Positions 1 to 64,000 of a stretch of DNA of 64,000 bases are shown here, piece by piece. Origin of the DNA: Halostagnicola larsenii XH-48 (lineage in GTDB: Archaea; Halobacteriota; Halobacteria; Halobacteriales; Natrialbaceae); the NCBI RefSeq assembly GCF_000517625.1, contig NZ_CP007055.1, forward strand, positions 1,054,001 through 1,118,000. The letters run 5' to 3'. The first letter of the stretch is position 1. Each line of letters starts with the position of its first letter. Both the position numbers and the translations under genes were made by a program. The notes beneath the pieces are model-generated. The model was not told the DNA's origin. It saw only the letters and a list, made by a program, of their open reading frames with translations, and made no database searches.

Positions 1-174
1 GGCTCCGACATCGAGCACGTCCGGATCGGGGTCACCGTCGGGTCCTATCACTGACTCGACGCGCAGGTTCATCCAGTCGGGCGTGAGCACTTTGAGCCCC
101 GATATCGACGAGTGAAACCTCCAGACATTCTCGAGCGGTGCCCGGATTCGCGTCTCTTGCTGGTAGGTGGCCAT
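1..174 (-). CDS. SRPBCC (START-like) family protein, 3' end cut by window edge
   Basis: Reading the minus strand from the ATG at 172-174 gives 58 uninterrupted residues starting MATYQQETRIRAP and running off the window edge. The N-terminal pattern (polar beta strand, then 'APLENVWRFHSS', 'LTPDWMNLRVE') is that of haloarchaeal SRPBCC/cyclase-dehydrase-like proteins, a hydrophobic-cavity fold of varied function. The substrate is unknown and the C-terminal two thirds are missing. It lies 64 bp downstream of the Lrp-type regulator on the same strand, so the two may be cotranscribed. A second, unrelated SRPBCC gene is at 62182-62664. Confidence 0.6.
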   Translation of the reverse strand, partial: MATYQQETRIRAPLENVWRFHSSISGLKVLTPDWMNLRVESVIGPDGDPDPDVLDVGA

Positions 175-238
175 GAGACGGTACACGCCTTCGAGCGGGA
201 AAAGTCCGAAGCCGCTTTTCGTCGATCCAGCCGAACGA

Positions 239-667
239 TTACTTGAGCCGCTCTTGCAGGAATGATGGGTGTGCCGCCGTGACACCGTCGATCTCGAGGA
301 TTTCGCCCGAGATAATCTCGCCGAGCGAGTCGCCGTCTTCGGCCCGAACTTCGGCCATTAGCATGTGATCGCCGCTCGAACTGTACAGCGCCTCGACCTT
401 TGCTAAGGCTTTGAGCGCGTTCGTCGCCTCGACGTAGCGCTCGCTCGCGACGTCGATTCCGACGAGTGCGATCGTTTGACTCGAGAGCTTTTTCGGATCG
501 ATATCCGCAGAATATCCGATAATGACCCCCTCTTCCTCGAGTTGCTTGATGTATTTTCGAACGGTTGGTTTCGAGACGTCCGCCCGATCGGCGATGTCGG
601 CGTAGGACGCCTGCGCATCCTCCTCGAGAACTTCGAGGATGCGATCTTGCGTTCCCTGAGTACTCAT
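239..667 (-). CDS. Lrp/AsnC family transcriptional regulator
   Basis: 142 aa, the normal length for the family. Residues about 5-50 form the winged helix-turn-helix (ILEVLEEDAQASYADIADR, then VSKPTVRKYIKQLEEEGVI); the rest is the RAM/AsnC effector-binding domain (IALVGIDV, GDHMLMAEV). These proteins bind DNA as dimers or octamers and sense amino acids or related small molecules. The frame stays open far upstream, but MSTQGTQ is chosen because homology begins there and a TATA element lies about 25 bp upstream, implying a leaderless transcript. The ligand and targets cannot be told from sequence. Confidence 0.85.
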   Translation of the reverse strand: MSTQGTQDRILEVLEEDAQASYADIADRADVSKPTVRKYIKQLEEEGVIIGYSADIDPKKLSSQTIALVGIDVASERYVEATNALKALAKVEALYSSSGDHMLMAEVRAEDGDSLGEIISGEILEIDGVTAAHPSFLQERLK

Positions 668-690
668 ACCAGTATGTTTTGCTGGCGCGG

Positions 691-701
691 AAAAATATCT
701 T
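691..701 (-). promoter_or_regulatory. TATA box of the Lrp-type gene
   Basis: AT-only stretch (AGATATTTTT read on the minus strand) about 25-30 bp before the ATG at 667, the spacing expected for haloarchaeal leaderless transcription. Confidence 0.45.
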
Positions 702-859
702 TTGTATCTGAAAACGACGGATCGTTGATGGACGGGGGCGATATTCCGGTCGCTTTGGGGCGGGTACGGGTAAATCGGGCACGGTATTCTCACGGCGGTT
801 CCCGACGGCGAGAATGGGCGACCGTGGAACTTATTCGGTCGGTCACCACAGAGCAACCA

Positions 860-1177
860 ATGGTCGATTACAATCTGATCAGCGGGCTCGTCTGGCTGGT
901 CTGTGGTCTGGTGATCCTCTATCTCGGCTATCTGATCGCCGTTCGAGGACGGATAGAGCTTCACTCGGCGTACGAGGAGTCGGTCGATTCGGCCTACGCC
1001 TCGCGCTGGGCTGGCGGTACCGCCCTTCTCATGGGCGCACTCGTCGTCCTCTACGGGGCTCGAGAACTGGTGTACGGCTTTCATCCGTACGCGCTGGGTG
1101 GCCTTGTCGTCTCGCTGTTGATTCTCAGCTACGTCTCGAAACTGTTCGCTCGCGGGTACGGATCTCCGGACCGTTAA
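860..1177 (+). CDS. Small three-helix membrane protein, unknown function
   Basis: 105 aa starting MVDYNLISGLVW. Three hydrophobic segments are visible at about residues 6-28, 48-66 and 73-92, joined by a charged loop containing RGRIELHSAYEE, which looks like a conserved cytoplasmic motif. No catalytic motif is seen. The ATG at 860 is preferred over upstream starts because the translation before it is arginine-rich and not protein-like. The stop lies 42 bp before the first lipoprotein gene, which has its own TATA box. Confidence 0.65.
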   Translation: MVDYNLISGLVWLVCGLVILYLGYLIAVRGRIELHSAYEESVDSAYASRWAGGTALLMGALVVLYGARELVYGFHPYALGGLVVSLLILSYVSKLFARGYGSPDR

Positions 1178-1184
1178 CGAGTCG

Positions 1185-1194
1185 AATAATTAAT
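1185..1194 (+). promoter_or_regulatory. TATA box of lipoprotein gene 1
   Basis: AATAATTAAT centred about 30 bp upstream of the ATG at 1220; fits a leaderless transcript independent of the upstream membrane protein gene. Confidence 0.5.
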
Positions 1195-1219
1195 GTATTG
1201 ACCTCACAAATTCGCGCTC

Positions 1220-2383
1220 ATGTCACGGTTCCGGCTTCGAACGGCCCTTCTCGTCTGTCTCGGTCTCGTCGTCCTCGCAGGTTGTGCCGGTCTCATCACC
1301 GATGACGCAAGCGACGACATAAGCGAAGACGACCTCCGAGAAGACGTAAACGAGTCCGAGCCGCCCGAATCGATTACGGCCACGCTCGAGACCGAGGCGA
1401 CGCTCGATAACGAGACTCTCGAAGTGAGCGAAGACCTGTGGCTGCGTTCCGACGGGACGAGTCGAAGCGAAAGTGAGTTCGGCGGCAATTCCACGACGAC
1501 CGTCGACGACGGGACGCAAGTCTGGACGTACAGCGAAGGCTCCGAGACGGTTACGGTCATGGACTCTCGAGAACCGTTCGGAAACCGTCTCGACGCCATC
1601 TACGACGCGAACGAGCAGTTACTCGAGGAGTTTGACGTTGCGAAACTAGAGGAGACGAGCGTCGGCGATCACGACGCGTATCGGGTCGTGCTCGAGACGG
1701 ACTCGAACGAATCCATCGGTCGATCGATAGACGTCGCAATGGGCGAATCAATCTATTCCGTTCCGCTCGGATCATCGGACGACGGCGCGGCCGGCGAGAA
1801 CCTGAGCGACGAGCCCGAACAGGTCGAACTCTGGCTCGATCAGGAGTATCTCTTCCCGGTCAAATATCAGTTCGAGACCGCAGAGGGACAGTTCCAGATG
1901 CAGTATCGAGATCTCACGTTCGAGTCCGACCTCTCGGACGACCTATTCGAGTTCGAACCGCCCGAAAACGCGACCGTCGAGGAAGTAGATATTCCGACAC
2001 GGACCGAGTTCGACACCGTTGAGCAGGCCGACCTCGCGGTTGATTTCGACGTTGCAAAACCAGCGCACGTCCCTGAATCATATGAGCTCGACGGCGTGAC
2101 GGTCGTCGAGTACGAGGACGACAATCGAACATCTGTTCAGAGCACGTACCTCGGAGCCGACGACGATATGTTCATGGTCGAAGCGTCGGACGACCCGGAC
2201 GCTTTCGAGGTCGACGGCGATTCGGTACGGATCAACGATCACGACGGGACTATCGAACAGCAGGATTCGATCGGATCGATTCGACTCGCGTGGACGTGCG
2301 ACGACGTGAGCTACTACGTCGGCGGCTCTACCGACCTCGGCGAAGCGGCGGTCGTTTCTATCGCCGAATCGATCGACTGTTGA
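1220..2383 (+). CDS. Lipoprotein with LolA-like and DUF4367-like domains (paralog 1)
   Basis: 387 aa. The N-terminus is a signal peptide ending in a lipobox (LAGC, Cys22), so the mature protein should be lipid-anchored on the outer face of the membrane. The middle part (about 45-250) resembles the LolA/LppX-like 'outer membrane lipoprotein-sorting' fold found in haloarchaeal secreted proteins: DLWLRSDGTSR, LDQEYLFPVKYQ, LFEFEPPENATVEE. The last about 110 residues match a DUF4367-type module (PAHVPESYELDGVTV ... IAESIDC). No enzyme motif. Haloarchaea have no outer membrane, so a lipid- or peptide-binding role is inference. It is followed 109 bp later by a paralog with the same architecture; a third copy is at 12354-13502. 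Confidence 0.75.
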   Translation: MSRFRLRTALLVCLGLVVLAGCAGLITDDASDDISEDDLREDVNESEPPESITATLETEATLDNETLEVSEDLWLRSDGTSRSESEFGGNSTTTVDDGTQVWTYSEGSETVTVMDSREPFGNRLDAIYDANEQLLEEFDVAKLEETSVGDHDAYRVVLETDSNESIGRSIDVAMGESIYSVPLGSSDDGAAGENLSDEPEQVELWLDQEYLFPVKYQFETAEGQFQMQYRDLTFESDLSDDLFEFEPPENATVEEVDIPTRTEFDTVEQADLAVDFDVAKPAHVPESYELDGVTVVEYEDDNRTSVQSTYLGADDDMFMVEASDDPDAFEVDGDSVRINDHDGTIEQQDSIGSIRLAWTCDDVSYYVGGSTDLGEAAVVSIAESIDC

Positions 2384-2460
2384 CGACGTATCACGCACCC
2401 GAGTTGAAGACGTATCACTGTGATTTGATCTTTCGAGAACATTCGAGATCAACTCCGATG

Positions 2461-2469
2461 AAATAATAA
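2461..2469 (+). promoter_or_regulatory. TATA box of lipoprotein gene 2
   Basis: AAATAATAAC about 28 bp before the ATG at 2493, in a GC-rich surround; suggests separate transcription from the first paralog. Confidence 0.45.
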
Positions 2470-2492
2470 CACCGGCCGCGGATGCACCTGTC

Positions 2493-3662
2493 ATGAGCCG
2501 ACTCGTCTCGCCACTGGTTCTCATCGCCGTCGTTCTCGTCGTTCTCACGGCCGGTTGTGCCGGCTTAGTCGGTGAAAACGACGTTCCCGGTGAGCAACTC
2601 AGTCAGGAGTTAAACACGACGGAGCCGCCGGAAACCCTTTTCGCGACGGTCGAAACGACGACAACGACGACCGACTCGAACGGATCTGAAACCGAATCGC
2701 TGACCGAGACCGTCTGGCTCCGCGACGACGGAACCAGTCGAACCGAAGCTGGTGAGAACCACTCGAGCGAGGAAGACGGCGGCTACATCGTCGTCAACGA
2801 CGGCGAACAGGTCTGGTATCAGGACACCGAGTCGGGTTCGGTCACGAGTTACGAGACGCAAACGAACGACTCCAGCCGACTCGAACGAATTTACGCGGAA
2901 CAGGAGCGCTATTTCGATCGGTTCGAGGTCCGATCGGTCAACGAGACGACCATCGACGGCCGTCAGGCCCACCGCGTCGTCTTCGAGCCGCCCCGAAACG
3001 AAACCGTCGATCGATCGATCGACATCATGATCGAGGAGACGACCTACCGAATTCCGCTCGAGACGAGTCTCGAGAACGTGAGCGGGGACCAACCGGACGA
3101 GATCGTGATCGCCTTCGACGCAGAGACGATGTTTCCACTCCAGTACGAGATGGCGTCCCCATCGGCCGAGTTCTCCGTAACCTACGAAAACGTCTCGTTT
3201 AACGACCCCCTCGACGACGAACTGTTCGAGTTCGAACCGCCGGCCGACTCCGAACCCGACGATATCGTGCTTCCTGAAACCGCCGACTACGACAGCGTCG
3301 ACGACGCCGACGCGGCGGTCAATTTCAGCGTGAGTACGCCCGATAACGACACGATCCCGAGCGGGTTCGAGCTCGAGTCGGTCTCGGGAACGACCTATCC
3401 CGACGAAGACCGGACGCAGGTCACCCAGTCCTACCGAGACGACGACGATCGAAGTATTCGGGTCGCCATCGGCGACGGACCGCGATCGATCCCCGTCGAG
3501 GGGTCGTCGGTGTCGGTCGACGGCGTCGACGGGACGATAGCCGAAACCGAGCAGGGAACGGAACTCGAGTGGGAACGCGACGAGCACTACTACCACCTCT
3601 TCGCCGACGAGGACCTCTCGGAAGAAACGGTTCTCGAGATCGCCGAGTCGCTACACACCTAG
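2493..3662 (+). CDS. Lipoprotein with LolA-like and DUF4367-like domains (paralog 2)
   Basis: 389 aa with a lipobox (LTAGC, Cys22). It shares with its upstream neighbour the same domain order and key blocks: TEPPETLFATVET, VWLRDDGTSR, the LFEFEPP motif and a C-terminal module ending in IAESLH. The mature protein is extremely acidic and rich in Asp, Glu and Thr, typical of haloarchaeal surface proteins. Tandem duplication is the simplest explanation. Function unknown; it may carry a hydrophobic ligand or act in cell-surface sensing. Transcription converges with the korB gene downstream. Confidence 0.75.
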   Translation: MSRLVSPLVLIAVVLVVLTAGCAGLVGENDVPGEQLSQELNTTEPPETLFATVETTTTTTDSNGSETESLTETVWLRDDGTSRTEAGENHSSEEDGGYIVVNDGEQVWYQDTESGSVTSYETQTNDSSRLERIYAEQERYFDRFEVRSVNETTIDGRQAHRVVFEPPRNETVDRSIDIMIEETTYRIPLETSLENVSGDQPDEIVIAFDAETMFPLQYEMASPSAEFSVTYENVSFNDPLDDELFEFEPPADSEPDDIVLPETADYDSVDDADAAVNFSVSTPDNDTIPSGFELESVSGTTYPDEDRTQVTQSYRDDDDRSIRVAIGDGPRSIPVEGSSVSVDGVDGTIAETEQGTELEWERDEHYYHLFADEDLSEETVLEIAESLHT

Positions 3663-3787
3663 TCGAGCGGGGTCGACTGCAGTTTTCGTGATACCTGTCG
3701 GTGGACCTGTCTCTGTGTTTTTAGGAATTTGGCACGTCGACAACCAGCCACAAGAAAAACGACGTGAACGTCTCGTCGTGATCGGCT

Positions 3788-4723
3788 CTACGTGTGGCGC
3801 TCGAGCAGGTCGTAGCTGCGCTCCCACTCGGCGTCGTCGTCGAAGTACCGCTCGGCCAGCGGTTCCTCTGGAACGCGGCCGAGGTTCTTTTTCTCCTCCT
3901 GGTAGGATGGACTCTCCTCGTCGACGTAGTAGCGACCGGTGAGGACGGTCCCCTCGTTGAGGACGTCTTCGGTCTCTTGCATCATCCGGGCGGCCTCGCC
4001 GCGGTCGGTGATGTCGAAGTCGTAGTCGTCGGACTCCTGGACGTCGATGTAGGGCACGTACTGCCGTGCGTCCTTGTTCCAGGTCGGACACTGGGTGAGG
4101 AAGTCGACGTGTGCGAAGCCGTCGTGTTCGATCGCTTCCGCGATGATCTCTTTGGCCTGGTTCGGGTTGACCGCCGCGGTTCGGGCGATGTACGTAGCGC
4201 CGGCGGTCAGCGACAGCGAGAGCGGCCGGATCGGCGTCTTGGCCGTTCCGCCGGGCTGGGTCTTCGACTTGTGACCCTTCGGGCTCGTCGGCGAGGTCTG
4301 GCCTTTCGTCAGGCCGAAAATCTCGTTGTTGAACACGATGTACGTCATGTCGTGGTTCTCTCGAGCCGTGTGGATGAAGTGGTTCCCACCGATGCCGTAG
4401 CCGTCGCCGTCGCCGCCGGCGGCGATCACTTCGAGGCCGTCGTTAGCGAGTTTGGCCGCGCGAGCGACCGGAAGCGAACGGCCGTGGATCGTGTGGAAAC
4501 CGTAGGTGTCGAGGTAGCTGTTTAGCTTCCCCGAGCAGCCGATTCCGGTGCAGACGAGCGTTTCTTCGGGGGTTCGCCCGACTTCCGGAAGCGCCTGTTT
4601 CAGCGATTTGAGCACACCGAAGTCACCACAGCCCGGACACCACGTCGGCTGTGGCTCGACCCCTGGGGTGTACTCCTCGCGGTCGATCTCTCGTTCGTCG
4701 CCGATTGCGTTGAATGCACTCAT
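3788..4723 (-). CDS. korB: 2-oxoacid:ferredoxin oxidoreductase, beta subunit (probably 2-oxoglutarate)
   Basis: 311 aa. It carries the thiamine-diphosphate-binding half of the CoA-acylating 2-oxoacid:ferredoxin oxidoreductase: GGDGDGYGIGGNHF followed by a conserved Asn (VFNNEIFGLTKGQTSP). Cys29 and Cys32 (WCPGCGDFG) plus later Cys residues (CTGIGCSG, LTQCPTW) are the likely [4Fe-4S] ligands that pass electrons to ferredoxin. The start is 3 bp from the alpha-subunit stop, so the pair is one operon. Haloarchaea use two such enzymes, PorAB and KorAB, in place of dehydrogenase complexes; the wording of both chains here matches my recollection of KorAB, but pyruvate specificity cannot be fully excluded. 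Confidence 0.85.
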   Translation of the reverse strand: MSAFNAIGDEREIDREEYTPGVEPQPTWCPGCGDFGVLKSLKQALPEVGRTPEETLVCTGIGCSGKLNSYLDTYGFHTIHGRSLPVARAAKLANDGLEVIAAGGDGDGYGIGGNHFIHTARENHDMTYIVFNNEIFGLTKGQTSPTSPKGHKSKTQPGGTAKTPIRPLSLSLTAGATYIARTAAVNPNQAKEIIAEAIEHDGFAHVDFLTQCPTWNKDARQYVPYIDVQESDDYDFDITDRGEAARMMQETEDVLNEGTVLTGRYYVDEESPSYQEEKKNLGRVPEEPLAERYFDDDAEWERSYDLLERHT

Positions 4724-4726
4724 GGG

Positions 4727-6640
4727 TTAGTCACCTGCTGCGGGTTCGATGTGTACCTGTGCGGACGGCTCCTCGTTGCCGCCGTTGAGGTTGATCTCGG
4801 CGGATTCGACGACCTCTGCCGGCTCGAACGGATTGCCGTTGTATTTGAGCAGGCTCGTCATCTTCTCGCCGAAGCGGCCGAGTTCCTTCTGGATCAGGCC
4901 GCGGAACTGGGCTGTCGCGTTCATCTCGACGACCATCGCCTCGTCGACGCTTTCTAAGAACTCGACCATTTCGTTCTCCGGGAACGGCATCATGTCGGAG
5001 ACGCCGATCGCTTTGACCGACTGGCCGTTCTCGTTGAGTCGCTCGACGGCTTCGGCGACGGCACCCTGAGAGGATCCCCAGGTGATGATGCCGAAGTCGG
5101 CGTCTTCGTCACCGTAGTAGGTCTGATTCGAGTCGTGTTCCTCGTCGAGTTCCTCGCGAATATGATCTAACTTCTCGATGCGGCGGCTCATCTGGTAGAC
5201 GCGGTTGTCGGGATCTTCGCTGATGTGCCCGACTGGCGAGTGTTCGTTTCCGGTCGCGAGGTATCGTCCGCCCTTCTGTCCGGGCAGCGAGCGTGGGCTG
5301 ACGCCGTTTTCGGCACCCGACTCGTGTTCGTAGGCGAAGCGGTGGAACTTCCCGGAGGCGTCGTGTGCGGCCTCCTTGAGTTCGTCTTCGGTGAGCGTCG
5401 AGCCGAGATCCGGGTTCGGTTCGCGGTCGAAGAACTCGACCGGAACGTTCGTGTTCTCGCCTGAAAGCTTCTGGTCGTAGATGATGATCGCCGGAATCTG
5501 GTACTCGTAGGCGATGTGGAACGCGAGACGCGTCTGTTCGTAGCACTCCTCGATCGTCCCCGGTGCGAAGACGACTCGAGAGGAATCACCCTGGCTCGTA
5601 TAGAGGACGAACTCGAGGTCGCCCTGTTCGGGTTTGGTCGGCATCCCGGTCGAGGGACCGGCGCGCATCGACTCGAGCAGGACGATCGGCGTCTCGGTCA
5701 TCTCCGCGAGGCCGAGCGGTTCGCTCATCAGTGCGAAACCGCCACCCGACGAACCGGACATCGCTTTCGCGCCAGCGTGGCTGGCACCGACGGCCAGCGC
5801 CGCGGCGGCGATTTCGTCTTCGACCTGCTCGGCGATTCCCCCCATATCCGGGAAGTTCTGGCTGAGGATGGTGAAGACGTCCGTCCACGGGGTCATCGGA
5901 TATCCGGCGATGAACCGACAGCCGGCGTCGATCGATCCGTAGGCGATCGCGTTCGAACCCGAAAGCAGTGCCTGCTCGGTTTCGTGTTCGCCGGTCGGAG
6001 CGCGAAGGTCGTGCTCGAAGTCGTACTCCTCGTTGACGATCTCGTAGGCTTCGTGGAGAATCTCGAGGTTCGACTCGAGGACGTCGCCGCCCATCGCGTC
6101 GCTCATCAGGTCCTCGATGTGTTCGAGATCCATGTCGAGCAACGCAGCCGTGACGCCGACGCCAGCGGTGTTGCGCATGACTTCGCGGCCGTGTTCCTTC
6201 GCGAGACCGCGGAGATCCATCGGGAAGACGTGCCAGTCGTTCTCCTCGGCACGCTTCTCGAGGTCGAGGTCGGCGACATCCTCCTCGCTGATGAGTCCCT
6301 CGTCGTAGACGATGATTCCGCCCTCACGGAGCTCGTCTAAGTTCTCCGAAAGCGGCTTGATCTCTTCGTTCCCGTAGTAGGCCTCTTCCTGTGGGTTTCG
6401 CGCGAAGGAGTCGCCCAGCGCGAGCAGGAAGTTGTAGCCGTCGCCGCGTGACTGTACTTCGTCGGCCGATGCGCGAATTTCCACGTACGTGTGGCCACCG
6501 CGAATCCGTGACGGATAGTGTCGGTGGGTAAATACGTGCAACCCGGCGCGCATCAGCGCCTTTGCAAAGTTCTGGCTCGTCGAGTCGATTCCATCCCCGG
6601 AACCCCCTGCGATTCGCCAGATGAGTTCGTCATCGCTCAT
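4727..6640 (-). CDS. korA: 2-oxoacid:ferredoxin oxidoreductase, alpha subunit (gamma-alpha fusion)
   Basis: 637 aa. Residues 1 to about 200 are the gamma-type domain (IAGGSGDGIDSTSQNFAKAL, PSRIRGGHTYVEIR) and about 220-637 the alpha domain (GYPMTPWTDV, EDEIAAAALAVGASHAGAKA, SGSSGGGFALM). This fused arrangement is the usual archaeal and clostridial two-subunit form. With KorB it makes succinyl-CoA (or acetyl-CoA) from the 2-oxoacid, CoA and ferredoxin in the cytoplasm, feeding the citric-acid cycle. It is first in a two-gene operon. The region upstream is AT-rich but I do not see one clear TATA element. Confidence 0.88.
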   Translation of the reverse strand: MSDDELIWRIAGGSGDGIDSTSQNFAKALMRAGLHVFTHRHYPSRIRGGHTYVEIRASADEVQSRGDGYNFLLALGDSFARNPQEEAYYGNEEIKPLSENLDELREGGIIVYDEGLISEEDVADLDLEKRAEENDWHVFPMDLRGLAKEHGREVMRNTAGVGVTAALLDMDLEHIEDLMSDAMGGDVLESNLEILHEAYEIVNEEYDFEHDLRAPTGEHETEQALLSGSNAIAYGSIDAGCRFIAGYPMTPWTDVFTILSQNFPDMGGIAEQVEDEIAAAALAVGASHAGAKAMSGSSGGGFALMSEPLGLAEMTETPIVLLESMRAGPSTGMPTKPEQGDLEFVLYTSQGDSSRVVFAPGTIEECYEQTRLAFHIAYEYQIPAIIIYDQKLSGENTNVPVEFFDREPNPDLGSTLTEDELKEAAHDASGKFHRFAYEHESGAENGVSPRSLPGQKGGRYLATGNEHSPVGHISEDPDNRVYQMSRRIEKLDHIREELDEEHDSNQTYYGDEDADFGIITWGSSQGAVAEAVERLNENGQSVKAIGVSDMMPFPENEMVEFLESVDEAMVVEMNATAQFRGLIQKELGRFGEKMTSLLKYNGNPFEPAEVVESAEINLNGGNEEPSAQVHIEPAAGD

Positions 6641-6990
6641 AGTAAGGTCAGTGGCCGATGGGCCAACAGTAACTGATTCTTCGGTCTACCCTCCCTAAAG
6701 ACTTTGCTATAGATTGCCATGCATCTATCGTGAAGAATGAACAACCATCCACTTTGGATGGTCGAATCTCTCATATTCGTTCGGAACGTTCACCAAAAGT
6801 GTGTGATATCTCCCGTTCGAAAACCAAATTCACGTAATCTATTAGTAGAGTGGACGTTCGGTCACTATATTTTGGAAAACGTGTTCAATCTGGCGCGGTT
6901 AACGGATAGTGCCGAAACGACAGTGATAAATTGACATACGTGCAACAGCTTTCGCTCGATTCGGCACCGGCACCGAACTCGAGGGTCAGA
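6641..6990. other. 350-bp AT-rich intergenic region between korA and aroC
   Basis: Clearly richer in A+T than its surroundings. Its one open frame (6737-6934, plus strand, 65 codons) encodes a neutral, low-acid peptide unlike haloarchaeal proteins, and I do not call it. The segment should hold the korA promoter and leader and the 3' end of aroC transcription. A short perfect inverted repeat is listed separately. Confidence 0.4.
6744..6762. repeat. Inverted repeat ACCATCC-N5-GGATGGT
   Basis: Perfect 7-bp arms around ACTTT, about 100 bp upstream of korA in the AT-rich gap. It could be a hairpin or a protein-binding site; nothing else supports a role. Confidence 0.3.
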
Positions 6991-8142
6991 CTACTCGTTC
7001 TCTGGGTTACTCGGATGGTAGTCGGTGTCGTACTCACCGGGTTGATCGTCGAGTCGATCCGGGTTGATGCGTCCCGATAGTAGCATGAAGTCTGCGAGTG
7101 TGAGTGCGAGCATCGCTTCGACGACCGGAACGCCCCGCGGCGGGAGAACCGGATCGTGGCGGCCGATGACCTTCTCTTCTTTCAGTTCGCCCGTCTCCCA
7201 GTCGGCGGTCTGCTGACTCTTCGGAATCGAGGTCGGCGCGTGCAGGGTGACCTCGCCGTAGATCGGTTCGCCCGAACTGATCCCGCCTTGAATGCCGCCG
7301 TGGTCGTTCTCGATCGGCGTCGGAGTCCCCTCGGAATCGAACTCCCAGTCGTCGTTTCGGTCCTTGCCGGTCCACTCGCGCGCCTCGCGACCGAGTCCGA
7401 ACTCGAAGGCCGTCGTCGCTGGAACGGCCATCATCGCCTGCCCGAGCCGAGCCGAGAGCGAATCGAACCGCGGCGCGCCCAGTCCGGTCGGCACCCCCTG
7501 CGCTTCGAAGTAGATCGAACCGCCGATAGAGTCACCTTCCTCCTGATAGTCCTCGATGAGCTCTTGCATCTCCGCTGCGGTTTCGGGGTGGGCACAGCGA
7601 ACGTCGTTCTCCTCGCTGTGCTCGAGGATTTCCTCGAAACTCACGTCGGGCGCTTCGATCGATCCGATCTGGTTGACGTGCGCTTTGAGTTCGATCCCCT
7701 GAGTCGCGAGGATCTTCTTCGCGATTGCGCCCGCAGCGACCCAGTTGACCGTTTCGCGCGCGGACGAGCGGCCGCCGCCGCCCCAGTTTCGCGTCCCGAA
7801 CTTCGCGGAGTAGGTGAAATCGCCGTGGGACGGCCGCGGCGCGGTGATAAACGGCTCGTACTTGCCTGACCGAGCGTCCTTGTTCTTGATGACCATCCCG
7901 ATCGGCGTGCCCGTCGTGTATCCGTCCTGGACGCCCGATTTGATCGAGACGGCGTCGGCTTCGCCTCGACTCGTCGTGATCATCGACTGGCCCGGTTTCC
8001 GCCGATCGAGGTCTCCCTGAATGTCCGATTCGGAAAGCTCGAGGCCGGCGGGACAACCCGAGACCGTACAACCCATCGCCTCGCCGTGACTCTCGCCGAA
8101 CGTGGTCACCTGAAAGAGGCGACCGAACGTGTTGCCGTTCAT
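6991..8142 (-). CDS. aroC: Chorismate synthase
   Basis: 383 aa from MNGNTFGRLFQVTTFGESHG. It catalyses the last shared step of aromatic amino-acid synthesis, the FMN-dependent trans-1,4-elimination of phosphate from EPSP to give chorismate. Family signatures are present: GESHGEAMGCTVSGCPAG near the N-terminus, GGGRSSARETVNWVAAGAIA at about 125, and the C-terminal HDPVLPPRGVPVVEAMLAL. An in-frame ATG 9 bp upstream (8151) would add MPV; the inner start is preferred because family members begin at MNGN. The preceding pathway enzyme, EPSP synthase, is 4 kb away on the same strand with an ABC exporter between them. Confidence 0.93.
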   Translation of the reverse strand: MNGNTFGRLFQVTTFGESHGEAMGCTVSGCPAGLELSESDIQGDLDRRKPGQSMITTSRGEADAVSIKSGVQDGYTTGTPIGMVIKNKDARSGKYEPFITAPRPSHGDFTYSAKFGTRNWGGGGRSSARETVNWVAAGAIAKKILATQGIELKAHVNQIGSIEAPDVSFEEILEHSEENDVRCAHPETAAEMQELIEDYQEEGDSIGGSIYFEAQGVPTGLGAPRFDSLSARLGQAMMAVPATTAFEFGLGREAREWTGKDRNDDWEFDSEGTPTPIENDHGGIQGGISSGEPIYGEVTLHAPTSIPKSQQTADWETGELKEEKVIGRHDPVLPPRGVPVVEAMLALTLADFMLLSGRINPDRLDDQPGEYDTDYHPSNPENE

Positions 8143-8228
8143 TACCGGCACGTCAGAGGCGCGGACACTTAGCGATGCAGGAAACGAGACGGCAGACTCG
8201 ACCTTCTCGAAGGAAGTGCGCCGAGTCC

Positions 8229-9833
8229 TCAGTCGAAGTGGAAGCGTTCTACCGCTCGAGACGACCGGAACGTCGACAGTGCGCCGAGACAGCCAGCCAT
8301 CAGAGCGGTTAGTACGGCACCGAGAACACCGATCACGACGGGGTGTACGCCGAGCGAGTCGGCGAGTGCGTCGTTAATGAGGCCCGTGTGTGCGAACAGG
8401 GTCGGCGCTGCGACCAGAAAGAGCGCGATCGAGTAGACGGCGAACGCGATCGTACTCGGGATGATCGCCTCCTGGCTTCGCGAGACGCTCACCTCCTCGT
8501 ATCGCGGGAAGAGCGTTCCGATCCCCGACGCGAGTGGCCCGGCACACAGCCCCAGCGCGAGTGTCGACAGCGTGTACGTGCCAACTAACGGCAACGATAT
8601 CGGACTCATAACGCCAAGCGCGGCGGTCGTCACGATCGTCACCGGAACGCCGACGAGGACACCGGCGACGACGTGTCCAGCGACCAGGGTTTTCCCGGAC
8701 GAGACGCCAAGCACCGTCACGGGAAGCGACGCGCCTTCGTTTCCGAGCACGTTCAACGTGAACAACGACCCGGTGATCCAGGCGCCGGAGACGCCGACGA
8801 GAATCGGGAGGATGCCCCCGACGCTGCCGGTCTGGATGGTCGACGTAATCGGCATCACGAGGAGCATCAACGGGTAGAGCACGAACGAGAGCGTGATCGG
8901 GTTACGCCGAGCGCGAGTCCAGTCGGCTCGAGCGACGCCGTAGACCGGTTGTGAGAGAAACGATGTGAGCCTCGAGGAACCCGATTCCGTCGGCTCCGCG
9001 TTCGTCTCGTGGTTATCGACGCGGACCGGGTCGGCGTACCAGAACCACTTCGCGAGGCGGCCGAGGACGGCGGGTGCGATTGCAACGCCGATAACGCCCA
9101 TCCCGACCGCACCAAGCGCGCGGAACACGGACGCATCGGTACTGAGCCCAAGCAGTGCTAGATCACCGAACCACGCAAGCGGGGTTCGGACGACTACCGA
9201 AACCACCGGATCGAGCACGGAGTCGACTGACTGAGTGAAAATGGTACCAAAATAAAGCAGGCCGAGGAGCGCCAGAAACACCGTCCGAAGACGGGTCAGG
9301 AGCTTCGACCTCACCCCGGAGTTCTTGACGGCGAGGGCGAGAACGAACCCGGAGAGAATGCCGAGAGTGACGATCGAACAGATGGTGATGAGCAGGAGCG
9401 GCGCGGTGGCGATCGATCCGGCACCGGCTGCGAACACGAGTGCGCCGATCCCACCGAGGACGAACGCCGGGACGCCCCAGAGCAGCAGCTTTCCGACGAC
9501 TAATCCGCCGATCAACTCGCGGTGGGAAACCGTCGTCAACAGGCCGTCAGATCGATCCGGGTCTAATCCGGTCGCGTACGTCTGGTAGCCGCTCAACCCT
9601 GTGATAAAGACCCAGACGTAGACGACCCCCATCCGCGCTACCTCGAGCGGGTTCCCGAACTCTCCGGCCGCAACGCCCGCTCCGAACGCGTACAACAGAC
9701 CGATCCCCGCCATGGAGAGTAATCCGAAGAAACCGATCGCGATGACTATGGCCAGCAATTGCATCGGATTGTCGCGGAGTTTGCGCCATTGACGGCGAAT
9801 CTCCGTTCGACCGATAGTCCAGACGTGGCTCAT
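8229..9833 (-). CDS. ABC exporter permease (ABC-2 type), multi-spanning
   Basis: 534 aa from MSHVWTIGRTEIRRQWRK. Ten or more hydrophobic segments are separated by short polar loops, with a cytoplasmic N-terminal amphipathic stretch typical of ABC-2/YhaP-like permeases; a long loop near the middle (DNHETNAEPTESGSSR) is hydrophilic. It forms a transporter with the ATPase encoded 120 bp upstream on the same strand. Substrate unknown; such pairs export drugs, lipids or peptides. A GTG start at 9860 is possible but the first nine residues it adds are not conserved-looking. Confidence 0.75.
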   Translation of the reverse strand: MSHVWTIGRTEIRRQWRKLRDNPMQLLAIVIAIGFFGLLSMAGIGLLYAFGAGVAAGEFGNPLEVARMGVVYVWVFITGLSGYQTYATGLDPDRSDGLLTTVSHRELIGGLVVGKLLLWGVPAFVLGGIGALVFAAGAGSIATAPLLLITICSIVTLGILSGFVLALAVKNSGVRSKLLTRLRTVFLALLGLLYFGTIFTQSVDSVLDPVVSVVVRTPLAWFGDLALLGLSTDASVFRALGAVGMGVIGVAIAPAVLGRLAKWFWYADPVRVDNHETNAEPTESGSSRLTSFLSQPVYGVARADWTRARRNPITLSFVLYPLMLLVMPITSTIQTGSVGGILPILVGVSGAWITGSLFTLNVLGNEGASLPVTVLGVSSGKTLVAGHVVAGVLVGVPVTIVTTAALGVMSPISLPLVGTYTLSTLALGLCAGPLASGIGTLFPRYEEVSVSRSQEAIIPSTIAFAVYSIALFLVAAPTLFAHTGLINDALADSLGVHPVVIGVLGAVLTALMAGCLGALSTFRSSRAVERFHFD

Positions 9834-9955
9834 CGCTGCGGAGCGACCTACCCCGCTCACAGGCTTCTCACCACTCGTTGTGACCGCATCGATTTCGATG
9901 GCTCGAGTCGCCTTCGACCCGCTGACACCAGCCGGCTGACTTCGCCTCTCATCCG

Positions 9956-10708
9956 TTATTCACCTACGACTGGTGCGCTGTGGTCGGTCGTCACCGAGAG
10001 GAAGACGTCCTCGAGAGTGGAGCCTTCTGCGGCCTCGAGCGTTCCCGTCAGCGCCTCTGGATCGCCCTCTTCGACGATTCGGCCCTGATAGAGCACGCCC
10101 ACGAGGTCGGCGAGTTCCTCGACGACAGAGAGGATATGCGTCGAGAGGAAGACGGTGTGGCCTTCATCGGCGACCTTGGCGAGGACATCGAGAACCGTCC
10201 GCGCCGCGCGGGGGTCGAGTCCGGACGTCGGTTCGTCGAGGAAAACGACATCGGGTTCGTGGAGCAACGCCTGGATAAGACCGATCTTCTGGCGCATCCC
10301 TTTCGAGTAGGCTTCGATCCGTTTGGCGGAATCGCCCCTGAGATCGAACCGGTCCAACCAGCCGTTGATGCGTTTGTTCGCGGTCTCCTCGGGAATGTCC
10401 CGCAGCCGTGCGTAGTACTCGAGTTGTTCCCTGCCCGTGAGTTCGTCGAACACCGGCGGATCTTCGGGCAGATATCCGATGGACGACCGGACGGCGTCGC
10501 GGTCGGTGATCGGCTCGCCCATGATCGTCGCACTCCCGGAGGTCGGCCGCGTTAACGTCGTTAGCATTCGCATCGTCGTCGTCTTTCCGGCACCGTTCGG
10601 TCCGAGAAAGCCGTACACCGTGCCGCGCGGAACGACGAGATCGAGTTGGTCGACGACGACTGTCCCGTCGAATCGCTTCGTGAGATCGGTTGCTGTGATT
10701 GCGTTCAT
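9956..10708 (-). CDS. ABC transporter ATP-binding protein (exporter type)
   Basis: 250 aa. Walker A is FLGPNGAGKTTTMRML, the signature reads AYSKGMRQKIGL, Walker B is DVVFLDEPTSGLDPRA, and the switch His is in STHILS. This belongs to the CcmA/NatA-like group that powers ABC-2 exporters. It is cotranscribed with the downstream permease. The signature 'YSKGMRQK' is the usual variant in this exporter subgroup, so an active ATPase is expected. The C-terminal tail after about residue 225 (TLEDVFLSVT) is the normal end of the group. Confidence 0.85.
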   Translation of the reverse strand: MNAITATDLTKRFDGTVVVDQLDLVVPRGTVYGFLGPNGAGKTTTMRMLTTLTRPTSGSATIMGEPITDRDAVRSSIGYLPEDPPVFDELTGREQLEYYARLRDIPEETANKRINGWLDRFDLRGDSAKRIEAYSKGMRQKIGLIQALLHEPDVVFLDEPTSGLDPRAARTVLDVLAKVADEGHTVFLSTHILSVVEELADLVGVLYQGRIVEEGDPEALTGTLEAAEGSTLEDVFLSVTTDHSAPVVGE

Positions 10709-10960
10709 GTATTGAAAATCTGCGAGTGATTAGTATCACTCAGTGGTCGGGGACCAAAAGAACCCACCGTTCGTCTATCGTATTCGAACGAGAACTCCGT
10801 TATCGGGTGAGAAGGCGGGGTTCGTTCCATTCGCACCTCCAGCGCCGAAGTCGCGTCAGCGGCCAATTCATGGGCATCTGTTCATTTCGTTACGACCCAC
10901 ATAACACGATCCACTGTTTTCTGGCTCAGAAAACTCGATGGCGGAGACGCTGGGATCGCG

Positions 10961-12253
10961 TTAGTCCGCGGTCTCGACCGTCGCACCGAGACTCGAAAGC
11001 ATACCGAAAAATCCGGGGAAAGAAACGTCTACGTGCTCGCCACCCTGGATCGTCGTTTCGCCGTCGGCAGCGAGTCCCGCGAGCGCCAGCGACATGACGA
11101 TTCGGTGGTCGGCACGTCCGTCCACGGTCGCTCCCCGGATCGTCGACTCGTCGCCGTGAACGGTCAACGAATCCCGCGTTTCGGTCGTTTCGACGCCCAT
11201 CTTCTCGAGTTCCTCGGCCATCGCGCTCACGCGATCGGTTTCCTTGAACCGGACGTGCTCGGCGTTGGTGATTCGAGTATCGCCGTCGGCGACCGCGCCG
11301 AGGGTCGCGATCGTCGGGAGGAGATCGGGCGTGTCTTCGACCGAAACGTCGATCCCCTCGAGAGGGGCTTTCGAGACGTCGATCGTCCCATCGTCGCGGT
11401 TCCACTCGACGTCCGCACCCATCCGGTCGACGATATCGACGATTGCGGTATCTCCCTGCGCGCTCGGATGTGCCCCCTCGATGCGAACGCCGTCTTCGCT
11501 CGCGATGGCACCCGCCGCGAGCGGATACGAGATCGACGAAAAATCGCCGGGAACGGCGTATTCGCCGCCTTCAGGCGCGTAAGACTGCCCGCCCGGGACC
11601 GCGAAGCCGTCCTCGGTGGCTTCGGCGTCGACGCCGAAGTCCGCCAACAATTCGATCGTGACGTCGACGTACGGCGCGGACTTGAGTTCCGTCTCGAGGT
11701 CGATCTCGAGGCCGTCGGCCGTCACCGCGCCGGCCATCAACAGGGCGGTGATGTACTGTGAGGAGACGTCGCCCGGAATCGACACGCGGTCGCCCGACAG
11801 CGGGCCGGTGACGACCAGCGGTGCCTGTCCGTTCGCTCGAGTACTCGCCGCATCAGCTCCGAGATCCGAGAGCGCCTCGAGCAGCGGCCCTTGCGGACGA
11901 GACCGGAGCGATTCGTCGCCGGTGAGCACGCTCGTGCCATCGGCAAGCGCCGCCGCCGCGGTCACGAGTCGCATCGTCGTACCACTGTTATCGCAGTCGA
12001 TCACGTCCGCCGGCACCTCGGGAGTGCCGTCGAAGCCCTCGACGGAGAGGGTCCCATCGTCCGATCGGGTTACGCTCCCGCCGAACAATTCCACAGCTCG
12101 CGCCGTTGCACGCGTATCCGCACTCCAGAGCGCGTCGCGTACCGTGGCGCTGTCGGCGTACCCCGACGCCAAAATCGCGCGATGCGTGTAACTCTTCGAT
12201 GGCGGTGCCGTCGCCGTTCCCCCAAGCTTCGAGGGACCGAGCGTGACGTTCAT
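10961..12253 (-). CDS. aroA: 3-phosphoshikimate 1-carboxyvinyltransferase (EPSP synthase)
   Basis: 430 aa from [12 protein letters not shown]. It transfers enolpyruvate from PEP to shikimate-3-phosphate. Characteristic blocks: [12 protein letters not shown] (about 17-28, substrate-binding Lys/Ser), [27 protein letters not shown], and [18 protein letters not shown]. Upstream codons in the same frame (to 12340) are not protein-like, so the ATG at 12253 is used. The product feeds chorismate synthase encoded at 6991-8142. About 250 bp without a gene separate it from the ABC ATPase downstream. Confidence 0.93.
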
Positions 12254-12353
12254 GCTCGGTCTGTGGAGTGGATGCCCTATACCGATACCGGTACGTCCCC
12301 CGAGACCGTTCGGAACGGTCGTCCCAGCCTGCAGATTCACCAGACCGGTTCGG

Positions 12354-13502
12354 TCACTTCGGACAGCCGATCGACGCCGCGATTTCCTCGAGCGGTTCGC
12401 CGGGATGCGGACTCGAGACTTCGTAGCTCACGTCCTCGCACTCCCAGAAAACGCTCTCGAGGTCACCGGCGCGGAGATACGCCTCGTTGCCGTCGATATC
12501 GATCGGGGTGAGCGCGTCCGGATCGAACCGGGACGTTTCCCTGACGGCAACGAACAGTTCGCGTTCGGGCGTGGTCGGTTCGACGTACCAACTCGTCGCC
12601 GTCGTACCGAAGCCTCTGTCCAGGACGGTGATTCGATCGAGTTCGAAATCATCCGGTATCGCCGGGTCCGGGAGATCGAACGGGAGAATTTTCGCCGCGG
12701 CTTCCGGAGTGTCGAAGATCCCGATGGGTTCGGCGCCGATCGACTTGACCTCGGCGTCCGACGGCGGGTCGTAGGTGAACGTCCCGTCCTCGAGTCCCTC
12801 GTTGATCGCGAGTTCGTCGTAGGTCACCGTGAGGCTGTGGAGGGTACGTTCGTCGGTCTCGACGACCGTCTGCTCTTTGATCGGGTACCGGTGTTCGTCG
12901 CCGATCCAGATCGTTCGAACGACCTCCGCCTCGTCGACCTCCGCCGAATCGGCGGCCTCGAGCGGAATCGCGTAGACCGTCTCTCCCACCAGCAGTTCGA
13001 TCGATCGCCCGACCTCGTCGTCCGATTTCGGAGTCGCTTCGACGACGTGGGCCTCGCTATTGTCAACCGTGTCGGTTCCGTCGTACGCGAGGTCGTAGTC
13101 CTCGAGGAGTGATTCGAGGACGAGACGGGTTCGATCCGCGACGAAGCGGTTCGGGTGGTGCCGCTCGAGGACCGTTTCCGTCGTCGGATTGTACCCCCAG
13201 GTCACCTCCTGATTTCGGACCGACACCATCCCTTCGGGCGCGCGAGAATCCGACGACTCGAGGACCTCCCGTCGCTGGGCATCCGGGGGTCGTTGAAAGA
13301 GCCGTTCCCGCCGCTCGATCGCTTCTTCCGGCGTTTCGGCTGTCATCGTCCGAATAGCCGCGAGGTCGTTTATTTCTCCGCGAGCGTCGATTGCTTCCCG
13401 AACGAGGTCGTCGCTCGCCGGAGCCTCCTCCGAACTGGTGTCCTCGAAACAGCCGGCGAGCGCGGTACTAGCACCCGCTACGATAAGACGACGACGGCGC
13501 AT
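12354..13502 (-). CDS. Lipoprotein with LolA-like and DUF4367-like domains (paralog 3)
   Basis: 382 aa. Signal [18 protein letters not shown] has a lipobox (Cys18) and an Arg-rich n-region that could be a Tat-type signal, unlike the two tandem paralogs at 1.2-3.7 kb. The core keeps the family blocks in diverged form: [14 protein letters not shown], the FDTPEAAAK segment, [14 protein letters not shown], and a C-terminus ending in IAASIGCPK. It seems to be an older paralog of the same surface-protein family. Stands alone between aroA and the M24 peptidase gene; function unknown. Confidence 0.72.
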
Positions 13503-13666
13503 AGGTCAATGTTGTAAGGTCTCTTAATAAGCGTAGGGATTCGGTCTGAACAAACTGGTGTGCTCGAGTGGTAACCGCGTTCGATGCGCGGTTGGTCGCG
13601 CCCCACGATCCGTTCGCTGGTGCCGGGACCCTCGTAATTATGTAGACGCCTGCCACAGTTTCGGCC

Positions 13667-14911
13667 ATGGATATCGATCTTTCACCGCTTCGGTCCGCGC
13701 TCGCGGATGCAAGCGTCGACGGCTATCTCATCGACGCCGACGGATCGGATTCTGACCAGCGGTACGTCTCCGATTTCACCGCCCCGGATCCCTACCAGAC
13801 GCTGGTTACGACCGCGCCAACCAGCCAGTCGGGCGGATCGTCCGACCCGAACGGTTCGGGCGAGATTGGCGGGCGCCGCGGCGTCCATCTCCTGGTCTCC
13901 GGACTCGAGTACGGGCGGGCACGCGCAGATGCGACTGTCGACTCGATCGCCCGGCGCGCCGACTTCGACTATCGCGACCGCGTCGCGGAGTACGGTCCCC
14001 AGGAGGGAACCGTTCGGACGATCGCGGCGTTTCTCGAGTCACACGACGTCGAATCGGTGGCCGTCCCCCCGAGTTTTCCGACGGGAACTGCGGACGGGCT
14101 TCGGGAACAGGGTATTTCGGTCACTGTCGAATCCGAGGGGATCGTCGAAACGGAGATCCGGGCGCGAAAATCCGAGTGGGAGATCGAACAGATTCAGTCG
14201 ACCCAGCGAGCCAACGAGCGGGCGATGGCCGTCGCCGAGGAGTTGATCGCGACCGCAGATGTCGAGGACGGCGTTCTCGTTTACGACGACGACCCGCTGA
14301 CGAGCGAACGCGTCACGACGGAGATCGAAATCGAACTGCTTCGCAACGGCTGCGCGCTCGACGAAACGATCGTCGCCTGCGGTGCCGACGGCGCGGATCC
14401 GCACGACCGCGGTAGCGGCGCGCTCGAGGCGGACGAACTGATCGTGATCGACATCTTCCCGCGGGACAAAGAGACGGGATACTTCGGCGATATGACCCGC
14501 ACGTTCCTGCGCGGCGTACCGAGCGAGGAACAGCGACGGCGATACGACGTGACCCAGCGGGCCTACGAGGCGGCGCTCGAGGCTGTCGAGGCGGGCGTCA
14601 CGGGAGCGGCGGTCCACGACGTGGCCTGCGACGTGATCGAGGACGCCGGCTACGAAACTCTCCGAAGCGACCCGACGACGGAGACGGGGTACATCCACAA
14701 CACCGGCCACGGCGTCGGACTCGACATCCACGAACAGCCCACGGTGTCGCCGTCTGGGGGCGAACTCGAGCCCGGCCACGTCGTCAGTATCGAGCCCGGA
14801 ATCTACGACCCCGCCGTCGGCGGCGTCCGAATCGAGGATCTGGTCGTCGTCACCGAGGACGGACACAGAAATTTCAACGAGTACGGCGTTTACCTCGAGC
14901 CGAGGGCGTAG
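13667..14911 (+). CDS. M24 family metallopeptidase (Xaa-Pro dipeptidase/aminopeptidase-like)
   Basis: 414 aa. The C-terminal 'pita-bread' domain has all five metal ligands in order: Asp in IDIFPRDKET, Asp in YFGDMTRTF, His in NTGHGVGLDIHEQP, Glu in VSIEPGIY and Glu in GGVRIEDLVVV. The N-terminal about 150 residues form the creatinase-like domain. The family cleaves peptides with proline at the second position and uses two Mn/Co ions; it acts in the cytoplasm in peptide turnover. The N-terminal domain contains a Gly/Ser-rich insert (SQSGGSSDPNGSGEIGG) that looks like a halophile-specific loop. Exact substrate preference unproven. Confidence 0.85.
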   Translation: MDIDLSPLRSALADASVDGYLIDADGSDSDQRYVSDFTAPDPYQTLVTTAPTSQSGGSSDPNGSGEIGGRRGVHLLVSGLEYGRARADATVDSIARRADFDYRDRVAEYGPQEGTVRTIAAFLESHDVESVAVPPSFPTGTADGLREQGISVTVESEGIVETEIRARKSEWEIEQIQSTQRANERAMAVAEELIATADVEDGVLVYDDDPLTSERVTTEIEIELLRNGCALDETIVACGADGADPHDRGSGALEADELIVIDIFPRDKETGYFGDMTRTFLRGVPSEEQRRRYDVTQRAYEAALEAVEAGVTGAAVHDVACDVIEDAGYETLRSDPTTETGYIHNTGHGVGLDIHEQPTVSPSGGELEPGHVVSIEPGIYDPAVGGVRIEDLVVVTEDGHRNFNEYGVYLEPRA

Positions 14912-14956
14912 CCGGCACCGAGACGAACCGTTCTCGAATCGATCAAGCAGGTGGCC

Positions 14957-15511
14957 TCAGTCGTCCGTACAGATCTCGAGGAAGTTCTCGAAGACCTCGT
15001 CGCCTTCCTCGGTGTGGGCTACCTCCGGGTGCCACTGGACGCCGTAGAGGTCTCGGTCGGTGTCGCTCATCGCCTCGACGCCGCAGACGTCGCTCGAGGC
15101 GGTCCGTTCGAATCCCTCGGGAACTTCCTTGACTTCGTCGGCGTGGCTCGCCCAGACGCGGGTTTCGGGGTACAGCGAGCCCGTGAGCGGATCGTTTTCC
15201 GAGAGCAGGTCGACGGTGACGTCGGCGTAGCCGCCGTACTCGCCGCTGCCGACCCGGCCGCCGAGTTCCTCGGCGATCAACTGCATGCCCAGACAGATTC
15301 CCAGCACCGGCATATCGGACTCGAGGTACGCCGCCGACTGTCCCGTTCGATCCATATCCGGCCCGCCAGATAACACGACGCCGTCGGCGTCGACCTCCTC
15401 GGGCGGCGTGTCGTTATCGATCAGTTCCGAGTCGACCCCGAGATCTCGAAGCGCTCGATCCTCCAGGTGCGTAAACTGTCCGTGGTTGTCCACCACGACG
15501 ATCTTCGTCAT
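14957..15511 (-). CDS. guaAa: GMP synthase, glutamine amidotransferase subunit A
   Basis: 184 aa from MTKIVVVDNHGQ. This is the class I glutaminase half of the archaeal split GMP synthase, releasing ammonia from glutamine for amination of XMP. Nucleophile Cys73 sits in LGICLGMQ, with the His/Glu pair in VQWHPEVAH near the C-terminus. Length fits a separate subunit (about 190 aa). The synthetase partner is not in the window. Codons upstream of 15511 are not conserved-looking, so this start is chosen. Convergent with the M24 peptidase gene. Confidence 0.9.
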   Translation of the reverse strand: MTKIVVVDNHGQFTHLEDRALRDLGVDSELIDNDTPPEEVDADGVVLSGGPDMDRTGQSAAYLESDMPVLGICLGMQLIAEELGGRVGSGEYGGYADVTVDLLSENDPLTGSLYPETRVWASHADEVKEVPEGFERTASSDVCGVEAMSDTDRDLYGVQWHPEVAHTEEGDEVFENFLEICTDD

Positions 15512-15648
15512 TGCCGGGAGGTAGCGGGGGAACCGGTAAAAGCGGTCCGGAAGCGAGCCTGCTCGGGTGTCGGCACGCACTCGAGCCAACGCGCGAACGA
15601 GGCTGGATATCCGGTACGTTTATGCACAGTTCGAGAGAGAACTCGTGT

Positions 15649-15786
15649 ATGGCCATCGATATCAGCGAGTTCGACCATCCGGCGTGGCTCACGGCAGCGG
15701 GGACGGGAGTAGGATACCTGTTGATCCTCGTTCTCCTGACCGTCTTGCTCTTTCTCGTTCCGTGGGGAATATTCGTACTGCTGTGA
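15649..15786 (+). CDS. 45-aa single-span membrane protein
   Basis: MAIDISEFDHPAWL followed by one hydrophobic helix of about 24 residues (VGYLLILVLLTVLLFLVPWGIF). A cytosolic acidic N-tail and a Trp/Pro near the helix end make it look like a genuine small membrane protein; very similar tiny proteins are common in haloarchaea as I recall. Function unknown. It lies between guaAa and the PAN gene, alone on the plus strand. Confidence 0.55.
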   Translation: MAIDISEFDHPAWLTAAGTGVGYLLILVLLTVLLFLVPWGIFVLL

Positions 15787-15936
15787 GCACCGTTCGGTTG
15801 CTAGCGTTACTGAACCCGAACGATACGTCGATTTCTCTCTAGACCGCTCGAGTGCTTTTCGACTAGCTGATTGTAAGACTCGGTAGCGCTTGCGCTCGAG
15901 AGCCACTTAACACGAAAATCGGCTCGAAAAACCGCT

Positions 15937-17154
15937 TCAGGCGAACGTCTTCGAGACGTCCTCGGTCTCGTCGGAACTGGCCTGGACCTTCTCCCAGGCG
16001 TTCTGGAAGTCTTCCATCCGGATCTCGGTCCGGTCGTCGCGGATGGCGAACATCCCCGCTTCGGTACAGATCGCCTTGACGTCGGCACCGGAGGCTTCGT
16101 CGGCTTCGGCGGCGAGCGAGTCGAACTCGACGTCGTCGGCGACGTTCATGCCGCGCGTGTGGATCTGGAAAATCAGTTCTCGGCCCTCCTCGTCGGGTTT
16201 CGGAACTTCGATGAGGCGGTCGAACCGACCGGGCCGAAGGATGGCGCGGTCGAGCATGTCGAAGCGGTTCGTGGCGGCGATGATGCGGATCTCGCCGCGC
16301 TCTTCGAAGCCGTCCATCTCGCTGAGGAGTTGCATCATCGTCCGCTGGACCTCGGCGTCGCCGGAGGTCTTGGACTCGGTTCGCTTGGCGGCGATGGCGT
16401 CGATCTCGTCGATGAAGATAACCGCGGGTTCGTGCTCGCGGGCGACCTCGAAGAGGTCCCGAACGAGTTTCGCGCCCTCGCCGATGAACTTGTGAACCAG
16501 TTCCGAGCCGGCCATCTTGATGAAGGTCGCGTCGGTCTGGTTGGCGACCGCTTTCGCGAGCATCGTCTTGCCGGTTCCCGGTGGGCCGTGCAGAAGAACG
16601 CCGCTCGGCGGTTCGATACCAACGTCGTCGAACATGCCGGGTTTCTTCATCGGCATCTCGACGGTTTCGCGAACCTCCTGTAGCTGGTCCTCGAGCCCGC
16701 CGATATCCTCGTATTCGACCTCGGGACTCTGGGTGACTTCCATCACGCGAGCCCGGACGTCGGTTTCTCCGGAGAGGGTCTTGACGATCGAGAGGGAGTT
16801 GTTAACCGCAACGCGGGAATCCGGCTCGAGGTCCTCGCGCATCTCTTCGGTGACCTCGGTCAGGGCCTCCTGATTGTTTCCGTGCTGTTTGATGATGACG
16901 CCTTCGTCGGTCAGTTCCTGCACCGTCGCGACGAACAGCGGCGACTGCTTCAGCTTCTTGTTTTCGTGCGTAAGTCGCTCGAGTTTCTGCTGGTATTTGT
17001 TGTTCTCGGCGTTCGCATCGAGGAGTTTGTCGCGCATCTCCTCGTTTTGCGACTCGAGGATTTCTAGGCGGTCCTCGAGCGACTGTATTTTCTCCTGTTG
17101 GGACGCCTCGTCCTCGTCGTATGGGAGGTCGACGTCGTCCACAGTGTCGCTCAT
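15937..17154 (-). CDS. pan: Proteasome-activating nucleotidase (PAN)
   Basis: 405 aa. Domains: N-terminal coiled coil (about 18-70), OB-fold (about 71-140) and AAA+ ATPase. Walker A GPPGTGKT is at 190-197, Walker B IFIDEIDA has Asp249/Glu250, followed by the second region of homology (TNRFDMLDRAILRPGRFDR). As a hexamer it unfolds proteins and feeds them into the 20S proteasome, whose beta subunit is encoded at 41443-42174. The extreme C-terminus is SKTFA: the penultimate Phe replaces the Tyr of the usual HbYX gate-opening motif. Start at 17154 is favoured because a TATA-like CTTATGAA lies about 25 bp upstream. Divergent from a small winged-helix gene. Confidence 0.93.
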   Translation of the reverse strand: MSDTVDDVDLPYDEDEASQQEKIQSLEDRLEILESQNEEMRDKLLDANAENNKYQQKLERLTHENKKLKQSPLFVATVQELTDEGVIIKQHGNNQEALTEVTEEMREDLEPDSRVAVNNSLSIVKTLSGETDVRARVMEVTQSPEVEYEDIGGLEDQLQEVRETVEMPMKKPGMFDDVGIEPPSGVLLHGPPGTGKTMLAKAVANQTDATFIKMAGSELVHKFIGEGAKLVRDLFEVAREHEPAVIFIDEIDAIAAKRTESKTSGDAEVQRTMMQLLSEMDGFEERGEIRIIAATNRFDMLDRAILRPGRFDRLIEVPKPDEEGRELIFQIHTRGMNVADDVEFDSLAAEADEASGADVKAICTEAGMFAIRDDRTEIRMEDFQNAWEKVQASSDETEDVSKTFA

Positions 17155-17277
17155 TAACCCACTCTTGGGTGTTGGTTCATAAGAGGCTTCGGGTCGATAC
17201 ACTATGGAATAGTATTACTGCCACGCATTTATCTAAACAGAAAATATTATCACCTTGTATCCGAAACGGGTATCACG

Positions 17278-17547
17278 ATGAGTGCTTCAGAGTCGTTTCG
17301 ACAGGAGTCAACCCCCCGCGGAAGCTGGGAGGACGTTCGCGATCTGCCGCCGAGTGCGAAACTCGTCGCGAAGGTACTCGAGTACAACGAGACGATGACC
17401 CAACAGCAGATCGCCGACGAGACGCTGCTTCCGGCGCGTACCGTTCGATACGCGCTCAACCGACTCGACGACGAAAACGTGATCGACTCTCGATTTTCGT
17501 TCTCGGACGCGCGAAAGCGCCTCTACACGCTCGATATCGAATCTTAA
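17278..17547 (+). CDS. Small winged-helix transcriptional regulator (MarR/ArsR-like)
   Basis: 89 aa. Residues about 25-80 are a compact winged helix: LPPSAKLVAKVLEYNE, MTQQQIADETLLPARTVRYAL (recognition helix), DDENVIDSRFSFSDARKRLY (wing). No effector domain is present. It starts 123 bp from the divergent PAN gene and may control that region, which is inference. AT-rich bases at about 17237-17250 may supply its TATA box. Confidence 0.75.
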   Translation: MSASESFRQESTPRGSWEDVRDLPPSAKLVAKVLEYNETMTQQQIADETLLPARTVRYALNRLDDENVIDSRFSFSDARKRLYTLDIES

Positions 17548-17649
17548 CTCCGCACTCTCTACCTATCGCTCTTCTCATCAATCCGGGCACGGTTACTTTC
17601 ACTCCGGTCACGGAAGCCATTTAGGGGAGCCAGCGCAACGGGAGGGTAG

Positions 17650-19218
17650 ATGACGCGGGTGATACACACGGGCGATACCCACATCGGGTACCAGCAGTAC
17701 AACGCACCCGAGCGGCGACGCGACTTTCTCGAGGCGTTCCGCGAGGTCGTCGACGACGCGGTCGAAGACGACGTCGACGCGGTGATCCACGCGGGCGACC
17801 TGTTTCACGACCGACGGCCGGGACTGGTCGACCTTCAGGGAACGGTCGAAATCTTGCGCCGACTCAAGGACGCCGACATTCCGTTTCTCGCTGTCGTCGG
17901 CAACCACGAGTCCAAACGCGACGGCCAGTGGCTCGACCTGTTCGCCGACCTCGGCCTCGCGACTCGGCTCGGTTCCGAGCCCTACGTTCTCGAGGCCGTC
18001 GCGCTCTACGGTCTCGATTTCGTGCCCAGATCGCGGCGAGACGCCCTCGAGTACGAGTTCGAACCGCTCCCAGAAATCGCCGAACACGCGGCGCTCGTAA
18101 CGCACGGCCTGTTCGAACCGTTCGCCCACGCCGACTGGGACACCGAACGGCTGCTCGAGGAATCGACCGTCGACTTCGACGCCGTATTGCTCGGCGACAA
18201 TCACAAACCCGACACCGCAGAGGTGCTCGAGACGTGGGTCACCTACTGTGGGTCCACCGAGCGCGCGAGCGCCAGCGAGCGCGAGGACCGCGGCTACAAT
18301 ATCGTCACATTCGAGACGTCGTCAGAGTCGGCCTCCGACAGCCAAGAGGAGGTAACGATCCGTCGGCGCGGCCTCGCCGACACGCGACCGTTCGTCTTCG
18401 TCGACGTCGAACTCAACGAAGGGGAGGGAATCGACCGCGTGCAAGAGCGCGTCAGGGAGTACGACCTCGAGGACGCCGTCGTCATCGTCACCATCGAAGG
18501 CGACGGTAGACCGGTCACGCCCGCGACCGTCGAGGAGTTCGCGACTGACCGCGGGGCGCTCGTTTCGCGGGTCAACGACCGACGGGAGCTTCCCGATCAG
18601 GACGACGAGGTTTCGGTCAGCTTCGCCGACCCCGACGAGGCCGTCCGCGAACGGGTTCGCGAACTGGGACTCAGCGACGCCGCGTTGAACATAGACCGGA
18701 CGGTGCGACGGGACGACCTCGCGGACTCGAACGTCCGGAAAACCGCAGAACGGCTGGTCCGAGAACTCCTCGAGGACGATCGCTCTGCGTTCGACCCGGC
18801 CCCGGAGCGCGACCCTGCGGAGGTAACCACGCTCGCCGACGCGATGGCCGACAGAAGCGGTGCGGAGTCAGAAGAGCCGGATACCGATGCGGAAAAATCT
18901 GAATCAACGGGAGATGAAGACGGCTCGGAGACAGAACCGATCGAACCGGCTGCTCGTTCTTCCTCTGAAGCAAGCGAGCCAGTTGGCTCGGTCAGCGCTG
19001 GGATAGGCGACGAGCCGGATCGTGCCAATTCCAGTGGCGAGTCGGATGGCTCTAAATCCAACGACGGGTCGGATAGCAACGACGGGGCAGACAGCAACGA
19101 GTCAGACGAAGATTCCGACAGCGCAGAAACCGACCGCGAATCGGCCGAACCGGATCGAGAGCCGTCGACGGACCGGTCGGAGGAGTCAGAAACCACGTCG
19201 CTGGGTGATTTCGCGTGA
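17650..19218 (+). CDS. mre11: DNA double-strand break repair nuclease Mre11
   Basis: 522 aa. The N-terminal phosphodiesterase has the five metal motifs: TGDTHIGYQ (Asp9, His11), HAGDLFHD, VVGNHES, LVTHG and LGDNHKP. A capping domain follows to about residue 390. The last about 125 residues are a low-complexity Ser/Asp/Glu tail ending in SLGDFA; the conserved-looking LGDF end suggests a contact site. With Rad50 it processes double-strand breaks and stalled forks. The rad50 start overlaps its stop by 4 bp (GTGA), so the two are translationally coupled. Tail length and repetitiveness probably vary between species. Confidence 0.93.
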   Translation: MTRVIHTGDTHIGYQQYNAPERRRDFLEAFREVVDDAVEDDVDAVIHAGDLFHDRRPGLVDLQGTVEILRRLKDADIPFLAVVGNHESKRDGQWLDLFADLGLATRLGSEPYVLEAVALYGLDFVPRSRRDALEYEFEPLPEIAEHAALVTHGLFEPFAHADWDTERLLEESTVDFDAVLLGDNHKPDTAEVLETWVTYCGSTERASASEREDRGYNIVTFETSSESASDSQEEVTIRRRGLADTRPFVFVDVELNEGEGIDRVQERVREYDLEDAVVIVTIEGDGRPVTPATVEEFATDRGALVSRVNDRRELPDQDDEVSVSFADPDEAVRERVRELGLSDAALNIDRTVRRDDLADSNVRKTAERLVRELLEDDRSAFDPAPERDPAEVTTLADAMADRSGAESEEPDTDAEKSESTGDEDGSETEPIEPAARSSSEASEPVGSVSAGIGDEPDRANSSGESDGSKSNDGSDSNDGADSNESDEDSDSAETDRESAEPDREPSTDRSEESETTSLGDFA

Positions 19219-21980
19219 AAGTCGAACGGATCAGACTCCGAAACTTCAAGTGCTACGGTGAGGCCGACCTCGGCCTCGAGCGCGGCGTGACCATCGTCCA
19301 CGGCGTCAACGGCAGCGGCAAGTCGACGCTGCTCGAGGGCGTCTTCTTCGCGCTCTACGGGTCGAAAGCGCTGGATAATCGCACGCTCGACGACGTGATC
19401 ACGACGGGCGAGGAGGAAGCCGAAATCGAACTGGCGTTTCGCCACGACGACGTCGACTACCGGATCGAACGACGCCTGAAACTCCGCGGCGATCGGGCGA
19501 CAACGACGAAGTGCGTCCTCGAGACGCCCGAGGGAACGGTCGAAGGTGCGACAGACGTTCGCCAGAAGGTAACGAACCTGCTGCGGATGGACGCCGAGGC
19601 GTTCGTCAACTGCGCGTACGTCAGACAGGGCGAGGTGAACAAGCTCATCCACGCCTCGCCGAGCGACCGCCAGGACATGATCGACGATCTCCTACAACTG
19701 GGCGCGCTCGAGGAGTACCGCGAACGCGCGAGCGATGCGCGATTAGGTGTAAAGACGGTTCTCGACGGCCAACAGGACGTACTAGAAGACGTGCGAACCC
19801 AGGTCGAACAGAAAGAAGAGAAGGACCTCCACGAACGCTTGAACGAACTCGAGTCCAGACGTGCCGAGCTCGCAGACGACATCGAGAACTTCGAATCCCA
19901 GCGCGAGAACGCCAGTGACACGCTCGAGGCCTCGACGGAAATCCTCGAGCGCCACGAGGAGACGCGCGAGGAGATCGAAACGCTCGAGGAAGAAATCGAG
20001 ACGATTCGGTCCAAGATCAACGAAACCGAGCGAAAACGCGAGGACGCGGGAGAGACGATCGACGACCGAAAGACGCGGCGAGACGACCTCGAAGACGAAC
20101 GGGAGACGATTCTCGAGGAGATCGACCACGTGAGCGAATCCGGCGACGATACCGTTGATACTGATGGAGATGGGGACGCTGGCGACGACGGCCTCGAGCT
20201 ACCCGAGCCACCCCAAGCGCTCGAGTCCACTGCTGCCGTCGAAGCGCGGATCGACGCGCTCGAGCGAGCGGACGAACAGCTTCGCGACGACCTCGAAACC
20301 CTTCGAGTCGAGATCAACGAGCGATCGAACGAGACGGATCGACTCGAGAGTCAAGCGGCCGAGTTCGAATCGGAAGCGGCCGACAAACGCGAACGGGCGG
20401 GAGACCTCGAGTCGAAGATCGACGACGACGAAGACGCGATCGAACAGCGGGAGGAAAAGCTCTCGACGCTCGAAGAGCGGATCGAAGCCGCGCGCGAACG
20501 GTTCGACGCCGCGCCGATCGACTTCGGCGAGGCGACAGACCACCGCGAGACCATCGCCGAGGACCGCGAAGCGATCGTCTCGGAACTGGGCGACGTTACC
20601 GCGGGGATCAAAGCCGTCCGGGGTTCGATCGAGGAGGGCGAAGCGTTGCTCGAGGAAGGGAAATGCCCTGAGTGCGGCCAGCCGGTCGAAGATTCGCCGC
20701 ACGTCGACGTTCTCGACGAAAAGCGCGAGCGACTCGCCGAACTCGAGGCCGAACGCGACGCGCTCGAGGACGAACGAGACGAGATCGGCGAGCGAATAGA
20801 TCGCGCCGAGACGCTTCGGGAGGCCGAACGCGAGGTCGACCGACTCGCGGATAACCGCGACAACGTCGCCCAGTTGCTCGCGGAAAAACGCGAGACGCTC
20901 GCGGATCGACGCGAGCGGTGTGAGCAACTCCGCGAGGACGCGGACGAACTCGAGGCGGAAGCCGAACAGCACCGAGACGCCGCGACGGATCTCGACGCCC
21001 AGATCGACGACGCTCGGAGCGACCTCGGCAAGATCAACGGAACTCGAGGCGAGATCAGGACCGAACTGGAGGAGTTGCACAGACTTCTCGAGATCGACGA
21101 CGAACGCGAGGAGATCGAACGCGAGATCGAAAACGCGCGCGAGCGCCGTGCGGACTGGCAGACGATGAACGACGAGCGCCGCGAGCAACTCTCGGCCAAG
21201 CGAGACCGAAAGCGCGAACTCACAGACGAGTTCGACGAACAACGAATCGAGCAGGCTCGCGAACAGAAACGCAGCGCCGAAGACTACCTCGAGAAGGTCG
21301 ACGAGAAGTTATCGACCCTGCGCGAGAAGCGAACCGAGATCCAGAACGCGATCGGCGGCGTCGAAAACGAACTCGAGGAACTCGAACGCCTTCGTGAACG
21401 CCTCGAGGCGATCGAGACCCGCTGTGGAGACCTCGAGTCGCTGTACGACGAGGCCGAGACCCTGCAGGCGACCTACGGCGACCTTCGGGCCGAGCTTCGC
21501 CAGCGCAACGTCGAGACGCTCGAGCGGCTGCTCAACGAGACGTTCGAGCTGGTCTACCAGAACGATTCGTACGCGTCGATCGATCTGGACGGCCAGTATC
21601 GGCTCACCGTCTACCAGAAGGACGGCGAACCCCTCGAGCCCGAACAGCTTTCGGGCGGCGAGCGGGCGCTTTTCAACCTCAGCCTGCGGTGTGCGATCTA
21701 CCGCTTACTGGCCGAAGGCGTCGAGGGAACCGCGCCGATGCCGCCGCTGATCCTCGACGAACCAACCGTGTTTCTCGACTCGGGCCACGTCACGCAACTC
21801 GTCTCGCTGGTCGAATCGATGCGGGATCTGGGCGTCGAACAGATTATTGTCGTCAGTCACGACGAGGAACTCGTCGGTGCCGCGGACGAACTGGTTCGCG
21901 TCGAAAAGGACGCCACGTCGAATCGATCGCAACTCGAACGCGGCGAACCGCCCGAAATCGCGCTACTCAGCTCCGATTGA
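19215..21980 (+). CDS. rad50: DNA double-strand break repair ATPase Rad50
   Basis: 921 aa, GTG start overlapping mre11 by 4 bp. Walker A is GVNGSGKSTLL (Lys36), Q-loop AYVRQGEVNKL, then long antiparallel coiled coils around a zinc hook CPECG (Cys484, Cys487), then signature LSGGERALFNLSLR and Walker B/D-loop LILDEPTVFLDSGH. The ABC-type head dimerises on ATP and controls Mre11, while the hook links two complexes. Odd feature: around residues 306-335 the ascending coil is broken by an Asp/Gly-rich stretch (DDTVDTDGDGDAGDDG) that cannot be coiled coil. Confidence 0.94.
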   Translation: MKVERIRLRNFKCYGEADLGLERGVTIVHGVNGSGKSTLLEGVFFALYGSKALDNRTLDDVITTGEEEAEIELAFRHDDVDYRIERRLKLRGDRATTTKCVLETPEGTVEGATDVRQKVTNLLRMDAEAFVNCAYVRQGEVNKLIHASPSDRQDMIDDLLQLGALEEYRERASDARLGVKTVLDGQQDVLEDVRTQVEQKEEKDLHERLNELESRRAELADDIENFESQRENASDTLEASTEILERHEETREEIETLEEEIETIRSKINETERKREDAGETIDDRKTRRDDLEDERETILEEIDHVSESGDDTVDTDGDGDAGDDGLELPEPPQALESTAAVEARIDALERADEQLRDDLETLRVEINERSNETDRLESQAAEFESEAADKRERAGDLESKIDDDEDAIEQREEKLSTLEERIEAARERFDAAPIDFGEATDHRETIAEDREAIVSELGDVTAGIKAVRGSIEEGEALLEEGKCPECGQPVEDSPHVDVLDEKRERLAELEAERDALEDERDEIGERIDRAETLREAEREVDRLADNRDNVAQLLAEKRETLADRRERCEQLREDADELEAEAEQHRDAATDLDAQIDDARSDLGKINGTRGEIRTELEELHRLLEIDDEREEIEREIENARERRADWQTMNDERREQLSAKRDRKRELTDEFDEQRIEQAREQKRSAEDYLEKVDEKLSTLREKRTEIQNAIGGVENELEELERLRERLEAIETRCGDLESLYDEAETLQATYGDLRAELRQRNVETLERLLNETFELVYQNDSYASIDLDGQYRLTVYQKDGEPLEPEQLSGGERALFNLSLRCAIYRLLAEGVEGTAPMPPLILDEPTVFLDSGHVTQLVSLVESMRDLGVEQIIVVSHDEELVGAADELVRVEKDATSNRSQLERGEPPEIALLSSD

Positions 21981-22067
21981 CGGTATCGGTGGGTCGCCTG
22001 CTCGAAGTCGCCGGTCTCAACGACGATGGTGACTGATGCGATAGTTGCGTGGGGTAGCTGCGACCGA

Positions 22068-23219
22068 TCAGGGGGCCTGTCCGTAGATCAAGTTCCGCTG
22101 GACTTCGTTCGCCCCTTCGTAGATGACCGGGACGCGAACGTCCCGGTAGACGCGCGCGATCCGGCGTTCGTCGAGGATCGATCGGCCGCCGTGAAACTGC
22201 ATCCCCTGCTCGGCGACATCGACGGCCGTCTCGGTCGCCTTCGTTTTCGACAGCGCGGCCCAGTATCCCGCGTTGTCGTCGTTTGCCACTTTTTCGCACG
22301 CTCTCCAGACGAGCGTTCGAGCGCTCTCGAACTCGATGAGCATGTCCGCCAATCCGTGTTGGACGGCCTGAAACTCGTTTATCGTCCGGCCGAACTCCTC
22401 TCGGTCGTGGGTGAACTCCCAGGCTTCCTCGATGGCCGCGGCCGCCAGGCCGAGCCCGTGACCGGAGACGACAACCCGACCGTGGTTGAAGAAATCCGCG
22501 AGCATCATGAAACCGGCACCCTCGTGGCCGATTCGATTCTCCGCGGGGATCCGACAGTCCTCGAACGTGATGTGTGCCTGTTTCGACGCGGGCATCGCCA
22601 TCTTTTCGGGGATGTGTTCGGCCTCGTAGCCGTCGGTATCGGTGGGGACGATGAACATCGAGTGGTTACCGTACCGATTGTCCTCGTCATCGCCGGTTCG
22701 AGCGTAGACGGTTATCCAGTCGGCCTCGACGCCGTTGCCGATCCAGTACTTCTCGCCGTTGAGGACGTACTCGTCGCCGTCCCGTTCCGCGCTGGTTTGC
22801 ATTCCCGCGAGGTCGCTTCCGGTCTCCGGCTCCGAGACGGCGAGTCCGGATATCTGCTCGCCTTCGGCCACGGGCCTGACGTACTCCTCGCACTGTTCGT
22901 CGGTCCCGTACTCGTAGGTGATCTCGCAGCCGAAACTGGCCAGTTGAATCGTCAGGGCGATCCCGGCGTCGGCCCGGTAGAACTCCTCCGTGATCGCGAG
23001 TAGTTGCGCGAGGTCGAGCCCCCGCCCGCCCAACGATTCGGGAATGTCCTGTCCGGCGAGACCCGCTTCCTGGGCGGCCTCGAGGATCTCCCAGGGGTAC
23101 TCCCCCGATTCGTAGTACTCGGCGGCGGCGGGTTCGATGTGCTCTCGAGCGAATTCTCTGGCTTCTGCTTTGACTCCCTGTGCGCGGTCGGGAACGATGG
23201 TCTCCTCGAGGGGGTTCAT
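22068..23219 (-). CDS. Acyl-CoA dehydrogenase
   Basis: 383 aa, the standard length. FAD-dependent alpha,beta-dehydrogenation of acyl-CoA. Visible family blocks: GLAVSEPETGSDLAGMQT (FAD/substrate loop), EKYWIGNGVEADWITVYA, and the C-terminal VIYEGANEVQRNLIYG, whose Glu is the usual position of the catalytic base. It stands alone, converging with rad50. Chain-length specificity (short-chain, isovaleryl, etc.) cannot be decided; haloarchaeal genomes carry many paralogs. A strong TATA box lies 25-35 bp upstream. Confidence 0.87.
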   Translation of the reverse strand: MNPLEETIVPDRAQGVKAEAREFAREHIEPAAAEYYESGEYPWEILEAAQEAGLAGQDIPESLGGRGLDLAQLLAITEEFYRADAGIALTIQLASFGCEITYEYGTDEQCEEYVRPVAEGEQISGLAVSEPETGSDLAGMQTSAERDGDEYVLNGEKYWIGNGVEADWITVYARTGDDEDNRYGNHSMFIVPTDTDGYEAEHIPEKMAMPASKQAHITFEDCRIPAENRIGHEGAGFMMLADFFNHGRVVVSGHGLGLAAAAIEEAWEFTHDREEFGRTINEFQAVQHGLADMLIEFESARTLVWRACEKVANDDNAGYWAALSKTKATETAVDVAEQGMQFHGGRSILDERRIARVYRDVRVPVIYEGANEVQRNLIYGQAP

Positions 23220-23243
23220 AGGCCATTCGTCGTCCTCGAGTGG

Positions 23244-23253
23244 GATATATTCG
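23244..23253 (-). promoter_or_regulatory. TATA box of the acyl-CoA dehydrogenase gene
   Basis: GAATATATC-type element on the minus strand, 25-34 bp before the ATG at 23219. Confidence 0.5.
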
Positions 23254-23297
23254 GGGGCAGGGGAAATTGGGACTTCGGCTCGGTTCGTCGTCCAGCG

Positions 23298-23771
23298 TTA
23301 CCGAACGCTCTGTGGACGGTCGTCGGTGGCCTGGGTTGTGCTCGGCTCTGCGCGATGGACGTCCCAGATCAGATCGGTCAGCAGGTGGACGTAGAGGACA
23401 ACGCCGACGATGATTCCGAGTCCGATGTTGAATACGAAATGAAGCGGAACGAACAGCCCGATGAGAACGACGTGGCTCAGCAATCGGGACAGAACGCCGA
23501 CATCGCCCTGATCGAAGATTTGTCCCTGATCGGCGACTGCCGCGACCGGGTTCGCGAGACAGAACCTGACCGCGTCCCAGTTTCCGGTTTTGATTCGAGC
23601 GATCAGGAAGTGATCGAGGTCGATAAACACGCCGAGTGCGGTTCCGTAGAGTACGACCGCAACGACTGCGACGACCGACAGATGCGTAAAAGCCGTCGTC
23701 CACCACGAAAGCGAGAGAGCGAGAGTAGCGGCGACGAGCGCCGAAACGACGGCGTGATGTTTCGAGTACAT
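23298..23771 (-). CDS. Membrane protein, possible DUF457-type metal-dependent hydrolase relative
   Basis: 157 aa with four hydrophobic segments. Polar residues in membrane context, MYSKHHAVVSALVA at the N-terminus, FIDLDHFLIARI at about 50 and LYVHLLTDLIWDVH near the C-terminus, recall the His/Asp pattern of the YdjM/DUF457 integral-membrane hydrolase-like family, but similarity is loose. No partner gene is nearby (acyl-CoA dehydrogenase upstream in coordinates, cupin 220 bp away). Confidence 0.6.
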   Translation of the reverse strand: MYSKHHAVVSALVAATLALSLSWWTTAFTHLSVVAVVAVVLYGTALGVFIDLDHFLIARIKTGNWDAVRFCLANPVAAVADQGQIFDQGDVGVLSRLLSHVVLIGLFVPLHFVFNIGLGIIVGVVLYVHLLTDLIWDVHRAEPSTTQATDDRPQSVR

Positions 23772-23993
23772 GATTCTCAGTTACTCTCTACGATAGCACC
23801 GCGATACAAAACGCTCCCGGCGCATCTCAACTACACCGGTGCCTGAATTGCGTTCCTCGCGCACGTCCCCTTCTCGCGTCCGCTCGCTTTCGGACCGTCG
23901 ATTCTGAGCCGCCGCTTTGCGTGCCGTTCGGACTGGTCGAATCGAGAAATCCAGCGACGAAGAAGGTCCGACCGATCTCGGGCGAGAAGTCAG

Positions 23994-24371
23994 TTATCCC
24001 GCAAAGCCGCTCAGGAGCCACTCGCCGTCCGTATCGTCGTCGTCGGCGATCGAGGGTGCGCTCACGAGCACGAACGCGCTTTCGGTCTCGCCGTTGCGAA
24101 TCTGTCGGGTCGACTCCGGTGGGATCCACAGCGCGTCGCCCGTCGTCATTTCGACGGGCTCGTCGTCGACGATAACCTCCGCTTCTCCCTCGATGAGGAC
24201 GTAGACTTCCTCGTGATCGTTCTCGCTGTGATCGTGTGGCTGGCTCTTCCAGTGGGGATCACAGCGGGCGACCGTCACGCCGACCTGCTCGGTCTCCAGG
24301 GGATCGCTCAAAAAGTGCATCGCACTCGAGACCTGGTCGACCTCTTCGTAGTTGACCTTCGTGTATGCCAT
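23994..24371 (-). CDS. Cupin domain protein
   Basis: 125 aa single beta-barrel cupin. Motif 1 is DPHWKSQPHDHSENDHEEVYVLIEGEAEV in pieces (metal-binding His/Glu cluster at about 44-60) and motif 2 is in GDALWIPPESTRQIRNG, where the usual His is replaced by Ser/Thr, so metal binding may be partial. Cupins of this size are small-molecule isomerases, dioxygenases or sensors; which one is not evident. It is downstream of nikR on the same strand, 150 bp away. Confidence 0.8.
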   Translation of the reverse strand: MAYTKVNYEEVDQVSSAMHFLSDPLETEQVGVTVARCDPHWKSQPHDHSENDHEEVYVLIEGEAEVIVDDEPVEMTTGDALWIPPESTRQIRNGETESAFVLVSAPSIADDDDTDGEWLLSGFAG

Positions 24372-24521
24372 CTCGAGTGGTTCTACGAGCGGGAAATAGT
24401 AAAAGTACGCCCTCCATATCGCCTACTCGAGGGGTGGAAATTTCCGATAGCGCGTTCGGAACGGACTGGAGGTTGGTGCAATCGGGAACGTGATCTCGCG
24501 ATCCTCGGCCGAAGCCGCTCG

Positions 24522-24950
24522 TCAGCGTTCCTGACTGATCGGGTCGAAACTGTCGACGGGGATCACCGAATAGTCGACGGTGAGAGCGTCCTGTGTCGCG
24601 CGGATTTTCCCGACGAACGTCGAGATGTCCTCGAGTGCGCCCTCGAGGACGAACAGCTCCATGCAGTGGTGGTCGCCGACGTGGCTGTGGAAGTTCGAGG
24701 CGACCAGCGACTCGTGTTCGTGTCGCAGGTGCATCATCTGTTCTTCCACGCTCGTCGTCTCGTAGTCGAACAACACTGTGACGATTCCCATGAGTTCCCG
24801 GTCCTCGAGTCGCGTGTCCTCGAACTCGCCCAGAAGGTTTCTCGAGGCCTCGCGGACGACTTCGCTGCGTCCGGTGTAGCCGTGATCCTCCGCGAACTGA
24901 TCGAGGCGATCCAGAAGTTCGTCCGGCATGGAAACGCTTACGACTGCCAT
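24522..24950 (-). CDS. nikR: Nickel-responsive regulator NikR
   Basis: 142 aa. Residues 1-45 are a ribbon-helix-helix ([31 protein letters not shown]); the rest is an ACT-like metal domain. The four nickel ligands of E. coli NikR align with His77, His88, His90 and Cys96 here ([18 protein letters not shown]). NikR tetramers bind Ni(II) and repress nickel-uptake genes. The same window encodes the nickel enzyme urease and its maturation proteins 27 kb away; no nickel transporter is seen. A symmetric inverted repeat brackets its own TATA region. Confidence 0.88.
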
Positions 24951-24952
24951 AT

Positions 24953-24994
24953 AACAACTCGTTCGGCAGTATTTATTAATCTTTATCAGTTGTT
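24953..24994 (-). promoter_or_regulatory. nikR promoter with candidate NikR operator
   Basis: Perfect 7-bp arms AACAACT (24953-24959) and AGTTGTT (24988-24994), centre-to-centre 35 bp, flank an AT-rich TATA-like segment (24970-24980) directly upstream of nikR. Wide spacing of half-sites is typical of NikR, but the half-site sequence differs from the bacterial one, so autoregulation is inference. Confidence 0.4.
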
Positions 24995-25107
24995 GGCTCG
25001 GTACGCTATCGACTCTGACTAGAAACCCTGGAACGGACTGATTTCTGACGTTTTTGCGGACGTTCTGCTCTAGATAAAACCCGTGTTCGGTGTCGCTAGC
25101 TCACGGA

Positions 25108-26652
25108 TCAGGTCTCACTCGGTATCGAAGATCCATCGTCGTATTCGCTCGTCGTTTCGGCGAATTCGTCGTCGGAATCGTCCTCGAGTAACCGGTGCTG
25201 GAGGCGCCCACCGACCGATGCGTCGATGTCGGGCAGCGGAACGCCGGGGAGGAACGGCATCGACGCGACATCAAGTCGGACCGACACGAGGTCGATTCGT
25301 CGCTGGAACGGACTCTGCGAGACGGTGAGGTTCTGGATCGTGTCGGCCGGGACGACATAGGTCCGACGCGTCCAGAAGCCGCGCCGGACGACGATGTGAT
25401 CGTCTAGCAGGGCGTAGCCACGATGAGACCACGTCACGTGGGCCGCGAGCGGCGAAAGTACGAGGAGGGGGACGAAAAGTGGGAGCGGAATCGCTCGAGT
25501 CGCCGGGACGAACTGCTGGGCGATCGCCGTGCCGACGGCCAGTACGACGACGCCGAGGGCGTATCTGACGGCGTAGCGTCGGCGCGCGCGAGTTGGGAGC
25601 GACTGTAACTGGACCGTCGAGAGGTCAACGCCGATCGCTCGCTCGAGGAGCTCCCACGCGACGTCTCGCCGCGCCAGCGGCGCGAGCGGCCACTGCAGTC
25701 CGAACGGGATCGGCTCCGAAAGTCCGGCGGTGCCGACGTCCGCCTGCGCCAGCCCCAGCAGCCGATGGAGCGGGTTCGATCGAACGCGAGCGAGCTGGAT
25801 TCGGTCGCTCGAGACGTCCGCGTCGGTCGTTCGGACGAAGCCGTGCCGTCGCCGGAACGAGTCTTCGCCCGCGGAGAGGCGAAAGTTCCCCATCCGTTCG
25901 ATCGCGAGGCCGACGCCGAGGAGCCAGCCAGCGAGGACGATGAGCACCAGCATCACTGCCGGCGAGAGCGGTAGCAAGTCCTCGAGAGCGGTGATGACGA
26001 TCGTTTGCAGGTCGGTTATCGCGTCCGCTTCGAAGTAGGTGGTCCCGACCCACGCCAGCACGGCCAAGAGTATCGTCTTGGGGTGAATTCGAGTCACGCC
26101 GTACAGAACGAGTTCTCGCGGTCGAAGCGTGAAGACGCGATGGCGCTCCGGTGGTTCGGACGAGGTCGTGTCGACCTCGGTAACCGATCCGATGCGTCTC
26201 TGGAGGTCGTCGGCGTCGGCCCGCTCGAGGTATCGCATGGAGAGATCCGGTTCGTCGGGGTTGCCGGCGGTCTCACACTCGAGGGCGGCGAGCCCGAACA
26301 GACGGCTCACCGTCGTCGTCGAGACCGTCGACTGCTGGATCCGAGAGACGGGAATCGTTCGTCGTTTCGGGCGGAGGATTCCCGAACGGACGACGAGCGA
26401 CTCCTCCTCGAGGGTGAGTTCGTAGTGCCACCATCGGACGCTCTCGATAGCGAGTTGAAAGAGTCCGAAGACGACGGCGATCAACACAAGCCGGAGTACT
26501 ACCGAGACGATCGCATCGATTCCGAACACCGAGCCGCCGTCGAATATCGTTAGCATCACGGCGAGCGTCGCAAACATCCCTAAATCAAAGTTCTCGAGCG
26601 CTCTGGCAGGAATAGAGCGGATATCCGGTTTTACGCTCGTACTCGCGCTCAT
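25108..26652 (-). CDS. Membrane protein with bacterial PH-like (DUF304/bPH_2) domains, YdbT-like
   Basis: 514 aa. Repeated modules of a hydrophobic hairpin followed by a small beta domain: WWHYELTLEEESLVVRSG with RTIPVSRIQQSTV at about 75-110, then a block with SSDRIQLARVRSNP near 280, and a third VRRGFWTRRTYVVPADTIQ near 440. These are typical bPH_2 units, so the protein probably has three. Its start overlaps the stop of the smaller PH gene upstream by 4 bp, so they are coupled, matching the YdbS/YdbT arrangement in Bacillus. Role unknown; in bacteria linked to antimicrobial-peptide resistance. Confidence 0.78.
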   Translation of the reverse strand: MSASTSVKPDIRSIPARALENFDLGMFATLAVMLTIFDGGSVFGIDAIVSVVLRLVLIAVVFGLFQLAIESVRWWHYELTLEEESLVVRSGILRPKRRTIPVSRIQQSTVSTTTVSRLFGLAALECETAGNPDEPDLSMRYLERADADDLQRRIGSVTEVDTTSSEPPERHRVFTLRPRELVLYGVTRIHPKTILLAVLAWVGTTYFEADAITDLQTIVITALEDLLPLSPAVMLVLIVLAGWLLGVGLAIERMGNFRLSAGEDSFRRRHGFVRTTDADVSSDRIQLARVRSNPLHRLLGLAQADVGTAGLSEPIPFGLQWPLAPLARRDVAWELLERAIGVDLSTVQLQSLPTRARRRYAVRYALGVVVLAVGTAIAQQFVPATRAIPLPLFVPLLVLSPLAAHVTWSHRGYALLDDHIVVRRGFWTRRTYVVPADTIQNLTVSQSPFQRRIDLVSVRLDVASMPFLPGVPLPDIDASVGGRLQHRLLEDDSDDEFAETTSEYDDGSSIPSET

Positions 26653-27137
26653 ACGCCGGAATCACCCCTAGCGAGTCGATCGAGTCGATCCGCGAGATCG
26701 GTCGCCGTCTCCCTGGCGAGTCCGGAGATTGCAACCCGCCCGCCAAACGTCCCCGCGGTGTAGATTCGGACGGAAACGAGCCCGAACGGCCTCGAGAGCA
26801 GCGGCTCGTCGACGTCGACCTGCTGGATACTCTCGGGCGGGACGACAGTCTCGTTGACGGTGAGCAGTCCGCGGCGCACGTAGACCCCCTCGTCGGTGAC
26901 CGCGTATCGAAACCGGCGGTAACGGACGAGTGCCAGCACGACTCCGACGACGGGACTCGCCGCGGCAACGGCGAGAAGGAGCGTCTCGAGATCCGAACCC
27001 GAGGACAGCACGACCGTTCCGACGACCGCCGCGACGACGCCACCAAGCATCCATTTGATCGCCCAGACGATCCGTACGCGGGGATGTACTCGGTCCGTCG
27101 CCGATTTGGAGGGGGATCGGCTCGAGAATTCGTTCAT
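26649..27137 (-). CDS. Membrane protein with one PH-like (bPH_2) domain, YdbS-like
   Basis: 162 aa. Two transmembrane helices (about 25-45 and 50-70) are followed by a single bPH_2 domain: YAVTDEGVYVRRGLLTVNETVVPPESIQQVDV. First gene of a two-gene unit, overlapping the 514-aa partner by 4 bp. Together they may form one membrane complex. The tail after residue 130 (LARETATDLADRLDRLAR) is amphipathic. Confidence 0.8.
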   Translation of the reverse strand: MNEFSSRSPSKSATDRVHPRVRIVWAIKWMLGGVVAAVVGTVVLSSGSDLETLLLAVAAASPVVGVVLALVRYRRFRYAVTDEGVYVRRGLLTVNETVVPPESIQQVDVDEPLLSRPFGLVSVRIYTAGTFGGRVAISGLARETATDLADRLDRLARGDSGV

Positions 27138-27353
27138 TTTCTCAGCAATCCGTCCGTCATATAGTTATATCTACGTGTTTGGATACAATCGGCGACCGTG
27201 CTCGAGCGACGACGGTGTGTCGCTACGCTGAGCGGTTCGCTATACGGCTGCTCGCTGCTCAGCCCAGTTTCATATCGCTATATATTGTTTATTCGGGCTT
27301 TGGAACCTGATTTCTGCACGTACCGTTTTGGGCCTCGAGATCGATTACAGCCC

Positions 27354-28151
27354 ATGTACCTCCCGAATCTCACCTGGCCGGACCTCCGCGAGTACGTCGA
27401 AAACGGGTCACTCGCCGTCGTCCCGCTAGGATCGACAGAACAGCACGGACCTCACCTCCCCGAGGGCACCGACCACCTCATCGCCGACGCGCTCGCTCGA
27501 GCGGCCACCGACCGGACGGACCACATCTGTACGCCGGTGATTCCGATCGGCGTCAGCCCGCACCACCGACAGTTCCACGGCACGATGTGGGTCGACGCGC
27601 CCGTCTTTCGGGACTACGTCGAGAGCCTCTCGAGGAACCTGACCTACCACGGGATCGACCGCATCGTCTTCGTCAACGCTCACGGTGGCAATGTCGCGCA
27701 CCTGCGCGAGGTCGGCCGTCGGCTGCGCGACGACGGGACGGCCTACGCGGTCGAGTGGATGTGGGACGAATCGATCCCGGACCTGATCGAAGAGGCGTTC
27801 GAGACACCTGGCCCCCACGGCGGGCCGAAAGAGACGGCGATGATCATGCATATCGCCGAGGAACTGGTCCGCGACGACCGACTCGAGGACGCTCGCGACG
27901 GCGGCATGACGGCGTTCGATCCCGCGACCATGGCCGTCAACGGCGCTCGAGTCACCTACGATTCGAAAGAGATCACCGAGAACGGCGTCTTCGGCGATCA
28001 AACCGACGCGACGCCGGCGGTCGGGGCCGAACTCTTCGAGGCGGCGACCGACCAACTGTGTGCGCTCCTCGAGTGGCTCGACGATCAGCCGTTTGCTGAT
28101 CTCCTCCCCCAAGAGCACGTCGCTCCTCGACCCGCACGAACCGGCAACTGA
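27354..28151 (+). CDS. Creatininase family amidohydrolase
   Basis: 265 aa from MYLPNLTWPDLREYVENG. The metal-binding signature is intact: LGSTEQHGPHLPEGTDHLIAD (Glu, His, Asp), FVNAHGGNVAHLREV and HGGPKETAMIMH. Members include creatinine amidohydrolase, F420-pathway ArfB and the mycofactocin peptidase MftE; the genomic context gives no hint which activity applies. ATG at 27354 is used because residues before it are not conserved-looking; a TATATATTG stretch about 75 bp upstream could be the promoter. Confidence 0.82.
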   Translation: MYLPNLTWPDLREYVENGSLAVVPLGSTEQHGPHLPEGTDHLIADALARAATDRTDHICTPVIPIGVSPHHRQFHGTMWVDAPVFRDYVESLSRNLTYHGIDRIVFVNAHGGNVAHLREVGRRLRDDGTAYAVEWMWDESIPDLIEEAFETPGPHGGPKETAMIMHIAEELVRDDRLEDARDGGMTAFDPATMAVNGARVTYDSKEITENGVFGDQTDATPAVGAELFEAATDQLCALLEWLDDQPFADLLPQEHVAPRPARTGN

Positions 28152-28213
28152 GTCCGGCGACCAACTCGCCTCCAGTTATCCTGTCACCGTGTGACGAACA
28201 CGCGAGCAGCCAA

Positions 28214-28249
28214 TAACTATATAGCCGGGCGCATGTTGGTGCCACCAAC
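28214..28249 (+). promoter_or_regulatory. TATA box plus 15-bp palindrome upstream of the 148-aa membrane protein
   Basis: AACTATATAG (28214-28223) is followed by the perfect palindrome GTTGGTG-C-CACCAAC (28235-28249), ending 3 bp before the GTG start. A site between TATA box and start codon would block initiation, so it looks like a repressor operator. Confidence 0.4.
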
Positions 28250-28252
28250 GCA

Positions 28253-28699
28253 GTGTCAGCCGTGATCCACTCACCCGCCCACTCGGACCGATCGCTTCTG
28301 GCCGCATCGTTCGCGCTCTTTGCAGTCGCCGGTGGTATTACTACACCCACCGACTCGTTAGTTCTCACCGCTGCTGGTACGGCACTCGCGATCGGGGGCG
28401 TGTACTCCGCTTCTCGATTCGCGGCGTCCATCAGCCGGAAACGCCTCGCAACGGTGTCGATCGCTCTTTGGAGCAGCTTTCTCGCTGTCGCCGGACTGCA
28501 CGTCCTCGAGCCCGGATCCATCGCTGCGGCGGCGCCGGAGTCGATCGCAATCCCCACGATCGCACTCAGTGCGATCACGTGGGCGACGCTACTCTCGGCC
28601 TGTTCGACGACCGTCTTCCTCGCGTTCCGCGAATACGGAGCGACGCCCGGGACCGAAGACGCGGTCGTCGAAAACGACTCCGATTATTCCGTCCGATAA
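28253..28699 (+). CDS. Hypothetical four-helix membrane protein
   Basis: 148 aa with GTG start. Hydrophobic stretches at about 14-30, 32-50, 66-86 and 100-122, with a polar C-tail. No recognised motif. Start chosen because the TATA box lies about 30 bp upstream. The 3' end overlaps the convergent O-methyltransferase gene by 16 bp, so the two transcripts are antisense at their ends. Confidence 0.6.
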   Translation: MSAVIHSPAHSDRSLLAASFALFAVAGGITTPTDSLVLTAAGTALAIGGVYSASRFAASISRKRLATVSIALWSSFLAVAGLHVLEPGSIAAAAPESIAIPTIALSAITWATLLSACSTTVFLAFREYGATPGTEDAVVENDSDYSVR

Positions 28700-29394
28700 C
28701 TTACCGCAATCCCTTCTCCGAGCGGGAGAACGGTCGTTTCGAAGGCTTCGTCGTCCCGAACCGTCGCGAGATACGTCGCGATGCCTCGAGTGGCGTCGGT
28801 CGCCTCGTTTGGAATATCCTCGGTCAGATCATCGTTCCGACGTTCGGGGCCCCGATCCCGCGCTTCGAGGAACTCGAGCACCGTCTCGAACTGGATACTA
28901 TCCGCCGTCATCGCGTTGTCTGCCACGATGGCTCCGCCGACGGGAACCTTCGAACGAACCGCCTCGAACGCTTCCGGATAGCGGCGTTTCTGGTGGTCGA
29001 GCAAAACGAGATCGAACGGTCCGTCGTAGCGCTCGACGATCTCGAGTGCGTCGCCCAGTTCGTATTCCGCGATGTCTCCGAAGCCACCCGCCTGCATGTA
29101 CTCGCGGGCCATCTCGAGTTCGTCCTCGTCGATTTCTGTGAGGACGATCCGGCCGTCGTCGGGGAGCGCCCTGGCGAACCAGTAGGCGGAGTAACCGTAT
29201 CCGGAACCGAACTCGAAGACGCTCCTCGCGCCGGTCATCCGCGCGAGCAGCGCGAGCGTCCCGCCGACCTCGGGGCCGACGTGGGGGAATCCCGATTCGG
29301 CGGCGTACTCGTCCATCTCTCGGAGCGTGTCGTCGGGGCTCGGTCCTGCGGCGCGAACGAAACGGGCGACCTTGTCCGTCAGTACGTCGGTCAT
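28684..29394 (-). CDS. SAM-dependent O-methyltransferase (COG4122 type)
   Basis: 236 aa from MTDVLTDKVARFV. SAM-binding motif I is VFEFGSGYGYSAYWFA, the acidic strand-2 end is VLTEIDEDELEMA, and motif IV is FDLVLLDHQKRRYPEAF. This is the catechol/caffeoyl-CoA O-methyltransferase fold with a predicted divalent-metal site (Asp in LLDH, Asn in VADNAM). Physiological substrate unknown. The overlap with the neighbouring gene's 3' end is on the opposite strand. Confidence 0.82.
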   Translation of the reverse strand: MTDVLTDKVARFVRAAGPSPDDTLREMDEYAAESGFPHVGPEVGGTLALLARMTGARSVFEFGSGYGYSAYWFARALPDDGRIVLTEIDEDELEMAREYMQAGGFGDIAEYELGDALEIVERYDGPFDLVLLDHQKRRYPEAFEAVRSKVPVGGAIVADNAMTADSIQFETVLEFLEARDRGPERRNDDLTEDIPNEATDATRGIATYLATVRDDEAFETTVLPLGEGIAVSYRTE

Positions 29395-29526
29395 GACGGG
29401 TCTAGCTACGCGGGCCATCACATCAAGGTCCGGGCGTCGGTGAACCGTGTCAGAGTTGCCAAACGAAGGTGCGGTTCCGTTTCGTGCGCCCGTTTTTTGG
29501 GGACGCGTACCGTCATCCGAACCGAT

Positions 29527-30003
29527 ATGTCCGACGAGCATCCGCTCACGGCACACGTCGATAACCTCGTCTACGAACCGACGCAGGTCCACGACTACGG
29601 TATCGATCTGACGGTGAGCGCGATCTACACCGTCGACGGCCCAGGGCGGCTCGATTTCGGCGGCGACGAACTCGAGGATGCCGACTTCGAGGCCGTTCCG
29701 ACTACCACCCAGAATCCTGACGACGAGTACGGCTGGTGGAAACTCGAGGGCGGCCAGTACGTCCTCCAGCACAACGAGTTCCTCACCGACAGCGAAGCGG
29801 CGTTCGTGCTCCAACCGCGGAACGAACTGCTCGCTCGAGGGTGTTCGCACCCGACCGTCCGGGTGCGTTCGCACCTGCCGTTGATCCCGTTGAGCGTCCC
29901 GGACGGCGGCGTCGAAATCAAAGAGAACGCGCGGGTGTCGACGCTCCTCTCGCCGACCGCGTCCGCAGACTCGAGCGTCGACAGCTCCTCGACGGACGAC
30001 TAG
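29527..30003 (+). CDS. dCTP deaminase/dUTPase-like protein
   Basis: 158 aa. It has the trimeric dUTPase-like fold signature in outline: HDYGIDLTVSAIYTV (strand with conserved Asp), a central YVLQHNEFLT segment, PRNELLARGCSHPTVRVRSHLPLIPLSVPDGG and KENARVSTLL. It is similar in length to haloarchaeal proteins annotated as dCTP deaminase or dUTP pyrophosphatase family. I do not see the complete catalytic Ser-Arg/Glu set, so it may be a non-enzymatic or divergent member. The acidic Ser-rich tail after residue 140 is probably disordered. Confidence 0.65.
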   Translation: MSDEHPLTAHVDNLVYEPTQVHDYGIDLTVSAIYTVDGPGRLDFGGDELEDADFEAVPTTTQNPDDEYGWWKLEGGQYVLQHNEFLTDSEAAFVLQPRNELLARGCSHPTVRVRSHLPLIPLSVPDGGVEIKENARVSTLLSPTASADSSVDSSSTDD

Positions 30004-30044
30004 CTGTCCCGGTGCTCGCGGTAGCGACCGCCCTTCGGACTCGA

Positions 30045-30055
30045 GTATATTTATA
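30045..30055 (+). promoter_or_regulatory. TATA box of the universal stress protein gene
   Basis: GTATATTTATA 28-38 bp upstream of the ATG at 30083; strong consensus match and leaderless spacing. Confidence 0.55.
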
Positions 30056-30082
30056 CGAGACACCCCAAATTCGATCGAATCG

Positions 30083-30841
30083 ATGTACCAGAACGTGCTT
30101 ATTCCGACGGACGGGAGCGACGGGACCCGGCGAGCGATCGAACACGGGCTCACGATTGCGAACCGCTTCGAGGGGACTGTCCACGCGCTGTCGATCGTTC
30201 CCGAGGGGCCGTTCGGAACGATGACCAGCGGGGAGGTCACTGCGGGCGCAGAGCGTGCGGTCGAGTACGTCGAGCGCGAGGCCGACCGCGTCGGCGTGCC
30301 GGTCACGACCACGATCGAACGCGGCGTTCCACACGAAAGCGTGCTCGCCTACGCCGACGACAACGACATCGACGTGATCGTGATGGGGACGCAGGGACGA
30401 ACGGGCCTCGATCGGTTTCTCGTCGGGAGCGTCACGGAGCGGATCGTTCGAATGGCAGAACCGCCCGTCGTGACCCTTCGAATGACCGACGACATCGAAA
30501 TCGAGGAGCCGTCGGCGGCGATTCGTATCGCCCGCCGGTCGCTCGAGACTGGGGCAAGTGGTAAGACCGGGACGGGTGGCGAGACCCAAGCAGATAGCGA
30601 GACAGCACCGGTTGATAAGTCGGGAGCGGGTGGCGAGACAGCGCCGGATGGTGAGTCAGAGACGGGTACCAAGTCCGAGGTGAGTACCGAACCCGAGACA
30701 GATGACGAACCGGCGGTGCTCGAGGACCCGTATCGAACGAGCGGAACGTGGGTGGTCCCCCTCAAGATGGACGACGGTCCGGTTGACGTCCACGTCGACG
30801 CAGTAACTGGTGGCGTCCGCACCATCGTCACTCGAGAGTAG
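30083..30841 (+). CDS. Universal stress protein (UspA) with C-terminal extension
   Basis: 252 aa. Residues 1 to about 140 are a standard UspA domain: MYQNVLIPTDGSDGTRRAIEHG, and the ATP-binding VMGTQGRTGLDRFLVGSVTERIV motif (G-2x-G-9x-G-S type). After it come about 60 residues of Gly/Thr/Glu-rich low complexity with imperfect repeats (GTGGET, GAGGET), and then a compact about 42-residue end (LEDPYRTSGTWVVPLKMDDGP ... GGVRTIVTRE) that looks like a folded beta-rich module. Such a two-part Usp is unusual; normal length is about 140-150 aa. Role of the end module unknown. Confidence 0.82.
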   Translation: MYQNVLIPTDGSDGTRRAIEHGLTIANRFEGTVHALSIVPEGPFGTMTSGEVTAGAERAVEYVEREADRVGVPVTTTIERGVPHESVLAYADDNDIDVIVMGTQGRTGLDRFLVGSVTERIVRMAEPPVVTLRMTDDIEIEEPSAAIRIARRSLETGASGKTGTGGETQADSETAPVDKSGAGGETAPDGESETGTKSEVSTEPETDDEPAVLEDPYRTSGTWVVPLKMDDGPVDVHVDAVTGGVRTIVTRE

Positions 30842-30922
30842 CTGAGTTGAGACGCTACGTGGATTCCCGCGGACTGTCACTCGAGCAAAAACGTTCTTCA
30901 CCCCGGTCGCCAATGGCACGGT

Positions 30923-32164
30923 ATGTCAGTTTCCGGGGGATCGCTTTCCGAACCGACCGTTCTCGCACACACCAAACGGCGATTGTTTCCCGGCGACGAC
31001 GATACCTACGCAGTCGTCGACACGCAGTTTGCAAGCGAGCACTGGCTGGCGGGCGAGCCGATCGAGCGTGCTGTACGGGAGACCCTCGCACCGTTCAACC
31101 GCGTCGAGGTCGGCGGCGGCTATCCCGACCTCATCGGGGTTCGAGCGCTCGAGTCGGAGTTTCTCGCGGTCGAGCGCTTCGGCGACGAGCCGCCGTTGAT
31201 CGCCGTCGAGGCGAAAGGGCACACGGCGGACGGAACCGTCGATACCCGCCGGGGAATCGTCCAGGCCCACGATCGACTACACGGGGCGAACGCCGCGTAC
31301 CTCGCGGCTCCGGAACCGGCGGTGACCGAGACCGATCGCACGCTTGCGCGCGAACTCAACATCGGCATTCTCGGCGTGGATTCGGCGGGTTCCGTCGAGC
31401 CGCTCGAGACGCCCCGCGTCGTCGGTAACCGAACGACGTCGGCCGCGAACGCGATCCGGTTCCAGGCCAGTGCACAGGGCGTCGCCGACCAGTCGTTCGG
31501 GCTCAACCATCCGAAGAACTACCTCGGCTACCCGCTCGCACACTACGCCGACGGCGACACGGCGTCGCTGCTCTCGCGGTACAAGGTCGTCAGCGCGACC
31601 GACGCCGCGCGACAGGGTGCCGAATTCCTCGATCTGATACGCGTCCACCCCGACCGAGTGACGCTGACCGGCCACGGTCGAGAGGTCGTTCGATTCGGTA
31701 TTCGACGCCACGGCTCCGTCGAGGCGGCACTCGAGGCGTTCGAAGACTGGTATCGCTCGACCGCACGGTTCATCGACGCCGCACCGGCGTGGGGGCAACT
31801 AGCCCGTCGAATCGTCTTTGCGTACCCCGCAACCCAGTTGCTCGTCACAGAACTCGAGAACATCCACGCGGACGGGAATCCGACGCCGTCGCTGCCCACC
31901 TTAGTCGAGTACCTGCACGTTCTGCATCCCGCGTTCGCCGTCGAACTGTTCGTTCGCGGCGACGAAGCCGCGCGACGCCGCGTACTTACCCAAGAGGGCG
32001 ACCTCAGATCCGACGCGCTCGAGGACGGGTCGATTTATCACGCGCCGACGGTCTTCCAGTTGAAGGCCATGTTGTACCACGCCGGCATCGTTACTGAGCG
32101 CGGCGCAGAGCCGCATCGACTCGATCCCACAGAAGACGTTTGGGCGTTGTGCGAACGGCTCTAA
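30923..32164 (+). CDS. Uncharacterised protein with probable PD-(D/E)xK nuclease domain
   Basis: 413 aa, not a known named family to me. Residues about 60-155 have the restriction-nuclease core order: Glu62, GGYPDLIGV with Asp69, then PLIAVEAKG with Glu96 and Lys98, a helix with Arg/Gln (RRGIVQAHDRLHGANAA), the strand AYLAAPEP and a final ELNIGILGVD. That layout (D-x(n)-E-x-K, then Q-helix) is classic PD-(D/E)xK. Residues about 200-280 look like a winged helix (LSRYKVVSATDAARQGAEFLDLI, VTLTGHGREVVRFGI) and the C-terminus is helical. It could be a DNA repair or defence nuclease; no methyltransferase or helicase partner is adjacent. Confidence 0.6.
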   Translation: MSVSGGSLSEPTVLAHTKRRLFPGDDDTYAVVDTQFASEHWLAGEPIERAVRETLAPFNRVEVGGGYPDLIGVRALESEFLAVERFGDEPPLIAVEAKGHTADGTVDTRRGIVQAHDRLHGANAAYLAAPEPAVTETDRTLARELNIGILGVDSAGSVEPLETPRVVGNRTTSAANAIRFQASAQGVADQSFGLNHPKNYLGYPLAHYADGDTASLLSRYKVVSATDAARQGAEFLDLIRVHPDRVTLTGHGREVVRFGIRRHGSVEAALEAFEDWYRSTARFIDAAPAWGQLARRIVFAYPATQLLVTELENIHADGNPTPSLPTLVEYLHVLHPAFAVELFVRGDEAARRRVLTQEGDLRSDALEDGSIYHAPTVFQLKAMLYHAGIVTERGAEPHRLDPTEDVWALCERL

Positions 32165-32260
32165 CCGTCTAGCGCAATTGTCGGTCTCTCCGCTCGAGAA
32201 CGAGCGTTCACAATTCGTCGAAAACGGACGCCAAAATTGACGGATGGGGTCGAACGCCAA

Positions 32261-34096
32261 CTACTCGAGGACGACCAGACTGTCGCCCATGTCGACGCTG
32301 TCGCCTTCCTCGACCGCGATCTTCGTAACGGTTCCACCGCTGGACGCGACGATGTCGTTTTCCATCTTCATGGCCTCGAGCACGACCAGCACGTCGCCCG
32401 CGGCGACCTCGTCACCCTCTTCGACCTCGACCGAGAGGATCGTTCCCTGCATCTCGGCGTCGACGAGTTCGCCCTCGCCCGCGAGTTCGACGTCGTCTTC
32501 GCCGTCGTCCGCACCCGCCGCCGCTGCCGGCGGACTCGGCCCCGATGGGTTCGCCTCGCCGCCGGTCGGAATCGGCGGCGCGCCGCGTTCCTCGAGTTCG
32601 ACTTCGAAGCGTTTGCCGTTGACCTCGACGGTGAACTCCCGTTCGACGACCTCCTCGTCGTCGCCGTCAGCCGTCGATTCGTCGCCGCCCCACTGCTGTT
32701 GGGCCTCCTCGATTCGCGCCGGGTCCATCTCCTCGTCGAGGTACTTCGTCGTGTGTCGGCTCTCGACGAACGCCTCGTCGGTCAGCATCAGCCGGTGGAA
32801 CGGAATGATCGTCGGAATGCCCTCGATATCGTACTCGCGCAGCGCGCGGAGCGATCGCTCGAGACACTCGTCTCGGTCCTCGCCCCAGACGATCAGCTTC
32901 GCGATCATCGAGTCGTAGTCGGTGACGAGTTCGTCGCCCTGACGGAGCGCGTCGTCGAGGCGGACGCCGACGCCGCCCGGCGGATCGTAGGTGGTCAGCG
33001 ACCCGCCCGAGGCCGGCTGAAAGTCCTCGGCCGCGTTCTCGGCGTTGATCCGGAACTCGATGGCGTGGCCGTCGATCTCGACCTCGGACTGCTCGAAGTC
33101 GAGTTCCTCGCCGGCGGCGACCCGGATCTGGCGTTTCACGATGTCGATCCCGGTAATCTGCTCGGTGACGCAGTGTTCGACCTGAATCCGCGTGTTCACC
33201 TCGAGGAAGTAGAAATTCGTCTCCGGGCCGAGCAAGCCGTCACGACTCTGGTCTTCCTCGACGAGGAACTCGACGGTGCCGGCGTTCGTGTAGTCTGCGG
33301 CCGCGACGCCGCGACGGGCCGCATCGCCGATCTGCTCGCGGAGTTCGTCCGAAAGCGCCGCCGACGGCCCCTCCTCGATGACCTTCTGGTGACGGCGCTG
33401 GAGCGAGCAGTCGCGTTCGCCCAGGTGGCGAACGTTGCCGTGCTGGTCGGCGACGATCTGGACTTCGATGTGTCGCGGGTTCTCGAGGTAGCGCTCGAGG
33501 TAGACCGAATCGTTGTCGAAGTACGCTTCGCCCTCCCGCTGGGCGCTCTCGAGTTGGTCCTCGACTTCGCTCTCGTCCCAGACGACTTTCATCCCGCGGC
33601 CGCCGCCGCCGCCTTCCGCCTTGATCGCGATCGGGTAGCCGTGTTCGTCCCCGAAGGCTTTGACCTCGTCGGGGTCGGTAACCGGCTCCGTGGTCCCCGG
33701 AACGATCGGCACGTCCGCTTCGTTCATGACGGTGCGAGCTTTGGTCTTCTCGCCGAGGGTTTCCATCGCATCGCTCGAGGGGCCGATCCAGGTGAGTCCG
33801 TCTTCGGCCTCGACCTTGGCGGCGAATTCGGCGTTCTCCGCGAGGAACCCGTAGCCGGGATGGATCGCGTCGGCGTCGGCTTTCAGCGCGGCCTCGATGA
33901 CCGCTTCGTGGTCGAGGTACGAGTCGGCTGCACGCGCCGGGCCGATGTTGTACGCTTCGTCTGCGTATCTGACGTGTCCCGAGTCTTTGTCTGCCTCGGA
34001 GTACACGGCGACGGTTCCGACGTTGAGCTCCTCGCACGCCCGCATGACTCGAACCGCGATTTCGCCGCGGTTCGCGACCAGAACCTTCCTGAACAT
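32261..34096 (-). CDS. pccA: Acyl-CoA (propionyl/acetyl-CoA) carboxylase, biotin carboxylase plus biotin carrier subunit
   Basis: 611 aa. Biotin carboxylase with ATP-grasp fold (about 1-450; [31 protein letters not shown]) and a biotin carrier domain at the end with [10 protein letters not shown], biotinyl-Lys577. An Ala/Gly/Pro-rich linker separates them. ATP-dependent carboxylation of biotin in the cytoplasm, then transfer by PccB. Last gene of pccB-pccX-pccA, 82 bp after pccX. In Haloferax the homologous complex carboxylates propionyl-CoA in the route to PHBV polyester; acetyl-CoA use in 3-hydroxypropionate-type pathways is also possible. Confidence 0.92.
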
Positions 34097-34177
34097 TCTA
34101 CAAGAACCATTGCAAGCGCCCTACCTTACTTTTTCGCAACTGATTCGCCAGCGGTCACCGAGAACGAGTGACGGCGA

Positions 34178-34495
34178 TCAGAATCGGTCGGTTCGTCCCG
34201 CCGCACTCCAGGAATTGGTCGGTGCGTCGCGAGGGACGCGGACGGTTCGCTGTTGTTGGGCACGCACTCGCCCCGCGAACGCCCATCGTTTGTCGTCCCA
34301 GGTTTCTTCGCCCTCGGCGGCGGCTGCCGCCGCGGCGGCCAGTTCCTGATCGCGGACGTGGGCACCGATGGCCGCGGCGATCGCTGCCGCTTCCGCCTCG
34401 TCGGCGTCGTCTGGGATACTAATTTCGACGTTTGGCGGCTCCACTGCGTTCGTCTCAGGCGTCTCTTCGACGCGAGCCTGTTGTTGGGACGCCAT
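34178..34495 (-). CDS. pccX: Small third subunit of acyl-CoA carboxylase (PccX)
   Basis: 105 aa lying exactly between pccB and pccA, starting 1 bp after the pccB stop. The central [20 protein letters not shown] with a following poly-Ala helix and a Trp-containing tail ([15 protein letters not shown]) recalls the actinobacterial epsilon-type subunit of acyl-CoA carboxylases. In Haloferax a third subunit in this position is needed for enzyme activity (established knowledge as I recall). The charged C-terminus ([18 protein letters not shown]) is unlike the rest. Confidence 0.85.
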
Positions 34496-34496
34496 C

Positions 34497-36041
34497 TTAG
34501 AGCGGGATGTTACCGTGTTTCTTGTCCGGCTTGTCCTCGCGTTTGGTCTCGAGCATCTCGAGGTCGGCGATCAGGCGCGGACGGGTCTCGGTCGGCAGGA
34601 TGACGTCGTCGAGAAAGCCCTTATCCGTCGCCGTGTAGGGGTTCGCGAACTCCTCGCGGTACTCTTCGATGAGTTCGTCCCGGAGTTCGTCCGGGTTCTC
34701 CGCCTCGGCGAGTTCTTCGCGATAGAGGATGTTGACGGCACCCTGTGGTCCCATCACCGCGATTTCGGCCGTCGGCCAGGCGTAGTTGACGTCCGCGCCG
34801 AGGTTCTTCGAGGCCATCACGCAGTAGGCCCCGCCGTAGGCCTTGCGCGTGATGACCGTCAGCAGCGGGACGGTCGCTTCCGAGTAGGCGTAGAGCAACT
34901 TCGCGCCGTGGCGGATAATCCCGCGGTGTTCCTGATCGGTTCCGGGCATGTACCCGGGCACGTCGACGAACGTCACGATCGGGATGTTAAAGGAATCACA
35001 GAACCGCACGAATCTCGAGCCCTTCATCGACGCGTCGACGGTGAGCGTGCCCGCGTTGACCCGCGGCTGGTTCGCGACGATGCCGACCGACCGGCCGTCG
35101 AGGCGGCCGAATCCGACGACGATGTTCTGCGAGAAGTTGTCCGCGACCTCGAAGAACGAGCCCTCGTCGACCACCGAATCGATCACGTTGGTCATGTCGT
35201 AGGGTTTCTGCGGGCTCGAGGGGACGATGTCCTCGAGCGCGTCGTCGCGTCGGTCCGGGTCGTCCCAGGGCTCGACACGCGGCGGGTCCTCGACGTTGTT
35301 CTGCGGGAGGTACGAGAGCAGGCGCTTGATCTTGTCCAAGGCTTGCTCTTCGCTTTCGCAGGCGAACTCGGCGACGCCCGTTTTGTTGGCGTGGGTGACC
35401 GCACCGCCGAGTTCCTCGTGGGTCACGTCCTCACCGGTGACGGTCTTGGTGACCCCGGGACCGGTGATGTACATGTGGCTCGTGTCCTTGACCATGAAGA
35501 TGAAGTCCGTGATCGAGGGGGAGTACACCGCGCCGCCCGCACACGGGCCCATGATTCCCGAAATCTGTGGAACGACGCCGCTTGCTTCCTGGTTTCGGCG
35601 GAAAATTTCGGTGAAGCCGGCGAGGCTCTTGACCCCTTCCTGAATGCGCGCGCCGGCGGAGTCGTTGAGACCGACGATGGGTGCGCCGACTTCCATCGCC
35701 ATGTCCATTACCTTGCAGATTTTCTCGGCGAACACCTCGCCCAGCGAGCCGCCGAAGACGGTGAAGTCGTGGGCGAACACGAACACCGTACGCCCGTCGA
35801 CTTCGCCGTAGCCGGTGACGACGCCGTCGCCGGGAATCTTCTGTTCTTCCATCCCGAACTCGCTCGTCTGGTGGGTCCGGAGCTGATCGAACTCGGTGAA
35901 GGTATCCTCGTCGAGGAAGTAATCGATCCGCTCGCGCGCGGTCATCTTCCCCTTCTCGTGTTGTTTCTCGATCCGGTCCTCGCCGCCTCCTTTCAACGCC
36001 TCCGTTCGAAACTCCTCCAACTCCGCGATACGATCCTCCAT
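34497..36041 (-). CDS. pccB: Acyl-CoA (propionyl-CoA) carboxylase, carboxyltransferase subunit
   Basis: 514 aa from [12 protein letters not shown]. Two crotonase-like carboxyltransferase halves with the oxyanion-hole glycines: [18 protein letters not shown] (N-half) and [19 protein letters not shown] (C-half). It moves carboxyl from biotin to propionyl-CoA or acetyl-CoA. It very closely resembles Haloferax PccB in my memory. First gene of the three-gene operon; divergent from the NSS symporter gene. A possible GTG start two codons upstream (VTMEDR) would change little. Confidence 0.93.
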
Positions 36042-36200
36042 CGTCACGGCGACCACCTGCTCCGAGTCATAGAGAACAGTCGTGTAACCACTGGGAAAAA
36101 GATTTCCGTCCATTTTTCAGGCAAAACCCCTCGAGTTGACATTCCACTAATACATCATGTCTAGTAAGTTATTTGTGGTGGTGGGGTTGATATCCCACAC

Positions 36201-37562
36201 ATGGTAGAACGAGAAACATGGGCAACGAGAACAGGGTTCATACTAGCGGCGGTGGGAAGCGCCGTCGGATTGGGAAACGTCTGGCGGTTTCCCTATCAGG
36301 TCGGGGAGTTCGGGGGTGCAGCGTTCCTCGTCGTCTACCTCGCGTTGATCGCGTTGGTCGGATTCCCGGTATTGATGGTCGAGTTTACCGTCGGCCGATA
36401 CACCGATCGAAACCCGGTCGGTGCACTCAAACAAATTGGACGAGGCCCCTGGAAACGGATTGGATGGGTGTTCGTCCTCGCTGGATTCGTGATCTTGTCG
36501 TACTACAGCGTCGTCGCCGGTTGGGTGCTGCAGTACACGGCTTACGGACTGCAGGGTAACTTTGCCGCGGACGGTGCAGCGCAGTTCGGAGCGACGTATG
36601 GCGGGATAACCCCCGTTCTCACGCACGCAATTTTCATGGCCGCCGTCATCGCCGTCGTTGGGCTCGGTATCCGCCAGGGTATCGAACTTGCCGTCAAGTT
36701 GATGGTACCCGCAATCATCGCGCTGACGATCGGTCTCGCGGTCTACGCCGCGACGCTTCCGGGCGCTGGCGAAGCCTACGCGTACTATCTTTCACCCAAT
36801 TTGGGTACCATCGCGGCGAACTGGACTGAGATCCTCCCTGCGGCCGCTGGGCAGGCGTTCTTCACGCTCTCGCTCGGGATGGGCGTGATGATCACGTACG
36901 CGTCCTACCTCGGAGAGGATCGTAACCTCGCTAAGGATGGCCTCATCATCGTTGGATTGGATACGGCGATTGCGTTCACGATCGGACTGGTCGCCTTCCC
37001 AATCCTCTTCTCTGGTGGTGTTGGTGTTTCTGAAATCACAGAAATCGGTGCTGGTGCTGGCTTCATCTTCATCTCCCTCTCGCAAGCATTTGCCAATCTC
37101 CCGCTCGGCGGCGTTCTCGGTGCGATCTTCTTCGCGACCGTCGCCATCGCGGCGCTCTCGAGCGCGATCAGCATCCTGGAGGTCGTCGTCTCCTACCTGA
37201 TCGACGAACATGGCGTCGACCGCGGTCCGGCGACGGCGATCATCGGAACCGCCATCTTCCTCGCCGGTGTTCCCGTCGCATACGATGGCGGGCTGTCGTG
37301 GCTCACGGTCTACGACCAACTCGCGAACTACATCCTGCTCGTCCTCGGAGCCCTGTTACTCTCGATCTACGTCGGGTGGATCAAAAGCGATCTCGGGCTT
37401 GAGGAACTCGGAAAGGGAGTCAAAAACCTCGGCGCGTGGGGGATCACCTGGATCTGGGTCCTTCGGATTCCGGTCATCATCGTGTTGGTCGTCGTCCTCA
37501 CACTGAACGCGATAGAAGCATACACTCAAATCAGCGGTGTTCTCAGCGGACTCGTCGGCTAA
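36201..37562 (+). CDS. Neurotransmitter:sodium symporter family transporter
   Basis: 453 aa, the length of prokaryotic NSS proteins such as MhsT. About 11 transmembrane helices with the broken TM1 signature FILAAVGSAVGLGNVWRFPYQ, TM3 SYYSVVAGWVL, and TM6 GQAFFTLSLGMGVMITYASY. It imports an amino acid or related solute using the sodium gradient in the cytoplasmic membrane. Divergent from pccB; a GTGGG/CCCAC inverted repeat sits at 36181-36198 just before the ATG. Confidence 0.92.
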   Translation: MVERETWATRTGFILAAVGSAVGLGNVWRFPYQVGEFGGAAFLVVYLALIALVGFPVLMVEFTVGRYTDRNPVGALKQIGRGPWKRIGWVFVLAGFVILSYYSVVAGWVLQYTAYGLQGNFAADGAAQFGATYGGITPVLTHAIFMAAVIAVVGLGIRQGIELAVKLMVPAIIALTIGLAVYAATLPGAGEAYAYYLSPNLGTIAANWTEILPAAAGQAFFTLSLGMGVMITYASYLGEDRNLAKDGLIIVGLDTAIAFTIGLVAFPILFSGGVGVSEITEIGAGAGFIFISLSQAFANLPLGGVLGAIFFATVAIAALSSAISILEVVVSYLIDEHGVDRGPATAIIGTAIFLAGVPVAYDGGLSWLTVYDQLANYILLVLGALLLSIYVGWIKSDLGLEELGKGVKNLGAWGITWIWVLRIPVIIVLVVVLTLNAIEAYTQISGVLSGLVG

Positions 37563-37576
37563 TCGCTGACGCCCTC

Positions 37577-37581
37577 TTTTT
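37577..37581 (+). terminator. T-tract terminator after the NSS symporter
   Basis: T5 run 15 bp past the NSS stop codon, just before the convergent SDR gene ends. Archaeal termination needs only a U-tract; no hairpin is seen. Confidence 0.4.
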
Positions 37582-37582
37582 G

Positions 37583-38293
37583 TCAGGCTTCGCCGTAGAC
37601 CGGGACAGCCGCGCCGCTCGTGACCGACGCACCGTCGCTACAGAGAAACGCCATCACGTCCGCGATCTCGAGCGGGTCGACCCACGAGTCGTGATCCGAA
37701 TCGGGCATCATCTCGCGGTTCATCGGCGTGTCGATCACGCTCGGCATGACGCAGTTCGCCCGAACGACGCCGCGATTCTCTTCGGCCAGCGTCTCCGTGA
37801 GGATTCGGATGCCGGCTTTGGTGATCCGGTAGGGACCGTCGCCCTCGCCGCCCTCGAGACTCGAGCGCGCGCTCACGCTCACGATCGAGCCCTCGCTTTC
37901 TTGGAGATGCGGAAGGGCGTGTTTCGACGCCAGAAACGCCGTTTTCAGGCTGATGTTCATCAGCGCGTCGAACTCCTCGAGATCCGTCTCCTCGAGGTGC
38001 TGGCCGCCCATCCACGTGCCGGCGATGTTGAGCAGGTGGTCGACCCGGCCGTGCTCGTCGACGATGGCCTCGAACAGCTCAGCGACCTCGTCCTCGTTGG
38101 TCAGGTCCGCCTCGTAAAACTGGACGGCGTCGTCCGGCTCGAGGAGGCTGTCGTCAGCGTCGGGTTCGACGACGTCGACGGCACAGACGGTCGCACCCGC
38201 GTCTCGAAACCGTTCGACTGCGGCACTGCCGAGGGCGCCGCTCGCGCCGGTGACCACTGCGACCGTCTCCGAGAAGTCGTACGTGACTGACAT
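37583..38293 (-). CDS. Short-chain dehydrogenase/reductase (SDR)
   Basis: 236 aa from MSVTYDFSETVAVVTG. Rossmann cofactor motif TGASGALGSAAV, the NIAG equivalent (LLNIAGTW), catalytic Ser in VSVSARSSLEGG and the YxxxK motif YRITK. Asp after strand 2 (VCAVDVVEPD) suggests NAD(H) rather than NADP(H). Substrate unknown. It is followed 90 bp upstream in coordinates by another oxidoreductase gene on the same strand, possibly cotranscribed. Confidence 0.88.
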   Translation of the reverse strand: MSVTYDFSETVAVVTGASGALGSAAVERFRDAGATVCAVDVVEPDADDSLLEPDDAVQFYEADLTNEDEVAELFEAIVDEHGRVDHLLNIAGTWMGGQHLEETDLEEFDALMNISLKTAFLASKHALPHLQESEGSIVSVSARSSLEGGEGDGPYRITKAGIRILTETLAEENRGVVRANCVMPSVIDTPMNREMMPDSDHDSWVDPLEIADVMAFLCSDGASVTSGAAVPVYGEA

Positions 38294-38384
38294 GGACACC
38301 CATACTACCCGCGGGTGCAAAAACTTCCGACCCAGATCTCGAGCGGGCAGTCGGTCTACAAGGGGTGGCGGCCCGACCGCCGCG

Positions 38385-39341
38385 CTACGGCGTGACGACC
38401 AGTTTTCCGAAGAAGCTCTCGGAAATCACGGCGTCGTGCGCCTCCGAAACCTCCGTCAGGTCGTAGGTCCGGTCGATCTCCGCCGATAGCTTCCCGCTCG
38501 AGAGCAACGTGGCGACGCGGCGAAGCACCGCGGCGAGATCCGGCGTATTGAACATGCTGATCAGGTGGATCCGAAGCTCCTTCGAGCGCGCCGCCGGGAC
38601 GTTCGAGAAGCCGGCCTCTGGAACCGTATTGCCGATGCCGACGACTCGAGTCCCCTGCGTCGCGACGTCCGCGTCGAACTGGAGGTAGTCGTCGAGTCGG
38701 TGATCGAGAATCACGTCGGGAGCGCCCGCGGTGATGACCGCGTCCTCGAGGTCGTCGCGCGCATAATCGAGTACGACATCGGCCCCGAGGGACTCGAGTT
38801 TCTCGTGGTGCTCCGGCGAGGCCGTCGTCGTCACCTCGGCCCCGGTCGCGGCCGCGATCTGTACTGCGGCGTGACCGACGCCCCCGCTCCCGCCGTGGAT
38901 AAGACAGCGCTCCGCCGGCTCGAGTTCGGCGTGGTCGATCAGCGACCGCCAGGCGGTGACCGCGGGAACGCCGAGGGCCGCACCGGTCTCGAACGAAACC
39001 CCATCCGGTAGCGTCGCGATTCTGTCGGTCGGCGACGCGACGTACTCCGCACACGTTCCCGGAATATCCTTTCCGAGTCCGGTGCCGAACACCCGCTCTC
39101 CCGGCTCGAACGCGGTTACCTCGGCACCGACGGCCTCGACGGTCCCGGCGAAATCCGATCCGGGAATCCACGGCAGTGCCGCGGGCGAATACGATCCCTC
39201 CCGGAAGTAGGTATCGACGGGGTTGATACCCGCAGCGCTGACCTCGACGAGCACCTCGTCTTCGTCGGGTTCGGGCGTGGGGATCTCCTCGAGTTCCAGT
39301 GCGTCCGCGTCGCCGTGTTCGTGGTATCGAACGGCTCTCAT
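38385..39341 (-). CDS. NADPH:quinone reductase-like oxidoreductase (MDR superfamily)
   Basis: 318 aa from MRAVRYHEHGDADALELEE. GroES-like N-domain (AAGINPVDTYFREGSY, GSDFAGTVEAVG, PGERVFGTG) and a Rossmann domain with the motif IHGGSGGVGHAAVQIAAATGA. No structural zinc cysteines, typical of zeta-crystallin/quinone oxidoreductase (QOR) types that reduce quinones by NADPH. The promoter region has a tight palindrome next to the TATA box. Start at 39341 supported by that TATA box 25 bp upstream. Confidence 0.87.
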   Translation of the reverse strand: MRAVRYHEHGDADALELEEIPTPEPDEDEVLVEVSAAGINPVDTYFREGSYSPAALPWIPGSDFAGTVEAVGAEVTAFEPGERVFGTGLGKDIPGTCAEYVASPTDRIATLPDGVSFETGAALGVPAVTAWRSLIDHAELEPAERCLIHGGSGGVGHAAVQIAAATGAEVTTTASPEHHEKLESLGADVVLDYARDDLEDAVITAGAPDVILDHRLDDYLQFDADVATQGTRVVGIGNTVPEAGFSNVPAARSKELRIHLISMFNTPDLAAVLRRVATLLSSGKLSAEIDRTYDLTEVSEAHDAVISESFFGKLVVTP

Positions 39342-39361
39342 ACCCGTTCGTAGGACAGCCT

Positions 39362-39388
39362 GCGATATAGGATCACGTGATCTATCGC
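39362..39388 (-). promoter_or_regulatory. Quinone reductase promoter with palindromic operator candidate
   Basis: CTATATCG read on the minus strand (39364-39371) is 25 bp before the ATG at 39341. Adjacent on its upstream side is the perfect 12-bp palindrome GATCACGTGATC (39371-39382), nested in outer arms GCGATA (39362-39367) and TATCGC (39383-39388). A factor binding there would sit at the BRE position. Confidence 0.4.
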
Positions 39389-39621
39389 GCCGGTTCTGGC
39401 CCTGGGTGCGGAACACCACGATGGTGCGTTGGAGAAAGTGCATCTTCTCGAGGAACGTCATCAGCGCCGACAGTTGGGCGGTACTGTGGTGCACCGTTGC
39501 AGGACAGTCTCAGTGAAAGCTCGAGGTTTGGGTCAAACCCAGTCCGGGGAACGCGGGTCTACCCCGTTTCTGCTCGTCAAAATCCCAATAGTATAAGTGA
39601 CTACCCGACAACAATCAAGAT

Positions 39622-39720
39622 AGAAACCGCGCTTCAACCAGCCGCGTGGGGCATGCGCTGAAATGCCCCGGGTGCAAGGACACCCGAGGCGCGGTTTCTA
39701 ACCCGCGAGGGTTCGAAACC
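39622..39720 (+). ncRNA. Candidate structured RNA: three-way junction plus GNRA hairpin
   Basis: Three helices are visible by eye. An outer 11-bp stem AGAAACCGCGC (39622-39632) pairs with GCGCGGTTTCT (39689-39699). Inside it are a 7-bp hairpin GGGGCAT/ATGCCCC (39648-39654, 39663-39669) and a 5-bp hairpin GGGTG/CACCC (39670-39674, 39681-39685). Immediately after is AACCC-GCGA-GGGTT (39700-39713), a stem capped by a GNRA tetraloop. Perfect pairing over this length is improbable by chance. The GNRA loop favours the plus strand, but a good TATA box faces it from the other side. It may be a free RNA or the right end of a decayed IS200/IS605-type element. Confidence 0.5.
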
Positions 39721-39743
39721 ATGATTACGTTCATTCTACCGAG

Positions 39744-39751
39744 ATATAAAC
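39744..39751 (-). promoter_or_regulatory. TATA box between candidate RNA and zinc-ribbon gene
   Basis: TTTATATC on the minus strand, about 25 bp from the end of the hairpin cluster, would start a minus-strand transcript through it. Read on the plus strand (GATATAAA) it could instead serve the 51-aa gene with a leader of about 45 nt. Direction unresolved. Confidence 0.35.
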
Positions 39752-39818
39752 GTCTCGCACGACAGCCGTACCGCTATCAACTAGCCGGCGCTCCCAGAAA
39801 ACTGCGCTCGAGGGGTCT

Positions 39819-39974
39819 ATGAGCGGGCAACCATCTGATCCGGACGACCGCGAATCGTCGGCACTGCCAGCCTGTCCGCGGTGTGGGACGCCCGTCGCCT
39901 TGGTCACGAGCCGCGGGCCGACAGAGCACATCTGCTCGCCGTGTGGCTGTGAGGTCGGTTCGCCTGATCTCTGA
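39819..39974 (+). CDS. 51-aa zinc-ribbon micro-protein
   Basis: Reads MSGQPSDPDDRESSALPACP and continues with RCGTPVALVTSRGPTEHICS and then PCGCEVGSPDL. Two CPxCG-type knuckles (Cys19/Cys22 and Cys39/Cys42, plus Cys44) spaced by 16 residues make a one-zinc ribbon. Haloarchaea have many such tiny zinc-finger proteins, some affecting swarming and biofilm formation. Target unknown. Convergent with the secreted-protein gene 47 bp beyond its stop. Confidence 0.7.
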   Translation: MSGQPSDPDDRESSALPACPRCGTPVALVTSRGPTEHICSPCGCEVGSPDL

Positions 39975-40021
39975 GTAAGCGCTCGAGGGTCCGAACAAAG
40001 GGGCAAAGGCCCCAACTCCCG

Positions 40022-40513
40022 CTACTCGTTCTCCCGTTCGTTGTTGAACGTCCGGTCCGTTTCGAAGGGATAGTCCTGGAACGCTGTCTGTCGCGTCGCC
40101 GTATTCGTCACCCGGTAGTCGACTGCGTACGTGGACTCCTCGGATGCGGACAGTTCCGCGGAGTCGGTAACGCCGCCTCGACACTCGAGCTGGACGTCAA
40201 ACCCATCTGTACTCGCGTTCGACACCGAGAGCGGGGTACATTCGGCTATCACGCTTTCATCAGATTCGAAACTGTGGTCGTGGCTCGCGAGGAGGTCGTT
40301 GTAGAAGAGCCGCTCCTCGTACGTCGCAGTATAGTCCGCGACGTTCGAGGAATCGACCGAAGTCGGTTTCTCGGGGCCGGCTGGATAGGACTCGATGTGC
40401 ACCTGCTCCGCTGGCTCGTCTGACAGGGGATGAAACGATGTGACGACCCCGATTCCAGCGACGAGTACCAGGACGACGACCCCGAGCGAAACGAGCATTC
40501 GGTTCGAGACCAT
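40022..40513 (-). CDS. Hypothetical membrane-anchored extracellular protein
   Basis: 163 aa. One N-terminal hydrophobic segment (MLVSLGVVVLVLVAGIGVV) without lipobox, then an acidic polar domain with Cys at two positions (IAECTPL, LECRGG) that could form a disulfide. Topology suggests a signal anchor with the domain outside. No family recognised. It has no partner gene on its strand nearby. Confidence 0.55.
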   Translation of the reverse strand: MVSNRMLVSLGVVVLVLVAGIGVVTSFHPLSDEPAEQVHIESYPAGPEKPTSVDSSNVADYTATYEERLFYNDLLASHDHSFESDESVIAECTPLSVSNASTDGFDVQLECRGGVTDSAELSASEESTYAVDYRVTNTATRQTAFQDYPFETDRTFNNERENE

Positions 40514-40934
40514 TATCTTGGAGTTAGATTCCTAACACAATATGCGTTCTGCATCATCGAACCGTACTTTCGAGTAGCATCCAGTGTCTATACAGTCGAA
40601 AGGACTGGTTGGCTTTCGGCTTGCACCACTATCCCCCATTTCTCAGACCGAAAGGGAACCGCTCCTCGAGTCGCTGACGCTCAGCGTTCGATCAAAGCCG
40701 ATGCCGATCTCGCAAAAGAGCAATCGTAGCGCGCACGCCCGACAGTCCGAACGGCAGCCGCAGTGCTCCAAATTGAACGAAGCCGAGGACGTCATAGAAC
40801 GATTCGCATGGCATTTCTTTCACCCTATTTGTACTAAACAATCCGTTCACGACACATGCGAATGTAGTGTGAGGAGTCGTGGTACCGCGACCCTCGGAAG
40901 GGTTATCCCTCATCCTACCCTCTGTTTGTTTGTA
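40514..40934. other. 421-bp intergenic region upstream of the cold-shock gene
   Basis: No convincing gene on either strand; open frames crossing it encode basic, non-halophilic peptides. Moderately AT-richer than coding DNA. Possible cspA TATA-like element GGGTTATCC at about 40900-40908, about 27-30 bp before the ATG. Could contain decayed coding sequence. Confidence 0.35.
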
Positions 40935-41141
40935 ATGGCAAACGGTAAGGTTGATTTCTTCAACGACACTGGCGGCTACGGTTTCATTTCGACTGATGAC
41001 GGCGACCTCGACGACGACGAAGACGTTTTCTTCCATATGGAGGATGTCGGCGGCGAAGACCTCACGGAAGGTACTGAGGTCGAGTTCGACATCGAGTCCT
41101 CGCCCAAGGGGCCTCGTGCGGCGAACGTCGTCCGACAGTAA
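40935..41141 (+). CDS. cspA: Cold-shock protein, CspA family
   Basis: 68 aa. The single OB-fold carries RNP1 (GGYGFIS) and RNP2 (DVFFHM), preceded by MANGKVDFFND. A long acidic loop between the strands (TDDGDLDDDEDV) and acidic helix turns are halophilic adaptations. It binds single-stranded RNA or DNA and acts as an RNA chaperone. A hairpin plus T5 terminator follows. Confidence 0.9.
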   Translation: MANGKVDFFNDTGGYGFISTDDGDLDDDEDVFFHMEDVGGEDLTEGTEVEFDIESSPKGPRAANVVRQ

Positions 41142-41442
41142 TACCGAGACACACCTGTCGTTCACAGCGACAGACAACACTCTCGATTTTTCAGACGGTC
41201 ACACGTCCGAGCTGACGCTATCTGTACACTCTGTACGTATCGTTCATTGAGTGATCGCGGAGGAGGTATGCGAACTGTTCTATGACACCCTCGAAAGTCG
41301 CTCGTGCTCTTTTAGCTGAATGCAGGCGTTAAGCCCCCTTCCTCAAGGAGAGTACATATAAGTCCGAAAGAGTATCGAACGGACCGGTCGATAGATGGTA
41401 CTCTGTGTGATTACACGCCGGCAGAAAGTGATCCGATGCGGC
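41142..41442. other. 301-bp intergenic region between cspA and psmB 3' ends
   Basis: Contains the cspA terminator, then about 250 bp without a gene. Near 41316-41351 a GCGTTAAGCCCCCTTCCTCA string reminds me of 3' ends of haloarchaeal IS200/IS605 (tnpB) elements; a TATA-like CATATAAG follows at about 41355. The short open frame from 41395 runs antisense into psmB and is not called. Confidence 0.3.
41155..41191 (+). terminator. Hairpin plus T-tract terminator of cspA
   Basis: Perfect inverted repeat CTGTCG-N7-CGACAG (41155-41173) followed by T5 at 41187-41191, 14 bp after the cspA stop codon. Confidence 0.45.
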
Positions 41443-42174
41443 TTAGATTACTTCTTCGAAGTCGTTGTGGCCCTGAATGTCGACGCCGTCCTCGGTGATC
41501 TCACAGAGGAAGACACCGTTACCCGAGCCGGTGTCGCGCTCGGCCGCGGACTTGATTCCCTGTGCCGCGATGGTGGTCGCCTCGTCGTTCGAGAGCCCTT
41601 CCTCGTAGGTCTGCTCTAGGTGACCGTAGGCGAGTTGCATCCCGCTGCCGGTAACGGTGTAGTCGTCTTCCATGACGCCGCCCGCGGGGTCGATGCTGTA
41701 GACGTGGCTTCCCTCCTCGTCGACGCCGCCCAGAATCGGGTGAATCGCGAAGAACGGGCCGCCTCGAGCGAAGTTGCCCGCGAGCGTCGCGAGCGCGTTG
41801 ATGCTCATGCTGTCGCCGCGGCGGGTCTCGAAGAGGTTGACCTCCGCGCGGAGACTCGAGATGAACGACTGTGCGCCGCCAACGCTGCCGACCATCGTCA
41901 GCGCCGCGGTCGGGTGGATCTGTTCGACCTTCTGGACGTTCTTGTTCGAGACGAATCGACCGCCGAGGCTCGCGCGCATGTCCGTCGCGATGACGACACC
42001 GTCGGCCGTCGTAATGCCGATCGTTGTCGTGCCGGTCTTGTTGACGTTGTCGAGGTCAGCGCTCGAGATGTCGTTCTGTGGCATCGAACCGAGTTCCGGC
42101 CCGTACGGGTCCGGGTCGTCCGCCAACTGGTCGACCGTCCGGGAGAACTTCGAGTCGTGTGTTGGTGTTCGCAT
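41443..42174 (-). CDS. psmB: Proteasome subunit beta, with propeptide
   Basis: 243 aa. A 48-residue propeptide is followed by the autocatalytic cleavage site NKTG/TTTIGI, leaving Thr49 as N-terminal nucleophile, the same numbering as recalled for Haloferax PsmB. Conserved Lys and Asp of the Ntn fold are in IATDMRASLGGRFVSNKNV. It forms the inner rings of the 20S proteasome, degrading proteins unfolded by PAN (gene at 15937-17154). The alpha subunit is not in the window. A good TATA box lies 24-33 bp upstream. Confidence 0.93.
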   Translation of the reverse strand: MRTPTHDSKFSRTVDQLADDPDPYGPELGSMPQNDISSADLDNVNKTGTTTIGITTADGVVIATDMRASLGGRFVSNKNVQKVEQIHPTAALTMVGSVGGAQSFISSLRAEVNLFETRRGDSMSINALATLAGNFARGGPFFAIHPILGGVDEEGSHVYSIDPAGGVMEDDYTVTGSGMQLAYGHLEQTYEEGLSNDEATTIAAQGIKSAAERDTGSGNGVFLCEITEDGVDIQGHNDFEEVI

Positions 42175-42477
42175 TATAGGTGTCTAACGACCGGGACGAT
42201 ATAAAACACCGGCGGTCACCGCTCTGGTTTCCGCTTTCGTGCTGACATCGCCGCCCTCGAGCAAGCTGTGCGAACGGGCGAAGTGCCAATTTTGGACATC
42301 TCTCGAGCGGGGTTCGACTACGCTCGAGGACATCGTAACCGGGACTGTGATCCGGGAATAGAAACGATTCGTACGCGTCTCGTGTTCGGTCGGTGACTTC
42401 GGGACGTGTCAGCTTCCGTGCGATCCGATTCGGTGTGGGTCAGATTCGGTGGTCGTAGTCGTGTATATCGTGACCGT
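42175..42477. other. 303-bp intergenic region upstream of psmB
   Basis: Contains the psmB TATA box at 42198-42207. The rest shows no convincing gene or repeat beyond CTCGAGC-type GC-rich words; presumably the 3' region of the convergent-facing small membrane protein transcript. Confidence 0.35.
42198..42207 (-). promoter_or_regulatory. psmB TATA box
   Basis: GTTTTATATC read on the minus strand, 24-33 bp before the ATG at 42174: a consensus haloarchaeal promoter producing a leaderless mRNA. Confidence 0.55.
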
Positions 42478-42648
42478 CTATTTTCGGGCGTTCTCGTAGG
42501 CTTCGCCGACGTTGGCGAGGACTCGGTGTACTGGGAGGGAGAGACCAATCTGGTTAGCAACGATTGCGAGTGGCATCGCCGCGATACCGACGACGATGCA
42601 CAGTTGGTACATTGCGAACAGCAGCGCGTTGTGTGCGCGGGATTTCAT
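42478..42648 (-). CDS. 56-aa membrane protein
   Basis: Minus-strand ORF MKSRAHNALLFAMYQLCIVV, continuing GIAAMPLAIVANQIGLSLPV and ending HRVLANVGEAYENARK. One long or two short hydrophobic helices (about 8-40), then an amphipathic tail (VHRVLANVGEAYENA). The regular pattern, a strong TATA box 30 bp upstream and compatible codon use support it as a real gene despite its size. Function unknown. Confidence 0.6.
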   Translation of the reverse strand: MKSRAHNALLFAMYQLCIVVGIAAMPLAIVANQIGLSLPVHRVLANVGEAYENARK

Positions 42649-42677
42649 CAGCGTTCATCGTCGCTCAGTCCGAGGGA

Positions 42678-42686
42678 GTATATAAG
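42678..42686 (-). promoter_or_regulatory. TATA box of the 56-aa membrane protein gene
   Basis: CTTATATAC on the minus strand, 30-38 bp before the ATG at 42648. Confidence 0.5.
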
Positions 42687-42761
42687 TCTTCGTGTATCTC
42701 ACTGCGATTTCATCGTCGTCTCGCGATTGCAGGTCTACGCCGTGTTGCGATTCAACTCAGC

Positions 42762-42776
42762 TTGTGTGATACACAA
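42762..42776. repeat. Palindrome TTGTGT-GAT-ACACAA
   Basis: Perfect 6-bp arms with a 3-bp centre, in the 296-bp gap between two divergent genes (starts at 42648 and 42945). It may be an operator; no direct support. Confidence 0.3.
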
Positions 42777-42944
42777 CTGAAAGTGGGTTCGTGACCGAAC
42801 TACGGCTATCATGGCGGGAATCGATCCGGGTGTTTCTCATAAGTTATGCCCATCATCTGACTCTCGTGCGCGCCGCTCGAGCGGGGGCGAAATCGGTGCG
42901 AACCGAACCGCAAGAGAGGAAACCCCCCACCACGTTGGACGCGT

Positions 42945-43304
42945 ATGAGCAATTATCTCGTCGCGATGGAAGCCGCGTGGCTCGTTCGTGATGTCGACAA
43001 GGTCGACGATGCAATCGGCGTCGCGGTAAGCGAAGCCGGAAAGCGACTCAATCAGGAGAACATGGAGTACGTCGAAGTCGAAGTCGGTGCGACGGGCTGT
43101 CCCGCCTGCGGCGAACCCTTCGACTCTGCGTTTATCGCGGCCGATACCGCGCTCGTCGGACTCGCCCTCGAGATGGATGTCTTCAACGCGGACGGGGAGG
43201 AACACGCCTCTCGAATCGCAAAGAGCGAGGTCGGCGGCGCGCTTCGAGACGTTCCCCTGTCGGTCGTCGAAGTCTTCGAAACCGACGCCGACGAAGACGA
43301 ATAA
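42945..43304 (+). CDS. DUF555/UPF0212 family protein
   Basis: 119 aa, archaeal conserved family of unknown function. Starts MSNYLVAMEAAWLVRDV and contains the conserved cysteine motif TGCPACGEPFDSAF, a likely metal site, and an acidic C-terminus. It ends 59 bp before the HTH-CBS gene on the same strand, but a TATA box and palindrome in that gap suggest separate control. A TATA-like CATAAGTTAT at about 42838-42847 would give a leader of about 75 nt. Confidence 0.82.
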   Translation: MSNYLVAMEAAWLVRDVDKVDDAIGVAVSEAGKRLNQENMEYVEVEVGATGCPACGEPFDSAFIAADTALVGLALEMDVFNADGEEHASRIAKSEVGGALRDVPLSVVEVFETDADEDE

Positions 43305-43333
43305 TACCGCCCAAAGTCGACACGACCCAAAGA

Positions 43334-43354
43334 CTTTCTATAACCCGTGGTTAT
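43334..43354 (+). promoter_or_regulatory. TATA box and operator-like palindrome of the HTH-CBS gene
   Basis: CTTTCTATAA (43334-43343) lies 20-30 bp before the ATG at 43363 and overlaps the perfect palindrome ATAACC-CGT-GGTTAT (43340-43354). A repressor here would block both TBP and the start site; the HTH protein encoded next is the natural candidate. Confidence 0.45.
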
Positions 43355-43362
43355 TTGGAACC

Positions 43363-43902
43363 ATGGAGTTACCGACGCCCGCGGACCTCCGACAGCGCCG
43401 CACCGATCTCGGGCTGACCCAGAGCGAACTTGCCGAGAAGGCAAGCGTCTCCCAACCGTTGATCGCCCGGATCGAAGGCGGGGACGTTGATCCACGGCTC
43501 TCGACGCTACGTCGAATAGTCACCGCTCTCGAGGAGGCAGAAAGCGACGTTATCCGAGCCGAGGACCTCATGAACGAAGCGGTCGTCAGCGTCTCGCCCG
43601 ACGAACCGATCAGCGAGGCCGCTCGCAAGATGGAGACCGAAGCCTACTCCCAACTCGCCGTGATTCAGGATGGGATTCCGGTCGGTTCGATCAGTCAGAG
43701 CGATCTGGTCCACCTCGATTCCGAATCTCGAGACGAGTCCATCGACACCCACATGAGTGAGAGTTTCCCGACGGTCTCGAAAGACGCCACTCTCGATGAG
43801 ATCAGCAACCTCCTCGAGCACTACAAGGCGGTCATGATAACCGAAGCGGGGGAAACGATCGGGATCATCACCGAGGCGGACCTGACGGCTCGACTGTCCT
43901 GA
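43363..43902 (+). CDS. XRE-type HTH transcriptional regulator with two CBS domains
   Basis: 179 aa from MELPTPADLRQRRTDLG. Residues about 8-60 are a helix-turn-helix (LTQSELAEKASVSQPLIARIEGG). Residues about 65-179 are a CBS pair (MNEAVVSVSPDEPISEAARKM; MSESFPTVSKDATLDEISNLL) ending LTARLS. CBS pairs bind AMP, ATP or SAM, so this is probably a nucleotide-sensing regulator. The upstream codons of the same frame are not protein-like and overlap the DUF555 gene, so the ATG near the TATA box is used. Target genes unknown; likely autoregulated by the palindrome. Confidence 0.88.
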   Translation: MELPTPADLRQRRTDLGLTQSELAEKASVSQPLIARIEGGDVDPRLSTLRRIVTALEEAESDVIRAEDLMNEAVVSVSPDEPISEAARKMETEAYSQLAVIQDGIPVGSISQSDLVHLDSESRDESIDTHMSESFPTVSKDATLDEISNLLEHYKAVMITEAGETIGIITEADLTARLS

Positions 43903-43972
43903 CCCGGGTGATGAGTGGCGTCGGGGTCGTCCTCGCTTTCGGCCCAGAGGTATGACCGGCTTATAGTAGGCA

Positions 43973-43982
43973 GTTATATTGG
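43973..43982 (+). promoter_or_regulatory. TATA box of tenA
   Basis: GTTATATTGG centred 30 bp upstream of the ATG at 44007. No riboswitch-like structure is seen in this short leader. Confidence 0.45.
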
Positions 43983-44006
43983 GCTGGAAAATCTTCTGTT
44001 CGGGTA

Positions 44007-44666
44007 ATGGCGTTCAGTGACCAGTTGCTCGAGGCGGGCGACCACATCTGGGAGGCACAGAAAGACCACCCCTTCGTTCGGGAACTCGCGACGGGTGAAC
44101 TCGAGGAGGAGGCGTTTCTCACCTGGGTGCGTCAAGACTACCGATACTTACTCGACTACGCGCGCGTGTTCGCCATCGCCGGGACGAAAGCGCGGGACGA
44201 AGAGACCATGACGCACCTGCTCGAGGTCGCACACACCGTCCTCGACTACGAGATGGACCTCCACCGGGAGTTCGCCGCCGACTACGGCATCGACCGGGCG
44301 GAACTCGAGTCGGTGCAGAAATCCCCGACGTGCATCGCGTACACGAACTATCTCGTCCGCACCGCTCACGAAGGATCGCTGGCCGAAATCGCGGCCGCGA
44401 TCTATCCCTGCGGGCAGGGGTATCTCGACATCGCAGCACACATGGCCGAACTCGCCGACGACGAACACCGGTACACGCCGTTTATCGAAAAGTACACGAG
44501 CGACGACTTCCGCGAGGCCGTCGACTGGATGCGAGCGTTCGTCGACCGCTGTGGCGAACGGTATCCCGGCGAACACGAGGCCATGGAGGAGGCGTTCCTG
44601 ACCTGCGCCCGTCTCGAGGCCCAGTTCTGGGAGATGGCCTATACTCGAGAGAAGTGGGATCTGTAG
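44007..44666 (+). CDS. tenA: TenA family thiaminase II/aminopyrimidine salvage protein
   Basis: 219 aa all-helical. The active-site Cys135 sits in AIYPCGQGYLDIA, the same number as in Bacillus TenA, and the catalytic Glu is in LEAQFWEMAY (about 204-209). Family function: hydrolysis of base-degraded thiamine to recycle hydroxymethylpyrimidine, or thiamine cleavage; cytoplasmic. No thiamine biosynthesis gene is adjacent. Convergent with urtE, 48 bp apart. Confidence 0.88.
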   Translation: MAFSDQLLEAGDHIWEAQKDHPFVRELATGELEEEAFLTWVRQDYRYLLDYARVFAIAGTKARDEETMTHLLEVAHTVLDYEMDLHREFAADYGIDRAELESVQKSPTCIAYTNYLVRTAHEGSLAEIAAAIYPCGQGYLDIAAHMAELADDEHRYTPFIEKYTSDDFREAVDWMRAFVDRCGERYPGEHEAMEEAFLTCARLEAQFWEMAYTREKWDL

Positions 44667-44714
44667 CGCAAACCTCGGTTTTCGTCGAACGAAACAGGAG
44701 CGTTTCCAGTCCGC

Positions 44715-45413
44715 TTAAACCGCGAGATACTCGGTAACGGCGTCTCGAGACTCGAGTCGGTCCGGCCCGAGTTCGTCGACGATCGTTCCCTTGTCGATCG
44801 CGTAGCATCGTTCGGCGAGATTCTGCACGACGTGGAGGTTCTGCTCGACGAAGAGGATCGTCGTCCCGAGTTCCTCGTTGACCTGGGTGAGGTCCCTCGT
44901 GAGATCCTGTACGATCGAGGGTTGGACGCCTTCCGAGGGCTCGTCGAGCAACAGCAGATCGGGGTTGCCGATCAACGCGCGACCGATCGCGAGCATCTGC
45001 TGTTGGCCGCCGCTCATCGTTCCGGCGTCCTGCTCGGCCCGCTCCTCGAGGATGGGGAAGTAATCGTAGACCGCCTCGTACTGGAGGTCGGTGCTCGATT
45101 CGTTTATCGTCTCGCCCATTCGGAGGTTCTCTTCGACGGTCAATTCGGGAAAGACGTCCCGCCCCTGCGGAATGTACCCGATCCCGCGACGAGCGCGAAC
45201 GTCTGCGGGATCGTCCGTCACGTCCTCACCGTCGAAGACGATCGTTCCGTCGTCGGCATCGAGCAGCCCCATCACGGCTTTGACAAGCGTCGTCTTGCCG
45301 ACGCCATTTTTGCCCATGATGCCGACGATCTCGCCGTCGTCGACTGCCACGTCGACGTCCCGAAGGATTGGCGTCCGTCCGTACGATGCGCGTAGGTTGG
45401 TGAGTTCGAGCAT
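44715..45413 (-). CDS. urtE: Urea ABC transporter ATP-binding protein UrtE
   Basis: 232 aa LivF-type ATPase: Walker A GKNGVGKTTLVKAV, signature MSGGQQQMLAIGRAL, Walker B LLLLDEPSEGVQPS. Last gene of urtABCDE; its start codon overlaps the urtD stop by 1 bp. LivF-type ATPases work with a LivG-type partner (UrtD) to power the UrtBC pore. Assigned to urea because of order, and proximity to urease; branched-chain amino acids are the alternative. Confidence 0.85.
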   Translation of the reverse strand: MLELTNLRASYGRTPILRDVDVAVDDGEIVGIMGKNGVGKTTLVKAVMGLLDADDGTIVFDGEDVTDDPADVRARRGIGYIPQGRDVFPELTVEENLRMGETINESSTDLQYEAVYDYFPILEERAEQDAGTMSGGQQQMLAIGRALIGNPDLLLLDEPSEGVQPSIVQDLTRDLTQVNEELGTTILFVEQNLHVVQNLAERCYAIDKGTIVDELGPDRLESRDAVTEYLAV

Positions 45414-46192
45414 TAGTGATCGTCCCCCAGGTAAATCCGCTTGACTTCGGAATCGGCCCTGATCTCCTCGATCGAGCCCTCGCGGAAAATCGAGCCCTGA
45501 TCGAGGACGGTCACCCGATCCGCGATCGATTCGACGAAGTCGATGTCGTGTTCGATCACGATCAGGGCGACGCCGTCGTCCGCTGTGATTTCCTCGAACA
45601 GTTCGGCGATATCGGCGGTTTCTTCGACCGAGAGCCCGGCGACTGGTTCGTCGAGGAGCATGAGTTTCGGCTCCATGGCCATCGCCATCCCGATCTCCAA
45701 TCGCTGTTGTTGTCCGTGCGAGAGATCCGACGCGGTCGTCTCGCGCTCGGCGAGCAGATCGAACCGCTCTAAGATTTTACGCGTTCGCGACCCGTACTCG
45801 TCGGCGTCGACGACCTGCTGGAGCGGAATACGAAGGTTTTGGGCCACAGTGAACTCCTCGTAGATGCTGGGAACCTGAAACTTCATACTGATCCCTCGCC
45901 CGACGCGCTCGTGAGGCGACAGCTCCGTGATATCGCGGCCGTCGTAGTAGATCGACCCCGCGGAGGCCTCGAGCTGACCGGTGAGCAGATTGATGAACGT
46001 GCTCTTTCCGGCTCCGTTGGGTCCGATGAGACAGCGCAGTTCGCCCTCCTCGAGCGCGAAGTCGACCTCGTCGGTTGCGGTGAGCCCGCCGAAGTGTTTG
46101 GTCAGTCCTCTCGTCTGGAGCACACGCGAGGATCCCTCGCCGGTTTCGTCGACCGCGGGCGTCGGTTTGACGGTCGGATCGCTGACCCCCAT
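45413..46192 (-). CDS. urtD: Urea ABC transporter ATP-binding protein UrtD
   Basis: 259 aa LivG-type ATPase: Walker A GPNGAGKSTFINLLTGQ, signature LSHGQQQRLEIGMAMA, Walker B MLLDEPVAGLSVEE, with the C-terminal SEVKRIYLGDDH end typical of UrtD/LivG. It overlaps urtC and urtE by 1 bp at each end. The signature has His in place of the second Gly (LSHGQ), the common variant of this subfamily. Confidence 0.86.
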   Translation of the reverse strand: MGVSDPTVKPTPAVDETGEGSSRVLQTRGLTKHFGGLTATDEVDFALEEGELRCLIGPNGAGKSTFINLLTGQLEASAGSIYYDGRDITELSPHERVGRGISMKFQVPSIYEEFTVAQNLRIPLQQVVDADEYGSRTRKILERFDLLAERETTASDLSHGQQQRLEIGMAMAMEPKLMLLDEPVAGLSVEETADIAELFEEITADDGVALIVIEHDIDFVESIADRVTVLDQGSIFREGSIEEIRADSEVKRIYLGDDH

Positions 46193-47310
46193 CAGTCGCT
46201 CACCTCCTCGGCGTTCGCGGGTCCATCGCTATCGGGCGGCGCTCCGGGCGTCGACGTGGTTCGACGGTCACGGACGAACTCGTGAATTCGCGGTGCGACG
46301 CCTTCCGGTATCACGAGCACGACGAACACGAGCAGCGAGCCGATCAGCACCAGCGCCCACTCGCTCCCGGAGATGGCGAGTTGGTAGTCGATGAACTGGA
46401 TCGCGAGGGCGGCACCGACGGTTCCGAGCAGGGACGTGCGACCGCCGACGCTCGCCCAGACGACGGGGAGTGCAGCCGCCGTAATTCCGAAGACGCTCGG
46501 GTCGATGTAGTTGTTCTGGGTCGTGAACAACACGCCGCTCAACCCGGCGACAGCGCCGCCGATCGTGAAGACGGCGAACTTGATGAACGTCGTGTTGTAG
46601 CCGAACAGCTCGGTCCGCGTTTCGTCTTCGCGGGTCGCGACGATTGCGTACCCGAACCGGCTGTTGAGCAGCACGCGAAGTCCGAGGTAGGTCGCCACGA
46701 CCGCGCCCAGGGTCACGTAGTAGTGAGCGACGATTCCGATTTCGTACCCGATCGAGCCGATCCCGATTCCGAGGTCCGGGACGCCGCTCATGCCGTTGAA
46801 CCCGCCGAGACGGGCGTCGCCGACCGCCCACTCGCCACCCGCGGTCTGGCCCATGAAGGTGTGCAAGACGAGCGCGACGACGAGCGTGAGAATCGTGACG
46901 TAGACGTCCCGGACGCCGCCGTAGAACATGAAGTAGCCGAGGATCGCGGCGAAGAGTGTCGAAACGGCGAGCGCTGCGACCAGTCCGAGCGTCGGGCCGG
47001 TCACCGTCGAGACGTTGATCGCGACGATCCCGAAGGTGTAGCCGCCGATGCCGAAAAACGCCACCTGACCGAAGCTCAGGATGCCGCAGTAGCCCCAGAT
47101 GAACGCGAGGCTCATGCCGAGCAACGCGTACGCGAGGAAGACGGAGCCGATCTCCGCTGCGTAGTAGCCAAAGAGGACCGGCAACGCGGCGAGAAGCACC
47201 ACGGCGACTGCCAGTCCAGCCCAGAACGCGGGCGAGTTCCCCATCATATTTGGACCACCGAGGAGGCCAGTAACTCTGGCGTGAAGCCCGTCGCTTGCGC
47301 CTTGGCTCAT
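46192..47310 (-). CDS. urtC: Urea ABC transporter permease UrtC
   Basis: 372 aa with about 9-10 transmembrane helices, LivM-like: YALLGMSLAFIWGYCGILSFGQVAFFGIGGY and the cytoplasmic EAA-like ATREDETRTELFGYN. Forms the membrane channel with UrtB. The urtB-urtC junction overlaps by 4 bp (ATGA). The motif SFGQ(V/A)AFFGIG is a family hallmark. Confidence 0.87.
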   Translation of the reverse strand: MSQGASDGLHARVTGLLGGPNMMGNSPAFWAGLAVAVVLLAALPVLFGYYAAEIGSVFLAYALLGMSLAFIWGYCGILSFGQVAFFGIGGYTFGIVAINVSTVTGPTLGLVAALAVSTLFAAILGYFMFYGGVRDVYVTILTLVVALVLHTFMGQTAGGEWAVGDARLGGFNGMSGVPDLGIGIGSIGYEIGIVAHYYVTLGAVVATYLGLRVLLNSRFGYAIVATREDETRTELFGYNTTFIKFAVFTIGGAVAGLSGVLFTTQNNYIDPSVFGITAAALPVVWASVGGRTSLLGTVGAALAIQFIDYQLAISGSEWALVLIGSLLVFVVLVIPEGVAPRIHEFVRDRRTTSTPGAPPDSDGPANAEEVSD

Positions 47311-48191
47311 CGGTTCTCACCCCACCGTTGGCGAAACTTTGCAAGGAAGCCGGTGATTCCGTCGGGCATCAAGCGAATCGCGACGATCGCGGCGAGCAAC
47401 ATCGCGACCAGTCCGATGAACGTGCTCTCGGTGACGTTCGTGAACACCGCGTTGACCGATCCGAGAAAGCCACTGGCCAGCAACGTCCCGACGATGACCG
47501 ACGACCCGCCGACGACGACGGCGACGAAGGCCTCGACGAGGAATCCGGTCCCGTACTGGGGCGTGATCGTCATCACCGGCGCGTACAGCGCCCCGGTAAA
47601 GCCCGCGAGCGCCGAGCCAATGGTGAACGTCGACATGTACATCTTGTCGGTGTCGACGCCCATGCTGCGTGCAGTTTCCGCGTCTTGCATCGTCGCGCGT
47701 GCGCGGACGCCGAAATCCGTCCACATGAACAGCGCGTAGAGTCCCCCGAGGACGGCGACGGCGATCACGCCGAGGACGAGGTAGTAGGCGGGACCGTCCA
47801 CGACCGGAAGTTCGCCGAAGGGAATTCCGATACCGGGAGCGGAGTTTCCGAACGCGATCCGCACCAGCTGGATCATCACGAGGCTGACCCCCCAGGTGAC
47901 GACCATCGAGTCGAGCAACCGTCCGTAGAGGTGACGGATGATGAGCCGCTCGAGGACGAGTCCGAAAATCGCCGTCACGACGACGCCGGCCACCATCGCG
48001 AGCGACAGCGGCAGGCCGGCGGCGAACGCGAACGTCGTCGCGTAGGCTCCGACGAGGATGAACTCGCCGTGGGCGAGATTGATGATTCCCATCATGCCGA
48101 AGATCACCGCGAGCCCGACCGTCGCGAGCACGATGAACGCGAATATCTCGAGGAACTCGAAGCCGAAATTCAGGAGTCCGATTCCCGCCAT
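47307..48191 (-). CDS. urtB: Urea ABC transporter permease UrtB
   Basis: 294 aa, about 8 transmembrane helices, LivH-like: MGIINLAHGEFILVGAY, VTWGVSLVMIQLVRIAFGN, and RATMQDAETARSMGVDTDKMY as the cytoplasmic coupling loop. Second gene, 1 bp after the urtA stop. UrtB and LivH are hard to separate by eye; the gene order supports urea. Confidence 0.87.
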   Translation of the reverse strand: MAGIGLLNFGFEFLEIFAFIVLATVGLAVIFGMMGIINLAHGEFILVGAYATTFAFAAGLPLSLAMVAGVVVTAIFGLVLERLIIRHLYGRLLDSMVVTWGVSLVMIQLVRIAFGNSAPGIGIPFGELPVVDGPAYYLVLGVIAVAVLGGLYALFMWTDFGVRARATMQDAETARSMGVDTDKMYMSTFTIGSALAGFTGALYAPVMTITPQYGTGFLVEAFVAVVVGGSSVIVGTLLASGFLGSVNAVFTNVTESTFIGLVAMLLAAIVAIRLMPDGITGFLAKFRQRWGENR

Positions 48192-48192
48192 T

Positions 48193-49461
48193 TTAGATCC
48201 CCTCGTAATATGCGCCGGGTTCGTACTGGGTCTGTTCGGCCTCGCTGGTCAGGTCGCACCCGACCTCCTCGAGGAACGCGGGGCCGATCGTGCCCGCATC
48301 CTCGAACGTGATCTCGTGGGTTTCGTCCGACTGTGCAACGTGCATGTTGTGTTCTATGTGGTGTGTCGCCGGATCGAGCGCAACGTCGCCTTCCGGCGCT
48401 TCGACCTCGATTCCGCCCTCGAGTTCCTCGATTACGGCGTCGGTTTCGAAGGTGCCGGCGCGCTCGACCGCCTCCTTGTAGAGATAGACCGAGAAGTAGT
48501 TGTTCTGGGCCTCCTGGTTGATGTATTCCGCATCGTCCCAGCGCTCGTAGTAGCGCTCGACGAACGCCTCGTTGCGGTCGGTCGGGAGCTCCTCCATGTA
48601 GTTGACGCCGGCGTAGACGTCCTTCAGGGCAGGCGGGTCTATCCGCAGGTGTTCGTACTCCTGTGCCATGTTCGTCGACGTGCCGATCGGAATATTCGTC
48701 AGCCCGCTCGCCAGTCGCTGTTCGTAGAACGACGAGTGGGTCTGTCCGACGAGCATCGACATCACGAAATCAGGATCGGCCGACTGGATTCGATTGATCG
48801 TCGACCCGAACTGGGACTCACTAAGGGGAATGTGTTCCTCGCCGATGACTTTCGCACCGTGTTCCTCTGCGATGATCCGGACCCAGTCGCCCGACAGCTG
48901 TCCGAAGTTATAGTCGGCGGCGATCGTGTAGATTTCGTCGCCGTACTCTTCGATCATGTAGGGGACGACCGCACCGAGTTGCTGGCGGGCCGTCGCGCCC
49001 AGCGGGAAAACCGTCTTATCGCAGACGCCGCCCTCGTACTGGGTCGTATAGAAATACAGCTGTTCGTGTTCGTTGATGATCGGACGGATCGCCTCCCGCG
49101 TCGCGCTCGAGTAGCCCGCCCATATCGCGTCGGCGTCTTCCCGATAGATCGCGTAGCGGGTCAGATCCTGATACAACATGTTGTCCGACTGGGGATCGGG
49201 AGCGAAGACGTCGATCTCCTCGCCCAGAATCCCCCCGTCGCGGTTGATCTCCTCGATCGCCAGTATTGTCGTCCGATACTTCGGCGTCCCTGTCAGTGCG
49301 AAGTCCTGCGACCGATCCTCGAGGACGGCGAGCGTCGGCCCGTCGGAGCCGGATTGCATGCCGAGCACGCCCGCTTCGGCGACGCATCCTGCAAGTCCAG
49401 CGAGGCCGGACACCCCACCGCCGGCGAGAACCTCCCGCCGGGAGATGCTGCGGCCGGTCAC
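48193..49461 (-). CDS. urtA: Urea ABC transporter substrate-binding protein UrtA (Tat-exported lipoprotein)
   Basis: 422 aa with GTG start. Signal SISRREVLAGGGVSG has the twin-Arg motif and is followed by a lipobox LAGC, so the mature protein is lipid-anchored outside the cell. The remainder is a periplasmic-binding-protein type I fold: LEDRSQDFALTGTPKYRTTILAIEEINRDGGILG, YSSATREAI, YEGGVCDKTVFPLGA. The Asn/Tyr-rich binding-pocket region resembles UrtA rather than LivJ. First gene of urtABCDE; its leader holds a palindrome. Confidence 0.88.
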   Translation of the reverse strand: MTGRSISRREVLAGGGVSGLAGLAGCVAEAGVLGMQSGSDGPTLAVLEDRSQDFALTGTPKYRTTILAIEEINRDGGILGEEIDVFAPDPQSDNMLYQDLTRYAIYREDADAIWAGYSSATREAIRPIINEHEQLYFYTTQYEGGVCDKTVFPLGATARQQLGAVVPYMIEEYGDEIYTIAADYNFGQLSGDWVRIIAEEHGAKVIGEEHIPLSESQFGSTINRIQSADPDFVMSMLVGQTHSSFYEQRLASGLTNIPIGTSTNMAQEYEHLRIDPPALKDVYAGVNYMEELPTDRNEAFVERYYERWDDAEYINQEAQNNYFSVYLYKEAVERAGTFETDAVIEELEGGIEVEAPEGDVALDPATHHIEHNMHVAQSDETHEITFEDAGTIGPAFLEEVGCDLTSEAEQTQYEPGAYYEGI

Positions 49462-49954
49462 TGTTCGTCACCGGCGTTCTGAACGCCGTCTCGAGAGGAT
49501 TTTGACCGCATCCGACTATCGCACCTCTGCCGCCACTGAGATTTCTTTATATTCTAGCAACGATTTTACCGATGTGTGCCCTGAACGTCCACTCATTCTA
49601 CTAAGTATCTGAAAATAATAGAGATACAAAAGACTTGCCGCAAGGAAGTTCAATGAATACCTGATTATATTGAAATGGGTAAATAGAGGTAATCAGTCAA
49701 ATCACGATAATATTCTACACGGACGTAGATATATTGAAAATTATTTGGACGGATGTTTGTAGCGGAGAGGCGAGCGAGCACCGAGACGATACAGAGCTAC
49801 AGGGAATGGTCGCCCGTGGATATCGGATCGAACCTGTAGATCGGCGGCTTCTCTCCAGGTTTCTCGAGCACGCGGGATACGAAATCTGACGCCGAACAGG
49901 CATTATAGGGACTCCGATTTCTCGTACGTCTGTAGACGGGTATCTCGGTGCTCC
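49462..49954. other. 493-bp AT-rich intergenic region between urtA and the GH43 gene
   Basis: 49462-49560 is the urtA leader and promoter. From about 49600 to 49740 the sequence is distinctly AT-rich with no gene. At 49797-49895, reading minus strand, is a remnant frame of about 33 codons (SDFVSRVLEKPGEKPPIYRF, then a stop) whose composition is haloarchaeal coding-like; it may be the C-terminal end of a lost gene. Nothing else is recognised. Confidence 0.4.
49472..49554 (-). promoter_or_regulatory. urtA promoter and leader palindrome
   Basis: TATA element GAATATAAAG on the minus strand (49545-49554) is about 90 bp before the GTG start, giving a leader of about 60 nt. In the leader lies the perfect palindrome CGGCGTTC-T-GAACGCCG (49472-49488), ending 10 bp before the start codon: either an operator or a 7-bp hairpin masking the translation start. 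Confidence 0.4.
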
Positions 49955-51508
49955 TTACTCTTCGACTTGGAAGTACTCGAAGTCGCAGTATCCGTCTGCC
50001 GCTGTGGATTCATCCGACTGAACTGCGAACAGCCCGATCTTTGCACCGATCCAACGCCCCTGCTGAGCCTGAAACGGCGTACCGATCGGCTCGAAGTCGG
50101 CGTCTCCCGTCGCGTACGCGAACTGAACACGGCCACCCTCTTCGACGGTCGCTCGGAGGCGCGTAGACGGGGGCTGGAGTGGTATCCGCTCATCCACCGT
50201 GTCGGGGCCGCCGTCCGACGGTGCGGTGTTGCGACCCTGTATCAGTTCGGCACCGTCGGCTGTCCGACGAACGCTGAGGTAGGCGTACTCCTCGCCCATC
50301 ACGAGCAGCCCGCCGTGTCCGGCCTGTTCTTGGAGTTCACACTGGATCTCCGTCGTCGCCGTGAACGCCGGAGCTGGGAACTTCTGGAGGAGGAGATTCG
50401 GGACGGACCACAGGTTCTCAGCACCCTCCGCACTCCGGGGGAACAAGCGGAGCGCGCCGGGGCGATAGGTGAGCGAATACCAGCCGAACTGGGGATTCCC
50501 GTGCCACTGCCATTGGAGTCCCAAACGGGCTGTGTCGAAGTCGTCGGAAGTCTGGGGCACCATCGTAGGGAGCACGTCAGCAGAGACGTCGGGTTTCTCG
50601 TGCGTTTGGACCGGCTCGCCCGTGCCGTCGCCGTCCTCGTCGCGACCGATGACGGGCCACCCGTCGTTCCAGGAGAGGGGCTGGAGATGAACGATGCGGC
50701 CGTACGGGTCGAGTTCTTGGAAGTGGATGAACCAGTCCTCACCGCTGTCCGTATCAACCCAGGCTCCCTGATGCGGTCCGTTGACATCTGAGTTTCCCTG
50801 GGCGAGAACTACCCGGTCGTTGTAGGGACCGTAAATGTCGTCTGAGCGCAGGACCGTCTGCCACCCGTCGCTCACGCCGCCGGCCGGTGCAAAGATGTAG
50901 TACGTCCCGTCGCGCTCGTACAGCTTCGGCCCTTCGATCGTCGGATGGTCGTCGTGGCCATCGAACACCTCGCGGCTCTCGCCGGTGAGGTGCGTCCCAT
51001 CCGTCGCCATCGGCGCGATGTGGAGGACACTGTTGATTCCAGCGCGGCTCTTCGCGAACGCGTGAACGAGGTACGCGTTTCCGTCGTCGTCCCAGAACGG
51101 CGCCGTGTCGATCCATCCCTCGGCCTCGTGGACGAGAGTCAAATCAGACCACCGACCGCGGGGATCGTCGGTCTTGGTCATGTAGACACCGCGATCGGGA
51201 TCGCCGTAGAAGATGTAGAACGTCCCGTTGTGGTAGTTGATCGAGGGTGCCCAGACGCCGTTGCCGTGTTGTGGACGATCGAAGGCGGGCGGTAGCTCGT
51301 CGATCGCGTGGTTTACGATGCGCCAGTTCACGAGGTCGCGCGAGTGGAGGATCGGAAGTGCCGGAACGGCGTTGAAACTCGAGGCTGTCATAAAGAAATC
51401 GTCTCCGACGCGGACCACGTCGGGATCAGAGTAATCAGCGTAGACGATCGGATTCTGGTACTGGGCGTCGCTTCGGTTCGGATCCCACACCACGGGGTGG
51501 TGTCTCAT
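49955..51508 (-). CDS. Glycoside hydrolase family 43 (beta-xylosidase/arabinofuranosidase-like)
   Basis: 517 aa, no signal peptide. Five-bladed propeller (about 15-310) with the GH43 triad: Asp28 (base, in YSDPDVVRVG), Asp134 (GWIDTAPFWDDDG) and Glu192 (acid, in IEGPKLYERDG). Residues about 325-517 are the C-terminal beta-sandwich (FSPDDF-like segment TSDDFDTARLGLQWQW, SLTYRPGALRLFP). It hydrolyses xylo- or arabino-oligosaccharides, probably inside the cell. The start MRHH is fixed by a TATA box 25-35 bp upstream. It lies between the two urea gene clusters, flanked by AT-rich DNA, and has no sugar transporter beside it. Confidence 0.87.
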   Translation of the reverse strand: MRHHPVVWDPNRSDAQYQNPIVYADYSDPDVVRVGDDFFMTASSFNAVPALPILHSRDLVNWRIVNHAIDELPPAFDRPQHGNGVWAPSINYHNGTFYIFYGDPDRGVYMTKTDDPRGRWSDLTLVHEAEGWIDTAPFWDDDGNAYLVHAFAKSRAGINSVLHIAPMATDGTHLTGESREVFDGHDDHPTIEGPKLYERDGTYYIFAPAGGVSDGWQTVLRSDDIYGPYNDRVVLAQGNSDVNGPHQGAWVDTDSGEDWFIHFQELDPYGRIVHLQPLSWNDGWPVIGRDEDGDGTGEPVQTHEKPDVSADVLPTMVPQTSDDFDTARLGLQWQWHGNPQFGWYSLTYRPGALRLFPRSAEGAENLWSVPNLLLQKFPAPAFTATTEIQCELQEQAGHGGLLVMGEEYAYLSVRRTADGAELIQGRNTAPSDGGPDTVDERIPLQPPSTRLRATVEEGGRVQFAYATGDADFEPIGTPFQAQQGRWIGAKIGLFAVQSDESTAADGYCDFEYFQVEE

Positions 51509-51829
51509 AACATTCGAGACTAAGTAACAGGCAATAAACATTGGGTTCCAGCGGCAGGGTGGCTACTTGCAGCGCGGGACCACGTACCTCCGCATTTATT
51601 CACTGCGCAAAACATATTCTATTCAATTTATAAGTGGCGGAATGATCAATCCTAATGTGTCCTATATGAGGTAGTATTGGCGGTACTGAAAATACCCACA
51701 ATTACGTACTCGTGTTTGAAACTGGTGGGCAAATATTGTTAGACACGAGCATCTTTACACTGATTGTACGCATAATCTCTCCCGTGATGACCAACCGTTT
51801 TTCAGATATCGGGTCGAGAGTGATCGGAA
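51509..51829. other. 321-bp AT-rich intergenic region between GH43 gene and ureB
   Basis: Contains the GH43 promoter at its left edge and presumably the urease promoter. TATA-like candidates on the plus strand are ATTTATAAGT at about 51625-51634 and CAAATATTG at about 51730-51738, 100-200 bp before ureB; neither is at leaderless distance, so a long leader or a missed promoter is likely. No gene seen. AT-rich throughout 51595-51780. Confidence 0.4.
51532..51541 (-). promoter_or_regulatory. TATA box of the GH43 gene
   Basis: ATGTTTATTG on the minus strand, 24-33 bp upstream of the ATG at 51508; excludes the longer upstream start at 51541. Confidence 0.5.
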
Positions 51830-52228
51830 ATGAGTGAGTTCGTCCCCGGGGAGCTCAAGACGGCCGAGGAACCGGTCGTGATAAACGAGGGGAGAGAAAC
51901 GACGGCAGTAACCGTCGAGAACACCGGCGATCGGCCCGTACAGGTCGGTTCGCACTTTCACTTCTTCGAAGCGAATCCCGGCCTCTCGTTCGACCGTACC
52001 GAGGCCTACGGATTTCGGCTGAACATTCCGGCCGGCACCGCGATCAGGTTCGAACCCGGTTGCGAGCGCGAGGTCGACCTCGTGGCCATCGGCGGCGACC
52101 GCATCGTTCACGGAATGGGCGGACTGGTAAACGGTCCCCTCGACGACGAGGACGTACGAGAACGCGCACTCGAGCGAGCAGCGTCGTACGGCTATCAAGG
52201 GGTCGATCTCCCGGAGGACGACCGATGA
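51830..52228 (+). CDS. ureB: Urease subunit beta
   Basis: 132 aa. Family blocks: [58 protein letters not shown] and [12 protein letters not shown]. Structural subunit that with UreA and UreC forms the urea-hydrolysing trimer in the cytoplasm. Its stop overlaps the ureC start (ATGA). First gene of the locus ureB-C-A-G-D-E-F. The acidic C-terminal tail (GVDLPEDDR) is longer than in bacteria. Confidence 0.94.
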
Positions 52229-53931
52229 CTCGAGAGATGCCCCGTCGCGAGTACACGGACCTGTTCGGCGCGACGGAAGATGACCGGGTCAGGCTCGGCG
52301 ATACGAACCTCTTCGCGGAAATCGAGAACGATTACGGCGTTCCCGGCGAGGAAGCGGTGTTCGGCGGCGGAAAGACGATGCGCGACGGGATGGGCATGCA
52401 GTCGGGGACGACCCAGGCGGAGGGAACGCTCGACTGGGCCTTTACGAACGTCGTCATCATCGACCCCGTACTGGGGATCTGCAAGGGCGATATCGGGGTT
52501 CGCGACGGCGAAATCGTCGGCGTCGGCAAGGCCGGCAACCCCGACACGATGGACGGCGTCGACATGGTGATCGGACCGAGTACGGATACGATTCCGGCGG
52601 ACGGCCTGATCGCGACGGCCGGCGCCCTCGACATTCACGTTCACTTCAACAGTCCCCAACTGATCGAACACGGACTCGCCTCCGGTATCACGACGATGCT
52701 CGGCGGCGGCTTCGGCGGCGGCGCGACGACCTGTACGCCCGGCCCGCGGAACGTTCAGCGATTCCTCCAGGCCGCAGAGGAGTGGCCGATGAACGTCGGC
52801 TTCTACGGGAAGGGCAACAGCAGCCGGCCGGACGCACTGTACGAGCAGGTCGAAGCAGGAGCGTGCGGACTGAAGCTCCACGAAGACTGGGGGTCGACGC
52901 CCGCCGCGATCGACACCTGTCTCGAGGTCGCCGACGAGGAGGACGTACAGGTCTGTATCCACACGGACACGCTCAACGAGTCGGGATTCGTCGAGGACAC
53001 GTTCGACGCCATCGACGGGCGCACGATCCACGCGTTCCACATCGAGGGCGCGGGCGGCGGTCACGCGCCCGACGTCCTCGAGCTCGTCGGACACGAGCAC
53101 ATGCTCCCCTCCTCGACGAATCCGTCGATGCCCTACACCGAGAACACGTTCGACGAACACCTCGACATGGTGATGGTCTGTCACCACCTCAACCCCGACG
53201 TTCCCGAGGATGTCGCGTTCGCCGAATCGCGGATTCGCGCCGAGACCCTCGGCGCGGAGGACGTCCTCCACGATACGGGTGCGATCAGCATGATGACCTC
53301 GGATTCGCAGGCGATGGGCCGTATGGCCGAGGTGCTCAGCCGAACCTGGCAGACCGCCCACAAGATGAAAGCCCAGCGCGGGCCGCTCCCCGCCGACGAG
53401 GGGACCGGGGCTGACAACGCCCGCATTAAGCGGTACGTCGCCAAGTACACCATCAATCCCGCGATCACGGCCGGTATCGACGACTACGTCGGCTCGCTCG
53501 AGCCCGGAAAACTGGCGGACATCGTCCTGTGGAAGCCCGCGTTTTTCGGGGTCAAACCGAAGGCGGTCATCAAGGGCGGGTTCCCCGTCTGGTCCCAGAT
53601 GGGCGAAGCCAACGGCTCGCTCATGACCTGTGAGCCGATCATCGGACGCGAACGGGCCGGCGCACAGGGTCGAGCCAAGCAGGCGCTTTCGGTCTCGTTC
53701 GTCAGCGAGGCCGCCTCCGAGAACGGCGTCGGGGAGGCGTACGACCTGAAAACGCCGGTGCGGCCGGTGAGCGGGACGCGGTCGGTACGCAAAGCAGACA
53801 TGGTCCACAACGACCGCTGTCCCGACGACATCGACATCGACGCACAGACGTTCGAAGTGTCCATCGACGGCGAACACGTCACCTGCGACCCGGCCGACGA
53901 GGTGCCGCTCGCACAGCGATACATGCTTTGA
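52225..53931 (+). CDS. ureC: Urease subunit alpha (catalytic)
   Basis: 568 aa, the normal length. Nickel ligands and active-site residues are in place: His138/His140 (ALDIHVHF), carbamylated Lys217 (GLKLHEDWG), His in [11 protein letters not shown], His in [12 protein letters not shown], the flap Cys-His ([10 protein letters not shown]) and Asp in [10 protein letters not shown]. The amidohydrolase converts urea to ammonia and carbamate. Start is ATG overlapping ureB. The gap to the next structural gene, ureA, is occupied by a 39-codon ORF. Confidence 0.96.
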
Positions 53932-53939
53932 GAGGATTT

Positions 53940-54059
53940 ATGAACGAAACTACAACGACACCCACTACCGGAAGCCGACGAATTCGATGCAGCGATCGGG
54001 CCGCAGGAAGCGACCTGCAGAAACGAACGCGGAGCGCGCTCGAGGTGATCGACCGATGA
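53940..54059 (+). CDS. 39-codon ORF bridging ureC and ureA
   Basis: ATG at 53940, 8 bp after the ureC stop, preceded by the purine-rich GAGAGGATTT ribosome-binding-like stretch. It reads [20 protein letters not shown] and ends with ALEVIDR, and its TGA at 54057-54059 overlaps the ureA ATG as ATGA. Composition (Thr/Arg-rich) is atypical for haloarchaeal proteins, so it may be a translational-coupling ORF or decayed sequence. No homology recognised. Confidence 0.4.
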
Positions 54060-54478
54060 TGCTCTCGCCCAAGGAGATGGAACGACTCACCGTCTTCATG
54101 GCCGCCGAACTCGCGCGTCGGCGCAAGGACCGCGGCGTGGCGCTCAACCATCCCGAGACAGTCGCGTACATCTCCGACTGGGTTTGCGAGGGGGCTCGAG
54201 ACGGGAAGTCCGTCTCACAGCTCCGGGCCGAGGCGACCCAACTACTCACTCGCGAGGACGTGATGGACGGCGTGCCCGAGATGGTCGACATGGTCCAGGT
54301 AGAGCCGGTCTTTCCGGACGGGACGAAGCTGGTCACCATCCACGACCCGATTCGGGCGGATTCCCGCGATCAGCTTGAGGAGTTGGACGATCCCGAAGCT
54401 GTGGACGAACGTGAAGATATGAACGATCTCGAGGACGCAAACGATCTCGAGGCCGCTGACGGAACGGGGGTCGAATAA
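54056..54478 (+). CDS. ureA: Urease subunit gamma, with acidic C-terminal extension
   Basis: 140 aa. Residues 1-100 are the complete gamma subunit: [60 protein letters not shown], ending VTIHDPI. About 40 further residues ([18 protein letters not shown] and on) are Asp/Glu-rich with an imperfect [13 protein letters not shown] repeat; ordinary UreA ends at about 100. The ATG at 54056 follows GAGGTGATC and overlaps the preceding small ORF; MLSP at 54059 is an alternative. Its stop overlaps the ureG start. Confidence 0.92.
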
Positions 54479-55098
54479 TGGGATACCGCGACGTCGCGAA
54501 GATCGGTATCGGCGGCCCCGTCGGATCCGGAAAGACGGCGCTGGTGAGACACCTCGTCCCGGCGCTCTTAGAGCGCGACTACGAGGTCGGCGTCATCGCA
54601 AACGACATCATGACCCAGGAGGACGCGGACGTGTTCAGAGAATCGTTCGCGGATATGATCCCGGAGGATCTTATCGACGGGGTCGAGACCGGCGCCTGTC
54701 CGCACACGGGCATCCGCGAGGACCCGTCGATGAACCTCGCGGCGATCGACGAGTTCACCGAGTCCCACCCCGATCTGGACGTGGTGATCGTCGAGAGCGG
54801 CGGCGACAACCTCGCCGCGACCTTCAACCCCGAACTGGCGGACTATTTCCTGTTCGTCATCAGCGTCGCCGAGGGCGAGGACATCCCCCGCAAGCGCGGC
54901 CCCGGCGTGACCCAGGCCGATCTCCTGATCGTCAACAAGACCGATCTGGCACCCTACGTCGACGCCGATCTCGACGTGATCGAACGCGACACGGAAGCCG
55001 TCAGAGGGGACGATCCCTTCGTCTTCACCGATTGCAAAGCCGGAAAGGGAATCGACGACGTACTCGAGCATATCGAACACGAGGTGCTATTCGCGTGA
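54478..55098 (+). CDS. ureG: Urease accessory GTPase UreG
   Basis: 206 aa SIMIBI GTPase. P-loop [15 protein letters not shown] at 12-26, switch region MTQEDADVF, the nickel-binding Cys74-Pro75-His76 motif ([16 protein letters not shown]) and the NKTDLAPYV guanine-specificity motif. It couples GTP hydrolysis to insertion of nickel into UreC, with UreE, UreF and UreD. Starts on the last base of ureA (TAATG) and overlaps the GTG start of ureD. Confidence 0.95.
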
Positions 55099-56099
55099 GC
55101 GTGGATGCGGCGAAAGGGGACAGCGTGAGCGGGCAGCCGCTTCCGCCTGCCTTCGAGTCCTACGCCGCCGAATCGCTGGCCCAGGCACCGGCGGGCGGAC
55201 CCGGAAAGAACGGGCTGCTCGAGGCGACGCTCGCCCGCTCGGGTGACAACCAGACGCGCCTCGTTCGCGACCGCGTCAACGTTCCGTACCATCTGACGGG
55301 AACCCTCGAGACCGATCCCGTTCCGGGGCTCACGACGCTCATCGCCCAGGAGCCGACCGGCGGCGTCGCCCAGGGCGACAGGCATCGACTGGCCGTCGAG
55401 ACCCGACCCGGTGCGCGCGCACACGTCACCACACAGAGCGCGACGAAAGTTCACAGCATGCGGGCGAACTACGCCCATCTGGACGCGACCCTCGAGGCCC
55501 GCGCGGGCAGTTACCTCGAGTACCTGCCGGGGCCGACGATCGTCAACGAGGACGCCCGCTGTCTCCAGACGATCAACGTGAATCTCGCGGACGATGCCGC
55601 GGTCGTCGTCAGCGACGTGCTCGTCCCGGACGGATTGACTCAACACGAGTCGTTCGACTTCGACCACTATCTGGCGCGCGTCGAAGCCGAATACGACGGC
55701 ACGCTGGTCTGTGCCGATACGGTCGACATTCGACCCGACGAACGCGATCCTAGGCACTCGACCAGCGTCGGGGAGTACGAGGTGATCGGCTCGCTATACG
55801 TCTTCGCTCCCGGCCGAGACCTGCAGTCGCTGACCGATCGGATTTACGATCGACTCGAGGCTGATTCCGAAGACGGAGCCGAGCCCGCGGGAGCCACCGA
55901 ACGCGACGGGGACGAATCCGGTGGCGACCGACCCGGTTCCACGCTCGTCGGCGTTTCGACGCTGCCACACGGGGCCGGCGTCGTCGTTCGGATTCTCGGA
56001 TACCGGCAACTGGACGTGACGAACGCGATTCGCGATGCGTGGGACGAAACGAGACGCGAGCGCTTCGCGGTCGGCATCCCCGCCGACCGGAGGTACTGA
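55095..56099 (+). CDS. ureD: Urease accessory protein UreD
   Basis: 334 aa with GTG start overlapping ureG by 4 bp. Family features: [44 protein letters not shown] and HLTGTLE-like strands. UreD forms the scaffold between apo-urease and UreF/UreG. An insertion after residue 265 ([19 protein letters not shown]) is acidic, a halophile loop. The C-terminus reads [17 protein letters not shown], typical of the family. Confidence 0.9.
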
Positions 56100-56785
56100 T
56101 GAAGCGGATCGACGGCGTCCTCGGAAACGTCCACGTCGACGAGGACCTCGAGCGAGCGCGAGAGCGCCACGCCGACGAGGGCACCCTCGAGCGGGTCGTG
56201 ATCGAAGCGGATCGAAGACAGCGGTCGCGGTTTCGAACGACGACAGACGCCGGAACCGACGTGGGCGTCGTCCTCGAGAAGCCGGCGCTCTCGATCGGCG
56301 ACGTGCTGGCCCGCGACGAAGATCGAATGATCGTCGTCGCGTTCGAACCGCTCGAGGCGCTGGCGGTCGACCTGCCCGAACCGACGGGCGAAACCCTCGA
56401 AGCGGCGCTCGAACTCGGCCACCGCGTCGGAAATCAACACTGGGATCTCGCGATCGACGACGGCGTCGCGTACGTCCCGCTCGAGGCGGACCGCCACATC
56501 GTCGAGCGCGTCGTCGCGGACGTCGTTCCGGGGGCGACAGTGAGAGCGGAGACCGTCGACGCGGCGCTTTTCGTGACCGACCTCGAGGGCGATGGCGAGC
56601 GCGAGCCACCCCACGGCAACGAGCACGGCCACGGAGCGGGTTCGGATCACTCTCACGAGACGGACCACAGTCACAGCCATGTGAACGATCACCGCCACTC
56701 GCATGCGAACGATCACGACCACGCCCACGAATCAAACCACAGCCATTCCCGAGACGACGGTCACGATCACCAGCATGGCGACTGA
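56099..56785 (+). CDS. ureE: Urease nickel metallochaperone UreE with His-rich tail
   Basis: 228 aa. The N-terminal peptide-binding domain ([32 protein letters not shown]) and the nickel-binding domain with LGHRVGNQHWDLAI (central His dimer site) are followed by a final about 50-residue tail containing about 19 His in HSH/HDH repeats. Such tails store nickel in bacterial UreE. Starts on the ureD stop (TGATG overlap) and overlaps ureF by 11 bp. Confidence 0.93.
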   Translation: MKRIDGVLGNVHVDEDLERARERHADEGTLERVVIEADRRQRSRFRTTTDAGTDVGVVLEKPALSIGDVLARDEDRMIVVAFEPLEALAVDLPEPTGETLEAALELGHRVGNQHWDLAIDDGVAYVPLEADRHIVERVVADVVPGATVRAETVDAALFVTDLEGDGEREPPHGNEHGHGAGSDHSHETDHSHSHVNDHRHSHANDHDHAHESNHSHSRDDGHDHQHGD

Positions 56786-57518
56786 ACCGGCCCCCTTCCT
56801 GACCGCGTTGCGCCTCTCGGATTCCTTTCTCCCGACCGGCGGCTACACGTCCTCGTACGGCCTCGAGCAGTACCTCAACGAGGATCGAATCGAGAGCGCG
56901 GACGAGCTAGGGGAGATCATCCGCGGCTACCTCGAGCGGATCGTCGGTCCCTGCGAAACCGTCGCGGTCGCAAACGCACACGACGCGGCGGCGGCCGAGG
57001 ACCTCGAGGCGCTGCTGGCCGTCGACGAGAGACTCCACGCGGTGACGATGGCCGCGGAGTTCCGCGAAAGTTCGACGAAAGCGGGGCGACAACTGTCGGA
57101 ACTGGTTCTCGTGGAGGACGACCGGGAGCGTCGCTCTGACGTGGACGACGAGAGCGAATCGAGCGGCGACCGCCCGCTCGAGCGAGTCTACGCCGAGGCG
57201 ATCGATAGCGGGGAGACGCCGGGTCACTACCCCGTCGTTTTCGGCGTTGTCGCCGCCCAACGCGGGCTCTCGAGGCGCGAGGCCTGTCTCGCACAGGCGT
57301 ACTCGTTCGTTACGGGCGTGCTCGGCGCGACCCAGCGACTGGGTCGGTTCAGTCACACGGATATCCAATCGATACTGGCTGACCTGCTTCCGGTCATCAC
57401 TGACATCTGCGAGCGACACGTCGACGACGAGATTGTTGCGATGGCCTCGTTCGCCCCGCTAACCGAAATCATGGGGATGCGCCACGAACGCGCCGGCAGG
57501 CGGCTATTCATGAGCTAA
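56775..57518 (+). CDS. ureF: Urease accessory protein UreF
   Basis: 247 aa all-helical. Conserved start MATEPAPFLTALRLSDSFLP TGGYTSSYGLEQ in two pieces, central GHYPVVFGVVAAQRGLS, and the C-terminal region with the GMRHERAGRRLFMS end. Acts as a GTPase-effector-like partner of UreG in the UreDFG complex. An acidic loop (SDVDDESESSGDRP) replaces a short turn. Last gene of the urease locus. Confidence 0.92.
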   Translation: MATEPAPFLTALRLSDSFLPTGGYTSSYGLEQYLNEDRIESADELGEIIRGYLERIVGPCETVAVANAHDAAAAEDLEALLAVDERLHAVTMAAEFRESSTKAGRQLSELVLVEDDRERRSDVDDESESSGDRPLERVYAEAIDSGETPGHYPVVFGVVAAQRGLSRREACLAQAYSFVTGVLGATQRLGRFSHTDIQSILADLLPVITDICERHVDDEIVAMASFAPLTEIMGMRHERAGRRLFMS

Positions 57519-57584
57519 GGCCGTCCTGTTCGTGAGCCGAGGACGCGAGCAATCAACGGACTCGAGCCGTTTCGGGGACGGGTG

Positions 57585-58055
57585 CTACTCAGCTTCTCCT
57601 CGCCAACTCCAGAGGCCGATGACCGCGAGCGCAACCGCCAGCACGGCGATGAGCGTCAGCGATTCGATCTCGCCGGTCGTAAAGCCGGCTGACTCGGAGA
57701 TCTGGGTTTCCTCGAGCATGAACACCGCGAGTAAGAGGAGTCCAAACAGGGAGGCGATCGCCACGCCGATCCCTTCGCGAAGCATCCACCTGAACTCCTC
57801 GACGTCGACCTGGGCCGCTTCGGTGTGATCTTCGGGCGGCTCGCCGGCCGTATCGTACTCGGTGTAGGCCGTGTCGTCCCAGGAGGTGCCCAGAAAGCCG
57901 ATCACGTACGAGAGCATCGTTCCCGCGACCATGATGACGACGAACGTCGATGCCGCCATCACGATGTTCTCCGGCGCGAGGAAGACAGTGAGGACGGCAG
58001 CGGCGACGACCGATCCGCCCAACATGACGAGGAACCGTTTGAGGGGTGTAGTCAT
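57585..58055 (-). CDS. Four-helix membrane protein, unknown
   Basis: 156 aa. Two hydrophobic helices at about 8-30 and 33-57, an acidic cytoplasmic loop of about 45 residues (SWDDTAYTEYDTAGEPPED), then two helices at about 97-117 and 130-149. No catalytic motif or recognised family. Separated by 67 bp from the convergent ureF. Function unknown. Confidence 0.65.
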   Translation of the reverse strand: MTTPLKRFLVMLGGSVVAAAVLTVFLAPENIVMAASTFVVIMVAGTMLSYVIGFLGTSWDDTAYTEYDTAGEPPEDHTEAAQVDVEEFRWMLREGIGVAIASLFGLLLLAVFMLEETQISESAGFTTGEIESLTLIAVLAVALAVIGLWSWRGEAE

Positions 58056-58139
58056 GGGGCTGGTACGCCGCCCAGCACTATATTTCTACAACCACGACCC
58101 GACGACTGGCTCGGGAGTGCTCCGAAACGTCGACGGGAA

Positions 58140-59117
58140 TCAGGCGTGTCCCGAGACGACGACCGGTTCGTAGGGCTCCTCGAGCCACTCGATATCGGAC
58201 GCAGAAAGCGAAATTTCGAGCGCCTCGACGGCTTGCTCTAAGTGTTCGACGCTCGTCGTGCCGACGATCGGCGCGTCGACCCAGTCCTTGTGAAGCACCC
58301 AGGCGAGTGCGATCTGCGCCATGGTCGCGCCCTCCTCGGCGGCGAGTTCCTGCACTCGTTCGTTGATCGTCGGGCCGCCGCCGTCGCGGTAGGGATGCTC
58401 GTAGAGGTACTTCTCGGACTCGCCGCGCGTCGTCGCGTCGATATCCTCGTGCGGGCGCGTAAGATAGCCTCGAGCGAGCGGCGACCACGGGAGGACGCCC
58501 ACGGTCTCATTATCACAGAGCGGGAGCATCTCACGCTCTTCCTCACGATAGACGAGGTTGTAGTGATTTTGCATCGTGGCGAATCGATCGAGCCCCAGCC
58601 GGTCGCTCGCGTGTAACGCCTCGGCGAACTGGTGGGCCCACATCGACGACGCGCCGAGGTAGCGAACCCGTCCCCGGCGGACCGCGTCGTCGAGCGCCCG
58701 CAACGTCTGCTCGATCGGCGTCTCGTCGTCCCAGCGATGGATCTGATAGAGGTCGATCGTGTCCATTCCCAGTCGCTCGAGCGAGGCCTCGAGCTCCTGT
58801 TCGATGGTCTTGCGCGAGAGCCCGCCGGAGTTCGGGTCGTCGTCGCGCATCGGGTGATACACCTTCGTCGCGACGACCTGTGCGTCCCGGCCGTATCCCT
58901 CGAGTGCGTCGCCGAGTACGCGCTCGGATTCGCCTCTCGAGTACATGTTCGCCGTATCGAAGAAGTTGATCCCCAAATCGATCGCGCGCTCGATGATCTC
59001 GTGGCTCTGCTCGTCCTCCAAGACCCACTCTCGCCAGTCGCTCGAGCCGAAGCTCATACAGCCCAGACAGAGGCGGCTCACTTCCATCCCCGTCTCGCCG
59101 AGTGTCGTGTACTCCAT
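58140..59117 (-). CDS. Aldo/keto reductase
   Basis: 325 aa. The catalytic tetrad of the family is present: Asp/Tyr in NFFDTANMYSRGESE, Lys in VVATKVYH and His in LYQIHRWDDETP. NADPH-binding loop residues lie in LPWSPLARGYLTRP and in the C-terminal WVDAPIVGTTSVEHLEQA. (beta/alpha)8 barrel reducing aldehydes or ketones. Substrate unknown; similar to YajO/GSP69-like general stress reductases. Start at 59117 fits family N-terminus MEYTTLGETGMEVSRLCLG. Confidence 0.9.
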   Translation of the reverse strand: MEYTTLGETGMEVSRLCLGCMSFGSSDWREWVLEDEQSHEIIERAIDLGINFFDTANMYSRGESERVLGDALEGYGRDAQVVATKVYHPMRDDDPNSGGLSRKTIEQELEASLERLGMDTIDLYQIHRWDDETPIEQTLRALDDAVRRGRVRYLGASSMWAHQFAEALHASDRLGLDRFATMQNHYNLVYREEEREMLPLCDNETVGVLPWSPLARGYLTRPHEDIDATTRGESEKYLYEHPYRDGGGPTINERVQELAAEEGATMAQIALAWVLHKDWVDAPIVGTTSVEHLEQAVEALEISLSASDIEWLEEPYEPVVVSGHA

Positions 59118-59191
59118 GGCCCGGCGTACATCGGGCGAGGAAAAAACAGTACGTGCATCGGCGATCCGTTCGGTCCACTCCGGAGCAGCAA

Positions 59192-59557
59192 CTATCCGAG
59201 TCCCCTGACGAGTGAACCGAACACCGGCAGGCCGAACGCACTGGCGACGGTGACGTAGACGATAGGTGTCATCTCGAGAACCGGCCAGACCGAACTACCG
59301 ATCGTGAGAACGAACACACCCAGAACGAGCGCTCCGAACGTGATCGCGTACCCGACGCCGCGGGCCAGCGTCGGCGAAACGAGCCCGAGGAGCGCACCGC
59401 CGAGAACGAGACCGAACCAGTGGACGGATGCAGCGACGAGACCGATCGAAACCGCGATTCCGAGTGCGACCGCGTGAAGGCGACGTTCGCGGCGGACGCG
59501 CTCGAGTCCCTCATTCGCTTGAACCGTCCGCTCTCGAAACGAATCCGTTTCGCTCAC
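59192..59557 (-). CDS. Small membrane protein coupled to the penicillin-acylase gene
   Basis: 121 aa with a GTG start that overlaps the acylase stop (GTGA), so it is translationally coupled to it. A charged N-terminal arm (SETDSFRERTVQANEGLERVRR) precedes four hydrophobic helices (about 28-46, 49-66, 72-90, 95-115). No family recognised. The tight coupling hints that it works with the exported enzyme, for example as an anchor, but this is inference. Confidence 0.6.
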   Translation of the reverse strand: MSETDSFRERTVQANEGLERVRRERRLHAVALGIAVSIGLVAASVHWFGLVLGGALLGLVSPTLARGVGYAITFGALVLGVFVLTIGSSVWPVLEMTPIVYVTVASAFGLPVFGSLVRGLG

Positions 59558-62019
59558 GTCGATCCCTCCTCGAACGTGATCTCTCGTTCGCCGTCGACCG
59601 TTCGGTCCATCGATTTGTACTCGCCCTCGAGCCACGGCTCGAACTGGTCGTCGTAGTGCGGCGAGAAGAAGTCTCCCGAGTTTCCGCCGGCGACGATCCC
59701 CCACCCCTCGCCACCTGCCTCGACGACCATTCGCCAACTGCTGCCGACGCCCGATGCAACGCGATAGTTCTTGAGCGTCGCGCGCGATCCGTCCGCCGCG
59801 AGTTCCTCGTAGTTCAAAAATCCCGCTTCGACGCCCAGCGGATGGTCGATCGCTCGCGTCGTGTTCCAGTCGCCGTAGGTCTCCCAGCCGGCGTCGTCGA
59901 TCTCCGCGAGCGCGCGATAGAGCGCATCGAGAAACGCTCGTTCTCGAGCGGTGTCGGCGAAGAATTCGCTGTCTTCGGGCAGCGTCGCGAGTATCCAGTC
60001 GCTCGGATAGTACGACTCGTCGAGCCCCGCATCGCCGAATTCCGGTTCGAAAACGACCCGCTTGAGGTGGTCGATCCAGCGAGCGAAGACCAACGCTCCT
60101 CGGGATTCTCGTTCCATGCGAAAAGACCACTCTTCGAGGAGATCGGCAGTTCGCTCGAGTTCTTCGGAGCGATCGCCGTCGGCTGCGTTCGACTCGATGG
60201 CCTCGAGCAGTTCCGGAACCAGTTGCGAGGCGCGACCGTCGATGAGGTCTCGCTGTACGTCGCGATGGTCCGCCGGATCGATCGGCGCTTCGGCTTCGAC
60301 GCGTTCGTCCAGCGCGTCGTAGATGCGCCGTCCGCGGTAGGGATCGGCGTAGTCGACGCCGATGTACCGGCCGGGATCGTCACGCACGCGTTGGTTCGCC
60401 GTGGCCAGCACGTCCGGATCCACGACGTGTGGCTTCTCGTCGAACGGCACGAAGCCATCCCACGAGGACGCGCCGTACGGTTCGAACCCGTCCCACTCGG
60501 CTTCGCCCGCTGATCCGTCGAAGATCCGATCGCCGCCGACGCGCTCGCCGTCGATCCTGCGGATCGGGAGTCGGCCCGTCATCGCGTACAGCGTCCGCCC
60601 GTCCGTATCGGCGTAGACCGCGTTCTGCGTGGGCGCGTCGAACCGCTCGAGCGCCGCGAGGACGTCCTCGAGCCCGCTACTTCGCCCGAGTTCGTAGATC
60701 GCTTCTGCGGTGTGAGTCGCCGACAGCCCGGTCCACGCGACGCCGACGGTTTCTCCGTCGCGCTCTATGACCGGTCCGTGGACGGTCTTGCGGATCGTTT
60801 TCGTTCGGTTTTGGCCACCCGCGACCGGAATCTCTCGTTTTTCGGTGTCGAACTCGCGCCACTCGCCGTCGTACCGGTACCGCCGCCCGTCCTCGTCGAT
60901 TTCGTACTCGTAGCAGTCGAGCACGTCGGCCCCGACGTTGGTGAACCCCCACGCGCCGTCGTCGTTCGCGCCGATGATGACGAACGGGATTCCCGGGAAC
61001 GTGACGCCGCGAACCGATCGTTCGGCCGTTTCGACGTGCTGTTCGTACCACAGCGCCGGCGTCATGAGCGTCAGGTGCGGATCGTTCGCGACGATCGGAT
61101 TCCCGCTCGAGGTGTGTGCGCCCGAGACGACCCAGCTATTGGAGCCGACGCCCGGCTGTGATTCGAACCGGGAAAGCCACTCCGCGAGTCTCTTTCCGTT
61201 CGAACCTCTTCCGAGCGATCTCGGTTCTCGGCTACTCGACCTCGATTCGCTGCCGAGCGACCTCGATTCGTCGCCGGTATCGCCGTCGGCTTCAGTGCCC
61301 GCCGTATCGATGCCGACGGTGTGTTCGTCCCGGATAATCGGAGTGTCGTGGTCCAGACTGCTCGGATACAACTCCTCGAGAACGCCTTCTCCGAGCCGAT
61401 CCGCGACGACCGCCTGGCGAAGCGCGTCGAAGTTCCCCGTCAGATCCCAGGCGATCTGCTTGTCGAGCAACAGCGAATCGACCGGCGTCCACGCGCGCGG
61501 CTCGTAGGAGAGGAGTCGAAACTCGAGGGGGAGCGGTTCGCGTTCCATCGCCGCGTTGACGCCGTCGGCGTACGCCGAGAGCATCGTTCCCGCTCTCGAG
61601 TCCGCGAGTTCGTCCCACGTTGCTTGCGCCGCGCCGAGGAAGTCCATCGAAACGTGAAACTCGTCGTCCTCGAGAAGCGCGTCTCCGACGACCTCCGACA
61701 CGCGGCCGCGCATCGAACGACGCTGGAGGTCGAGTTGGAACAAGCGGTCGAACGACTGGAGGTATCCGACGGCGAAGTACGCGGCTTCTTCCTCGTCGGC
61801 TTCGACGTGGGGGACGCCATCGTCGTCGACGGCGACCGTCGCTTCTCCGTGGGGACTCTGCACCGACTCGGGAGGGGTTCGATCTGTGGCACCCCATACG
61901 TCGCCGGACAACGGCGCGAAGTCGTCAAGAAGGTCGTTCGCAGCCGAGAGCGAGAGTCCGCCGACGCCAAGTGCGAGCGCCCCCGCGAGAATTCGCCGCC
62001 TCGAAATCGGATCTGTCAC
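59554..62019 (-). CDS. Penicillin acylase family (Ntn hydrolase), Tat-exported
   Basis: 821 aa, GTG start. SRRRILAGALALGVGG is a Tat signal. The alpha chain is about 30-292, and autocleavage is expected before Ser293 in VGSNSWVVSGAHTSSGNP, the new N-terminal nucleophile; NDPHLTLMTPALWYEQHV is the metal/spacer block and GFTNVGADVLDCYEYEI the conserved strand. The family hydrolyses amide bonds of penicillins, acyl-homoserine lactones or similar compounds outside the cell. A Ser/Arg/Gly-rich insert (ESRSLGSESRSSSREPRS) precedes the cleavage site. Substrate unproven; quorum-quenching or peptide-modification roles are possible. Confidence 0.87.
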   Translation of the reverse strand: MTDPISRRRILAGALALGVGGLSLSAANDLLDDFAPLSGDVWGATDRTPPESVQSPHGEATVAVDDDGVPHVEADEEEAAYFAVGYLQSFDRLFQLDLQRRSMRGRVSEVVGDALLEDDEFHVSMDFLGAAQATWDELADSRAGTMLSAYADGVNAAMEREPLPLEFRLLSYEPRAWTPVDSLLLDKQIAWDLTGNFDALRQAVVADRLGEGVLEELYPSSLDHDTPIIRDEHTVGIDTAGTEADGDTGDESRSLGSESRSSSREPRSLGRGSNGKRLAEWLSRFESQPGVGSNSWVVSGAHTSSGNPIVANDPHLTLMTPALWYEQHVETAERSVRGVTFPGIPFVIIGANDDGAWGFTNVGADVLDCYEYEIDEDGRRYRYDGEWREFDTEKREIPVAGGQNRTKTIRKTVHGPVIERDGETVGVAWTGLSATHTAEAIYELGRSSGLEDVLAALERFDAPTQNAVYADTDGRTLYAMTGRLPIRRIDGERVGGDRIFDGSAGEAEWDGFEPYGASSWDGFVPFDEKPHVVDPDVLATANQRVRDDPGRYIGVDYADPYRGRRIYDALDERVEAEAPIDPADHRDVQRDLIDGRASQLVPELLEAIESNAADGDRSEELERTADLLEEWSFRMERESRGALVFARWIDHLKRVVFEPEFGDAGLDESYYPSDWILATLPEDSEFFADTARERAFLDALYRALAEIDDAGWETYGDWNTTRAIDHPLGVEAGFLNYEELAADGSRATLKNYRVASGVGSSWRMVVEAGGEGWGIVAGGNSGDFFSPHYDDQFEPWLEGEYKSMDRTVDGEREITFEEGST

Positions 62020-62181
62020 GTTCGTATCTTTTTGATTGAGTCATGATAACATTCCTGTTCGCGGCGATACCGAACGGACGGCGATTCGAGGAGGTCGACA
62101 GCCGAAAGAATCTACCAACGACGCCGACTCTCACTATCGAGACCACCGAAAGCCAACTTCCTCCCCGCCGTAGGAGCAGCT

Positions 62182-62664
62182 ATGACCCAACTTCGAACTG
62201 TCCGAACGCCGAACGGTCCCCGGATCGAGGCCTCGCACGTCCTCGAGGCCGATCCCGACGCCGCCTGGGACCTCCTCGTCGATACGCGCCGGTGGCTCGA
62301 GTGGTCGCCGGTGGTGACGGATGTCGAGGCGAGTCACCGCCGGCTCGAGACGGGAACGACGGGTCGAGTTCGCGTGCGGCCGGGAATCTGGGTCCCGTTT
62401 GCGATCACCGCTTGTGACCCGTCCGAGCGACGGTGGGGATGGAACGTCGCCCGCCTTCCCGCGGCGGCTCATCGGGTCGACGACCTCGGTTCGGGTCGGT
62501 GTCGAGTCGCCTTCGAACTGCGTCCGTTCGCGACCGTCAACGCGCCGGTGTGTCTGCGCGCGCTCGAGCGAATCGACGACCTCCTCTCGAGCGAGACCGC
62601 CGTCGAACCGGCCGGCACAACGTCGTCGGACGTACCGGGTGATTCGGCAGATGCGGACGAGTGA
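62182..62664 (+). CDS. SRPBCC family protein
   Basis: 160 aa. Polyketide cyclase/START-like fold: IEASHVLEADPDAAWDLLVDTRRWLEWSPVVTDVEASH opens the fold, FELRPFATVNAPVCLRALERIDDLL ends it. A ligand-binding cavity is implied but the ligand is unknown. Divergent from the penicillin-acylase gene. The Ser/Asp-rich end (GTTSSDVPGDSADADE) is disordered-looking. Confidence 0.75.
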   Translation: MTQLRTVRTPNGPRIEASHVLEADPDAAWDLLVDTRRWLEWSPVVTDVEASHRRLETGTTGRVRVRPGIWVPFAITACDPSERRWGWNVARLPAAAHRVDDLGSGRCRVAFELRPFATVNAPVCLRALERIDDLLSSETAVEPAGTTSSDVPGDSADADE

Positions 62665-62759
62665 GCCAGCGCCGACATCGATCGGAGACGACCGACGCGC
62701 ACGGATAGACGCGGCTCAGAGCGAGTGCTCGAGCGGATGCGATCAGGATGACGGTCCAA

Positions 62760-63371
62760 TCAGGGCGGACGCTCGAGTCCGAACCGTTCCTGGGTCGTCG
62801 CGTACATGCTCCCGGCGAGTCGGCCGACCGCGTCGACGTTCGCGACGTCGATTTTCCCGTCGTCGCCGAGCAGGTCCGGAGCGAGGTGGACGTGCTGGAC
62901 CTCGCCGAACACGAGCACCGACCCGCCGACGTCGATGGTCTCGTGGAGCGTACACTCGAAGGCGGCTTTCGCCGCGGCGACCCGCGGCGGCTCGACGGTC
63001 GTCGACGGCGCGCGCTCGACGCCGACGTGATCGAACTCGCTCTCGTCGGCAGGAAGCGTCGCGGCCGTCTCGTTCATCTCCTCGACGACGTCCTCGGTGA
63101 CGAGGTTGAAGACGAACTCGCCGGTCTCGCTGGCGTTCGTCGGCGAGTCCTTCTCGTCGTCGACCGGTGCGAACAGGACGATCGGCGGGTCGACGGAGGC
63201 AACGGTCGAGAAGCTATAGGGGGCGAGGTTGTCGACGCCGTCGCCGTCGGTCGTCGAAATCCACGCGATGGGGCGAGGAATCACGACGCTCGAGAGGATC
63301 CGGTAGATCGATCCCTCGACCTCGCCGACGTCGATTTCGACGGGCTCGGTTTCGGACGAGTCGTCAGTCAT
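62760..63371 (-). CDS. Flavin reductase-like FMN-binding protein
   Basis: 203 aa from MTDDSSETEPVEID. Split-barrel flavin-binding domain: IVIPRPIAWISTTDGDGVDNLAPYSF and EFVFNLVTEDVVEEMNETAA, then FECTLHETIDVGGSVLVFGEV. It should bind FMN and use NAD(P)H to reduce a small acceptor. 26 bp downstream of the VOC gene on the same strand, which suggests a two-gene operon. Resembles MhqN/ flavin reductase proteins found with ring-cleaving dioxygenases. Confidence 0.85.
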   Translation of the reverse strand: MTDDSSETEPVEIDVGEVEGSIYRILSSVVIPRPIAWISTTDGDGVDNLAPYSFSTVASVDPPIVLFAPVDDEKDSPTNASETGEFVFNLVTEDVVEEMNETAATLPADESEFDHVGVERAPSTTVEPPRVAAAKAAFECTLHETIDVGGSVLVFGEVQHVHLAPDLLGDDGKIDVANVDAVGRLAGSMYATTQERFGLERPP

Positions 63372-63397
63372 GGATCGTGTTCCGTCCTCGCTCACCG

Positions 63398-63868
63398 TTA
63401 GTGTTCCTGTGGGTCGACGAACTCGGTTCCCGGTTCGTCCTCGTCGACGGCGAATCCCGGCCCGCCCGTCGCGAGTTCGAACACGAGTCCGTCGGGGTCG
63501 CTGAAGTAGATGCTCTTGAAGTAGGTCCGATCCCGAACTTGCGAGACGCGAACGCCGTGGTCTTTCAGGTGCTCGCGCCACTCGAGGAGCGTTTCCTCGT
63601 CCTCGACGCCCATCGCGAAGTGGTGGCTCGCGCCGGGGCCCGGTTGACCCCTCGAGTTCGGGTACTCGAAGTAGGTTACGTTCGTTCCCGGTTCCCCCTC
63701 GGGCGTCGACGAGAAGTAGTAGTGAAGCGTTCCCGGATCGTCATAGTTTTCGGTCATCTTGACCGTGTGGAAGCCGAGAACGTCCTCGTAGAACGCCTTC
63801 GTTTCGTCCATGTCTGTACAGATGTTCGTCACGTGGTGTAACCCGGTCGTCGGTGGTGATTCGGTCAT
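63398..63868 (-). CDS. VOC (glyoxalase/extradiol dioxygenase) family protein
   Basis: 156 aa from MTESPPTTGLHHVTN. Two-module vicinal oxygen chelate fold: GLHHVTNICTDMDETKAFYEDVLGF (metal His) and ASHHFAMGVEDEETLLEWREHL, IYFSDPDGLVFELAT (metal Glu). The pattern fits MhqA/MhqO-like ring-cleaving dioxygenases, whose full members have twice this length; here it is a single half. With the flavin reductase it may detoxify quinones or hydroquinones. Upstream 130 bp to the window edge show no gene. Confidence 0.83.
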   Translation of the reverse strand: MTESPPTTGLHHVTNICTDMDETKAFYEDVLGFHTVKMTENYDDPGTLHYYFSSTPEGEPGTNVTYFEYPNSRGQPGPGASHHFAMGVEDEETLLEWREHLKDHGVRVSQVRDRTYFKSIYFSDPDGLVFELATGGPGFAVDEDEPGTEFVDPQEH

Positions 63869-64000
63869 TGTGTCTCTCGGTCGCGTCGGATGGCCGCTGT
63901 CTCCTTTTGGACGACCCTCGTGTGCCGAACGGGTCGCCCGCCGCTCGAGCGCCAAACGAGTCGGCCGCCGGACGCTGAACTAACCTCGTGTTAGCTGGTT

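Follow-up and report, generated by a model that had tools for sequence, protein, structure and literature searches.

Many haloarchaeal mRNAs are leaderless, and to our knowledge few natural structured regulatory leaders are known in haloarchaea. That RNA structure masking the start region can regulate translation in Haloferax has been demonstrated with synthetic riboswitches (PMC8241225), and translational coupling of overlapping genes by termination-reinitiation has been described in archaea, with 13 of 14 overlapping pairs tested in H. volcanii and E. coli being strictly coupled (PMC6728339). Haloarchaea also encode C(P)XCG zinc-finger micro-proteins (PMC11241148, PMC6562870), of which Brz regulates bop expression in Halobacterium (PMC2253796), and carry array-less CRISPR derivatives, termed HRAMP (PMC8730458, PMC12669027).

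The element described here lies in a 64,000-nt stretch of the Halostagnicola larsenii XH-48 genome (hereafter, the window) and resembles riboswitches and protein-binding leaders of the ribosomal type in its 5′ position, compact conserved head, predicted mutually exclusive helices and a stem predicted to sequester the start. In contrast to them, it has no Rfam match at a useful score, no known ligand and a hypervariable head loop, and it is found in many copies per genome, before zinc-finger genes. With the archaeal coupled pairs it shares an ATGA overlap, seen in 80 of 96 copies with a recognised ORF2, but its ORF1 is short, sits behind a structured leader, and is conserved as RNA in its most conserved part. 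The product of ORF2 has the two Cys pairs and the size range (50-100 aa) of the C(P)XCG micro-proteins; it represents a CPxCG...PCGC subfamily, in which the motif always spans 26 residues and which carries a common leader. No common leader before zinc-finger genes was found in the C(P)XCG literature searched.

Fold and promoter of the leader

The first-pass annotation had proposed four helices between positions 39622 and 39720, and all of them were recovered there with a stability far beyond chance, the minimum free energy of the plus strand being −54.3 kcal/mol as compared to −36.9 ± 3.6 kcal/mol in dinucleotide shuffles (z = −4.85; none of the 200 reached the native value). The perfect 11-bp outer stem proved to be part of a 15-bp P1, and the 7-bp hairpin, the 5-bp hairpin and the stem with the GCGA tetraloop are all present (Table 1). 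P1 encloses P2 and P3, yielding a three-helix conserved head of the riboswitch type within a 5′ UTR. In an alignment of 71 diverse sequences, which was fitted to the model and with which an independent MAFFT alignment agrees, cells changed on both sides of a pair numbered 50 in P1 (shuffled maximum 18), 49 in P2 (maximum 24) and 10 in P3 (maximum 3), the P3 stem being paired in 100% of cells. The earlier view of a folded RNA is therefore supported by both structure and covariation across many genomes, and this comparative evidence shows that P1 with its enclosed P2 and P3 is a selected RNA structure.

Table 1. Features of the leader and the two-ORF unit, in window coordinates.
Feature	Position	Strand	Remarks
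TATA box TATAAG	39592..39597	+	promoter of the unit; start predicted near 39617-39622
P1, 5′ strand	39621..39635	+	GAAACC core at 39623-39628; GGAAGCC in most relatives; from fold and covariation
P2 hairpin GGGGCAT/ATGCCCC	39648..39669	+	arms 39648-39654/39663-39669; loop ends in conserved GAA; covariation
P3 hairpin (C)GGGTG-CAAGGA-CACCC(G)	39670..39685	+	arms 39670-39674/39681-39685; stacked directly on P2; loop 39675-39680
P1, 3′ strand	39686..39700	+	GGTTTC core at 39693-39698; common to P1 and the rival stem
ACCC-GCGA-GGGT hairpin	39701..39712	+	becomes 11-bp stem when P1 is open
Pre-start strand GAAACC	39715..39720	+	rival partner of GGTTTC 39693-39698; adjoins ATG
ORF1, 33 aa, MITFILPRYKRLARQPYRYQLAGAPRKLRSRGL	39721..39822	+	stop overlaps ORF2 start; same start position in most relatives
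P5 hairpin CGAGA-TATAAACG-TCTCG	39740..39757	+	inside ORF1; codon-position pattern and pair exchange
ORF2, 51-aa zinc finger CPRCG...PCGC, MSGQPSDPDDRESSALPACPRCGTPVALVTSRGPTEHICSPCGCEVGSPDL	39819..39974	+	start overlaps ORF1 stop (ATGA)

Readings of the leader as coding sequence did not hold up. The P3 loop, which may have 6 nt (84 copies) or 7 nt (65 copies), breaks any frame running through the leader, and the stems covary; a KCPGC reading of P2/P3 does not persist in relatives (L018), and a putative conserved ORF0 beginning from ATGGAAGCC is interrupted, as read by eye, in the sister copies L073 and L074.

Two TATA-like elements had been reported on either side of the fold. The plus-sense one, placed at 39590, is real: over about 150 copies, TATA-like words occur at −28 (115) and −29 (65) from the element start and almost nowhere else within 60 bases, and at such a fixed distance P1 should mark the beginning of the transcript, a start site predicted from the usual archaeal TATA-to-start spacing. 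The minus-sense one (39744-39751) coincides with the loop of the P5 hairpin inside ORF1, and is not evidently a promoter. The description of the region as intergenic was incomplete, as the element constitutes the 5′ UTR of a two-ORF unit which that annotation did not include. Taken at the level of sequence, these features show the element to be an mRNA 5′ leader that starts at the expected transcription start, and being the leader of a coding mRNA, it is not best read as the stand-alone RNA suggested earlier.

A second partner for the P1 3′ strand

The 3′ strand of P1, which reads GGTTTC here and GGCTTC in the majority of relatives, fits two partners, namely the GAAACC of the P1 5′ strand and the GAAACC preceding the start codon. 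Across lineages, the pre-start bases track the P1 3′ strand, with GGC accompanied by GCC in 97 of 104 cases, GGG by CCC in 26 of 35, and GGT by ACC in 11 of 11. The rival duplex has an energy of −7.8 to −8.9 kcal/mol with its own partner, as opposed to −3.8 to −5.5 kcal/mol with pre-start strands swapped in from lineages with a different P1. When the P1 5′ strand was blocked in silico, the leader in the window refolded into an 11-bp hairpin abutting the AUG, and over 159 copies the mean unpaired probability of the 6 nt before the ATG fell from 0.43 to 0.20. By these comparisons, a second conserved partner of the P1 3′ strand is shown to lie immediately ahead of the start codon, and the two predicted folds are mutually exclusive.

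P1, with a mean duplex energy of −19.6 kcal/mol, is much more stable than the rival stem, and the leader in the window folds at −61.3 kcal/mol with P1 closed versus −52.8 kcal/mol in the rival conformation, so that either a strong trigger would be needed or the rival fold would be only transient. Some subfamilies, in which the pre-start bases read GTTGCC, have a rival stem that is short or discontinuous, and in fixed alignment columns the percentage paired in outgroups is no better than in shuffles because the register shifts. In three copies of family f17 (L088, L092 and L096) the leader precedes SWIM zinc-finger genes, and the P1/pre-start pairing is changed to GGTCTTC/GAAGACC, slightly interrupted in L092.

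We consider it likely that the element is a conserved, structured, bistable 5′ leader that controls how a short operon is translated. In the P1-closed state, the bases before the ATG would be free and ORF1 would be translated; with P1 open, they would be buried in the 11-bp hairpin and translation would fall. Ribosomes finishing ORF1 would re-initiate on the overlapping zinc-finger or HalOD1 gene, and one switch would therefore set both ORF1 and ORF2. A candidate ligand or protein would probably make contact with the P2/P3 head, whose stems are invariant, the encoded zinc finger being one possible protein contact (autoregulation). Candidate factors that might open P1 or hold it include a ligand, the zinc finger itself, salt and temperature.

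Copies of the leader and the genes behind it

A BLAST search with the region yielded four near-full and eleven partial copies in its own genome, as well as hits in 34 of 100 related genomes, every one from the same family, Natrialbaceae. R1, a covariance model based solely on the leader, identified 15 strong copies in the Halostagnicola genome and matches in 100 of 391 genomes of the class Halobacteria, some of them weak, including some outside the family. Several genomes have ten or more matches, with up to 15-18 copies per genome, and the model reaches Actinarchaeum, YIM isolates and Halocatena, where three genomes each gave 12-18 matches; a search of 148 genomes from the phylum gave no matches outside haloarchaea. 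Against the 4227 Rfam families, the whole window yielded no match at the gathering threshold in this region, and a local search with the element up to E = 10 returned chance hits only. The Rfam/Infernal and BLASTN comparison that had been recommended thus gave covarying homologues in many haloarchaeal genomes and no Rfam match. The only Rfam match in the window is 5_ureB_sRNA on the minus strand at 52378-52671 (54.7 bits, above its gathering score), which probably represents conserved urease coding sequence rather than that RNA. A degenerate copy of the leader on a smaller replicon (L083, C3:8739-8858 in the same genome; 27 bits) retains nothing but its 3′ half and the first 13 codons of ORF1. 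A virus origin was considered and rejected: there was no match in the phage collection, and two pattern matches in IMG/VR were not borne out by the covariance model. No description of the leader family was found in the full-text literature searched, and its novelty is likely rather than proven.

ORF1 has no Pfam or NCBIfam family, and its conserved stretch P-R/G-Y/H-K-R-P/L-A resembles a peptide motif. In codons 7-13, differences at codon positions 1, 2 and 3 number 1643, 1181 and 179, the reverse of what protein selection produces, and in codons 14-18 they number 2367, 2548 and 2495; conservation of the peptide with synonymous change was not seen anywhere in codons 7-18. Since codons 7-13 vary at the first two positions and hardly at the third, RNA constraint outweighs protein constraint there. 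In the P5 hairpin, A-U and G-C are exchanged at one pair (18 and 16, respectively, as sequence counts). It is probable that the short ORF1 is translated and that what is conserved in it is RNA; the peptide itself may be dispensable.

ORF2, on the other hand, shows 18817, 18264 and 26683 differences by codon position, the third being the most variable, as is normal for coding sequence. A zinc-finger or HalOD1 gene directly follows ORF1 in 96 of 160 copies, and in 80 of these 96 it does so at −4, the overlap taking the form ATGA or GTGA. ORF1 is itself Cys-rich in 35 further copies, leaving about 29 of the 160 in which neither a zinc-finger nor a HalOD1 gene was recognised downstream. Of the 15 copies in the Halostagnicola genome, ten have a HalOD1-like ORF2, most of them fused to a zinc finger, although the Pfam match behind the HalOD1 assignment falls below the curated cut-off. 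In one subgroup (L026, L055, L116, L144, L174 and L194), an ORF1 of the MxAYPLPRHKRLAR type extends for about 60-300 codons and there is no recognisable zinc-finger ORF2; these copies may be decayed or may form a different kind of unit.

The P3 loop, HRAMP operons and competing readings

In an RNA that is otherwise nearly frozen, the P3 loop occurs as 105 different sequences in 150 copies. Copies in which the next 90 nt are at least 97% identical have only 44% of loop letters in common; the 102-nt leaders L087 and L102 are identical except for the P3 loop, and the orthologues L122 and L145 from neighbouring species, with elements 99% identical, differ in it as well. All 65 of the 7-nt loops have a purine at position 6, most have T at position 2, and the 3′ side is purine-rich. 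Judged from these patterns, the loop is constrained in type and free in letters. Uniqueness through avoidance was not evident, the identity rate being 0.0044 within genomes and 0.0058 between them; loop inversion was discarded, as paired loops are not reverse complements. The 7-nt loops resemble anticodon loops, but their middle triplets, which carry A at the wobble place, do not match archaeal anticodons, and loops of 6 nt are more common.

The outgroup copies L090 and L093 precede a gene that reads like a diverged Cas7, and a search with this Cas7-like protein matched 29 of 100 genomes. All ten HRAMP-type loci that were fetched carry the leader, the terminal ATG of the model being the start of the zinc-finger gene preceding the cas7-like gene, with leader scores of 14-27 bits, several of which are weak and the lowest of which would not be significant by itself. 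The HRAMP-type operons that begin with the leader include L090, L093, L236-L245 and L248. Of these, L248 was followed gene by gene; besides a RAMP-family protein, whose 17.0 bits fall short of the 22.1 cut-off, it encodes a Cmr3-like protein, an RNase H-like nuclease and an HNH protein. Its gene content fits the published description of HRAMP; all ten operons, where a RAMP-family gene follows the zinc finger, start with the leader, and the Cmr3-like and HNH genes are confirmed in L248 only. The leader is nevertheless far more widespread than HRAMP, and mostly precedes unrelated small genes.

These observations bear on the notion of a trans-acting or guide-like RNA, in which the transcript or a piece of it binds a RAMP-type complex or another protein with the P3 loop as its address. 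The presence of the element at the head of 10 of 10 HRAMP-type operons, a system with no known RNA partner, would fit it, as would loops that are unique in 15 of 15 copies within the Halostagnicola genome and turn over much faster than the remainder of the leader. Yet the same protein search detected no HRAMP cas7 in this genome or its genus, despite the 15 leader copies, so the leader is not restricted to HRAMP genomes; moreover, the loop has only 6-7 nt, its complements are not enriched within −200 to +500 of its own locus, and the strict position before a start codon fits a role in cis. We regard a guide-like function as improbable, and give similarly little credence to the broader proposal that the family forms an RNA system in which each loop is a unique address read in trans by protein or RNA, HRAMP complexes included; if that were true, the leaders would be programmable sensors for defence and zinc-finger genes. 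Slightly less probable still is an element acting at the DNA level, either a palindromic repeat in dispersed copies or a recombinase core site, with CGGGTG/CACCCG as the arms and a variable overlap of 6-7 bp between them. Copies are indeed dispersed and inverted arms do flank a variable centre, but the strand asymmetry of the loop, the covariation of the P1 strands on either side of it, and the fixed TATA spacing and gene order, which fit transcription, all argue otherwise. The derivation from the right end of an IS200/IS605 element (omega-RNA), or a domesticated relic of one, put forward in the first-pass annotation, has practically no chance of being correct. It drew on the presence of hairpins and on the resemblance of ETAL to a TnpB C-terminus, and the frame in question, IETALQPAAWGMR, is not kept in homologues: in L012, P1 mutates to keep the pairing and not the peptide. 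Inspected copies are followed by small zinc-finger or HalOD1 genes and have a conserved promoter, with no tnpB upstream; the genome has three intact tnpB genes, located on C3 and C5, replicons other than those carrying the 15 copies (C1 and C2). There is no variable guide at the 3′ end, conservation running on through ORF1 and ORF2. A tnpB fragment on C2 (377113-377223; 30 bits, under the cut-off) lies about 1.4 kb from a copy, on the opposite strand and pointing away, and is probably incidental.

The most serious competitor, although an unlikely one, is a structured leader without a switch, whose fold would shield the 5′ end or determine the stability of the mRNA or its basal level of translation, and in which the pre-start complementarity would arise as a by-product of repeated GAAGCC motifs. 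The strong thermodynamic preference for P1 is consistent with it, and neither a ligand nor a regulator is known. What speaks for the bistable leader instead is that the pre-start trinucleotide follows the P1 3′ strand (GGC/GCC, GGG/CCC, GGT/ACC) in separate lineages, which a by-product need not do.

A leader family that is absent from Rfam and precedes genes for zinc fingers, HalOD1 proteins and HRAMP-type systems would define a post-transcriptional regulon, and would bring under common control the zinc-finger micro-proteins, which are largely uncharacterised. That so variable a loop should sit within a nearly frozen RNA is odd and open to testing, and through its link to HRAMP the leader provides a first RNA lead for this array-less CRISPR derivative.
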